The translations under genes and the position numbers were made by a program. From positions 1 to 41,653 of the forward strand of contig SXIK01000204.1 of the NCBI GenBank assembly GCA_005772855.1: a stretch of DNA of 41,653 bases, given 5' to 3'. Position 1 is the stretch's first letter; each line of letters opens with the position of its first letter. The stretch is from Planctomycetia bacterium. GTDB taxonomy: Bacteria > Planctomycetota > UBA8108 > SXIK01. The notes under the pieces are model-generated. The model ran no database searches and had not been told where the DNA came from. It saw only the letters and a program-made list of their open reading frames with translations. Positions 1 to 41,653 of this stretch are shown one piece after another.

Positions 1-603
1 ATCTTCTCCGCCCAGGTTCAAGTGGATCTTGTTATCCTCGCCAAGAGCGCAGTACCGCGGGATGGACACCTTTGATTCACCCTGAAAAATGTGGGGCTCG
101 TCAGTGACTTTCTTCAGTCCCGGAACTCCCAGAGACCACTGTGCCCCAGGACCTGGCAGCGCCTTGCCGTCCACCGCGACGAGTGGCGCCTTCACTCCCA
201 TAATTCCCGCAGGCCAGTCCACAGGGGAATTCGCCTCATAGACCTTCTGGGTGCCAGCTACCTTCTGCCAGCCGGTGATCTTGTACTTGGGGCAGGTAAT
301 GAACACCGGGTCATCCCCGAAGGCCTGAAAGGTGATCGGCTTGCCCGGGGTGCCGGAGTTCTTGGGAGAAAGCGTCTCTTGATAGACTCCTGCCTTGATG
401 TAAACCGTGTCCCCCGCCACAGCCACCGCCGCCGCCTTCGACAAAGTCAGCCAGGGTTGAGCCAGAGTCCCGGGGTTGGTGTCGGCCGCCCCCGGCTGTT
501 TCTGCGACACGTAGTAGGTCTCCGCTCGCGCTCCATGTCCCATCGCCAGGAACATCACCACAACACTCAAGCCCGGGATACAACGTCGGGGATTCATGTT
601 CAT
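1..603 (-). CDS. Secreted parallel beta-helix (DUF1565/pectate-lyase-like) protein, 3' end outside window
   Basis: The open frame runs off the left edge, so about 201 N-terminal residues are visible. It starts with a signal peptide (hydrophobic stretch about residues 10-26, ending in GARAE). The mature part opens with TYYVSQ, a Gly/Asn-rich loop and TLAQPWLTLSKA, followed by AGDTVYIKAGVYQE and SGTPGKPITFQA. This series is typical of extracellular right-handed beta-helix proteins, many of which bind or cleave polysaccharide. No catalytic residues can be judged because the core is missing. I chose the ATG at 603 over the in-frame ATG at 597 because AAGGA lies about six bases upstream of 603. 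The gene is transcribed leftward, away from the VWA protein gene. Family assignment is by recognised motif style; substrate is unknown. Confidence 0.72.
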   Translation of the reverse strand, partial: MNMNPRRCIPGLSVVVMFLAMGHGARAETYYVSQKQPGAADTNPGTLAQPWLTLSKAAAVAVAGDTVYIKAGVYQETLSPKNSGTPGKPITFQAFGDDPVFITCPKYKITGWQKVAGTQKVYEANSPVDWPAGIMGVKAPLVAVDGKALPGPGAQWSLGVPGLKKVTDEPHIFQGESKVSIPRYCALGEDNKIHLNLGGED

Positions 604-657
604 GCCAATCCTTTCATGTGATGCTCATCCTCCGCTTTTCGTGAAACACCCTGCTAA

Positions 658-694
658 AAGTGTGCATTCCCCAGCGCACGAAGAATGCACATTC
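658..694. promoter_or_regulatory. Two oppositely oriented copies of a 12-bp near-palindrome, candidate operator
   Basis: Positions 683-694 read GAATGCACATTC, a palindrome with 5-bp arms and a 2-bp centre. Positions 658-669, read on the minus strand, give GAATGCACACTT, the same site with two changes. The two centres are 25 bp apart, and the outer halves form a perfect 9-bp inverted repeat (661-669 with 683-691). They lie 55-91 bases upstream of the beta-helix start, a usual place for a repressor or activator pair. No T-run follows, so a terminator is unlikely. Confidence 0.35.
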
Positions 695-1056
695 CTCTGC
701 TCACAACAGCTTCAGTTTGCCTCGAAGACTCCGTGCAGTAGAGATGCGAGCAATCTTGGAGGGGAAAGTCCACCGTTTTCTTGACACTCCCTGTACTCCT
801 CGCGGGAGAGGAAGCCCCCCCCGCACCGGCCGCCTCCGACGTCGATGGCGGGTGAGCCTGGGTCCGGATGTCCCAATCACGGCCGCGAGGCTCCGAACTT
901 ACCACTAACGATCCAGGACCCTTCGAGCCCTCGGCGGATAGCCAACCTCCCCGAAGATTGCGGGCTGTCCGGTAGTCTCTTTTAGGTTCCGCCGGACCCG
1001 ATTCGCGCATTCCGTCCCTGCGCAATGCCTTGACGGCCATCCTTTGCTGAAACTTA

Positions 1057-1085
1057 TTGATTCGGGGCAAGCCGTGGATTAAAAA
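1057..1085 (+). promoter_or_regulatory. Possible sigma-70-type promoter for the VWA protein gene
   Basis: TTGATT (1057-1062) and TAAAAA (1080-1085) are separated by 17 bases, each matching four of six consensus positions. This would leave an untranslated leader of roughly 150 bases before the ATG at 1245. Weak evidence by pattern only. Confidence 0.2.
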
Positions 1086-1244
1086 TCCTGCTGGATCGTG
1101 GGCCAATTGGATCTTGGTGGGTCGTGCGAGGAGTTTTCAAGTTCCGCTTTTTCTTGAGCCACGGCGCCATCGTTCCCCCCGTAAGGGGATGGACGGCCTG
1201 TTTCTTGGTAACCCACCTGTCTGTTCCATGGGGAGATAGCACAC

Positions 1245-4200
1245 ATGAAACGATTTCAATCTTCCGCAGCTGCGCTGATGGTTCTGACGACCCTTTCGGG
1301 GGCTGTGCGAGGCTCGGACTCGCCACTCAACGACCTTCTTGAGCTGCTGAAGGGATCCGTCGAGTTCGACTTCCTCTTCACTGACGACGTCGCGAACACC
1401 CACCACGACTTCTTCCCCCTCAACCAGGCGCAGAATGCACGAGACGCGTTCGATCTGTCCTACGATGTTTTCACGCAGGCCCCCTACAATTTCCTGACCC
1501 CGTTCGTGACGACGCTGCCCGACTTCAATGTCACGATCAATGACTCCACCAACGTCGGCGGGGCCGGCACCGGCGGAATCTCACTGGACGCCCCAAACCT
1601 GGTGAGTCAGACGGAGTGCTTCATCCGGGGCACCTCACTCCACGAACTCTTTCACACGATCCAGTACAGCTACAACAACTCAAAGCCCTCCGTGCAGCGC
1701 TGGGCCCGCGAGTCGACCGCTCGAGCCATGGAGGACAAGTCGTTCACCGATCTCGACAACTCCATTGTCTGCAACTTCGTTCCGGGAGAGGTCAACGGCT
1801 ACATGGGAAATCCCGACCAGGACCTCTTCGCCTCGGACAACCCTTACAAGTCGGCCCTCTTCTGGATGTACGCCATGGAGCAGCTCGGAAACACCGCGGG
1901 CGAGCCGCAGCGGGGCGTGGACTTCATTCGCCGATTCTGGGAGCGCGTCGAGGACACCGCCAACAACTCAACCGACGATGCGATCGAGGAGCTGCGCCAG
2001 ACGGTCAGCGAATTCGCGGCGGGGAAGAACACCGAGCAGAACTTCGACGACTTCTTCCGCGACTTCGGCATTGCCAACTACACGCACAACCTCGACGCGA
2101 CCGCGCTGCCCAACCCGAACCGCTACCGGTACGTCGATGAAACCGCGGCGGGCGGGGGCGTGACCTTCAACGCAGTGAGCCGGGATATGGTGGCCGTGCC
2201 GTCCAGCGGCTCATCCTCGGTAACACGCTACGGCAACCACTACCTCGAGGCCGATATTTCGAGCAACGCCGATTGCATCGTGGTCGGCTTCCACGGTGAA
2301 TCCGACGAGACGGTGGGCTGGGCGCTCCTTGGAATCAAGTCCGGGGGCCGGGCCGTCACGTTGTCAAAAGCGAAGGGACAGTCTTTTTTCGGGGCGCTGC
2401 TCCAGCCCACGAGCGATCCCTTCGTGAAACTGGCCGTGGTGGTGACAGGGCTCGATGACTCGACCAACTTCGATTACGACTTCGCGATCGGCAACGTTAA
2501 GGTCCAGATCGAACGCCCGACGCTGACCCGGCAGGCGCTCGTCGGACCGCACGACGCCCCGGGGAGCTTCATCGCTCGCTTGCGCGTCAACGGCATCGAG
2601 GAGCTGACCCCCGCAGGGGCAGCGTCGATCAAGGGGCTCGAGCCCAGCACGTTCGAGGTCACCGTGGGCGGAGATGACGCCACGGTGGTCACAGGCGCAT
2701 ACGTCGGGGGGGACTACTGGCTCGTGGTACAAGCGCCGGTCAAACCGGCCGACGGGCTCTTTGATCTCCAGATTGTTTCCTGCGGTGTCTCCGCCACGTC
2801 ACGCCAGTCCATCCTCTACGGCGACTACATCATGAACCAGGTGATCGTCCTGGACAAATCGGGGAGCATGAACGCGCCCACCGGCAACACGAAGATCAGC
2901 GCGGCCAGGGTGGCAGGGTCGCTCTTCGTGGACGCCGCACGGACCGGCGACCGACTGGGCGTCGTCACGTTCAATGGCACCAACAACGAGTGCAACGATG
3001 ACTCGCAGCTCCTCCGCGACCTGGACACCGTGAACGACGCCAACCGCACGGCCGCGAGGAACGCCATCGGGGGTGTGTTGACCTCGGGCTGGACGTCCAT
3101 CGGCGACGGGATCGAACGCGCCGAGGGCCGCCTCGATGTGAAGGCGACGACACCCCTCGACTTCCGCTACATCATCCTTCTTTCCGACGGCATGGAAAAC
3201 GAGGGCCGTTTCTGGAACAGCGTGAACACGTGCGCGGGCGGCGGCAGTGAGGCCGCGGTGCGTCCGGGTGTGCTTGCCAGCGGCACGGTCGTGCACTCGA
3301 TTGCCTTCGGCCCCGAGACGAACCAGGAGTTGATGCAGGAGATTGCCTCCAGCACAACTGGCGATTACTACTATGTCGATGTGTCCGAGGGGTTGGGCGG
3401 CTCGGTCGATCAGCCCGACGGGTCGGGCGCAGCCACAGGTATCTCGCCATCACTCCTGAGACTTCCCAACCGCATCAGCGACGTCTATGTCTCCGTGGCC
3501 GACCGCATCCGCGGCCGGCAGCGGCTCTTCTCAGCAGTGGGGACGACCGTCGCCGGAAAAGAGCTGGAGAAGGAGTTCCCGCTCAGGGAGAACGAGGTGG
3601 CCGACGCCGTCTTCTTCTTCAACTGGGACGATCCAGGAGCTGGCCTCGCCGTTGTCCTCCTCGATGGCGCGGGGAACCAGGTAACCACCGCCACGCACCC
3701 GGTCGAGATCTCGCAGAACTTGACCCACAAGGTCTACCGCTTCCTCAAGCCAATTTCACCCGGCCAAAAACAGTGGACAGCGCTCATCACCGGCCAAAAA
3801 GCGACTCAAGTCCTCTGCGGTCTTTCGGGACGTCCCATAAGCGGCGTGCGCCTCGACCTCGTCATTGGCCAGTACCTGGGCGCGGGCCAGTCGCCGCCGG
3901 CTCCGAGCTTCCTCGTGGGCCAGCCCATCCAGCTCGTCGGCATACTCACGGACAGAAAGGGACGGATCCGGGGAGCGAACGTCAGTGGAGAGGTGGAGCG
4001 CCCGAACGGACAGATCGACGAGATCGCTCTCGTGGACGATGGCGCGCACGACGACGGCGCAGCGAATGATGGTGTCTATGGAGTCCTCTACACACGCACC
4101 GATCTGGGCAGCCGGGGCGGCGTTCCCGACGACCAGAGCGGCAAGGACCCGGGCCAGCGCGGAAGCTACGTCGTGTCGCTCGTGGGGACCGGCGAGTCGA

Positions 4201-5630
4201 ATGAAGGCGAGGCCTTCACACGGTTCGCAAATGGCGGCTTCCAGGTCGTCCTCGACACAGAGCTGAACCCAGACCGGGACCAGGACGGTCTACCCGACCG
4301 CTGGGAGATCGCCCACGGTTTCGATCCTCTGAAGCCGAACGGCAAGGGAGACCCCGACGGAGATGGCCTTCCCAACGATGAGGAGTATCGCCGGGGCACC
4401 GACCCCAATGACCCCGACACGGACGACGGGGGCGAGTCCGACGGCTCCGAGGTGAAGCGCGGTGCCAATCCGCTCAACCCGCGGGACGACAGCCCCTGCC
4501 GGCTGACGAGCTACTCCCTGGTCACGCGAGTGTCCGACAGCGATCGTGAAGGAGTACGGCCTGTCCCTCAAGCCAACGTCCTCATGTGGTCGATTCCGCT
4601 CGAACGTTGCAAGCCACTCGTCCATGTTTTTTGTGCCATCCGCGCGCCCGAGAAATTCGAGCGTGTGGCGACGATCCGCCCGGGCGATCGCGACTACGGC
4701 GCCTTCATCCACAAGGGGCTCACGGTGGGGCTGCCCTACTACTATTACTTGGTCGTCGAGGGCCAGGACGGGGCGATCTCGGCGCCAAGCGACGTGCTCC
4801 TGGGCATCCCGCTCGATGACCCGCTGCCGCCCGAGGGTTGGGTTCACATCAACTGCGGCTCGCCGACGACCGACTCACTGGACGTGAAGGTGTCCCTCGA
4901 CCTGAGCAGTGAGGCCGTCGAGTTTATTTTGTCCGCCTCGACCGATTTTTCCCTCGCAAGGTGGACGGAACTGAGTAAAGCCAACGTCCCATTCGGCCTC
5001 GCGAAGGCCGGCCCTGTACCCGGACCCCGCTTCGTTTACTGCAAGTACCGTAACAAGTCGGGCGCGGAGTCCTACACTTACTCGGCGTCCATCTTCTTCG
5101 ACCCACGGGGCAATTTCGATCGCGATCGGCTCTCCAATGAGATGGACCCTGACGACGACAACGACGGGGTGTCCGACGTCGACGAGATCCAGCGGTACTG
5201 CAGCAAACCATTCGACGCCGACTCGGACGGCGACGGCCTCCCGGACGGCGAGGAGGTGCGTCGGGGCACAAATCCAACAAGCTCCGACACGGACGGCGAC
5301 GGCCTGGACGACAGAGAGGACCCAGACCCTCTCGTGCGCACCAGTTTGCAGCGCGGTGGCGACTGCAACCAGGACGGCCAGCTGAACATGGCGGATGGCA
5401 TCTGCCTCCTCGGCCACCTCTTCCTCGGCACTCCGAACAAGCTGCCCTGCGGCGGGGGCGCGGTGACGGACCAGGCGAATATTAATCTGCTCGACTTGAA
5501 CGGCAGCCGTGCCGTGGATATCTCTGACGCCGGGTACCTCTTCGGGTACCTGTTCCTCGGCAGCAGGCCGCCAATCCAGGGGCTCGAATGCCGGCCCATC
5601 AACGGCTGCCAGAACGTCTGCAAGCCCTGA
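1245..5630 (+). CDS. Giant secreted protein: HExxH metalloprotease-like region, VWA domain, thrombospondin type-3 repeats, dockerin-like tail
   Basis: A 1461-residue exported protein; signal peptide about residues 1-24 and a good Shine-Dalgarno GGGGAG at 1231-1235. Residues 133-137 are HELFH, followed 19 residues later by a conserved-looking Glu156 (WARE), the layout of gluzincin-type zinc peptidases such as the MXAN_6640-type putative metalloproteases. A VWA domain spans about 530-720, with MIDAS DKSGS at 537-541 and Asp648 in LLSDG. A region near 880-990 resembles the choice-of-anchor X beta-sandwich that follows VWA domains. Asp-rich thrombospondin type-3 repeats lie at about 1005-1075 and 1290-1365, with an FN3-like segment between. 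The end (about 1371-1461) carries two dockerin-like calcium loops with GHLFLG and GYLFLG. It is probably surface-located, Ca-stabilised and adhesive or proteolytic. Proteolytic activity is inferred from the motif alone. Confidence 0.85.
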   Translation: MKRFQSSAAALMVLTTLSGAVRGSDSPLNDLLELLKGSVEFDFLFTDDVANTHHDFFPLNQAQNARDAFDLSYDVFTQAPYNFLTPFVTTLPDFNVTINDSTNVGGAGTGGISLDAPNLVSQTECFIRGTSLHELFHTIQYSYNNSKPSVQRWARESTARAMEDKSFTDLDNSIVCNFVPGEVNGYMGNPDQDLFASDNPYKSALFWMYAMEQLGNTAGEPQRGVDFIRRFWERVEDTANNSTDDAIEELRQTVSEFAAGKNTEQNFDDFFRDFGIANYTHNLDATALPNPNRYRYVDETAAGGGVTFNAVSRDMVAVPSSGSSSVTRYGNHYLEADISSNADCIVVGFHGESDETVGWALLGIKSGGRAVTLSKAKGQSFFGALLQPTSDPFVKLAVVVTGLDDSTNFDYDFAIGNVKVQIERPTLTRQALVGPHDAPGSFIARLRVNGIEELTPAGAASIKGLEPSTFEVTVGGDDATVVTGAYVGGDYWLVVQAPVKPADGLFDLQIVSCGVSATSRQSILYGDYIMNQVIVLDKSGSMNAPTGNTKISAARVAGSLFVDAARTGDRLGVVTFNGTNNECNDDSQLLRDLDTVNDANRTAARNAIGGVLTSGWTSIGDGIERAEGRLDVKATTPLDFRYIILLSDGMENEGRFWNSVNTCAGGGSEAAVRPGVLASGTVVHSIAFGPETNQELMQEIASSTTGDYYYVDVSEGLGGSVDQPDGSGAATGISPSLLRLPNRISDVYVSVADRIRGRQRLFSAVGTTVAGKELEKEFPLRENEVADAVFFFNWDDPGAGLAVVLLDGAGNQVTTATHPVEISQNLTHKVYRFLKPISPGQKQWTALITGQKATQVLCGLSGRPISGVRLDLVIGQYLGAGQSPPAPSFLVGQPIQLVGILTDRKGRIRGANVSGEVERPNGQIDEIALVDDGAHDDGAANDGVYGVLYTRTDLGSRGGVPDDQSGKDPGQRGSYVVSLVGTGESNEGEAFTRFANGGFQVVLDTELNPDRDQDGLPDRWEIAHGFDPLKPNGKGDPDGDGLPNDEEYRRGTDPNDPDTDDGGESDGSEVKRGANPLNPRDDSPCRLTSYSLVTRVSDSDREGVRPVPQANVLMWSIPLERCKPLVHVFCAIRAPEKFERVATIRPGDRDYGAFIHKGLTVGLPYYYYLVVEGQDGAISAPSDVLLGIPLDDPLPPEGWVHINCGSPTTDSLDVKVSLDLSSEAVEFILSASTDFSLARWTELSKANVPFGLAKAGPVPGPRFVYCKYRNKSGAESYTYSASIFFDPRGNFDRDRLSNEMDPDDDNDGVSDVDEIQRYCSKPFDADSDGDGLPDGEEVRRGTNPTSSDTDGDGLDDREDPDPLVRTSLQRGGDCNQDGQLNMADGICLLGHLFLGTPNKLPCGGGAVTDQANINLLDLNGSRAVDISDAGYLFGYLFLGSRPPIQGLECRPINGCQNVCKP

Positions 5631-5684
5631 CGACCGCCCACCAGCAGCTCGTTTCTGAAAAATGGCCGCTGGGCGCGACATTCT

Positions 5685-5721
5685 TCGCACGCCCGTCTCC
5701 CGACGTGGGGGGGGCGTGCGA
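5685..5721 (+). terminator. Possible terminator hairpin after the VWA protein gene
   Basis: A perfect 10-bp GC-rich stem (5685-5694 with 5712-5721) encloses a 17-base loop and is followed by GTTT. It begins 54 bases after the stop codon of the upstream gene. The loop is long and the T-run short, so strength is uncertain. Confidence 0.4.
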
Positions 5722-5888
5722 GTTTGGGGAAAAGCCGCCGTGAGCAAACAATCAGGGGAACCCACGACCGAGAATGAACGCCTCATCCCCGAAGAACAGT
5801 CCGCCCTGCGCTGATAAATTCGAGGCCAGGTGCCGTCGACCGGGCGAGAGCGGAGGACAGGGTCGGCGCGCACAGCCTCCGGGGTCCG

Positions 5889-5894
5889 TACAAT
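5889..5894 (+). promoter_or_regulatory. Possible -10 box (TACAAT) directly before the transglutaminase-like gene
   Basis: TACAAT matches five of six -10 positions. Its expected transcription start, near 5901, lies only a few bases before the ATG at 5905, and no Shine-Dalgarno is visible. That would give a nearly leaderless message. No -35 hexamer is recognisable at the proper distance. Confidence 0.25.
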
Positions 5895-5904
5895 CGGTGC
5901 TTGT

Positions 5905-7005
5905 ATGCGCCTCCTACCCTTCTCTTGCCTCCTTCTGTGTGCACTGACCAGTGGCCCAAGAACCACACTTGCCCAGGCGTATCGACAAGCCCGTCGGCAG
6001 CTTGAATTCGAAGGGATCTTCCAGCGCACTCTCTCCCGTCACGATCGCCAGATCTCCTTTGTCCACCGGGTGAGAAACAACGCGAGGGCTCCCCTCCGCC
6101 AGGTGGAGATCTCCCTGGCCGTTCCACGAAACAACGCTCGCCAGCACATTCACAGGCTCGAATTCACCCCCAAACCAACTCGGACCACGACGGACGGATG
6201 GGAGCAGGAGACCGCCTACTTCGAGATCGACTCGATCCCCGCCGGAGGCGAGGCGGAGGTGCGCTTGAAGGCATCCGTCACCCTGCTGGACCTCCAGTGG
6301 ATGCTCACGGACCGAGATGTGGGCACCTTGGACGAGATTCCGGAGCGCGTGGTGCGGCACTATCTCCGCAACGGCGACAACTACAAGCTCGAGGAAGCCA
6401 TCGTTCAGAGGGCAGCGAAGCGTATCAAGGCTAACGAGGGATCCATTCTGGAACGTGTTCGCCGAATCCATGACTTCGTGATCGACACGATCGAATACAG
6501 CCGCGACGACCGCTGGGACCCCGCCGACAGAGTCCTGCGCGAGGGCAAGGGCTCCTGTTCCGAGTACTCCTACCTCATGATCGCACTCCTGCGTCTGAAC
6601 GGAATCCCGGCACGGTACGCCGGTGGATCCTGGATCGAAAAGAACGGCGTTTCTCCTCCGCGAGACTCCAGCCTCTGGATCGAGACGTTTGTCGATCGGA
6701 TCTTCCACCGTTGGGTGGAGGTCTATCTGCCTCGATGCGGCTGGTTCCCCGTCGATCCGACGCAAGACGATGTTGCTGACAAGGAGGGAGACCCTTACCG
6801 TTACTTTGGCCGCTTGCCGTGGTCGTACTTCACCCTGACGCATGGCGACGGCGACAAGTTCGAGAGCGGCCCACTGGGCTGGGAGTACCGGTCGAACACT
6901 CGGTGGCTTGGCGGCGTGGGAGTGGAGTCGCGGAACGTGCTGGTCGAGCGATTCGCGATCTGGAAGGCACCGGAAATCGCCGCCGGCGCGGCGGCGGGGA
7001 ACTGA
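5905..7005 (+). CDS. Exported transglutaminase-like cysteine protease-fold protein
   Basis: A 366-residue protein beginning with a clear signal peptide (MRLLPFSCLLLCALTSG..., cleavage about residue 24). An in-frame GTG at 5830 would add 25 residues, but these precede the signal peptide, so I prefer 5905. Residues about 30-140 form an N-terminal beta-rich domain. The transglutaminase core follows with the expected triad: Cys218 in GSCSEYSYLM, His268 in FHRWVEVYLP and Asp284 in VDPT. Bacterial members usually act as periplasmic proteases or peptide-modifying enzymes; the substrate here is unknown. The stop codon lies only nine bases from the stop of the convergent amidohydrolase operon, so the two transcripts must overlap or end inside each other's coding region. 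Confidence 0.85.
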   Translation: MRLLPFSCLLLCALTSGPRTTLAQAYRQARRQLEFEGIFQRTLSRHDRQISFVHRVRNNARAPLRQVEISLAVPRNNARQHIHRLEFTPKPTRTTTDGWEQETAYFEIDSIPAGGEAEVRLKASVTLLDLQWMLTDRDVGTLDEIPERVVRHYLRNGDNYKLEEAIVQRAAKRIKANEGSILERVRRIHDFVIDTIEYSRDDRWDPADRVLREGKGSCSEYSYLMIALLRLNGIPARYAGGSWIEKNGVSPPRDSSLWIETFVDRIFHRWVEVYLPRCGWFPVDPTQDDVADKEGDPYRYFGRLPWSYFTLTHGDGDKFESGPLGWEYRSNTRWLGGVGVESRNVLVERFAIWKAPEIAAGAAAGN

Positions 7006-7014
7006 CCGCCTCGC

Positions 7015-8250
7015 TCACCTCACGGGGATGTCCCGCAGGAGCGGGGACTTCTCCCGCTCGTAGTAGAGCTTGCCGTTGATATAGGCCCGCTCTACCAGGC
7101 TTCGAAAGTCGAGCGGGTGGCGAGTCAGGATCAAGATGTCGGCGTCCTTGCCCTTCTCGAGGCTGCCAACCCGGTCGGCAATCCCGAGGACCCGTGCAGG
7201 TTCAATGGTGATAGCCTGGATCGCAAGCTCCTCGTCGAGGCCACCGCGCACGGCGAAGGCAGCCTCCATGGCAAGAGCCGTGAGGTCCCGGCCGGCGAGA
7301 CCGTCAACCGAAACACCCCGGCGGAGCGGCAAGATGGACACCTGGACCCCAAGCGCTGCGAACGCCGCCGGAATACGAATCGGGATGAGCCCTTGCTCAT
7401 CCTGGATGGGTCGCGTGAGGTCGAAGTCGAAGTCCGGGCCTCGCGCCTTGAGCAGCACAGGGATCCGGCGGGCAGCCAAGTCGCGGGCGAGACGAACCGC
7501 TTGGTACGGGCGAGAGAGGATCAAGTCAAAGGGATACTTTTCGTGGATCGCCAGGATATCCAGCACCTGCTCCACGGTCTGCGCAGCAACAACGGTAGGC
7601 CTCTGATTCTCGAGAATTGTGACGTACAACGTCAGCTCGGGTGGCGCCCGGGGCGGCTGCAACTTCTTCGTCTCGGCCTCGCGGACGGCCTTGAGGTGCT
7701 CGGAGGCTTTGCGGAAACTCTCCCGCAGGCGGGCGAGGTTCAACTCCACCTGCCGCGTCGGAATTGCGAAATAGTTGAGCCCGGGCTCTCGAATCAGCAT
7801 CGAGTCCAGGTCACCCTGGGTAAGCTTGATCACCGCCGAATTGGCTCCGGAGATCGCCCCAGTATCTTCTCCGAAGATGCCGAAGAAGGGCACGTCAATA
7901 ACGTTGGCCGTGGTGATGCCGTTGGCCAGTGCAACTCGAAGCCCCAACTGGTAGGGGTCGAGGCTATCGGCAATGTTTCCGTCGGTGGCTGCCACACCGA
8001 CTCCGGAAGCCTCGATGGCCACCCATCCCGGCATCACGTACTTACCCGTCGCGTCAAGGACAGTGGATCCGGCGGGCACCGGAAGCTCACTACCCACCGC
8101 CTCGATCCTGGAGCCGCGGATGATCACCGTGCCCCTGGAGAGCATGGGGCCCACGGCCGTGATCACGGTACCACCGACGATCGCAGTCGCGGGTCGTTGC
8201 GGAAGGACCGGCACTTGCGCGAGGTAAAGCACGAGCAAGAGGCTTGTCAC
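7015..8250 (-). CDS. Exported amidohydrolase-like protein, metal ligands lost (operon gene 7)
   Basis: Last gene of the seven-gene operon, 411 residues, GTG start whose GTGA overlaps the upstream stop, with GGGGAGG eight bases before it. A short signal peptide covers about residues 1-22. The fold signatures of the imidazolonepropionase-like amidohydrolases are present: an N-terminal beta-sandwich (GGTVITAVG), PGWV at the first barrel strand, and a C-terminal ARVLGIADRVGSLEKGKDAD. The usual His-x-His is replaced by Glu80-x-Ser82. The strand-5 His is Ala (VVAAQTVEQ), the strand-6 His is lost in ILSRPYQA, and no Asp is found at strand 8. I infer a non-catalytic or radically altered member. A different metal-free activity cannot be excluded. 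Confidence 0.85.
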   Translation of the reverse strand: MTSLLLVLYLAQVPVLPQRPATAIVGGTVITAVGPMLSRGTVIIRGSRIEAVGSELPVPAGSTVLDATGKYVMPGWVAIEASGVGVAATDGNIADSLDPYQLGLRVALANGITTANVIDVPFFGIFGEDTGAISGANSAVIKLTQGDLDSMLIREPGLNYFAIPTRQVELNLARLRESFRKASEHLKAVREAETKKLQPPRAPPELTLYVTILENQRPTVVAAQTVEQVLDILAIHEKYPFDLILSRPYQAVRLARDLAARRIPVLLKARGPDFDFDLTRPIQDEQGLIPIRIPAAFAALGVQVSILPLRRGVSVDGLAGRDLTALAMEAAFAVRGGLDEELAIQAITIEPARVLGIADRVGSLEKGKDADILILTRHPLDFRSLVERAYINGKLYYEREKSPLLRDIPVR

Positions 8251-9641
8251 TTCAAGGCCTCCCCCGAGAGGCTGGAGGTTGTTGGGTCGTCCGAGAACAC
8301 TTCCTCGCCGTCGATGAAGGCTCTCAGGAGGCGCGCGGATCCACTCAAGGGCTCACCTCGATAAACGCAAAACGACGCGAAGGCTCCCTTCTCGAGCGTC
8401 CCCAGCTTGCCTTCAAGCCCTAGCATCCTGGCGGGCACTGTCGTCACCGAGGCGAGCGTATCGAACTGCGGGACGCCGCATTTCACCATCTCGGCGAGAA
8501 AAAAAAACATCCTCTCGTGCCCTTCCAGCGTGTCCGCGAGCGGCACAAACGCAACGGGGATCGCATTTTCGTGGAAGAGCCTGGCCGAGGCCACGAGCAC
8601 GGATGACTCTCGAAAGGCTTCAACCCGGGGCTCAATGACCACGCCCCTCAGTTGATCCTTCCGCCGGACCAGCTTCTCCACGCAATCGGCCGGCTGCGGA
8701 GCCGTGACGAGCACGAAGGACGGCTTGACGCTCAAGGCATCGAAAAAGCGGAAGAAGTGGTCCAGAGAGGCCGGCGTGCGCACGCGAATGAAGAGCGGAA
8801 GCTCTCCCTTCAAGGCCAGGACCAGCGGGTCCGGCGCCCTGGGCGGTGCCGCGGGCGCTTGTGGTGGCGGCTGAGCCGCAGGCGGAGCGGGAGCTTTCTT
8901 TTCCTCGCCCTTCTTCTCCTCGGGCTTTGACTCGCTCTTCTTCTCCTCCGACTTCACCTCGGCCGACTTTTTCTCTTCAGCCTTTTTCTCCTCGGCCTTC
9001 TTGACGGCCTCCTTCTCCTTTGTGATCGTATCGGCGGCCTTCTTCAGCTCGCCTTCGGCCACATCACGCCAGCGCTTGCCGGCCTCGTAACCAAGGAGCA
9101 GGTACGCGCCTTCCTTGACCACCAGCTCACCCCGAGGCTTGTCCCCGGTCTTGCCCCGACCTGGCCTCAAAACAGCCGCTTGCCCCGCGAGAAACGCGCC
9201 CGCGTCGGGAAGCCAGCCAAAGGCGGCATAGCCCGATCGGCCAAGGCGCCGCCACACGGCTTCCTCGGGCATGACGGAACCTGCCGCGGAGAGCCGACGA
9301 GCATCTCGCGGTTCGCGTGCAAGCACCGAGGGCACTGGACCTGCGTCGCCCCGATAACTTCGCTCGGAGATCGTGCTGAGGGGATTGACAAGGCCCGGCA
9401 AGATCAATACCTCGCCCAGATCAAGGACCTCCACTCCCGCAGGCGGCTTCTCGCCGGAGGAAAGAACTCCCTCCACCAGCTCTGCCCTCACGAGCAAGTG
9501 GCCATCTTCGACCGTGTTTCCCGGACCGACCACAATCCGCGAGGCACGATAGGCCTTGAGGGCCGGTGCGTCAGCGGCAAGGACAATCCCTCGGCCGGCA
9601 ATGGCCGCAAGGAGCATGGAGAGGAGCTTAAAGCATCTCAT
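8247..9641 (-). CDS. Exported amidohydrolase-like protein with Lys/Glu-rich insert, ligands lost (operon gene 6)
   Basis: 464 residues, ATG immediately after the previous stop, GGAGG six bases upstream. Signal peptide about residues 1-23. The barrel entry reads PGLVNPLST (82-90), with Leu and Thr where the His-x-His pair should be; the later His and Asp ligands are also absent. Residues 199-249 are almost entirely Lys, Glu, Ser and Ala, followed by a Pro/Ala tract (250-271). They occupy the place where relatives carry a short helix before the LxGxLP strand. The C-terminal ARMLGLEGKLGTLEKGA keeps the family signature but KGAFAS replaces the usual GKDAD. This is the most divergent member of the array. 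I expect a structural or scaffold role, but no function is demonstrated. Confidence 0.82.
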   Translation of the reverse strand: MRCFKLLSMLLAAIAGRGIVLAADAPALKAYRASRIVVGPGNTVEDGHLLVRAELVEGVLSSGEKPPAGVEVLDLGEVLILPGLVNPLSTISERSYRGDAGPVPSVLAREPRDARRLSAAGSVMPEEAVWRRLGRSGYAAFGWLPDAGAFLAGQAAVLRPGRGKTGDKPRGELVVKEGAYLLLGYEAGKRWRDVAEGELKKAADTITKEKEAVKKAEEKKAEEKKSAEVKSEEKKSESKPEEKKGEEKKAPAPPAAQPPPQAPAAPPRAPDPLVLALKGELPLFIRVRTPASLDHFFRFFDALSVKPSFVLVTAPQPADCVEKLVRRKDQLRGVVIEPRVEAFRESSVLVASARLFHENAIPVAFVPLADTLEGHERMFFFLAEMVKCGVPQFDTLASVTTVPARMLGLEGKLGTLEKGAFASFCVYRGEPLSGSARLLRAFIDGEEVFSDDPTTSSLSGEALK

Positions 9642-10904
9642 TCAAAACCTCCGCGGCTCCTTGCGCGTATCATAGACAATGCGCCCATTCACGATCGTGG
9701 CGACAACGTGGTTCCGCACATCGAAGGGGTTGCCTGTCCAGAGGACCACATCGGCGTCCTTTCCTTCCTCGAGGCTGCCCACGCGATTTTCGATCCCGAC
9801 GGCCCTGGCGCCGCTGATGGTGATTCCGCGGAGCGCGACCTCCTCGTCGAGGCCGAATCGGATCGCCATTGCGGCCTGGTAACTCAGCTCCTCCTCGGGC
9901 ACCACGCCCGCGTCGGTGTTGATGCCGACATCCCTGACTCCGCCGTCGTACCAGCGCTTGGCGGTACCCACGACCGTGCCTCGCTCCGAGTCAAACCAGA
10001 ACTGACGCGGGCCATTCATGACCATGATCCCGCGTTCAGCCACCTCGGGCGCCAGCTCGGAGCCGTCGAACTCGCCATGGTCGATGACAACCCAAAGTTT
10101 CATCTCGTCCTTCAGGATCCGGATCGTGGACAAAATCAGGTGATATCCCTGCGTGTGCACCACCACCGGGTACTCGCGATGGAAGAGGCCTCGGAAGTAC
10201 TCGAGGCGAGGATTCCTTGCCGGTGGATCCTTCGTCCTGCCGGCCTCGAACTCGTCCCAGGCGGAAGTGTACCGACGCCCCTCCTCCAGAGCGTTACGAA
10301 TGAGCCAGTTCATTCCCATGCGATCACGTCCCAGATCTCCCCCCCGACGCTCGGGGTTCCCGCCCTGCGCAATCTTGAGGGCACCGGGGAAACGGATCAG
10401 CGCCTCCTCGACGGTATCGCCTCCTGTCTTCATCAAGGCGCCGAAGCCACTCATGTTGGTACCGCTTCCCGAGATGAAAAGGATCGTCGTCACCCCGCCA
10501 GCCTGCGCTCGCTGGAGCCGGAGGTTGTTGGGGATGATGTTGTCGAGCACTCGAAAGCCAGGGTTGACAGGGTAGACCATGTCGTTGATGTCGCTCCCGC
10601 CGACGTGGGAATGCAGGTCAACAAAGCCCGGCAAGACCCAGAGGCCGCTGGCGTCGATGACCTCGTAGCCCGTGGGGCGATAATCGGCCGGGGGGTCGAT
10701 CAGGACCTTGTCGATCTTTCCACCCGAGATAAGCAGGGCGGCACCGGCGTGAACACCCCTTGTGACGGTCACGACCTTTCCGCCGAGGATTGCGATTCGG
10801 GGCGCATGCGCCAATGCCCGCGACGCGGAGGCAAGCTGCAGCACCGCCAGGACCGTCAAGAACCCTGCTGTCCCGGATGCGAGTTGTACTCCTGCGCTTC
10901 TCAT
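9642..10904 (-). CDS. Exported imidazolonepropionase-like amidohydrolase with complete metal site (operon gene 5)
   Basis: 420 residues; start overlaps the upstream stop as ATGA. Signal peptide about 1-33. It is the only one of nine domains in the operon with a full amidohydrolase ligand set: His98 and His100 in FVDLHSHVGG, His250 in VVVHTQGYH, His276 in VIDHGEFDG and Asp331 in NTDAG. The C-terminal GARAVGIENRVGSLEEGKDADVV completes the family signature. Known relatives (COG1228) hydrolyse cyclic amides, imidazolones or dipeptides such as Xaa-Pro and Xaa-Arg; which applies here cannot be read from sequence. Given its position among ligand-poor paralogs, it is likely the catalytic member of an exported complex or pathway. 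That last point is inference. Confidence 0.9.
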   Translation of the reverse strand: MRSAGVQLASGTAGFLTVLAVLQLASASRALAHAPRIAILGGKVVTVTRGVHAGAALLISGGKIDKVLIDPPADYRPTGYEVIDASGLWVLPGFVDLHSHVGGSDINDMVYPVNPGFRVLDNIIPNNLRLQRAQAGGVTTILFISGSGTNMSGFGALMKTGGDTVEEALIRFPGALKIAQGGNPERRGGDLGRDRMGMNWLIRNALEEGRRYTSAWDEFEAGRTKDPPARNPRLEYFRGLFHREYPVVVHTQGYHLILSTIRILKDEMKLWVVIDHGEFDGSELAPEVAERGIMVMNGPRQFWFDSERGTVVGTAKRWYDGGVRDVGINTDAGVVPEEELSYQAAMAIRFGLDEEVALRGITISGARAVGIENRVGSLEEGKDADVVLWTGNPFDVRNHVVATIVNGRIVYDTRKEPRRF

Positions 10905-13339
10905 GGCTTCAAGTCACCTTCCACCATCACGCGCAGGACTCGCGTGCCAGGTGCGAAAGGCTCCCCGGAGAGAAAGACCAGATCGCCATCCTTGCCCTCC
11001 TCGATCGAGCCCACCCGATCCTCGACCCCCAGGATCTCGGCAGCCCGAATCGTCAACGCCGCCAGCGCACCCTCGGCGTCCCAACCCTCGCTGACAGCGA
11101 ACGCGATCTGGGGCACCAGCTCCCCGGCACCGGTGGCGACGCCGGAGCGGAAGGAAAAGCGCAGTCCCGAGGCTGCGATCTGCCTGGGTACGTTGACTTT
11201 CGTCGGGCCTTCCGCCGCCACGAAGGGAATGGAGAGGATCGCCTGCACGCCAAGGCGCCGCAGGTCCTCGGCAACGCGATCGACGCGGCCAGGGCCGTGA
11301 ACGACGACCCTCATACCAAAGTCCGTCACGAGGGTTCTCGCAAGAACGATGCCGCTTTCAATGGGGGACGCGTACACGAAGGCCGTGGCCTTCTTCTCCA
11401 GAAGGGCACGGAATGGCTCGAGCTCTTCTCGCTTCTCCGGGGCGTCCCCCTGAGGCTTCAACTCGTACGCCTTCCAGCGTTCGTGGTACTCCTTGGCCTT
11501 CTTGAGCTCCTGTGCCTGCACATCCGTGCGAATCACCAGGCCAGCGAACGACCGTATCGTTGCCTCCTCTCGCGAGCCACCCTTGAGCTTCCAAACCGTG
11601 ACTTGCCCCGCGATGGGAACCGAGGGATCGGGCAGGATTGCAACGGTCGTGATTCCTCTCCGCAAGGGTTCCATCAGACTGGGGTCCCCGGGCTCGATGG
11701 CATCCGCCAGCCGGAAGGTGCTGCGGCCCCCACCGCCAGCCGCCCCCGAGAGCGCAGCCGCCTCGGCCACAAGAACCTCCGCGCGGGCTCCGACACTCGT
11801 TCCCGAGTCGATGAAGCCAGGCACGATGACCTCGTTCGAGGCATCGACCGCAAGCGCTCTGGGGGAAAGCTGCGCAGAGAAGGGCCCCGGACCCACGTAG
11901 CGAATTTTCTTCCTCTCGAGGACGACGATGCCGGCTGGCGTCACGTCTCCCTTCCCGTTGTGCACCGAGCGGGAACGGACAATCGTGGCGTCAGGTCCCA
12001 GGCCGCCGGGCCCCTCGTGGTGGACCAGCTCGCCGGACACGAACACGGCCTGCACCTTGCCCTCAACCGTGAAAAGATCTCCACCGAGCACAACAAGATC
12101 AGCGTCCTTCCCCGGCTCAATCGAACCGACGCGATCGTTCACGCCCAGCAGGCGCGCAGCCGATGAAGTCACGCACTGAAGAGCCACCAGAGGGTCAAGC
12201 CCGGCTCGCACAGCGCTCTCGGCCTGAAGAAGCAGCTGGCCGGTCTCCGCGTCCGTCGGGCTGTGAATGACGACGCTCACACCCGCCTTCACGAGCTTCA
12301 CAAGAAGCTCCTCGCGGTAGCGGCCCTCGCTCGTCTCCGAGGTCAAATCTCCGCTGGCTATCACGCCGGGCTGAAAGCCTCCCGCGAATACGCAGGGCAC
12401 GCCAGCCTCAACCAGCTCCGGCGCCACGAGGTCGGCCTCGCGTCCGCCCTCGAGCACCATTCGAAGCTTCTGCTCCTTCGCCACTCGCAGCATCTGCAGG
12501 ATGTCGCGGGCTCGATTGGCACGCACCCGCAGGTAATCGACTCCGTTCAGGACCAACACGGCCGGAGCGGCATCCAACACCGCTGGCTCGGGGAACGAAG
12601 CATCCGCCCCCCCACCCCAGGCCTTCAGGAGCTGCCTTGCGTCGTCAAAAAGGGTCCTCAGGGCCAGGAACTCTCCCGGTCGCGACTGCGGAAGCTGAAG
12701 GGGCAAGACGTCGAATGGGTTGTCTGGCGAGGCCGAGATTGGCGGATCGTAGATGGAGGGCGGACGCTTCGGTAGCTCCCCGAGGGTCACCTGCAAGCCC
12801 GTGGCACGCAGGAGCACCCTTGCGAGCGGGTTCGCGGCAAGACCCGCCGTCTTCACCACGCATCCCCGCCCCGAGACAAGACGTGTCGGCTTGCCCGCCG
12901 AGTGCGAGACCCCCGGCCCGACATGAACCGTTGTCACCCCACCCTGGAGAATCGCCCGCCGGTCGGCGAAAAAGTCCCAGCCGTCCACGGCCTGAATCTC
13001 GGGTGACACGCTCTTGTCGACATCGCTCGTTTCGCCAGTCAAGGATGTCTCTGCATCGATGAGGCCGGGGATCACGACGTGGCCGGGCAGCGCGTAAACA
13101 GGCGTACCCCGGGGCGCCTCGACCTGGACCCCCACTGCGACGATCTTGCCCCCCTGAACGAGCACCGCGCCGCGCTCGAGCACCGCGCCCGTACCCGTGT
13201 AAATCTTGCCGGCGCGAAGCAGGAAGTCGGGGCCCAACGAGTCGGGTTCGGTGGCACCCGCAACTGCCTGAAGCCCGACCAACGCAATCGCGGCGACGAC
13301 CCGGGGCAACTGGTTCTGAATCTCTACAACCTGGCGCAC
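10901..13339 (-). CDS. Exported double-domain amidohydrolase-like protein, ligands mostly lost (operon gene 4)
   Basis: 812 residues, GTG start directly after the upstream stop, preceded by AGGAGG. Signal peptide about residues 11-29. Two complete amidohydrolase-like domains are fused. In the first (about 35-440) the metal motif is LIDAETS (Glu97, Ser99), strand 5 reads VRANRARDI and strand 6 LEGGREAD, so no His ligand remains. In the second (about 455-812) the motif is FIDSGTS and strand 5 is VYASPIES, but strand 6 keeps a His in VVVHGPGR. Both domains end with the GS[IL]EEGKDGDLV or EPGKDADLV signature. The fused halves suggest an obligate intramolecular dimer. Loss of ligands is seen directly; lack of hydrolase activity is inferred. 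Confidence 0.87.
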   Translation of the reverse strand: MRQVVEIQNQLPRVVAAIALVGLQAVAGATEPDSLGPDFLLRAGKIYTGTGAVLERGAVLVQGGKIVAVGVQVEAPRGTPVYALPGHVVIPGLIDAETSLTGETSDVDKSVSPEIQAVDGWDFFADRRAILQGGVTTVHVGPGVSHSAGKPTRLVSGRGCVVKTAGLAANPLARVLLRATGLQVTLGELPKRPPSIYDPPISASPDNPFDVLPLQLPQSRPGEFLALRTLFDDARQLLKAWGGGADASFPEPAVLDAAPAVLVLNGVDYLRVRANRARDILQMLRVAKEQKLRMVLEGGREADLVAPELVEAGVPCVFAGGFQPGVIASGDLTSETSEGRYREELLVKLVKAGVSVVIHSPTDAETGQLLLQAESAVRAGLDPLVALQCVTSSAARLLGVNDRVGSIEPGKDADLVVLGGDLFTVEGKVQAVFVSGELVHHEGPGGLGPDATIVRSRSVHNGKGDVTPAGIVVLERKKIRYVGPGPFSAQLSPRALAVDASNEVIVPGFIDSGTSVGARAEVLVAEAAALSGAAGGGGRSTFRLADAIEPGDPSLMEPLRRGITTVAILPDPSVPIAGQVTVWKLKGGSREEATIRSFAGLVIRTDVQAQELKKAKEYHERWKAYELKPQGDAPEKREELEPFRALLEKKATAFVYASPIESGIVLARTLVTDFGMRVVVHGPGRVDRVAEDLRRLGVQAILSIPFVAAEGPTKVNVPRQIAASGLRFSFRSGVATGAGELVPQIAFAVSEGWDAEGALAALTIRAAEILGVEDRVGSIEEGKDGDLVFLSGEPFAPGTRVLRVMVEGDLKP

Positions 13340-14701
13340 CTAGAACCTCCTCTCGGGCTCCCTTTGAAGGGCCTCGAGGTCAGGGTCCCTGTCACGTCGA
13401 TAAACTTCCTTGCCCTCGATCAGGACCACCTCGACCCAGCTGCGCGCGTCGAGCGGATCGCCGCTGAAGATGGAGAGGTTCGCATCCTTGCCCGGCTCGA
13501 TCGTGCCCATGCGATGGTCGAGGCCGAGGATCGTCGCCGGCGTCAAGGTAACGGCCTTCAGGGCCTCGGCCCTCGGGATGCCGAAACGAACCAGCTGCGC
13601 GGCTTGATACCACAGGTGGAGCTCGCCCCTGCGGGAGAGGCGTGGTCCATACTTGCCGGGATCGGGCACGGGTTGCACCGCGAAGCGAATACCGGCGTCG
13701 AAGAGAATTCGAGGCGTCACGAATCGACGCTCTTCCAGCGTCCTCAGGTCCGTCTCCCACGCCACCAATTCGCCGTCGAGGACGACGGGCCCAAGGTCCG
13801 ATCGACCCTTGAGCACGCTGGCGAGCCTGTAGGCGTCAGGACCCAGGACAAGCGTCGCCTTCAATCGGTTCGAGTCGATCAACTCGAAGGCCTTGAAGAC
13901 GTCGGAGGCGCCCGGGCAGTGGATGAAACAGCCCAGATGGCCCCTGACAACGTCGATGAGCGGCCGCAGCTCGGTCGACAGCTTGTCGGTATTCAGCTTG
14001 TCCCAGTCGATCTCCTGCCACTGGGCCCGCGACTCGACCACAGAGGCAAGGCTGAGCTCACCGACGGGCCTTCCACTCAGGAGCGTGCTGATGCTCTCGG
14101 ACGAGATCTCGAGGGCCTGGATGTAGAGGTCGAAGAATGTCTTGCGGAGCGCAGCGATTGTCTGCATCCGCGTCTCCCCGATGGATGCCCGCAGCGAGAT
14201 CTTCATTGCCGATGGCGACTTGACCACCATGGCCTCAACTGTCCGCCCAGTCGTTCTCACGACGGCGCCCTGGCCGCCAATGCGCGTGGCGTTCGCTGGA
14301 ATCACATGAGCGATCGTCACACCATCGCGCAACGAGTCCTTGATGGCCTGCGAGGACGGATCGATGCCGTCGAGCACGCTGATATAGGCGGCATTGGGAA
14401 CATTCTCGTTGGGAACGCGCAGACCGATGGTCGTGTGGACCGAGATCAACCCGGGCATGGCGGTCGCACGTGGAAGCCGAATCACCTTCGCGTTCCAGGG
14501 AACCTCGATGCCCTTGCCGACGGACTTGATCCGACCCTTCTCGATGAGGATGGTTGCGCCCTCGATCTCGTCGCCCGACACGGTGATCACCCGGGCGACC
14601 TGGACGGCCAGCGTCTCCTCATACTGAGACTCCGGTGGCGCTTCCTCTGCCGAGACCGCTGCGCCGAGGAGAAGAGTCAGGCTCAAGAGTCTTCGCGTCA
14701 A
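13340..14701 (-). CDS. Exported amidohydrolase-like protein with partial metal site (operon gene 3)
   Basis: 453 residues, TTG start overlapping the upstream stop (TTGA), GGAG about ten bases upstream. Signal peptide about residues 1-18. The first ligand His is kept (His89 in LISVHTT) but the second is Thr91. A strand-5 His is kept (His261 in CFIHCPGASDV), while the strand-6 EHG position reads LGPD and the strand-8 Asp is missing (FAVQPVPDPG). The C-terminus has ILGLDHRMGTIEPGKDANLSIF, close to the family signature. A single-metal or substrate-binding role remains possible because two of five ligands are present. The gene abuts the next gene with no spacer. Confidence 0.85.
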   Translation of the reverse strand: MTRRLLSLTLLLGAAVSAEEAPPESQYEETLAVQVARVITVSGDEIEGATILIEKGRIKSVGKGIEVPWNAKVIRLPRATAMPGLISVHTTIGLRVPNENVPNAAYISVLDGIDPSSQAIKDSLRDGVTIAHVIPANATRIGGQGAVVRTTGRTVEAMVVKSPSAMKISLRASIGETRMQTIAALRKTFFDLYIQALEISSESISTLLSGRPVGELSLASVVESRAQWQEIDWDKLNTDKLSTELRPLIDVVRGHLGCFIHCPGASDVFKAFELIDSNRLKATLVLGPDAYRLASVLKGRSDLGPVVLDGELVAWETDLRTLEERRFVTPRILFDAGIRFAVQPVPDPGKYGPRLSRRGELHLWYQAAQLVRFGIPRAEALKAVTLTPATILGLDHRMGTIEPGKDANLSIFSGDPLDARSWVEVVLIEGKEVYRRDRDPDLEALQREPERRF

Positions 14702-15960
14702 AATTCTTGCTCCGTTTCTTGATCAATCCGCCCCGCTGTCATCGTCCACAGGACCGAGGACGTGACGTCCAGAGGGTCGCCGGAGAAGGCGACCAGATCG
14801 GCGTCCTTCCCACTCTCCAGGCTGCCAACGCGCGCTTGAACACCCAGGACTCGAGCCGCACCCAGCGTCAGAGCCTCGAGCATTCGGTCCTCTGAAACGC
14901 CGTGGCGAAGAGAGAACGCCGCTCGCGACCGCAAGAGCGGCACCTCATTGCCGTCCCGCGAAGCGTACGCGAACTCGAGGCCCGCCTCCGAAAGTAACGC
15001 CGGAAGCCTGGCCAGGAGCTGCCACTCGCTCTCGGGCTGCTCCTCGGGCATCGCCATTCCGGGGTCCAGAAGAACGGCCACATGGTCCGCCGCAAGGCGT
15101 GGAATGAGCCCCGTGGACTGGCCGCCGCCCACGATCTGAATTCTCAACTTGAACTCCTCGGCAAGTCGAAGTGCAGCAAGGATCTCTTGCGTGTGATTTG
15201 CATGAACACGCAGCGGGCGCTGGCCCAGGAGTGACTCCCGGAGCCGGGCCTTGCCAGTTGGGGAGAGCATGGCCGGGAGTTTTTCGGGATCGGGATGATC
15301 CATCGCCTCAAAAAAAGCTCGTCTTGCCAGAAAGACCGTGCCCATGCGCGTGTTGGGGATACGGAAGGTGTAGGTGAAGGGTCTGGAGAAGCGAAGGTTG
15401 AAGTTGCCAAGGGAAGCCTCCTCGCTCAACGACACATCGAGGAATGCCTCGCGGGCAAGCACACGATCAGCCGCCGGGCCGGACACAGCGCTCGTCCGCA
15501 CGACTGCGCCCAGCCCACCGATCACGTTGCGAGCGCCCGGCGAAATCGCTGCGCAGGTAACTCCTGCGGCCAGAGCACGGGCCAGGGCCGGGTGGTCCAG
15601 GTCCAACGAGTCCAGCACGCGAATCTCGGGCGTCAGCTCACTCCACTCTTCCGCAGAACGTCCAAGGACACCCAGGTCCGAGCCACAGTCGATGAGACCT
15701 GGAGCGATGCTCCCGGAGACCTCAACAACGCGAACCCCCAGCGTGTCGTGTGAAAGGTGCGCGCCCACTTCCACAATCTTACCATCGCGCACGAGCACCT
15801 CTCCGGGTTCGATTGGAGGGCGAGAGACGGGGTAGACCCTGTGCGCCCGGATGACGAGTGTCTCGGCATCGAGGGACTTCACGGAGACAACCCAAAGCGC
15901 CAGGAGGAACAGCAAGACTCGCCGGAGAGCCCGAAAAATCTTTTCAGTCGTTCTTGACAT
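14698..15960 (-). CDS. Exported amidohydrolase-like protein, ligands mostly lost (operon gene 2)
   Basis: 420 residues. The open frame extends far upstream to 16530, but that part overlaps the preceding gene. The ATG at 15960 has GGAGG five bases before it and begins a signal peptide (about 1-33, basic N-region then LLFLLALWVV), so it is the real start. It overlaps the upstream gene by 17 bases. The barrel entry is LIDCGSD, with Gly93 and Asp95 in place of the two His. Strand 5 keeps a His (PLRVHANHTQEI), strand 6 reads IVGGGQST, and no strand-8 Asp aligns. The C-terminus is LGVQARVGSLESGKDADLV. I infer a non-hydrolytic member with an intact barrel. Confidence 0.87.
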   Translation of the reverse strand: MSRTTEKIFRALRRVLLFLLALWVVSVKSLDAETLVIRAHRVYPVSRPPIEPGEVLVRDGKIVEVGAHLSHDTLGVRVVEVSGSIAPGLIDCGSDLGVLGRSAEEWSELTPEIRVLDSLDLDHPALARALAAGVTCAAISPGARNVIGGLGAVVRTSAVSGPAADRVLAREAFLDVSLSEEASLGNFNLRFSRPFTYTFRIPNTRMGTVFLARRAFFEAMDHPDPEKLPAMLSPTGKARLRESLLGQRPLRVHANHTQEILAALRLAEEFKLRIQIVGGGQSTGLIPRLAADHVAVLLDPGMAMPEEQPESEWQLLARLPALLSEAGLEFAYASRDGNEVPLLRSRAAFSLRHGVSEDRMLEALTLGAARVLGVQARVGSLESGKDADLVAFSGDPLDVTSSVLWTMTAGRIDQETEQEF

Positions 15961-18430
15961 CACCACCTCCAGCGGGCACTGAAGCCATCCCTGGGACGAA
16001 AAGCGTCTCGCCATCGATGGCGACAGACTCGATGCGCCTTGCGAGCGTGAACGGATCGCCGCTCCACACCACAAGGTCAGCATCGGCGCCAACCTCAAGC
16101 GAGCCCACGCAGCCGGGGACCCCGTAGAGCTCCGCGGGCCATGCGGTAAGGGCGAGCAGTGCCTCGTCGCGAGAGAGTCCCTGCTCCATGGCAAGGATGG
16201 CGCTCGAAAGCAGGTCGCGGCGCGTGCCCCCCATCGAGAAAGCGATCCGCGTTCCAAGACGACACAATGCTGCCGCCGAGCGAAGCCTTGGAGCCGCCTC
16301 GCCCAGCGCGAGAGGCCCCAGGATCGCGAATTGAGGCCGCTTTGCCCCGAGCCACCCTGCTTGAGTGATTCGTCCGGCGTCGTAAACGGCGACGCGGGCG
16401 CCGGTGCAGCCAAGGATCTCGAGCGCCCGGTCGGACGCGGTACGACTCGGCACCTCAACGACAATTGTCCCCGCGAAGCCAGGCTTGAAGGGTCGCGACC
16501 AGGCCCACTCCTCGAGTGCCGCGACAGCACCGCTCAGCGCAGTCGGATAGCGGGGCAAGCTGAGAAGAGGAGCCAACGAAGTCTTGACCCCCGCGGGATC
16601 GCGGAGAATTCGCAGCCGCGCGCTTCCCGGAACGACCTTGAGGAGCGAAATTCGCCCACCAACCACATTTGCGCTGCCGGGCGAGAGAGCCACCGTGGTG
16701 ATGCCGCTGGCAAGCCGGAGCGACAGTTCCTTGTCCCATGGATCGAACCCATCGATCACGCGCAAGTCCTCGCTGATCGCGCTCGATATGTCGTCCGTCT
16801 CGCCCGCGATGCCGGCGTGAGAATGCGCGTCCAGGAAACCCGGCAAGATCCAGCGCCCCTCCACTTCCCAGACCTGCGCGCCTGCCGGAATCGATGTCTC
16901 CGCGCCTCCCACGGCCTCGATGCGCCCGCCTCGTGCGACAATCACGCCCCGTTCGATCTCACGGACCCTGCCGCCAACTGCCGTGAGAATGCGAGCCCCT
17001 CTCCAGGCCACGATGGACGCGGAGGCTGGCACCGGGGCCTCGGCGCAGGCGGCAGCGCTTCGAGCAATTCGCGGGAGCTCCTCCGCGGTCGAAGTGGCGT
17101 CCAGTGGACCCCGGGCTGACCCCGCTGGAGCATCCACCTTGAACATCTCCCCCTCGACACAGACCCATTCGATCCGGCTACTGAAATCGAGGGGCTCCCC
17201 GGAGAAAATGACGAGGTCTGCATCTTTCCCCACGGCGAGGGACCCGAGACGTCCGTCGAGGCCAAGTACCCTCGCCGGCACACTCGTGACGGCTCGCAAG
17301 GCCTCTTCAGGTGGCAGCCCTCCTCGCACCGCAACGGTCGCCTGAAGCCGCAACCGGCTCGCCGAGAGACCTGTCTGCCCCGCAGAGGCGATCGCAAGGG
17401 GCACCTTCGCCCCGGCCAGAAGCGCCGCGTTGCACTCGGTGTGGTCGCGGTACTCGAGCGCATTGCGGTCGCAAAGGACGGGCTCGACGGCAACAGTCGC
17501 CCCCGAGGCCTTGAGGGCCTCTCGCATCGTGTGGCCTTGCGTGGCGCCAAGGATGACAAGCCGCAAACCCATTTCCTTCTTGAGGAGCAGCGCGTACTCG
17601 AGGTCATCTCGTCGATGCGCCTCAAGGAAGACAGGCAGCTTGCCTTCCAGCGCCATCGCGAGCGCTTCACGTCCCACGTCCAGTGCGGGCGGACGTGGTG
17701 GTTTCGGAAGCTCCGGCAACCTGGGCGGCTCACCACCGGCCCGAGGCTGAGAAGCGGGCAAGGGATTCTTGTCGTTTTCCTTTCGCTTCCTGACCTCTTC
17801 GTTGTGCTTCTCCACGGCCTTCCAGTGGGTGTCCCAGGACTTTCTGTATTCCCTCGCGGAGTTGAAGAGATTTCGAAGGCGGTAGTACTGCTCGAGTCGC
17901 TCTGCTGACAACGAGCGCTCGGTCGAGACACCCAGCGCGGCGATGTAGTGCGATTCGCGAGCGATCAACTCACCCCGTTCGCCCTTCAACTTCACCACGG
18001 CACCTAGCCCCCCCGCACCCTGGGACACGCCGGGAGAAATCGCAACCGTCGTGATGCCATGGGACCGGGCGGTGGTCCAGAGGAGATCGAAAGGATCCAG
18101 GGCATCGAGCACTGTGCGTGACTCGGAGGCGCCAAGATCGCGAAGGTCGGCTTCCCGGACAAAAAGGCGGGAATAGAGGTCCACGAGGCCAGGCGTAAGA
18201 TGCTGGCCCCTGGAGTCGATCGTGCGAAGCCGCTCGGGGATCATCACCTCGAGCCGCTTGCCAACGGCGGAGATCTTGCCACCCTCAACAACGAGAGCAC
18301 CATCTTCGATCACGCCACCCACTCCATCGTGAAGCGTTGCCCCCACCAGGGCGAAATCCGACGCCGAGAGTGTCGCGCCAGCGATCAAGATCGTGATGCA
18401 TGCTGAAAGCTGCTTCCCTATCAACACCAT
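15944..18430 (-). CDS. Exported double-domain amidohydrolase-like protein (operon gene 1)
   Basis: First gene of the operon, 828 residues, with a hydrophobic export signal at about residues 8-23 and no clear Shine-Dalgarno. The N-terminal domain (to about 430) has LVDLYSR (Tyr86, Arg88) instead of His-x-His; strand 5 reads FLEAHRRDDLE, and the other ligands are missing. It has the usual charged helix and a Pro-rich stretch near residues 225-255. The C-terminal domain (about 475-828) regains His-x-His (FLDAHSH, near residue 535), but the strand-5 and strand-6 His and the strand-8 Asp are absent (VVEVPSRT, AVYDAGR, FSMGGTR). Both halves keep VGSLxVGxDADLV. It is the same fusion architecture as operon gene 4, probably from duplication. 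Function unknown; substrate binding or scaffolding is my inference. Confidence 0.87.
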   Translation of the reverse strand: MVLIGKQLSACITILIAGATLSASDFALVGATLHDGVGGVIEDGALVVEGGKISAVGKRLEVMIPERLRTIDSRGQHLTPGLVDLYSRLFVREADLRDLGASESRTVLDALDPFDLLWTTARSHGITTVAISPGVSQGAGGLGAVVKLKGERGELIARESHYIAALGVSTERSLSAERLEQYYRLRNLFNSAREYRKSWDTHWKAVEKHNEEVRKRKENDKNPLPASQPRAGGEPPRLPELPKPPRPPALDVGREALAMALEGKLPVFLEAHRRDDLEYALLLKKEMGLRLVILGATQGHTMREALKASGATVAVEPVLCDRNALEYRDHTECNAALLAGAKVPLAIASAGQTGLSASRLRLQATVAVRGGLPPEEALRAVTSVPARVLGLDGRLGSLAVGKDADLVIFSGEPLDFSSRIEWVCVEGEMFKVDAPAGSARGPLDATSTAEELPRIARSAAACAEAPVPASASIVAWRGARILTAVGGRVREIERGVIVARGGRIEAVGGAETSIPAGAQVWEVEGRWILPGFLDAHSHAGIAGETDDISSAISEDLRVIDGFDPWDKELSLRLASGITTVALSPGSANVVGGRISLLKVVPGSARLRILRDPAGVKTSLAPLLSLPRYPTALSGAVAALEEWAWSRPFKPGFAGTIVVEVPSRTASDRALEILGCTGARVAVYDAGRITQAGWLGAKRPQFAILGPLALGEAAPRLRSAAALCRLGTRIAFSMGGTRRDLLSSAILAMEQGLSRDEALLALTAWPAELYGVPGCVGSLEVGADADLVVWSGDPFTLARRIESVAIDGETLFVPGMASVPAGGGDVKND

Positions 18431-18553
18431 TCAAGATAGCGGCGTACCGCTGTCCTCTCTCCGAGTCAAGAAGCACCACGGGCATGACACGGATCCAGTG
18501 ATTGCGTGCAAGTGATGTCAGGAATGCGACAATCTTACAGGTGCCTGCTCGTG

Positions 18554-18582
18554 TTGTAAACGAGACTGAGAGCGTCTAAAAT
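18554..18582 (+). promoter_or_regulatory. Candidate sigma-70 promoter for transketolase
   Basis: TTGTAA (18554-18559) and TAAAAT (18577-18582) are separated by 17 bases. The -10 box matches five of six and the -35 box four of six positions. The expected start near 18589 leaves a leader of about 40 bases before the ATG at 18629. Confidence 0.42.
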
Positions 18583-18628
18583 CCGGGCCCAATTTTGTCG
18601 CTTCAACCTCTGGAGTAGAGCACGTCTC

Positions 18629-20659
18629 ATGTCAGGAAACGCAGCCAATCCGGGCGCCCCAGTCCCGAAAAACTCAGAAGACCTTGCAGTTAACACGATA
18701 CGAGTTCTCTCCATGGACGCCGTTCAAAAGGCGAACTCCGGGCATCCCGGCCTTCCCATGGGGTGCGCCGACATGGCCTACGTTCTCTTCACGAGGTTCC
18801 TCAAGTTCGACCCGGGAAACCCCGACTGGCCCGATCGGGATCGATTCGTGCTCTCGGCAGGCCACGGATCCATGTTGCTTTACTCGCTGCTCCACTTGAC
18901 AGGCTATGACTTGCCCATGTCGGAGCTGCAGCGCTTTCGTCAGCTCAACTCGCACACCCCCGGCCACCCCGAGCTCGGCGACACACCGGGCGTCGAAACC
19001 ACGACAGGCCCTCTGGGTCAGGGTTTCGCCACGGCGGTCGGCCTTGCGCTGTCGGAGACGCTGCTATCTGCGCGGTTCAACACGCCGGAGCACAAGATCG
19101 TCGAGCATTTCACCTACGTGCTCGCAAGCGATGGCGACCTCATGGAGGGCATCAGCCACGAAGCCGCGAGCCTCGCCGGCCACCTGCGGCTCGGGAAGCT
19201 CATCTGTCTCTACGACGACAACCTCATCTCCCTCGACGGCCCCACAAGAATGTCGTTCACAGAGGATGTCGAGAAGCGCTTTCAAGCGTACGGCTGGCAC
19301 ACCGAGAGGATTGATGGCCACGACCGCGCTCAGATCGAAAGAGCCATCACGGCGGCGCGTGCCGAGACGGGCCGGCCCAGCTTGATTCTCTGCCGGACCA
19401 TCATTGGGAAGGGGAGTCCCAACAAGGCCAACAGTCACGAGGCGCACGGCTCGCCTCTGGGGCCGGAGGAGGTCGAGGCGACACGAAAGAACCTGGGCTG
19501 GACGCTGCCGCCATTCACGGTGCCCGAGGAGGTGCGCCCACTTTTCGCAGCCCCCGGCGAGCGAGGCGCGAAGCAGCGCTCGGAGTGGACAAGGCTCCTC
19601 GCCGCCTGGGAGTCGAAAAACGCCGACAAGGCCGCACTTTGGAAACGATCACTTGCCCGAGAGCTGCCAGCGGGCTGGAAGGAGAAGCTCCCGAAGCTCA
19701 CACCAGCGGACAAACCGATCGCCACTCGCGCCGCCTCGGGCAAGGTGATCAACGCGCTGGCCGATGCCATGCCCGAGCTGATGGGTGGCTCGGCCGATCT
19801 GGCAACGTCGAATAACACCTCCGTCTCGGGCAAGCCGGCGGTGAGCGCCGAGGACCGCACCGGCCGCAACATCTGGTTCGGAGTCCGCGAGCACGCCATG
19901 GCGGCCATCATGAACGGGATGTCGCTTCACGGCGGCATTCGGCCCTATGGCGGAACCTTCCTGACGTTCTGCGACTACATGCGACCGAGCGTGCGCCTCG
20001 CGGCACTCATGAAGCTGCCCGTCATCTACGTCTTCACGCATGACAGCATCTTTCTGGGGGAGGACGGTCCGACGCACCAGCCCATCGAGCACCTGGCCGC
20101 GCTGCGTTCCATTCCGAATCTGAGCGTGATTCGCCCCGCCGATGCGAACGAGACCGCCACGGCCTGGGCGCTCGCCCTGGAGCGGAAGGACGGTCCCACG
20201 GCGCTCATCCTCACGCGACAGAACCTGCCGATCTACGAGGAGACCACGCACGGCAAGGGGTCCGAGCGAGGCGGCTATGTGATCGAGAAAGAGTCGGGCG
20301 GTGAGGCAGATCTGGCGCTCATCGCCACGGGCTCGGAGGTCTCTCTCGCCCGGGAGGCTTCAAGGATGCTCCGGGAGAGGGGCGTCCGCGTCAGAGTCGT
20401 GAGCTTACCCTCCTGGGACGTATTCGAGGCACAGCCGCAAAGCTACCGAGACTCGGTTCTGCCGCCCAACCTCACACGTCGCCTCGCTGTTGAGGCCGGC
20501 GTGCCATTTGGCTGGGAGCGATACGTCGGCCGTGAGGGCCGCACCCACGGAATCCAGCGTTTCGGGGCCTCGGCCCCCATCAAGGACCTTCAACAGCTCT
20601 TCGGCTTCACCCCGGAGGCCGTGGTGTCAGCCGCCGAGGCGCTCCTGTCGACCCGTTGA
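18629..20659 (+). CDS. tkt: Transketolase
   Basis: 676 residues, the normal length of a full bacterial transketolase. It transfers two-carbon ketol units between sugar phosphates in the non-oxidative pentose phosphate pathway, using thiamine diphosphate and a divalent metal in the cytoplasm. Visible motifs: SGHPG (37-41), SAGHGSM (76-82), GPLGQG (127-132), the cofactor motif SDGDLMEG (167-174) ending at Asn198, the catalytic Glu421 in VREHAM, and [11 protein letters not shown] of the pyrimidine domain. All three domains are complete. GGAG lies about 13 bases before the ATG. It is divergent from the amidohydrolase operon, with 198 bases between the two starts. Confidence 0.97.
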
Positions 20660-20766
20660 ACGCCTCATCGGAGCCCCCGGGCCTTGCCACTCGCCGTACG
20701 CGGGGAATCGCACGGATTCGGACCTTGAAATGCCAGAGTCGATTTGGCGACACTCCTTGAATCCCA

Positions 20767-21879
20767 ATGACCGACGACCCCCTCCCATCCCCTGCGAATT
20801 CCCAACCGGCACCAGAACCATCCAGCCTGTTCGAAAACGTACTTTATGGCGCGAGCCTCCCGGAGCGCCTCGCCCGCGGCATGATCGGGGCCGCAAGCGG
20901 AATCCTCCGTGAGTCCGCGCAGGCCGTGGTGCCGGACGCCATGAAGGCCTCGAAGCTTTACCAGATCGCCGTCGAGAAGATCTTGAGGAGACTCGTCGAG
21001 GATATTGGCGGGCTCAGGAGCAGTGCCCAGGACTCCTCCACCAGCTCCGCAAGCGTGGCACAGATGGCCGTCTCGAACGCTGTTGACGTCGCGGGGCTGG
21101 CAACCCTTCACCTCTCGCCGCTCTGGATCCTCGCCATCGTGAGCGACGCCGCGCTCGGGGTGCGGACCTACTTTCAAGCACTGGTGAAGGAGCTCAAGGC
21201 GAAGAAAGTCATCGAGGGAAGCGCCACGATCGACACAGTCGACGATCTGCTCGGCTCGATTCAGGGCTTCTCGGGGGCCGTCGCAGAGAGGCTCGATACT
21301 CCCCCCCTGACGCTCGAGGAGCTGGGACATACCGCAAGGCAACTCCGCAGCGAGACGACACGCACGGAGCTTCTGAAGCTCCTCCCGGCCGAGGAGATCG
21401 ATCGGATTTGGCGCGAGATCCACGAAACAGCCGCGCAGGAAAACCTCTCGGTCTTTCAGATCTCCACTGCCATGGGCATGATGGCACTCGATCGCCTCAC
21501 AATGCTTGGCAAGGGGGCCGTGGGCAGCGTGAAAGTGGGCTTTGACCTTCTGGACGATAACGTGCTCGACTACTATCGACAGTCGCTCGAACAGCTTCGC
21601 GAAAAGGGCTTTCACGCAGCTCTTGCCGAGATTTACGAGCCGTATCTGAAGGCTCTCAGGCACCTCTTCGAACCGTCGACACCTTCGTACACCGAGAAGA
21701 TGCTACGTGGCAAGCTCTGGAAGAAGGCCTGCGACCGCCTCCGCTCCTGGTTCCGGCGTCCCTGGCGACTCCGGGGGGAATTCCCAAGGAATCCTGAAAA
21801 CCTGCTCCCGTCATCATCATCGCCGGACCTGGCAGGCAGCTTGGGCAAGGGCCAGCCGGGGGCGCCAGGGACGAGGTGA
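20767..21879 (+). CDS. Hypothetical protein, mostly helical with one hydrophobic segment
   Basis: 370 residues that I do not recognise with confidence. The start is Pro/Ser-rich. Residues 30-90 look amphipathic and helical, and a hydrophobic stretch near residues 100-130 (AGLATLHLSPLWILAIVSDA) could insert in a membrane. The rest is charged and helical, followed by a basic segment (KLWKKACDRLRSWFRRPWRLR, split here as two clusters near residues 315-335) and a Ser/Pro/Gly tail. The general character recalls EcsC-type membrane-associated proteins, but I see no diagnostic motif. It follows transketolase by 107 bases on the same strand and could be cotranscribed. The final codons overlap a 39-bp repeat also found at 23447-23485. 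Confidence 0.7.
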   Translation: MTDDPLPSPANSQPAPEPSSLFENVLYGASLPERLARGMIGAASGILRESAQAVVPDAMKASKLYQIAVEKILRRLVEDIGGLRSSAQDSSTSSASVAQMAVSNAVDVAGLATLHLSPLWILAIVSDAALGVRTYFQALVKELKAKKVIEGSATIDTVDDLLGSIQGFSGAVAERLDTPPLTLEELGHTARQLRSETTRTELLKLLPAEEIDRIWREIHETAAQENLSVFQISTAMGMMALDRLTMLGKGAVGSVKVGFDLLDDNVLDYYRQSLEQLREKGFHAALAEIYEPYLKALRHLFEPSTPSYTEKMLRGKLWKKACDRLRSWFRRPWRLRGEFPRNPENLLPSSSSPDLAGSLGKGQPGAPGTR

Positions 21880-21894
21880 CCTCGTCGGACGGCC
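21856..21894 (+). repeat. 39-bp direct repeat, copy 1, with central palindrome
   Basis: 37 of 39 bases match positions 23447-23485 in the same orientation. The centre GACGAGGTGACCTCGTC is a perfect 8-bp inverted repeat around one base. This copy spans the stop codon of the 370-residue protein gene. Read on the minus strand it would encode WPSDEVTSSLAPPA, close to the tail of the CotH-type protein. Confidence 0.75.
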
Positions 21895-21971
21895 AGACGC
21901 CGCGTACCGCGTCGCTTCCCCCCGGGGCAGATAGAAAACTCGAACTCGACCCGGACGGGGAGGCCTGCGCT

Positions 21972-23162
21972 CTAGCGGACAGCGCTGGAGCGCGCCTTGG
22001 CTGCGAGCTCGGCCTTGTGTTTCTCGGTCATAACCTCGACCGCCTTGGCCTGCTGGGCAATAAGATCCGGACGCGCGTCCATTGCGCGCGCCTTGGCTTC
22101 CAGCGTACTGTAAGCCTGCCCCTGGAAGTTCGGCATTACGTGCTGCGCGACTAGCTCAAAGCTCCTCTTCGTCGCCTGGGGGTTGGCCCACTCATGCGCA
22201 AGCATCAGGTAGGCACCGAATCCGCCCTTCGACTGCTTCATGAGCCGATCGATCTGCTCGCTGCACATATCGGGCGTTCCAATCGCGCCCAACCCCGTGG
22301 TATTTACGAAGTCGATCATCTCGCGCGGGTTGCTCCCCGCTACCGACATTTGCGGGAAAGCGGCGACCATCTGAAAATACTGGAACCATTTTTCAATACC
22401 GAATTCAACATCCTTGTAAGCCTGCTCCTTGGTTGCGGCCGCATGTAACGGGCCCACGAGTCGCCACTTCGATCGATCGACATGGGTCCCGAACGTCCTG
22501 GCGCGCTCCTCCATTACATCCCAGTGCAGCGATAGCGCATCGAAGCCTGTCGCCTGGGTGGCACCGACCGACAGCAGCCCGACACCGTGCCTGCCCGCCA
22601 CGCGCGGCCCGCTCGGCGAGGCGACCGCAGCCACAGCGATATCAAACAACGGGTTGGAATACGGCCGCAGGTGCAGGCGCGCTTCGCGCAGATCCCAGCG
22701 GTGATTCTTGAACGTCACGGGCTCGTCGGTCCGAAAAAGCTTCATGATGATATCGAAGCTTTGCTCCAGCAGTTCCCTCGTCTCGGCCTGGCTCACGCCG
22801 ATCATGGAGGCGTCCGTCGGCAAGGATCCTGGACCAACACCCAGCATGACTCGACCGCGCGTCAGATGATCGAGCAGCACGATGCGCTCGGCGACCCACA
22901 GCGGATTGTGGTAACTCAGGCTCACTACACCGGTGCCCAGCCTGATATGTCGTGTGCGCTCGGCGGCGACCGCGATGAAGATCTCTGGCGAAGCAATGAT
23001 CTCGCTGCCGGCCGAATGGTGTTCGCCGATCCAGGCCTCGTCGTAGCCGAGCTTGTCGAGATACTGTATCAGCTCGAGATCTCGTTCCAGCGCGAGCGTG
23101 GGGTTCTGTCCAGGGGTATGGAAGGGTGCAAGAAAGACACCAAAGCGAAGGCGAGGACTCAT
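21972..23162 (-). CDS. LLM-class flavin-dependent monooxygenase (luciferase-like)
   Basis: 396 residues starting MSPRLRFGVFLAPFH, with GGAG seven bases before the ATG. A longer in-frame extension to 23360 is non-homologous-looking and rejected. Typical luciferase-like TIM-barrel elements are present: GYDEAWIGEHHS near residue 40, RIRLGTGVV-type strand (HIRLGTGVVSLSYHNP), LDHLTRGRVMLGVGPGSLPTD, and a C-terminal region with GTPDMCSEQIDRLM. Relatives use reduced flavin from a partner reductase to oxidise organic substrates (limonene-type, alkanesulfonate-type or F420 members). Cofactor and substrate are not fixed by the sequence, and no reductase lies nearby. The gene is convergent with the 370-residue protein gene. 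Confidence 0.92.
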   Translation of the reverse strand: MSPRLRFGVFLAPFHTPGQNPTLALERDLELIQYLDKLGYDEAWIGEHHSAGSEIIASPEIFIAVAAERTRHIRLGTGVVSLSYHNPLWVAERIVLLDHLTRGRVMLGVGPGSLPTDASMIGVSQAETRELLEQSFDIIMKLFRTDEPVTFKNHRWDLREARLHLRPYSNPLFDIAVAAVASPSGPRVAGRHGVGLLSVGATQATGFDALSLHWDVMEERARTFGTHVDRSKWRLVGPLHAAATKEQAYKDVEFGIEKWFQYFQMVAAFPQMSVAGSNPREMIDFVNTTGLGAIGTPDMCSEQIDRLMKQSKGGFGAYLMLAHEWANPQATKRSFELVAQHVMPNFQGQAYSTLEAKARAMDARPDLIAQQAKAVEVMTEKHKAELAAKARSSAVR

Positions 23163-23290
23163 GAGATCTCCAGTCTTAACCAACCTCTGACAGGTCCACG
23201 GTGAATCCCTGGACAAAAAGTTGGCACAGAGTATAGCCGACGGAGGTGAAGCGTGCAGCAGTGAAGCCCAGAGCCCACGCGCCCGGGACG

Positions 23291-23372
23291 AGGTGATGGG
23301 GAACAGCCCACGCGCCTCATGCAAGCCACGAGCGACCCCGCAGGCGAGTCCCCCCGGCACTCCCCATCACCT
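23291..23372. repeat. Perfect 12-bp inverted repeat at the 3' end of the CotH-type gene
   Basis: AGGTGATGGGGA at 23291-23302 pairs perfectly with TCCCCATCACCT at 23361-23372, with 58 bases between. The right arm covers the stop codon of the 1093-residue protein (23367-23369). Inside and beside it, AGCCCACGCGCC occurs twice (23272-23283 and 23305-23316). It could fold in RNA as a long-loop terminator-like structure, but no T-run follows on the minus strand. Confidence 0.5.
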
Positions 23373-26300
23373 GCCCTCGATGCCATGAGCATCCTCGTCT
23401 TCATCATCCTCGTCGGGCTCGGGACGCAGCTCGGGCGGAGCCGTTTCCGGGGGCGCCAGGGGCGAGGTGACCTCGTCGGGCGGCCGAGCACCGCCGAGCG
23501 CTGCGGACTGCCGCTTCAGATAGTCCCCTGGAATCTTCGGAATGTTCCGCGAGCCGGGAGTCGGGTCTTTCCAGATCCGGAATTGTTTTGTTCCGTCGGG
23601 GTTCGCGCCCCAGGACGCGCCAGTTTGTACACTGCGAAATGTTATGGTGTCGATGGGCAGGTTGCCCTCCTCCATTCGACCGTAAAGCCCCAGGAACTCG
23701 CCCGAGTTCGAGAGCTTGAACCCGGCATGGTTACCTCGATTAGCGCCGTCCGCCCAGAAGACGGCGAATCCTCGGGGAGGCACGACATTGCCTCCTGGAA
23801 TCCGCCAACGCGTCGGATTGCGGCTCGAGTCACTCAGAAAACAACCCTCGAGCTCGAAGGGTGAATCACTCGTGTTGAAGACCTCGATGAACTCGCCCGG
23901 AGCCCCGGCTGCCCGGCCAGGACGCGGCAGCACCTCGTTCAGCCGCACGGGTGCTTCCACCGGCAGGATGAACGTCAACCGGGGCGCCGCTAGTGGAAAG
24001 ACCCGCTCGACACCCTCCGCGCTCCTCGCGAGAAAGTAATAGGCTGTGCGCTTCCGATTCGGGGCCGCAGCGAGGTGAATCACGAACTGAAAGCCCTTGT
24101 CGTCCCAGGCCAGGTCCACACCTTGAAACTCCGCGGCGCCCTCCTCGCGATACTGGAGAGCCACCTTGGCGGGTCCCTGGTCGCCGCGAAGGTCATCCCA
24201 CCGCAGTTTGAGCCAAATCTTGAGATCACCGTTCTTCTCCCGGGTGACCCCCTGCCGGTACTCATGGGGTGGAGGCCTGAGCGCAGCACCCAGGTTCGGC
24301 ATCGCCGGCGTCGGGTTCGAGAGAAAGCCCCAGGCTCCCTCTGCGTCGCGGCCATACGCAAAGCCCTCGGTCTGGCGCCCCAGGAAGATCGAATCCAACA
24401 GCTCGGACGGGGACGTCGGCGTTGCCTGCTGCCAGAGTGCGAGGAACCCTCCGTCGGCGCCGAGGGCAGGGAAGACTGAACCGGAATCGCGCCGCCACAG
24501 GAAGCGCTGTCCAGGTTCAAGCGCTCCGCCCTCCGGCGCAGGCAAGGGGAAACGGATGGCCCGACGATGAAACTCGGTCGTGATGTAGCAGCCAGCCAGT
24601 CCACTCGACTCGCTCGAGAAGTTCTGAACCTCAATCCAGGGCTCCCCACCCTTCGGACGCAGGAGAACCTCATTCAGGAGTAACTTCGGCGGTCTTCGAA
24701 CCTTGAGACCTCTGTCGAGCTCCCGCAGGGCCGCGACTCGCGCGCGATGGTCTGCCTTGATTCGCCGGGGGCCCGACAGCAACGCCTCACCACCGTCTCG
24801 AGGCCAACGGTTGGGATCGCAAAGAGCCGCCTCCCGGACCTTCGCAAATCCCGCATCGACAAGCTCATCAAACCTTTCTGGTGCAAGCGCGCCTGAAATC
24901 ATCGTCGAGAGGCGCAGGGAAAGCTGCTCGCGACGGCGAGGATCCATGAGCAAACGGGTCTCCAGCACCGACGGTTCGAGGAGGTTGGAGACTTTTCCCG
25001 AGAGCGTGCGGCTCTCAAGCAGGTCCATGGACGCCGCAACGCCCAGCGGCGCCGAGCGAGTCTCGAAGTCGCTAATACCCAGAGAGTCGTTCGGAGACTT
25101 TTCCTCAAACAGCTCCCAGCGCTGATTGCGCGAGTCCTGGAGGAGGAAGCGGCCCAGAAGAGGGGCCCCGCGGATGAGGCTCAGGGCGGTGCGATCGAGC
25201 CATCGCTCAAGGTAGAGTCGATCCTCAAAAAATCGTTGTATCTCGCCCTCGTCAAGCCGATTGAGCTCCTGAACAAGCTCTGTGAGAGCCATGAGGTTGC
25301 CTTCTTCGCCACGCTGCTCACCGTGGGGCACCCAGTCCCACTCAAAGCGGTCCCCGCGGGTCTCACGGGCGAGTAACCCCACGCGGTCAAGGCGAAAACG
25401 AGATCGGAAACGTCGGCCCAGCGGCTCGATATCGAAGTAAACTCCCTGGTAGACTCCGTTGAGTGAGAGCGCCACGGGCTCGACGGCCGGTGATGCGAGA
25501 CCCACGGCGAGCGCGGCTGTGCTCGACAAGCTCTCGCGGAGCAACGTGGGGTCGCCGGCCTCCGCGCTGAGGAAAAGGCTCTTGCGACGGCGAATGCTTC
25601 GGTTCCGTTCCACTTGAGGCACGAGGCGAAAGCTCTTCTTTCTCTGCCACATGGGAGTGGACTTCTCGAGGCTCAGGAGAACGTGGCGGACATCTCCCTG
25701 CCAGTGGAGCTCGGCGGGAACCTCGATCGGGCCATTCGACTGCACGCCCAAGCTGCGCAGGCTCTCCTCGGACACCCGGACATCCATTACCTGGAGGCCC
25801 AGATCCTCTACGCGCTTCGCCTTCCCGTTCTGAACCCCGGAATCGACGCTTCCTGACCCGTCGGCGCGGTGAGCTCGCACCCGGTAGAAATGCTCCGTCC
25901 CTACCTCGATTGTGGTATCAAGAAAACGACGGATATGAACGGGGTTCGTCGAGATCTTCACGAACAGACCCGCTGGCGACTGTGAGCGCAGGACCTCGTA
26001 GCTTCCCACCACACTTCCCGCCGGGACGGTCCACTCGAGCAGGACCGCTCCCGGCCCACTGAGGACGGTCAATGCGGGGATGGGAGGAGACGCAGCCAGG
26101 GAATCCGTGGCCCTCAGAACGCGGATTCGCGAAATTCGAGGTGCCCTCTCGGACGTTCGCGACTCAAAGCGAAGGTCGAGCCAGCCATCGAGCACCCCGA
26201 CCCTGGTCGCCAGTGTGACCCATGCAAAGTCGCCACCTTCACGGGCGATGTCAAAGCCCTTGAAGGCCGCATCCTCCACAAACACATCGAAGACCCGGAG

Positions 26301-26648
26301 CCCGCTCGCCGCGACGTCCGTTTCGAGGAAGGTCAACTCAACCACATACTCGCCCGGTGGAAGCCGAAAGACGTACTTCTCCATCGCCTCCCGCCATGCC
26401 AGCAGCCAGTCCACATCGCCGCCCAACGCCATCGCCCCGATCCGGCGGCCCGGCGCGCCGCCGACATGGCCAAACCCACGTTCGAGGCTGAAGGGGACGT
26501 CCGGCAGAGTCAGCTCGCCGCTCAAGCCTGGCTCACCGACCCCTTGCACGCCCGCGCGCAGGAGGAAGGGGAACTTGTCGAGGACGGGCTCTGCCGTCAT
26601 CGAAGCGGCGAGCATGAGGAGGGCCGCGGCGGCAGCATATCCAGTCAT
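23367..26648 (-). CDS. Exported malectin-FN3-CotH-lamin-tail protein
   Basis: 1093 residues with an export signal at about 1-19. A malectin-like carbohydrate-binding domain covers about 25-180 (FRLPPGEYVVELTF, LRVFDVFVE). An FN3 domain covers about 190-270. A CotH-kinase-like domain covers about 285-530, with the family hallmark LNGVYQGVYFDIE at 396-408. Two lamin-tail domains follow (about 653-790 and 900-1030; each begins LNEVLxRP and has WIEVQN or FIEVFN). The end is Pro-rich with a run of Asp/Glu (1078-1086). CotH proteins phosphorylate secreted partners, but the usual WDxDxSxG active-site stretch reads WELFEEKSPNDSLG here, so activity is doubtful. Probably envelope-attached or secreted. 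No Shine-Dalgarno is seen; a TATAAT lies nine bases before the ATG. Confidence 0.85.
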   Translation of the reverse strand: MTGYAAAAALLMLAASMTAEPVLDKFPFLLRAGVQGVGEPGLSGELTLPDVPFSLERGFGHVGGAPGRRIGAMALGGDVDWLLAWREAMEKYVFRLPPGEYVVELTFLETDVAASGLRVFDVFVEDAAFKGFDIAREGGDFAWVTLATRVGVLDGWLDLRFESRTSERAPRISRIRVLRATDSLAASPPIPALTVLSGPGAVLLEWTVPAGSVVGSYEVLRSQSPAGLFVKISTNPVHIRRFLDTTIEVGTEHFYRVRAHRADGSGSVDSGVQNGKAKRVEDLGLQVMDVRVSEESLRSLGVQSNGPIEVPAELHWQGDVRHVLLSLEKSTPMWQRKKSFRLVPQVERNRSIRRRKSLFLSAEAGDPTLLRESLSSTAALAVGLASPAVEPVALSLNGVYQGVYFDIEPLGRRFRSRFRLDRVGLLARETRGDRFEWDWVPHGEQRGEEGNLMALTELVQELNRLDEGEIQRFFEDRLYLERWLDRTALSLIRGAPLLGRFLLQDSRNQRWELFEEKSPNDSLGISDFETRSAPLGVAASMDLLESRTLSGKVSNLLEPSVLETRLLMDPRRREQLSLRLSTMISGALAPERFDELVDAGFAKVREAALCDPNRWPRDGGEALLSGPRRIKADHRARVAALRELDRGLKVRRPPKLLLNEVLLRPKGGEPWIEVQNFSSESSGLAGCYITTEFHRRAIRFPLPAPEGGALEPGQRFLWRRDSGSVFPALGADGGFLALWQQATPTSPSELLDSIFLGRQTEGFAYGRDAEGAWGFLSNPTPAMPNLGAALRPPPHEYRQGVTREKNGDLKIWLKLRWDDLRGDQGPAKVALQYREEGAAEFQGVDLAWDDKGFQFVIHLAAAPNRKRTAYYFLARSAEGVERVFPLAAPRLTFILPVEAPVRLNEVLPRPGRAAGAPGEFIEVFNTSDSPFELEGCFLSDSSRNPTRWRIPGGNVVPPRGFAVFWADGANRGNHAGFKLSNSGEFLGLYGRMEEGNLPIDTITFRSVQTGASWGANPDGTKQFRIWKDPTPGSRNIPKIPGDYLKRQSAALGGARPPDEVTSPLAPPETAPPELRPEPDEDDEDEDAHGIEGR
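23447..23485 (+). repeat. 39-bp direct repeat, copy 2
   Basis: Matches positions 21856-21894 at 37 of 39 bases, both changes being A to G. It lies inside the C-terminal coding region of the CotH-type protein, where the minus strand reads RPPDEVTSPLAPPE. One palindrome arm base changes from a standard pair to a G-U-type pair, so the stem is kept. Confidence 0.75.
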
Positions 26649-26656
26649 GGCCGTCT

Positions 26657-26662
26657 ATTATA
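26657..26662 (-). promoter_or_regulatory. Perfect TATAAT box directly before the CotH-type gene
   Basis: On the minus strand these bases read TATAAT. The predicted transcription start falls about two bases before the ATG at 26648, which has no Shine-Dalgarno, so the message may be leaderless. On the plus strand the overlapping TATTAT (26656-26661) could serve the divergent M42 peptidase gene. No good -35 box is seen on either strand. Confidence 0.3.
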
Positions 26663-26728
26663 TCCAGGCAGCTCCACAGTTCGGTCATGACCCTTGACCT
26701 TGAATTTTGCATGGATGCCCGGAGGACC

Positions 26729-27826
26729 ATGCCCGATACTGCAAACTTGAACCCATTGGACCCATTCCCCATGGATCTGAATTTGGATCTTCTCCGTAGA
26801 CTCTGCGAGACCCCCGGAGCCCCGGGCCGCGAAGAACGAGTCCGGGAGCTGGTGATCGAGAGATTGAGGCCGCTGTGCGATGAGATCTCCACCGATGTCC
26901 TCGGCAACGTGATCGGGCTCAGGCGGGCCCCCGGGCGCGGCTCAACAAAACCTCTGCGTCTCATGCTCTCGAGCCACATGGACGAGATCAGCTTTCTCGT
27001 CACACACGTTGACGAAGGCGGCTTTATTCGCTTCACGCCGCTCGGAGGGTTCGATGCCAAGACCCTCACGGCGCAGCGGGTCAATGTGCACGGGAAGCGC
27101 GACCTCCTGGGCGTGCTTGGCACAAAGCCTGTGCACGTGATGAGCGAGGAGGAGAAAAAGACAGCCCCAAAGCTCGATGATTACTTCGTGGACGTAGGCC
27201 TCCCTGCCGCGGAGGTCAAGGCACTCGTCTCGGTGGGCGATGTCATCACACGTCAGCGGGATTTGGTCGAGATCGGCAACACGCTCAACGGCAAGTCCTT
27301 TGACAACAGAATGGGCCTCTTTGTCATGCTGGAGGCGCTTGCCCGACAAGGCGCGCACGAAGTGGACGTTTACGCTGTCGCGAGCGTTCAGGAGGAGATT
27401 GGACTGCGGGGAGCAACCGTTGCGGCGCGAAATATCGAGCCGGACATCGGCATCGCCCTGGACATTACCGTGGCCAACGACGTGCCGGACGCCAAGTCGC
27501 ACGAGCACATCACTCGGTTGGGATCGGGTGTCGCGATCAAGGTCATGGATTCGAGTGTGATCTGCAACCCAAGACTGGTCGGTCACCTCAAACGGCTTGC
27601 CGAGGAGCACAACATCCGATACCAGATGGAGGTCCTGGTCAGGGGCGGCACCGACACTGCTGCCTTGCAACGCTCGGGCAGGGGCGCAGCTGTTGGCTGC
27701 ATCAGCATCCCCACCCGCTACGTACACTCGTCGATCGAAATGTGTCACAAGGACGATATCCGGGCGTCGATCCAGCTTCTCGTGGCGTTCATGGAGAGCG
27801 CGCACCGGGAAAGTTACGCGCTGTGA
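26729..27826 (+). CDS. M42-family metalloaminopeptidase (glutamyl aminopeptidase/FrvX type)
   Basis: 365 residues from the ATG at 26729, which has GGAGG just before it (short spacing). An ATG at 26687 would add 14 residues and an ATG at 26771 would remove 14. The dinuclear metal site of M42 peptidases is complete: His83 and Asp85 (SSHMDEI), Asp192 (SFDNRMG), catalytic Glu222 and Glu223 (QEEIG), Asp245 (ALDI) and His333 (YVHSS). These enzymes form large tetrahedral cytoplasmic complexes that trim peptides from the N-terminus. The stop codon overlaps the GTG of the next gene (GTGA), so the two are translationally coupled. Confidence 0.95.
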   Translation: MPDTANLNPLDPFPMDLNLDLLRRLCETPGAPGREERVRELVIERLRPLCDEISTDVLGNVIGLRRAPGRGSTKPLRLMLSSHMDEISFLVTHVDEGGFIRFTPLGGFDAKTLTAQRVNVHGKRDLLGVLGTKPVHVMSEEEKKTAPKLDDYFVDVGLPAAEVKALVSVGDVITRQRDLVEIGNTLNGKSFDNRMGLFVMLEALARQGAHEVDVYAVASVQEEIGLRGATVAARNIEPDIGIALDITVANDVPDAKSHEHITRLGSGVAIKVMDSSVICNPRLVGHLKRLAEEHNIRYQMEVLVRGGTDTAALQRSGRGAAVGCISIPTRYVHSSIEMCHKDDIRASIQLLVAFMESAHRESYAL

Positions 27827-29214
27827 CCAACGCTTCAGCCCCGGCCGTCCCCGCTACCGTCCCGCCTCCAAGGGGCCTTCGAAGTAAGATATCGCCCTTC
27901 GGGGGTTTCGCCTCCGCAGCTCTACTTTACCTGGCCATCGAGAACGACTCCTTCCAACACGTCGCCTGGTTCAGCCTCGTGCCCCTTCTCTACAGTTTAC
28001 ACCTGGCACAAGACTCGGCGCGCCAGCGATTCTTCGAGGGGCTCTCCTTCCTGGGGACCCTCGGCATCGCGTACTTTCGCGCAGATACTGCGCCGATTCT
28101 CCTGGGAATACAGTCCGGCATTTTTGCCGTCGCGGCCGGCCCCATCCTTCAAGGCCAGCGAGGGCTCGTCAAGGCGATCCGCCTGGGCCTCCTCTGGACA
28201 GGACTGGAGGTCTTTCGTGGTCCGCTTTGCCCATTTCCGGAGGCCCTGGTGCCTGGATGGCTCACTGTCGGTTCCGCCGTGCGACCCGGGAGCCCGGAAT
28301 CGCAGACGGCAAACGTGGTGGGGCTCTACGGCCTCAGCTTCGCAGTGAGCCTGTCTTCTTGCTTTTTCTTCGGCGTACTCGTGGAGCAACGCCTCTGGCG
28401 CCAGATCGTGTGCTTCGCGGCCGGCCTCGCAGTACCCCTGGTATGCCATGGATACGGCGTCTCAGCCGCGAACGAGGCCGCGGTCCCGGCGAGACGCGCG
28501 GACATTGTCCTCGTCACGGCGCACTCGAGTGACGACGGGACGCTCGCCGCGCTCACGCGCACAATTCCCGCCACGACAGGCGGTCTCATCGTGTGGCCCG
28601 CCACCTCGAGCGCAATGACCTCGAACGCGACGGGAACCGCACAGTTCGAAAACGTGGCCCGCGAGGCGACCTCGATGGCCCTTACTATCGCCCCCGTGGC
28701 GCCGGGGCAGGAGCATTATCAGGCCATTGTGGCTGACTCAACCGGCCGCATCCGGGAGACTTTCGCGCAGGACGGACAAACACCGGTCCTGGTGAAGACG
28801 CCCCACGGACTCATCGGAGTGGGCGTGGAGGACGACTTCGACTCTCCCTTACTGGCGAGGGCAGCAACCACGCTGGGCGCGCAACTACTTATCAGCATCG
28901 CCCTGGAGACCGAAGCCTGGCGTGATTGCGCCGTTCGACACCGCTCGAGCCTTGACGCCTACCGATCCATCGAGAACCATCGTTGGATCTTGAGGACAAG
29001 CCGGCGAGGCTGTGCGGTCATGAATCCCCTGGGGCACCCCACGATCGACATCCGCGGCATCGGTTGGGCGGGCGAGGCCGAGTCTGCGTGGATCGATGTG
29101 ACCACAGCTTATACTCGTTGGGGCTGGTGGGTCGAACCCATGATACTGGCTGGAGCCGGCTGGGTTCTTGTGGGCGCCCTCATCCACTGGGTCACACACC
29201 GACAAAGGGTCTGA
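27823..29214 (+). CDS. Apolipoprotein N-acyltransferase-like membrane protein without catalytic residues
   Basis: 463 residues from a GTG that overlaps the M42 stop. The first 220 residues hold about five to six hydrophobic segments, including VPGWLTVGS and VVGLYGLSFAVSLSSCFFFG, arranged as in Lnt. Residues about 235-440 resemble the Lnt nitrilase domain, and a final hydrophobic helix precedes the end. Lnt normally adds the third acyl chain to lipoproteins using a Glu-Lys-Cys triad. Here WPE is WPA (Ala260), the YxKxxLVPFGE loop is deleted, and the ICYExxF motif is VGVEDDF, with Gly334 at the Cys position when anchored on Glu336 and Phe339. The reading frame is intact, so this looks like a conserved pseudoenzyme rather than a broken gene. 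A true lnt is expected elsewhere. Confidence 0.75.
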   Translation: MTNASAPAVPATVPPPRGLRSKISPFGGFASAALLYLAIENDSFQHVAWFSLVPLLYSLHLAQDSARQRFFEGLSFLGTLGIAYFRADTAPILLGIQSGIFAVAAGPILQGQRGLVKAIRLGLLWTGLEVFRGPLCPFPEALVPGWLTVGSAVRPGSPESQTANVVGLYGLSFAVSLSSCFFFGVLVEQRLWRQIVCFAAGLAVPLVCHGYGVSAANEAAVPARRADIVLVTAHSSDDGTLAALTRTIPATTGGLIVWPATSSAMTSNATGTAQFENVAREATSMALTIAPVAPGQEHYQAIVADSTGRIRETFAQDGQTPVLVKTPHGLIGVGVEDDFDSPLLARAATTLGAQLLISIALETEAWRDCAVRHRSSLDAYRSIENHRWILRTSRRGCAVMNPLGHPTIDIRGIGWAGEAESAWIDVTTAYTRWGWWVEPMILAGAGWVLVGALIHWVTHRQRV

Positions 29215-29738
29215 CTCCCGTGCCCTTCGAGCGCGCTTTTTTGGGGGTCACGAAGACACGAATCTCGCCTTGAGAGGCTGCAAGGTACCTTTCAAGCGTC
29301 CACGGGTACGAAAGGCCTGGACGCTGGGCATGGAATCGCTGCGCCATGCTTGGAGCCAAGGCTTGACGCATTCTTCTGCTGCCCCACGTCCGTCGGGGCT
29401 GTCTATGTGCACGGCTTCGCATCGGGGCCACGCTCGAGGAAGTCGACCACGTTTCGGGAGACACTCGAGCCTCTCGGCTGGCTCGTCGAGGTCCCCGACC
29501 TCAACCCCACAGACTCCCGGCTCAGGCATTTTTCTGCGAGGAGCGCCGAGAGGTCGGGCTGGTGCGAGGGAGGTTTTCCTCCCCCGCGAGGAGTACAAGC
29601 GGCAGGCAACTCGACGAAGTCATGAAATGCAACGCTAACTCTGCACCTGGACACTCAATTTCTCCGATAAGGAGCTTGAATACGGCGCTCTGGTGTGTCA
29701 CGTTCCAGGTCTTCGGTGCCCCAAAGGAAGCAGACAAA
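29215..29738. other. Gap with gene remnants upstream of CorA
   Basis: 524 bases without an intact gene that I can support. A truncated alpha/beta-hydrolase N-terminus sits at 29389-29547. The remainder has poorer codon structure than neighbouring genes, and I recognise nothing else. An in-frame ATG at 29622 and GTG at 29562 could extend CorA, but neither has a ribosome-binding site. Confidence 0.5.
29389..29547 (+). pseudogene. Truncated alpha/beta-hydrolase (YqiA/UPF0227-like) remnant
   Basis: The frame reads VYVHGFASGPRSRKSTTF, then ETLEPLGW and VEVPDLNPTD. This matches the start of small alpha/beta-hydrolases (HGFxSxPxSxK, oxyanion HG, then xVPDLNxPDF). Only about 50 residues remain: the nucleophile elbow with catalytic Ser and the later Asp and His are gone, and the frame runs into unrelated sequence. 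I see no proper start codon or Shine-Dalgarno. It is best read as the stub of a decayed gene between the Lnt-like gene and CorA. Confidence 0.55.
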
Positions 29739-30827
29739 TTGCCGTGCCAGGAGTCCAATAGCCCAGAAGTAGGTTTCGAGGCGCTGACGGTCCGGCCAGG
29801 ATTCCGTCCCCCCGGAGAACTGTCCCACAGGGAGCACCTGGCCTACTATCCCACCAAGGTCACCGTCATGGACTACGACGGGCAGACCCTCACGGAGAAG
29901 GTAGTCACCGACCTTGACGAGTGCATCGACCTGGCACGGCGACCCAGCACGACGTGGGTCAACGTCACCGGGCTCAAGGACTTGAAGGTGCTCCAGCGCC
30001 TCGGGGAAATCTTTGATATTCATCCACTCGCGCTCGAGGACGTCCTCAACACACGCCACCCCCCCAAGATCGATGATTTCGGCTCCAGCATCTTCTTGAT
30101 CATGCGAAAGCTGAAATCCGGCGACGCCGGAGAGATCACGACCGAGCAAGTGAGCATCGTGCTGGGTGAACGCCACATCGTCACCTTCCACGAGACCGAG
30201 AATGATCCCTTCGAGGGCGTCCGCCATCGCATTCGACAAGGGCGCTTCAGAATTCGAAACTCGGGCCCCGACTACCTCGCCTATGCGCTCCTTGACGCGA
30301 TCATGGACGCCTACTTTCCAATCCTCGACCGGTACGCCGTGCGCATCGAGACTCTCGAGGATCAGGTCATGACCGAGCCGACCCAGGAGACGGCCACCAA
30401 GATCCAGGATCTCAAACGTGAGGTCATTCACCTGCGTCAGCTCTCCTGGGCGATTCGTGAGCTCCTGACCCACATGGCCCGGCTCGACGACGCACTCATT
30501 TCGAAGGAGACGCTCGTTTACCTCCGCGACGTACAGGACCATGCCATTCGAGTTCAGGACATGCTCCACTCCTACCGTGAGCTTTGCGAAGGCCTCTACC
30601 AGAGCTATGTCTCCAATTTGACCTTGCGCACAAACGACGTCGTGCGAGTGCTCACGATTATCTCGACGATCTTTCTGCCCCTGAACTTCATTGCGAGCAT
30701 GTTCGGGATGAACTTCGTCGAAATGCCCGCAGCCAAGTGGCACTCAGGGTTTTATGTCGCCATCTCGCTGATGACACTGATGGGCCTTTCCATGCTCGCC
30801 TTCTTTCGAAGAAAGCGCTGGATGTAA
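29739..30827 (+). CDS. corA: CorA-type Mg2+/Co2+ transporter
   Basis: About 362 residues from a TTG at 29739, chosen because AGGAAG lies eight bases upstream and the conserved part (GFRPPGEL, then TVMDYDG) begins soon after. Alternative upstream starts at 29622 (ATG) and 29562 (GTG) have no ribosome-binding site. CorA family marks are clear: HPLALEDVLNTRHPPKIDDFG, a long cytoplasmic helix with QDLKREVIHLRQ, and two C-terminal membrane helices with the selectivity motif GMN in MFGMNFVEMP. The protein ends with the usual basic FFRRKRWM. It forms a pentameric inner-membrane channel importing divalent cations. It is convergent with the giant protein gene. Confidence 0.94.
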   Translation: MPCQESNSPEVGFEALTVRPGFRPPGELSHREHLAYYPTKVTVMDYDGQTLTEKVVTDLDECIDLARRPSTTWVNVTGLKDLKVLQRLGEIFDIHPLALEDVLNTRHPPKIDDFGSSIFLIMRKLKSGDAGEITTEQVSIVLGERHIVTFHETENDPFEGVRHRIRQGRFRIRNSGPDYLAYALLDAIMDAYFPILDRYAVRIETLEDQVMTEPTQETATKIQDLKREVIHLRQLSWAIRELLTHMARLDDALISKETLVYLRDVQDHAIRVQDMLHSYRELCEGLYQSYVSNLTLRTNDVVRVLTIISTIFLPLNFIASMFGMNFVEMPAAKWHSGFYVAISLMTLMGLSMLAFFRRKRWM

Positions 30828-30835
30828 GCGCTTTC
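30811..30835. terminator. Hairpin across the CorA stop codon, probable bidirectional terminator
   Basis: GAAAGCGCT (30811-30819) pairs perfectly with AGCGCTTTC (30827-30835) around a seven-base loop; the TAA stop lies in the loop and arm. It sits between two convergent genes. On the minus strand the stem ends in CTTTCTTC, giving a short pyrimidine tail; on the plus strand there is no clear T-run. Confidence 0.45.
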
Positions 30836-30864
30836 CAGTCCGTTGAACCTGCAGCTTCGGCGGA

Positions 30865-33800
30865 TCACCTCTTCGGCGGGCCCGCCTCGCGCACCACGGC
30901 GCCGCGGGCTTCCGAGAGGAAGAGCATCGCAAAGCGGCTGACGTTGTCGAGGTCGTTCGTTGAAAGCGATCCGTAGTCGAAACGGCCGCGCAAGTCCGTG
31001 TAGCCGTCCTTGTAGAACTTGATGTTCCCGTCTTGCATTTTCGCATAAACCTTGACATAGACTCCCGGGAACGGTTTCCGCGTATCGGTGCTGATGGCGC
31101 GAGCCTGGGCGTAGCCTTCGCTCACCTCGACGCTCAGCGCGCCCGAGTAGCGTGTGCGCGTCCTGCGTATGCCGGCTCCCGTAACCTCCACGAGCACGTT
31201 GCTCGCCAGGAACCGCTCCGCAATGGCAATGACCCTGGGCCGCTGTGCGTCGTCGAACTTCACCGTCTCGACCACGTTGGGCTGCACGTAAGCGAACTGC
31301 CCCGCTTGCTCCCCCACGAACGGATTGCGGGAGAAGAGAAGCTCCACGTCCATGAGGTAGTAGCTCAGGCGGCATTCGGCAAGGTTTCGATGGTGCACAA
31401 TCACCTCTCCACCCTGGATCTCCAAGTCGAGCACGGGCTCGGTGGCGGCGAGGTCGCCTTGCGCGGGCTGGCGAGACTTCTCGGGCTCCGCGGCAGGCTT
31501 GCTCTCGATCTCCTCGACTTGCCGCAAGACCTCCTGGAAGAGCTTTCTCCACCGCTCCACCGGATGTTTCCCGTGCTTCTCGGCGATCGAGCGGCTCGTC
31601 ACCAGGTCACCCGTCGAGAAGCCAAGGTAGGCGCTCAGGTAATCATACTGAAGCCGGCTCGCGAGCCTGTCCGGTCTCAGGAGAGCGAAGAAGGAGCGTG
31701 CCTCGTCCACTCGATCCTGGAGGAGGAGATAGTACGTCACCCCAAGGAGGTCGCTCGCGTCGAGCGTCGGGTGGTAGGAGAGGATGGTCAGCAGCTTCGC
31801 GTATTGCTCACGAAAGCGGTCGTTGAGAATTGTACGCTCCTTGCCGAGCCGATGCGTCCGCGCATTCACCAGCGGGGAGTACTCCAGGTGCTCGTACACG
31901 CGTCGCTCAACCGGGTCGATCGTGAGGAGCGTCGTAACGAGGGCCGCCCCGCACCGGGCAACAAAATCGTTTGAATGCCTCAGTAGCTCCCGCGCCGCCG
32001 GCAAGACGTCGTGCAGGACCCCATAGGACCAGACGACGGAGTTGAAGACGTGGCGCTCCCGCAGGATGGTGTGGACGCGTTCGAAGAAGGCCTTGTCCCG
32101 CAGACGCCAGGCAGCACGCTCAAGCGGCACGGCCTGAAGGTTTCGCGTCCGGAGAAACTCGAGGACTTGATCCTCGGTCCCTTCCTGCGACACATGCTGC
32201 CAGGAGGCAAGGTCCACTTCGCTTTGGGTGTTGACAACCTGGAAGGAACGCGGCTCCGCGAAACCGACGAGCTTTTCGTTCCTGGCCGCGTGGACAGGGA
32301 AGTGGACGAACGTGCCCGGTTTGGAAAAGTAGAAGTGATAGTCAGAGGTCCACGTCTGAAAGGGCTGGACCTGAACCTGAACGCTGCGAGTGACCGTGCT
32401 GCCAAGGACGGGGAAGGCGCCGCGTGGGATCTGGAGAAGGACATCCAGCTTCTGTGGCCCGGAGGTTGGGTTCGTGATCACGACCTGGCAGCCATAGACG
32501 ACATGCGTTAGCAACTCGCCCGTCACGAACTTGTCGAGCTTCTCGCCCTCGACCAGCACATAACGATCGTCCTGTCGGTACACATTCTGGGCGACCAGAA
32601 TCGGGCCCTGCTGCGGGGCAATTTCGGCCGCCTTTACCTGCTCGTGAAAGACGACAAGCGGGCCCCTGCCCACGACCGTGAGCTTCTTTCCATCTCGCAC
32701 CAGCTCAGGAGTCGCAGGTTCAAAGGCAATGTCAAGCACGGACAGCGCAAACATTGCCTCCGTGAAGTTTCGCGAGGCCTCCGCGAGGTAGGGCGAGAAG
32801 AAAGGCTTTGCGGCGTCATGGCGGGCATAGTCGGCCCAAAAAGGGCTCACGGTGACCAGGGACTCGCCTTGACGCTCCATCGACAAGTGGTAGTACTGAT
32901 TCTCGGCCCACTCCTGCGTTTTCTCCAGGGTCTTGAAGAGCTGCCGCACCTTTCGGCGGCGCTCTGTGTCGCCGCGTTCAAAATAATCGCGCGAGGCTGC
33001 ATCCTTGGAATCTGCGGCCATCTCGGCCGGAGGGGATGAAGCTTCGCCCTGGCCCTTCCTGGCTGGCCTGGCAGCCAGTTTCTTCGCTTGCTGCCGCTTC
33101 CCGCCGGCCGATTCCTCCGGAGCCTCCTCGGCCCGCAAGTCCATCTCGACCGCAAGCTCGGACTTGTCTGCCAGATTCTTGGCCAGCGCATCGTCGAGCT
33201 TCTCCTCCAACAATGCAACGCTCGGCGCCTTGAGCTCGGAACGCTCCTCGAACGCTCTCCCTCGCAACGCCGTCTTGAAGAGGCGGTCCCGCCGCTCAAG
33301 ATCGACGGGTACGAGGTCCAGCAGATCCCGGGCGTGACGGGCGACACGCGGGCCCTCTCCTTCGATCCGCTGAGCGAGCAAGATGCGCTCAACCACGTTG
33401 AGCTGCCCGAACTCCGCCGGCTCAAGGTACTGCTTCAGCTCGGCGCCCAGGAGCCAGTGGTCGAGGAACGTCTTGTGAAGCTTGCTCTCGAGGTAGGGCC
33501 GGATGACCTCGCGGAAGAATTCCGGGTCCTTCTTGTAGAGGAAGAAGGAGAGCTCGTGGGAGGCGTACTTTGAATACTTCGCTCGCTTCTCCTCGGCCGA
33601 CAGCTTCGGCCACTCGCCGATGAATCCAAACTCTGAGAGGGTCGAGTCGCCGCTGAGTGTCACGAGTAGCCTGTGGACCTTCGCGATCGAGTCGTACGTC
33701 TCAATCTGCGCCGTTGAGGCGTCGGGGATCGTGAGGGAGAGACCTTTCTCGACGAAGCTCACCTCGCGCTTCATGGCCTGGTGGAGCTGCGGGTTCAGGC

Positions 33801-36800
33801 CATCGAGGAGGCGGAGATCGCGGAAGCGAGTCTCCGGCTCGGGTAAAGAAAGAATTCGCGAGACCGTCTCCTCCGGTGTGACCGCCACGATTTGCACCTC
33901 GCTGTGCGCCCCGAGCTGGATCCTCGGAATCGAGACGACCCCATCTGCGCCTGGGCGCAGGTTTGTCAGAACCACGGCGCTCTCGGCGAGGAAGTCAAGA
34001 TTGGCGTAACCCTCGAGTTCCTCCGGCGGAGCCCTCCCCTCAGCAGCAAGAGACGTGCGACGTTGTCGGCTCATCTCTCTATCGGCGGAGATCACGGGCG
34101 CATCCCAACCGGCCCCGGCGCCCGCTTCCTGCGTGGTTGTCTGTGTGTCCCGCACCGCCCACGGGTTCAGGAGAAGGCTTGGGCGATCGAGCATGTTGCC
34201 CGGGCGCTTCTTCAATTGCTTGCGCTCGAGAATATAGCGGTACTCGTCGCCGATGTCGCGACCGGTGACGTAAACGCTCTCGATCGCCCGGAGCGCCTCG
34301 GAGCGCGGTTGCCGACGCTCGGCAGCCTCGAGGTTCGAGTGGGCGGAATCATCGGGAACGTAACGAGTCGCAAGAACGTGCACCCGGGCAACCTCGACGG
34401 GCCCACCAATCCGGACGCGAAGCGCGTCGCCCTCGATCGCCGCGGAGGCGATGGCCAGCGGCTGGCGGGGAAATAGCTCGAGCCGGCGAGTCGGCGAGGT
34501 CACGTGATTTTCTCCCTCGGATCCGGCGGCAACTTGGATCGCAATTCGATCGCCAGATCCCTTCAGCAAGAGCTCGTAATCCCCCGGCGCAAGGCCCTCG
34601 ATCCTCAGGTAACCCGGTTCCGCCGAGATAGCATCGAAGCGGTCACGGACGGGCCTTTCTCCTCGCACCTCAAGCAGCGAGACGTCCGAACGAGCCAGAG
34701 AGCCAGCCTTGCCCATGTGAGCAACGAGGATCGACCCACCCTGTTTCCCGTGAATGATCCCAGGCTGACTCGCCCTTTCCTGGGGAAGCCGCCAGAGACG
34801 CTCGAGATCCTCTCCGAGCGCTATCCAATCAACGTCCTTCAAGCTCCCGAGCTCGATCCGCCCGTCCCTGTCCGTCTCGAGGCGAACCTCCAGAGGCTCA
34901 CGGAAATCGAGGTGCTTGAGTTTCATCGCCACGACGCGGCCAGAGCGCCGCTCGCCCGTGCGCCCAAGGACCTCGATCGAGTATTCGCCGCGCACGAACA
35001 TGAGGTGGGCGGCGTGGACTCGGTCGGTCTTGTCGATCCGGTTCACCGCAAACTGACGGCTGTCGCCGAGCGCCACGTGAGTGCGTTGGCTCACGTTCTC
35101 GACGCGCGCTGCAAGCACGAAGCCAATCGATGCCAGGCGCGCTGGAACCTGAAACTCGTGCACGATCTCGGCACCGTCTGCGAGCTCAACCTTGATCTCC
35201 TGCGTCGTATCGACCCCGTCGACATCAGTCGACTTGAGGAGCAGCTTCGGATCCTCAAGCAGGGACAGGCTCACGGGCACGCCGTTCAAGGTGATCGATG
35301 GCCGAATGATCACGGTGGCCCTCGAGCCCGCGATCAAGGCCTCGCGCTCCACGTGGATTCCAGCCCGAAGGTTGTAGCTCTCCGCCTCGTGCTGGAAGGT
35401 TGCCAGGGAGGCAAAGTTACCCCGCTCGAGCACGATGATCTGCCGCCCAGGCTTGCTCGAGAAGGGCACGGTGATGGATCCGTCCCCGTCGGGTAAGTAT
35501 TCCTTTCCGGCAAGCCAGAGCCTCGCGTCAAGGACCTTGCGGCCAGCTTCATCCATCACCGTGAAGACGTGGCCAGCGATGCTCGTACGCACCGTATGCT
35601 GAAGTTGCCCCTTACGGATGACCGCACGGCTCGCCTTGCCATTACCGATCAGTTCCACGACGAAGGCCCCCCGTTTCGCAAGCAATGGAAACTCGAGACG
35701 GCGCTTCACGCGACGCAAGGGTGGGTCGTCCAACACGAGCGTCCGCTCCTCGCCAGCCACGAGGCCGTCAAGGTCGAGCGTGGCCTCAACCTCCCCAAGC
35801 TTCTCTCGGTAATAGTTGGCCGCGTTGACCTCGAAGACCTTCACAAGGAGCGTCCCTGTGTTCTTGATAAAGACATCGAGCGCGACGGGCTCCTCGGGAT
35901 CGAAGTAAGTCTTGTTCGTCGGGGCGAAGTCAATGTCGATCCGTTCCTTGAGGGCTTGCGCCTCGGAGGGCGACAAGATGGCGTGCCAGGCGTCCCGGCT
36001 ACCAATACCGTACAAGATGCCCGTCTCGGCCTGGAGTCTCTTGAACCAGCGGCTCTCAAAGTAGGGGGCGTAGGCGGAAACGTTCTTCGTCTCCAGGAAG
36101 ACCCTCTCGAGGTAGCTGCGCACAAGAGGCTCGTCGTTTCCCACCGGTGAAAGGAACGTGACGGCATCAAAGCGGGCGTTCAGATCGACTGGCGAGCTTC
36201 GCCCCTGCTCCTTTCGAAGGTATTGGGGGCTCATGTACGACGCGTTGCGCGGCAGACGAACGTAAATGAGGAAACGCTCCGCATCGAACACTCCGAGGGC
36301 ACGGTCGTGGTGAAGGCGATGGTAGAGAATGTGCGCCTTGAGCGAATTGTGGGCCGGGCTCAGACGAGTGGCAAAGGACCAGAGCCTGTCGAGAAAGGCC
36401 TCACGAACCTTCGCGTCGCGCCGCCAGTCCTCGTCTGCCGACGGCGTCAACCGAACGAGGTACTCGTTGACAAAGTTCGTCTCGTTCAAGAGCTCGGGCT
36501 TCAACCCCAGGCACTCGTCGAGCTGCCCCACGAGGAGCCGGCGATGGATGGCGAGCGATCCGAACCCGGAGCTGTGTGGAGCATTGAGGTCATCAACCAC
36601 AAGCTGGACGAGGCCGGGAACATCGGGCTGGGTAAGGCGGCCAAGCAGGTGGCGTCGCCTCTCAGCGCCGAGGTTGAGGCGCGCGGCCCACTCCAGGGAG
36701 CGGTCCTCGAATCCGTCAGTCGTCCCCGAGCTGTGATCCAGCGCGCGCTGCACCATCATCTCGCGGCCGAGGAGCTTGTTGTCGAGTCGCGCCGGGAGCC

Positions 36801-37218
36801 GAGCCTCTCGCGCCTCGGACTCACGCTGGTGGCCAAAATCAAGGGTCAGCCGATCACGAAGCGCGTCGAGCGCCTTGCGAGGATTTTTCTGATACCCAAG
36901 CAAGATTTGCCGATTCTCGATTTCGACAACCCTCTGCGTACGGCCATGCTTCTGGACCCACGGGACGAGAAGCTTCTCGACCTCGTCAAGCTTCGCGGTA
37001 TCGCCGAGCTGTGCCAGATTCTGGTTGTGAAGCGAGTGGAAGAAGTAAAAGTCCTCGGTTCCGGGAATGAGTTGTTTCAGCACCTCCGTCCGATCCCGGG
37101 AGAGGGCGAACTCCTCGAGGAAGCCTGGCTCAACAGCGAGAGCTGCGAGCGACGGAAAACAAAGCGCGATCGCGGCGAGAAATCCCCTCAATGTGCCAGG
37201 GCGTTGATTCGTTCTCAT
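30865..37218 (-). CDS. 2117-residue exported macroglobulin-like protein of unknown function
   Basis: The ATG at 37218 has AAGGAG eight bases upstream and starts a signal peptide (about 1-27, LRGFLAAIALCFPSLAALA); the open frame continues upstream to 37626 but that part overlaps the DUF72 gene. Residues about 30-430 are helical and repeat-like. From about 430 there are beta-sandwich segments (YFDPEEPVALDVFIKNTG, a carboxypeptidase-regulatory-like VMDEAGRKVLDARLW) recalling alpha-2-macroglobulin MG domains. The thioester motif CxEQ is absent and Cys is rare. A Lys/Ala/Glu-rich linker lies at about 1360-1410. A helical repeat region follows, and the C-terminus has FPGVYVKVYA and GYTDLRGRFDYGSLS. 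Probably periplasmic or surface-located. The DUF72 gene ends 53 bases upstream and may share its transcript. Confidence 0.82.
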   Translation of the reverse strand: MRTNQRPGTLRGFLAAIALCFPSLAALAVEPGFLEEFALSRDRTEVLKQLIPGTEDFYFFHSLHNQNLAQLGDTAKLDEVEKLLVPWVQKHGRTQRVVEIENRQILLGYQKNPRKALDALRDRLTLDFGHQRESEAREARLPARLDNKLLGREMMVQRALDHSSGTTDGFEDRSLEWAARLNLGAERRRHLLGRLTQPDVPGLVQLVVDDLNAPHSSGFGSLAIHRRLLVGQLDECLGLKPELLNETNFVNEYLVRLTPSADEDWRRDAKVREAFLDRLWSFATRLSPAHNSLKAHILYHRLHHDRALGVFDAERFLIYVRLPRNASYMSPQYLRKEQGRSSPVDLNARFDAVTFLSPVGNDEPLVRSYLERVFLETKNVSAYAPYFESRWFKRLQAETGILYGIGSRDAWHAILSPSEAQALKERIDIDFAPTNKTYFDPEEPVALDVFIKNTGTLLVKVFEVNAANYYREKLGEVEATLDLDGLVAGEERTLVLDDPPLRRVKRRLEFPLLAKRGAFVVELIGNGKASRAVIRKGQLQHTVRTSIAGHVFTVMDEAGRKVLDARLWLAGKEYLPDGDGSITVPFSSKPGRQIIVLERGNFASLATFQHEAESYNLRAGIHVEREALIAGSRATVIIRPSITLNGVPVSLSLLEDPKLLLKSTDVDGVDTTQEIKVELADGAEIVHEFQVPARLASIGFVLAARVENVSQRTHVALGDSRQFAVNRIDKTDRVHAAHLMFVRGEYSIEVLGRTGERRSGRVVAMKLKHLDFREPLEVRLETDRDGRIELGSLKDVDWIALGEDLERLWRLPQERASQPGIIHGKQGGSILVAHMGKAGSLARSDVSLLEVRGERPVRDRFDAISAEPGYLRIEGLAPGDYELLLKGSGDRIAIQVAAGSEGENHVTSPTRRLELFPRQPLAIASAAIEGDALRVRIGGPVEVARVHVLATRYVPDDSAHSNLEAAERRQPRSEALRAIESVYVTGRDIGDEYRYILERKQLKKRPGNMLDRPSLLLNPWAVRDTQTTTQEAGAGAGWDAPVISADREMSRQRRTSLAAEGRAPPEELEGYANLDFLAESAVVLTNLRPGADGVVSIPRIQLGAHSEVQIVAVTPEETVSRILSLPEPETRFRDLRLLDGLNPQLHQAMKREVSFVEKGLSLTIPDASTAQIETYDSIAKVHRLLVTLSGDSTLSEFGFIGEWPKLSAEEKRAKYSKYASHELSFFLYKKDPEFFREVIRPYLESKLHKTFLDHWLLGAELKQYLEPAEFGQLNVVERILLAQRIEGEGPRVARHARDLLDLVPVDLERRDRLFKTALRGRAFEERSELKAPSVALLEEKLDDALAKNLADKSELAVEMDLRAEEAPEESAGGKRQQAKKLAARPARKGQGEASSPPAEMAADSKDAASRDYFERGDTERRRKVRQLFKTLEKTQEWAENQYYHLSMERQGESLVTVSPFWADYARHDAAKPFFSPYLAEASRNFTEAMFALSVLDIAFEPATPELVRDGKKLTVVGRGPLVVFHEQVKAAEIAPQQGPILVAQNVYRQDDRYVLVEGEKLDKFVTGELLTHVVYGCQVVITNPTSGPQKLDVLLQIPRGAFPVLGSTVTRSVQVQVQPFQTWTSDYHFYFSKPGTFVHFPVHAARNEKLVGFAEPRSFQVVNTQSEVDLASWQHVSQEGTEDQVLEFLRTRNLQAVPLERAAWRLRDKAFFERVHTILRERHVFNSVVWSYGVLHDVLPAARELLRHSNDFVARCGAALVTTLLTIDPVERRVYEHLEYSPLVNARTHRLGKERTILNDRFREQYAKLLTILSYHPTLDASDLLGVTYYLLLQDRVDEARSFFALLRPDRLASRLQYDYLSAYLGFSTGDLVTSRSIAEKHGKHPVERWRKLFQEVLRQVEEIESKPAAEPEKSRQPAQGDLAATEPVLDLEIQGGEVIVHHRNLAECRLSYYLMDVELLFSRNPFVGEQAGQFAYVQPNVVETVKFDDAQRPRVIAIAERFLASNVLVEVTGAGIRRTRTRYSGALSVEVSEGYAQARAISTDTRKPFPGVYVKVYAKMQDGNIKFYKDGYTDLRGRFDYGSLSTNDLDNVSRFAMLFLSEARGAVVREAGPPKR

Positions 37219-37271
37219 GGTGTAAGCTCCTTCACTCTGACTTGGGCTCAGCTCTTCCTGGAAGGTTCCCG

Positions 37272-38096
37272 TCAGCTGGGGCCGCCGATTCTGTGCGCCA
37301 ATTCCACGCACGTGGCCGGCGCGTGGCCGGCGAAATGGTTGTTCGAAAAGGCATATACGTCCTTCACATCCGGGCGTTCGATGATCATCCGAATGACCTT
37401 GCCCCACCGGGCGATGCGCTCCTTCTTGTCCTCCACTGTTGCGCCCCAGGTCTTCGTCTTCGCCTCGATTGCGTGGCGGTCGCCGAGGAGGCGAACGTAG
37501 GTGAAGTCCGCGGTCACCATTCCCTTCGCCACTTGATCCTCTGGTCCAGGCATATACGGATGATCGACCAGGACAGCCGCGGCCTTTCGGTTTCTCAGAA
37601 CCGCCAGGTACTCCTGCGTGATCCACATCTTGTTCCGGATCTCGACGGCTACGCGGACCTTATCGGCCACGCGCTCGAGAACTCGATCCAGCCGCGGCAA
37701 AAAGTCACCGAGCGTGAGCTCCTTCACCCGGAAGTAGGGGAACTGGAAAACAACGCAGGCGAGCTTTTCTCCAAGCAGCGTCGCCCCCTGAAGAAACCGC
37801 TCCAGTTCCCCCGACTCATCCGCAAGGACCTTCTCTACCCTGACCCTTTCGCCCTCCGAACCGTGGGTCACGACTCGGAACACCTTGGGCGCGAATCGGA
37901 ACCCGGCGGGCGTTCGCTCGGCCCAACCCTCGAACGTGGTGGCCGCTGGAATTGCGTAGAAGGTCGAGTCGATCTCCACGGCGGAGAACCGCGTCGCGTA
38001 GAGCGAAAGGTAGTCGCGCGAGGCGCTCCCGGGCGGATAAAAAGATCCTACCCAATCGTCGTAAGACCAACCGGAAGTGCCGATCCAGACGCTCAT
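37272..38096 (-). CDS. DUF72 (YecE-like) family protein
   Basis: 274 residues of the DUF72 TIM-barrel family, with the standard start WIGTSGWSYDDWVGSFYPPG and the conserved AVEIDSTFYAIP and PAGFRFAPKVFRVVTH. VAVEIRNKMW, DHPY and YAFSNNHFAGHAPA follow in the usual order. Length is normal for the family. The molecular role of DUF72 proteins is not established. The ATG has only a weak ribosome-binding site. It lies 53 bases upstream of the giant exported protein gene on the same strand, so they may form an operon; a functional link is not evident. Confidence 0.93.
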   Translation of the reverse strand: MSVWIGTSGWSYDDWVGSFYPPGSASRDYLSLYATRFSAVEIDSTFYAIPAATTFEGWAERTPAGFRFAPKVFRVVTHGSEGERVRVEKVLADESGELERFLQGATLLGEKLACVVFQFPYFRVKELTLGDFLPRLDRVLERVADKVRVAVEIRNKMWITQEYLAVLRNRKAAAVLVDHPYMPGPEDQVAKGMVTADFTYVRLLGDRHAIEAKTKTWGATVEDKKERIARWGKVIRMIIERPDVKDVYAFSNNHFAGHAPATCVELAHRIGGPS

Positions 38097-38318
38097 CGCG
38101 CATCACCACGCTCGCGGCCAGCCTCGCCGGTCGCGAAGGCAGGGTCGCCGGGTAATCCAATTGGGGTGATGCCTCGCTGCATGAAAGCATCATCTTAGGC
38201 AGCGAACTCGTGAATACCAGCCTCGCCGGCAGTAACAGCCCGTCCCACCAGGGGGGCGTGGGGGCCAGGCTCGCACCAAGGCCGATGAAACCAGGAACCT
38301 CGAGTGGCGCAGGCTCTT

Positions 38319-38346
38319 GCTCGGGGGATGTTCCCCACGCCCGAGC
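38319..38346 (+). other. GC-rich hairpin around the first ATG of the MFS gene
   Basis: GCTCGGG (38319-38325) pairs with CCCGAGC (38340-38346), and a tighter alternative pairs GGGG (38324-38327) with CCCC (38333-38336), placing the ATG at 38328 in a five-base loop. Outer AGGCTC (38311-38316) and GAGCCT (38343-38348) could also pair. Such folding would hide this start codon, either regulating it or arguing for the downstream start at 38400. Confidence 0.35.
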
Positions 38347-39869
38347 CTTCATCTTTGCGTCCTTCCTCCAAGGGCCAGAGCGGCCCCAGGACTCTTTCCT
38401 TGAGCTTCACTGGCAGCATCGGGTACTCTCCCGCTCCCTTGACCTCAAACCCTTCCCCCACGAATTCGGATATCGCCGAGCGCACACGTCGAAGGGTGAC
38501 GCGTCGGCTGATCCCCTGGCTCTTCTTCCTTTACATCCTCGCCTACCTCGACCGAGTGAACATCTCAGCGGCGGCGCTTGGCCTGGAGCTGCCACCCGAA
38601 AAGGGCGGCTTCAGCTTCTCGAAGGAGTTCCTTGGCTTCGCCTCGGGCGTGTTCTTCTGGGGGTACTGGATCCTCGAAATCCCCAGCACGCTGTCCGTCG
38701 TCAAGTGGGGAGCGCGCTGGGTCTTCGTTCGCATCCTCATTCTCTGGGGCATCTGTTCAACCCTGTGCGGGTTTCTCGGCAAGCCGATCCTGAGCGCACT
38801 TCTTGGGTGGATCCAGATCGGAAACTTTGACCTTCTTTCGTATCATTTTGGCGGACTCGATGGAACAAGGCCGGGCGATCAACTCTTGATCCTCCGTTTT
38901 CTCCTTGGATTCTTCGAAGGAGGCTTCTTTCCTTCGGTGATCGTCTACCTCTCGCTGTGGTTCCGGCCAGAGGACCGTGCCAGGGCCATCGCCAGCTTCA
39001 TGGCCGCGATTCCAATCGCGAGCGTCCTGGGTTTCCCGGTCTCGAGCCTCATCTCAACCTTTGAAGGATGGGGTCTCGAAGGGTGGCGCTGGATCTTCAT
39101 CTTCGAGGGCGTGGCACCCGTCCTCGCGGGCTTTGTCACTGTTTTCTTTCTCCCCGACAGGCCAGAAAAGGCCAGTTGGCTTCCACCCGAGGAGCGCGAA
39201 TGGCTTCAAGGCGAGCTTCAACGCGAAGAATCCAAGAAGACAGCCGTTGGCCACTTTGCCTGGGTGAACAAGTTGGGCCTCGTCCTCCTTCTGACCGCGG
39301 CCTACTTCTGCTTCAACGTTTCGACTTACGGGATCTCAATGTTCATGCCAAAGATCTTGCAGACCCAGTTCCAGATCGACCCTGGCCGTAGAGCGCTCGT
39401 GATCCTTGTGGCTGCCCTCCCCTTCATTCCCGCCTTCCTCGTCATGCTAGCCGTTGGGCGCCACTCCGACAAGACCGGTGAACGCATCTGGCACGTCGCG
39501 CTCCCCCTCTTACTCCAGGGCATGGGAATCGCAGCGGCCGCACTGTTCGACGGCGTGGGCCAAGTGTCTGCGTACATCATGATCCTGTGGGTCGGGAGCG
39601 TCTACTACGCTTACCTCCCAGCTTTCTGGCCGCTCCCCAAGACGTTCCTCGGTACGGTAGTCGCCGCCTCTGCCGTGGGATTCATCAACATGATAGGAAA
39701 CCTGGGTGGTTCGTACGGCCCGAACCTTGTGGGAAAAGCTGCGCAGGGAGAAGCAAGCTTCGGCCCGGCGCTCTGGAAGATCGCTCCGTTCCCGATTGTG
39801 GCGGCCGTGCTGATCGTTGCGATGGGCTACTTCCACAGCAAGAATCAGAGGAGCGAAGGGAAGAGCTGA
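38328..39869 (+). CDS. MFS transporter, anion:cation symporter (ACS) type
   Basis: About 513 residues from the ATG at 38328. A TTG at 38400 with AGGA eight bases upstream would give 489 residues and fits the family N-terminus better. Twelve membrane helices are expected; the first ends in the ACS mark YLDRVNIS, and LLGFFEGGFFPSVIVYLSLWF is the family's helix-4 signature. Relatives import organic acid anions such as tartrate, glucarate or phthalate with protons or sodium in the inner membrane. An extra stretch of about 30-35 residues (from GKPILSALL to TRPGDQ) lies between helices 3 and 4, where most relatives have a short loop. Substrate is not deducible. No catabolic genes flank it. Confidence 0.9.
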   Translation: MFPTPEPSSLRPSSKGQSGPRTLSLSFTGSIGYSPAPLTSNPSPTNSDIAERTRRRVTRRLIPWLFFLYILAYLDRVNISAAALGLELPPEKGGFSFSKEFLGFASGVFFWGYWILEIPSTLSVVKWGARWVFVRILILWGICSTLCGFLGKPILSALLGWIQIGNFDLLSYHFGGLDGTRPGDQLLILRFLLGFFEGGFFPSVIVYLSLWFRPEDRARAIASFMAAIPIASVLGFPVSSLISTFEGWGLEGWRWIFIFEGVAPVLAGFVTVFFLPDRPEKASWLPPEEREWLQGELQREESKKTAVGHFAWVNKLGLVLLLTAAYFCFNVSTYGISMFMPKILQTQFQIDPGRRALVILVAALPFIPAFLVMLAVGRHSDKTGERIWHVALPLLLQGMGIAAAALFDGVGQVSAYIMILWVGSVYYAYLPAFWPLPKTFLGTVVAASAVGFINMIGNLGGSYGPNLVGKAAQGEASFGPALWKIAPFPIVAAVLIVAMGYFHSKNQRSEGKS

Positions 39870-40040
39870 CGGCAGAAGGGTGATCACGGATCTTGTTGAT
39901 AGACCGACGCTGGTCTTGCAAGCCTCACCCCGGACGAGCGTGGGTGGCCAAGATGAGGCGGAAAAGCCCGGCCATTTGACCATTTTCGCGCGGCATCCTA
40001 CCCTGTAGGGGGGGCCGGGGAAAGGCCGAGGGTCCGGACC

Positions 40041-40490
40041 ATGCGCGAGTTCGTCATCCAGTCACGCAAGACCGAGGACAACGCGATCCCGGGGTCCAGA
40101 TCACGCTCCGGGGAGTCCCCGCCCAAGTCACGGCAACGCTATCAAACGCCTCTCATGAGTGCGATGCCCATGGCCCAGCCAGCCAAGACTCCAGGGCCAC
40201 GATACCAGGAGGGCCCCGCGAAGCCGTCCGGAAAAAAGCGGCACGGAAATCGAAGCTTTGTGGTGTCCTACAACGGCGCATTCGTGGGTTTCTTTGAGGC
40301 CGAGGCAGAGCTGACACCGCGAGAGGCGTTCATTCGAATTGCAAGCGACATGGCCGCACGCGATCCCGCCTTTGAACCCGGGCGACTCGAGCTCTACAAG
40401 CCCGTCCTGATCAAGAGCGCACGGCCTTCCAACGGCCTCGAAAAACTTCGCGGAACGCTCCGCTGCTTCAGAAAAAAGAAGCATCGATAA
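40041..40490 (+). CDS. Small hypothetical protein
   Basis: 149 residues that I do not recognise. The first 70 are basic and Pro/Ser-rich and probably unstructured. Residues about 70-125 look like a compact domain (SFVVSYNGAFVGFFEAE, then a helix PREAFIRIASDMAARD), and the end is very basic (CFRKKKHR). GAGG lies eight bases before the ATG. Internal ATGs near residues 39-44 could be the true start. A 118-residue frame on the opposite strand overlaps it; I prefer this one because its codons are richer in third-position G and C. Possibly nucleic-acid-binding by charge, but that is a guess. Confidence 0.5.
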   Translation: MREFVIQSRKTEDNAIPGSRSRSGESPPKSRQRYQTPLMSAMPMAQPAKTPGPRYQEGPAKPSGKKRHGNRSFVVSYNGAFVGFFEAEAELTPREAFIRIASDMAARDPAFEPGRLELYKPVLIKSARPSNGLEKLRGTLRCFRKKKHR

Positions 40491-40571
40491 CGGCGAGCAA
40501 GGCGGGAACCGTCCCTGCGAGGTACACAGCGCGAGCGAGTCGGCGGCGTTCGAGATCGTCCGGTCTCCGCC

Positions 40572-41537
40572 TCAGAACCAACGGGCCTTCTCGACAACGT
40601 TGCGAAGCGGCTGGCCGACCAGGAAACGACGGCAGTTCTCGAGCAGGATCTCACAGCGACGGTCGTCGAGGTAGGGGCCATAGCCGGCGGTATGCGGCGT
40701 GATCAGCACGTTGGGCGTCGTCCAGAGCGGGTGGTCGGCGGGCAGGGGCTCCTGCTCGAAGACATCGAGCGCCGCACCGGCAATCTCGCCGGAACGTAGC
40801 GAGGCGACCAGGTCGTCGAGCCGCGTGGTCATGCCCCGCCCGATATTGATGAAGAACGCGCTCCGTTTCATTAGCTGAAAGCGCGCGCGGTGCATCATCC
40901 TCTCGGTCTCCGGGGTGTGAGGCACCGTGAGGATAACAAAATCGGCCTCGGGCAAGAGGCTGTCGAGGGCCTCGGGGCCGGCGAGTCGGGAGACACCACT
41001 TGGCGCGTCCCGGCGCCGAGCGTCGATGCCGATCACCCGCACGCCGAAGGCAGCCAGAAGTCGCGCAGTCTCGCTGCCAATTCCGCCCACGCCAACGATG
41101 AGGGCGGTGGCCTCCGGCAGGTGTACCACGCCGGTATCCAGGGGAGCCGGCTTCCACTCCCGGCGAAGCTGGAGCGGTAAGTAGTGTTGCAGACCGCGGG
41201 CAAAGGCCAGAACGAAAGCCAGAATGTGTGCGCCTATGTGGTCGTTGTAGATTTCTCGAAAGTTGGTCAGCACGACCGGATGCGCGATCAGCTCGTCGTG
41301 GTAGTACCCGGCGGGCGGTGCGGCCTGCGGAGCCTGCAACCAACGCAGGCGGGCCGCCTGGCGCAAGAGGGTCGGCGATAACGTTCCAAAGGCGGCCTCG
41401 GTTCGGCCGATCTCGAGCGCAGCTTGTGCGTCGTCCTCCGCGACGACAACGGTCAGCTCGGGCAGAGCGGCAGCCACACGCGCAGCCCAAAGGCGCGTCG
41501 TGTTCGATTGGGGCGGAAGCATGAGGAGAGTCGTCAC
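40572..41537 (-). CDS. D-isomer-specific 2-hydroxyacid dehydrogenase
   Basis: 321 residues from a GTG at 41537; an in-frame ATG at 41522 would give 316. Neither has a clear Shine-Dalgarno. The NAD(P)-binding Rossmann motif is GVGGIG (149-154). The catalytic triad of the family is visible: Arg234 in NIGRG, Glu263 in DVFEQEP and His282 in TPHTAGY. These enzymes reduce 2-oxoacids such as glyoxylate, hydroxypyruvate or pyruvate to D-2-hydroxyacids in the cytoplasm. The short form and the TAGYGPY end resemble GhrA-like and related unassigned dehydrogenases. It is convergent with the small hypothetical gene, 81 bases apart, with no strong terminator hairpin in between. Confidence 0.94.
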   Translation of the reverse strand: MTTLLMLPPQSNTTRLWAARVAAALPELTVVVAEDDAQAALEIGRTEAAFGTLSPTLLRQAARLRWLQAPQAAPPAGYYHDELIAHPVVLTNFREIYNDHIGAHILAFVLAFARGLQHYLPLQLRREWKPAPLDTGVVHLPEATALIVGVGGIGSETARLLAAFGVRVIGIDARRRDAPSGVSRLAGPEALDSLLPEADFVILTVPHTPETERMMHRARFQLMKRSAFFINIGRGMTTRLDDLVASLRSGEIAGAALDVFEQEPLPADHPLWTTPNVLITPHTAGYGPYLDDRRCEILLENCRRFLVGQPLRNVVEKARWF

Positions 41538-41653
41538 GGCCGATACGCTACCACAAAGACCCGCCGTTGGGGGAGTGGTTATACCGCACGCGGGCAGTGA
41601 TGAGACCTTTTGTAGCCTGCGAAAGTTGCGGCTGCTCGCGCCAGAGGCGCCCG
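41538..41653. other. Right-edge sequence without recognised gene
   Basis: 116 bases upstream of the leftward dehydrogenase. I see no convincing promoter or coding start before the window ends. Confidence 0.4.

Follow-up and report, generated by a model that had tools for sequence, protein, structure and literature searches.

What is an apolipoprotein N-acyltransferase (Lnt) kept for once its catalytic residues are gone? Lnt provides lipoproteins with their third fatty acid and is an essential lipoprotein-maturation enzyme, as well as a drug target, in many Gram-negative bacteria; in E. coli its catalytic triad consists of E267, K335, and C387. The question is raised by an Lnt-like gene in the stretch of planctomycete DNA analysed here (hereafter the window, 41,653 nucleotides in all). 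A preliminary description, made from the letters alone, had read it as an intact gene for a repurposed, non-acylating Lnt paralog that has lost the triad and is coupled to an M42 peptidase gene, perhaps as a lipoprotein- or peptide-binding membrane partner. The features discussed below are listed in Table 1.

Table 1. Positions in the window of the Lnt-like gene, its upstream neighbour, and the parts of its product.
Feature	Position	Strand	Basis
M42 family aminopeptidase, upstream in the GTGA-overlapping pair	26687..27826	+	PF05343, 303 bits
Lnt-like gene without catalytic triad, 463 aa	27823..29214	+	GTG start at 27823, stop at 29214
GTGA start/stop overlap of the Lnt-like gene with the M42 gene	27823..27826	+	arrangement identical in G001 (sister genus)
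Lnt-type membrane domain, helices within residues 27-218	27901..28476	+	LNT_N match; structure model
RPGSPESQ, lineage-specific P..PE motif, probable H5-H6 linker of Lnt	28282..28305	+	sequence alignment
Nitrilase-like domain, residues 224-424	28492..29094	+	CN_hydrolase match under cutoff; sandwich in model
Ala260 replacing the catalytic Glu (WPE to WPA)	28600..28602	+	alignment
Glu336 replacing the catalytic Cys (VGVEDDF)	28828..28830	+	alignment
C-terminal transmembrane helix, residues 429-462	29107..29208	+	structure model

The undisturbed frame of 463 residues and its GTGA coupling to the stop of the peptidase gene were both borne out. The GC content at the three codon positions is 0.65/0.53/0.74, and both halves of the gene are similar to the neighbouring genes in this respect. 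When neutral substitution alone was simulated to 0.3 changes per site, about 0.1% of frames of such composition remained open; the open frame and the codon composition of the window copy thus argue against neutral decay. A frameshift or an assembly artefact was ruled out, the frame and the codon signal being intact and the homologs in agreement.

Other parts of the window carry features of their own. On the minus strand, positions 7018-14701 hold a run of amidohydrolase genes (PF01979/PF07969) whose ends abut or overlap; four matches in this run are clear and an ORF lying between them (8250-9641) has no match at 1e-5. Positions 23367-26648 encode a protein of 1093 residues that combines a CotH kinase domain and a malectin domain with two lamin-tail stretches.

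Fold and catalytic residues

The window protein matches LNT_N (Pfam) at 35.0 bits, above the cutoff of 27.1, and CN_hydrolase (PF00795) at 20.4 bits, slightly under the cutoff of 23.2. Its AlphaFold model, computed from an alignment of 15 rows (pLDDT 85.5, pTM 0.86), has the membrane domain and the nitrilase-like sandwich that define the Lnt fold. The top 24 Foldseek matches of this model were all Lnt structures (TM (query) 0.62-0.72), with P. aeruginosa Lnt 5n6m as the best (E 1.2e-15), and a homolog from a second family of the same order (f2), about 25% identical to the window protein and 56-89% to its own close kin, was likewise modelled as an Lnt fold. The comparison with Lnt structures that the preliminary description had proposed therefore bears out its recognition of Lnt helices followed by a nitrilase-like domain, and a fold other than Lnt was excluded by the model and the Foldseek matches.

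The window protein shares with Lnt (TIGR00546, PF20154 plus PF00795) the fold, the domain order, the nitrilase core residues, and the membrane-domain core W125, E129, R132, G167, and G212. It differs from Lnt in having neither the triad nor the arm 3 loop, and its TIGR00546 lnt (NCBIfam) score of 43.2 bits falls far short of the curated cutoff of 132.9; the Glu-Lys-Cys active site of the nitrilase superfamily is likewise absent. The triad columns were assigned from an alignment with triad-bearing relatives, in which WPE reads WPA and the Cys motif reads VGVEDDF, just as first described, and the Lys of the triad is deleted together with the surrounding segment. The positions of Glu and Cys are 76 residues apart in the window protein; canonical Lnts of the phylum have a spacing of 116-148 residues, and the short-arm proteins introduced below one of 88-109. 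The stretch missing here is arm 3, a mobile loop after the catalytic Lys that serves substrate entry and product exit in Lnt (PMC10313180).

The reported deletion of the LVPFGE loop stands as far as the Lys segment is concerned, but the closest triad-bearing relatives, with K..PVQF and a short arm, likewise do without the long LVPFGE loop, so part of the deletion is ancestral. The loss of the triad extends to the relatives, the whole triad being missing in all seven homologs that have a nitrilase part. In the f2 homologs, Gly, Ser, or Ala stands at the Glu position, the Lys is absent, and the Cys position holds Ser/Thr or Asp depending on the alignment, whereas a partial homolog (G007) has Arg and Gly at the Glu and Cys positions and no Lys. 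Judged from its sequence, the window protein is incapable of Lnt chemistry, which requires the Cys nucleophile and its partners.

Relatives and a second Lnt subfamily

The genome of the window also contains an lnt with the full triad (contig C106, locus L001; 533 residues, 185 bits, WPE, K, and CYE), found in the search that the preliminary description had called for, so the gene without the triad is not the only Lnt of the cell. Across the order, an lnt above the cutoff is present in seven of ten genomes, the three without being 62-83% complete. In a side observation, the canonical lnt genes of two of these genomes, G002 and G004 (L027, L028), are only 68% identical, compared with 89% for their Lnt-like genes and 93-96% for the neighbours, possibly owing to recombination or a binning oddity.

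Conservation of the Lnt-like gene was confirmed: homologs without the triad are kept in all eight genomes examined from the window's family (f1, 2/2) and from f2 (6/6), and none was found in two genomes of a third family (f3) or elsewhere in the class. The frames are full-length in six genomes, although the window copy is just 25-30% identical to the others. Its only close relative, in the sister genus (G001), is 35% identical and half as long, ending after 225 residues shortly before the nitrilase domain. The gene order and the GTGA overlap with M42 are preserved there, and the nitrilase half was not found on the 9.7 kb contig of G001 with a profile that scores the window copy at 287 bits. 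In a scan of named genomes, the window protein had no match and an f2 protein matched two records, one of them Planctomycetes bacterium UBA1662.

On either side of the Lnt-like gene in f2 lie an HNH-like gene in divergent and a metallo-hydrolase-like gene in convergent orientation, both names being assigned by eye. As the adjoining genes differ between the families, the context yields no function. The membrane half on its own (L022:7132-7809) is followed by an opposite-strand AbrB-like gene, an amidohydrolase-like gene, and corA, these names also being given by eye.

A profile of the triad-less proteins found nine further full-length proteins in scattered planctomycete families (L059-L063, L065-L068), which we call the short-arm group. 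Glu, Lys, and Cys are kept in eight of the nine, with 28-33 residues from Lys to Cys and a PVQF-like sequence after the Lys. The short-arm paralogs exceed the TIGR00546 cutoff and are accompanied by a canonical lnt in every one of their nine genomes, and no common partner was recognised by eye among their neighbours. The remaining protein (L065:711-2273) has the Glu and the Cys, with Gln at the Lys position, and on its sequence may be another inactive form.

In the trees, the triad-less proteins were monophyletic (support 99/98 and 100/99) and stood apart from canonical Lnts (100/99); the window protein alone and the f2 proteins alone each joined the short-arm side of the tree, with support of 97 and 94. 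A recent duplication of the order's own lnt was rejected on the tree, with an AU p of 0.014 for the forced grouping with that lnt. The triad-less clade thus appears best explained by descent not from the canonical lnt of the order but from a second Lnt paralog, one with a short arm. Because of the long branches, its exact attachment beside the short-arm clade is less certain than its separation from canonical lnt.

Selection and the part retained

The Lnt-like genes of f2 are under purifying selection that is relaxed in comparison with canonical lnt and the neighbours (dN/dS 0.27-0.37 versus 0.14-0.15 and 0.10-0.16; NG86, between f2 genomes, with pairs from that family alone). In two f2 pairs, the membrane half gave a dN/dS of 0.22 and the nitrilase half 0.38 and 0.56; a third pair with few substitutions (L020/L023) showed the opposite order of the halves. 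Homology to Lnt, loss of the catalytic residues, and retention under selection, the last judged from the dN/dS values of f2, together mark the lineage as an Lnt-derived pseudoenzyme.

The relaxed selection, the lack of the nitrilase half in G001, and a shortening of the window copy between the helix ending at residue 84 and the helix starting at residue 90 would also suit a decaying relic, that is, an old second Lnt paralog, inactive and slowly eroding, with no present function. We regard this as unlikely, since drift would not keep six full-length frames open at the low identity of the window copy to the others, the dN/dS values are well under 1, and lineage-specific residues are common to both families.

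Among these residues, P155, P158, and E159 are common to the window protein, the G001 homolog, and four f2 homologs, and P158 and E159 are practically missing from triad-bearing Lnts. The P..PE motif formed by these residues should correspond to the linker at the base of the lipid pocket, given its place in the alignment; in Lnt, this base is made by linker L1 (PMC10313180). The lineage keeps the fold, the membrane core, and P..PE, and G001 has naturally lost the nitrilase half; taken together, this suggests that the membrane domain is what has been retained.

The peptidase gene was described as active-looking, and its product does match the tetrahedral aminopeptidase 1y0r in its metal and catalytic motifs. 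An ortholog (78% identical) was found in G001 only; the remaining M42 matches in the order, located elsewhere, reach about 37% identity at most, those in f2 being paralogs of about 36%, and no M42 gene lies beside the Lnt-like gene in f2. The pairing is therefore confined to one family (two genomes), and the coupling does not hold as a general property of the Lnt-like gene. No membrane segment was predicted in the M42 protein, which looks cytosolic from its sequence, whereas the nitrilase domain of Lnt faces the periplasm (PMC10313180, in line with the generally known topology of Lnt), which makes it unlikely that the two are direct partners. That the Lnt-like protein is a dedicated functional partner of the peptidase, as the GTGA overlap preserved in two genera of the window's family might suggest, is thus quite improbable.

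Very improbable, too, is that the old pocket houses a relocated or novel active site and that the protein acts on lipids or lipoproteins by other chemistry: polar residues (Glu, Ser/Thr, or Asp, by row and alignment) do occupy the Cys position in most rows, and examples of pseudoenzymes whose residues have migrated are on record (PMC10211241), but the nitrilase half has no new polar triad common to the window protein and the other homologs, its invariant R381, E384, and R391 are invariant in canonical Lnt as well and hence likely structural, and G001 lacks the domain.

Known Lnt paralogs and the proposed role

Our search of the literature on inactive Lnt families returned just a mycobacterial case and, within it, Streptomyces Lnt2, and no paper on Lnt from Planctomycetes turned up in the literature collection covered. 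BCG_2279c, the second Lnt homolog of M. bovis BCG, has Ser in place of the Cys and does not replace the main Lnt (PMC3850990). The window protein resembles it as a second Lnt paralog with an altered triad, but it has lost the loop and every one of the three residues, a state common to a whole lineage. Lnt2 of Streptomyces scabies has a subsidiary role and cannot replace Lnt1, yet it influences N-acylation; the S. scabies Lnts are contrasted with BCG_2279c in PMC3850990, and no triad loss is reported for Lnt2. The window protein is thus like Lnt2 in being a second Lnt and, on this account, unlike it in lacking the triad. It is closest, by profile score and tree, to the short-arm paralogs, which also occur beside a canonical lnt; unlike it, they keep the triad (with Gln for Lys in one of nine) and pass the TIGR00546 cutoff. 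Inactive Lnt paralogs altered at a single residue are therefore already known, and a whole lineage without the triad and the substrate loop is new.

Our preferred reading, to which we give a probability of about 0.6, is a non-acylating Lnt pseudoenzyme of short-arm descent, centred on the membrane domain, kept since at least the split of the two families, and presumably with a non-covalent binding role. The repurposed, non-acylating paralog of the preliminary description is accordingly a likely reading, given the loss of the triad, the intact frame, and the conserved homologs, though not its general coupling to M42. In the pseudoenzyme reading, Glu, Lys, and Cys would have been lost from a short-arm ancestor along with the substrate-gating loop, whereas the fold of Lnt and the greater part of the membrane-domain core would have been retained. 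Through the membrane domain, the protein may bind a lipoprotein, acyl chains, or some partner, for example canonical Lnt, and would then have an accessory or a sorting function that involves no covalent chemistry; the nitrilase part would be secondary and dispensable, as in G001. A non-covalent binding or accessory role of some kind seems most likely, and a putative role as a lipoprotein- or peptide-binding partner is possible. More tentatively, the membrane domain could be the functional part throughout a pseudoenzyme lineage, so far confined to one planctomycete order, whose members would bind lipoproteins or lipids non-covalently or else regulate canonical Lnt.

These results bring to light a second, short-arm Lnt subfamily in Planctomycetota, which current family models label plain lnt, and they indicate that an LNT_N match alone is no evidence of N-acylation. 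Natural Lnts without catalytic residues reveal which parts of the scaffold serve without chemistry.
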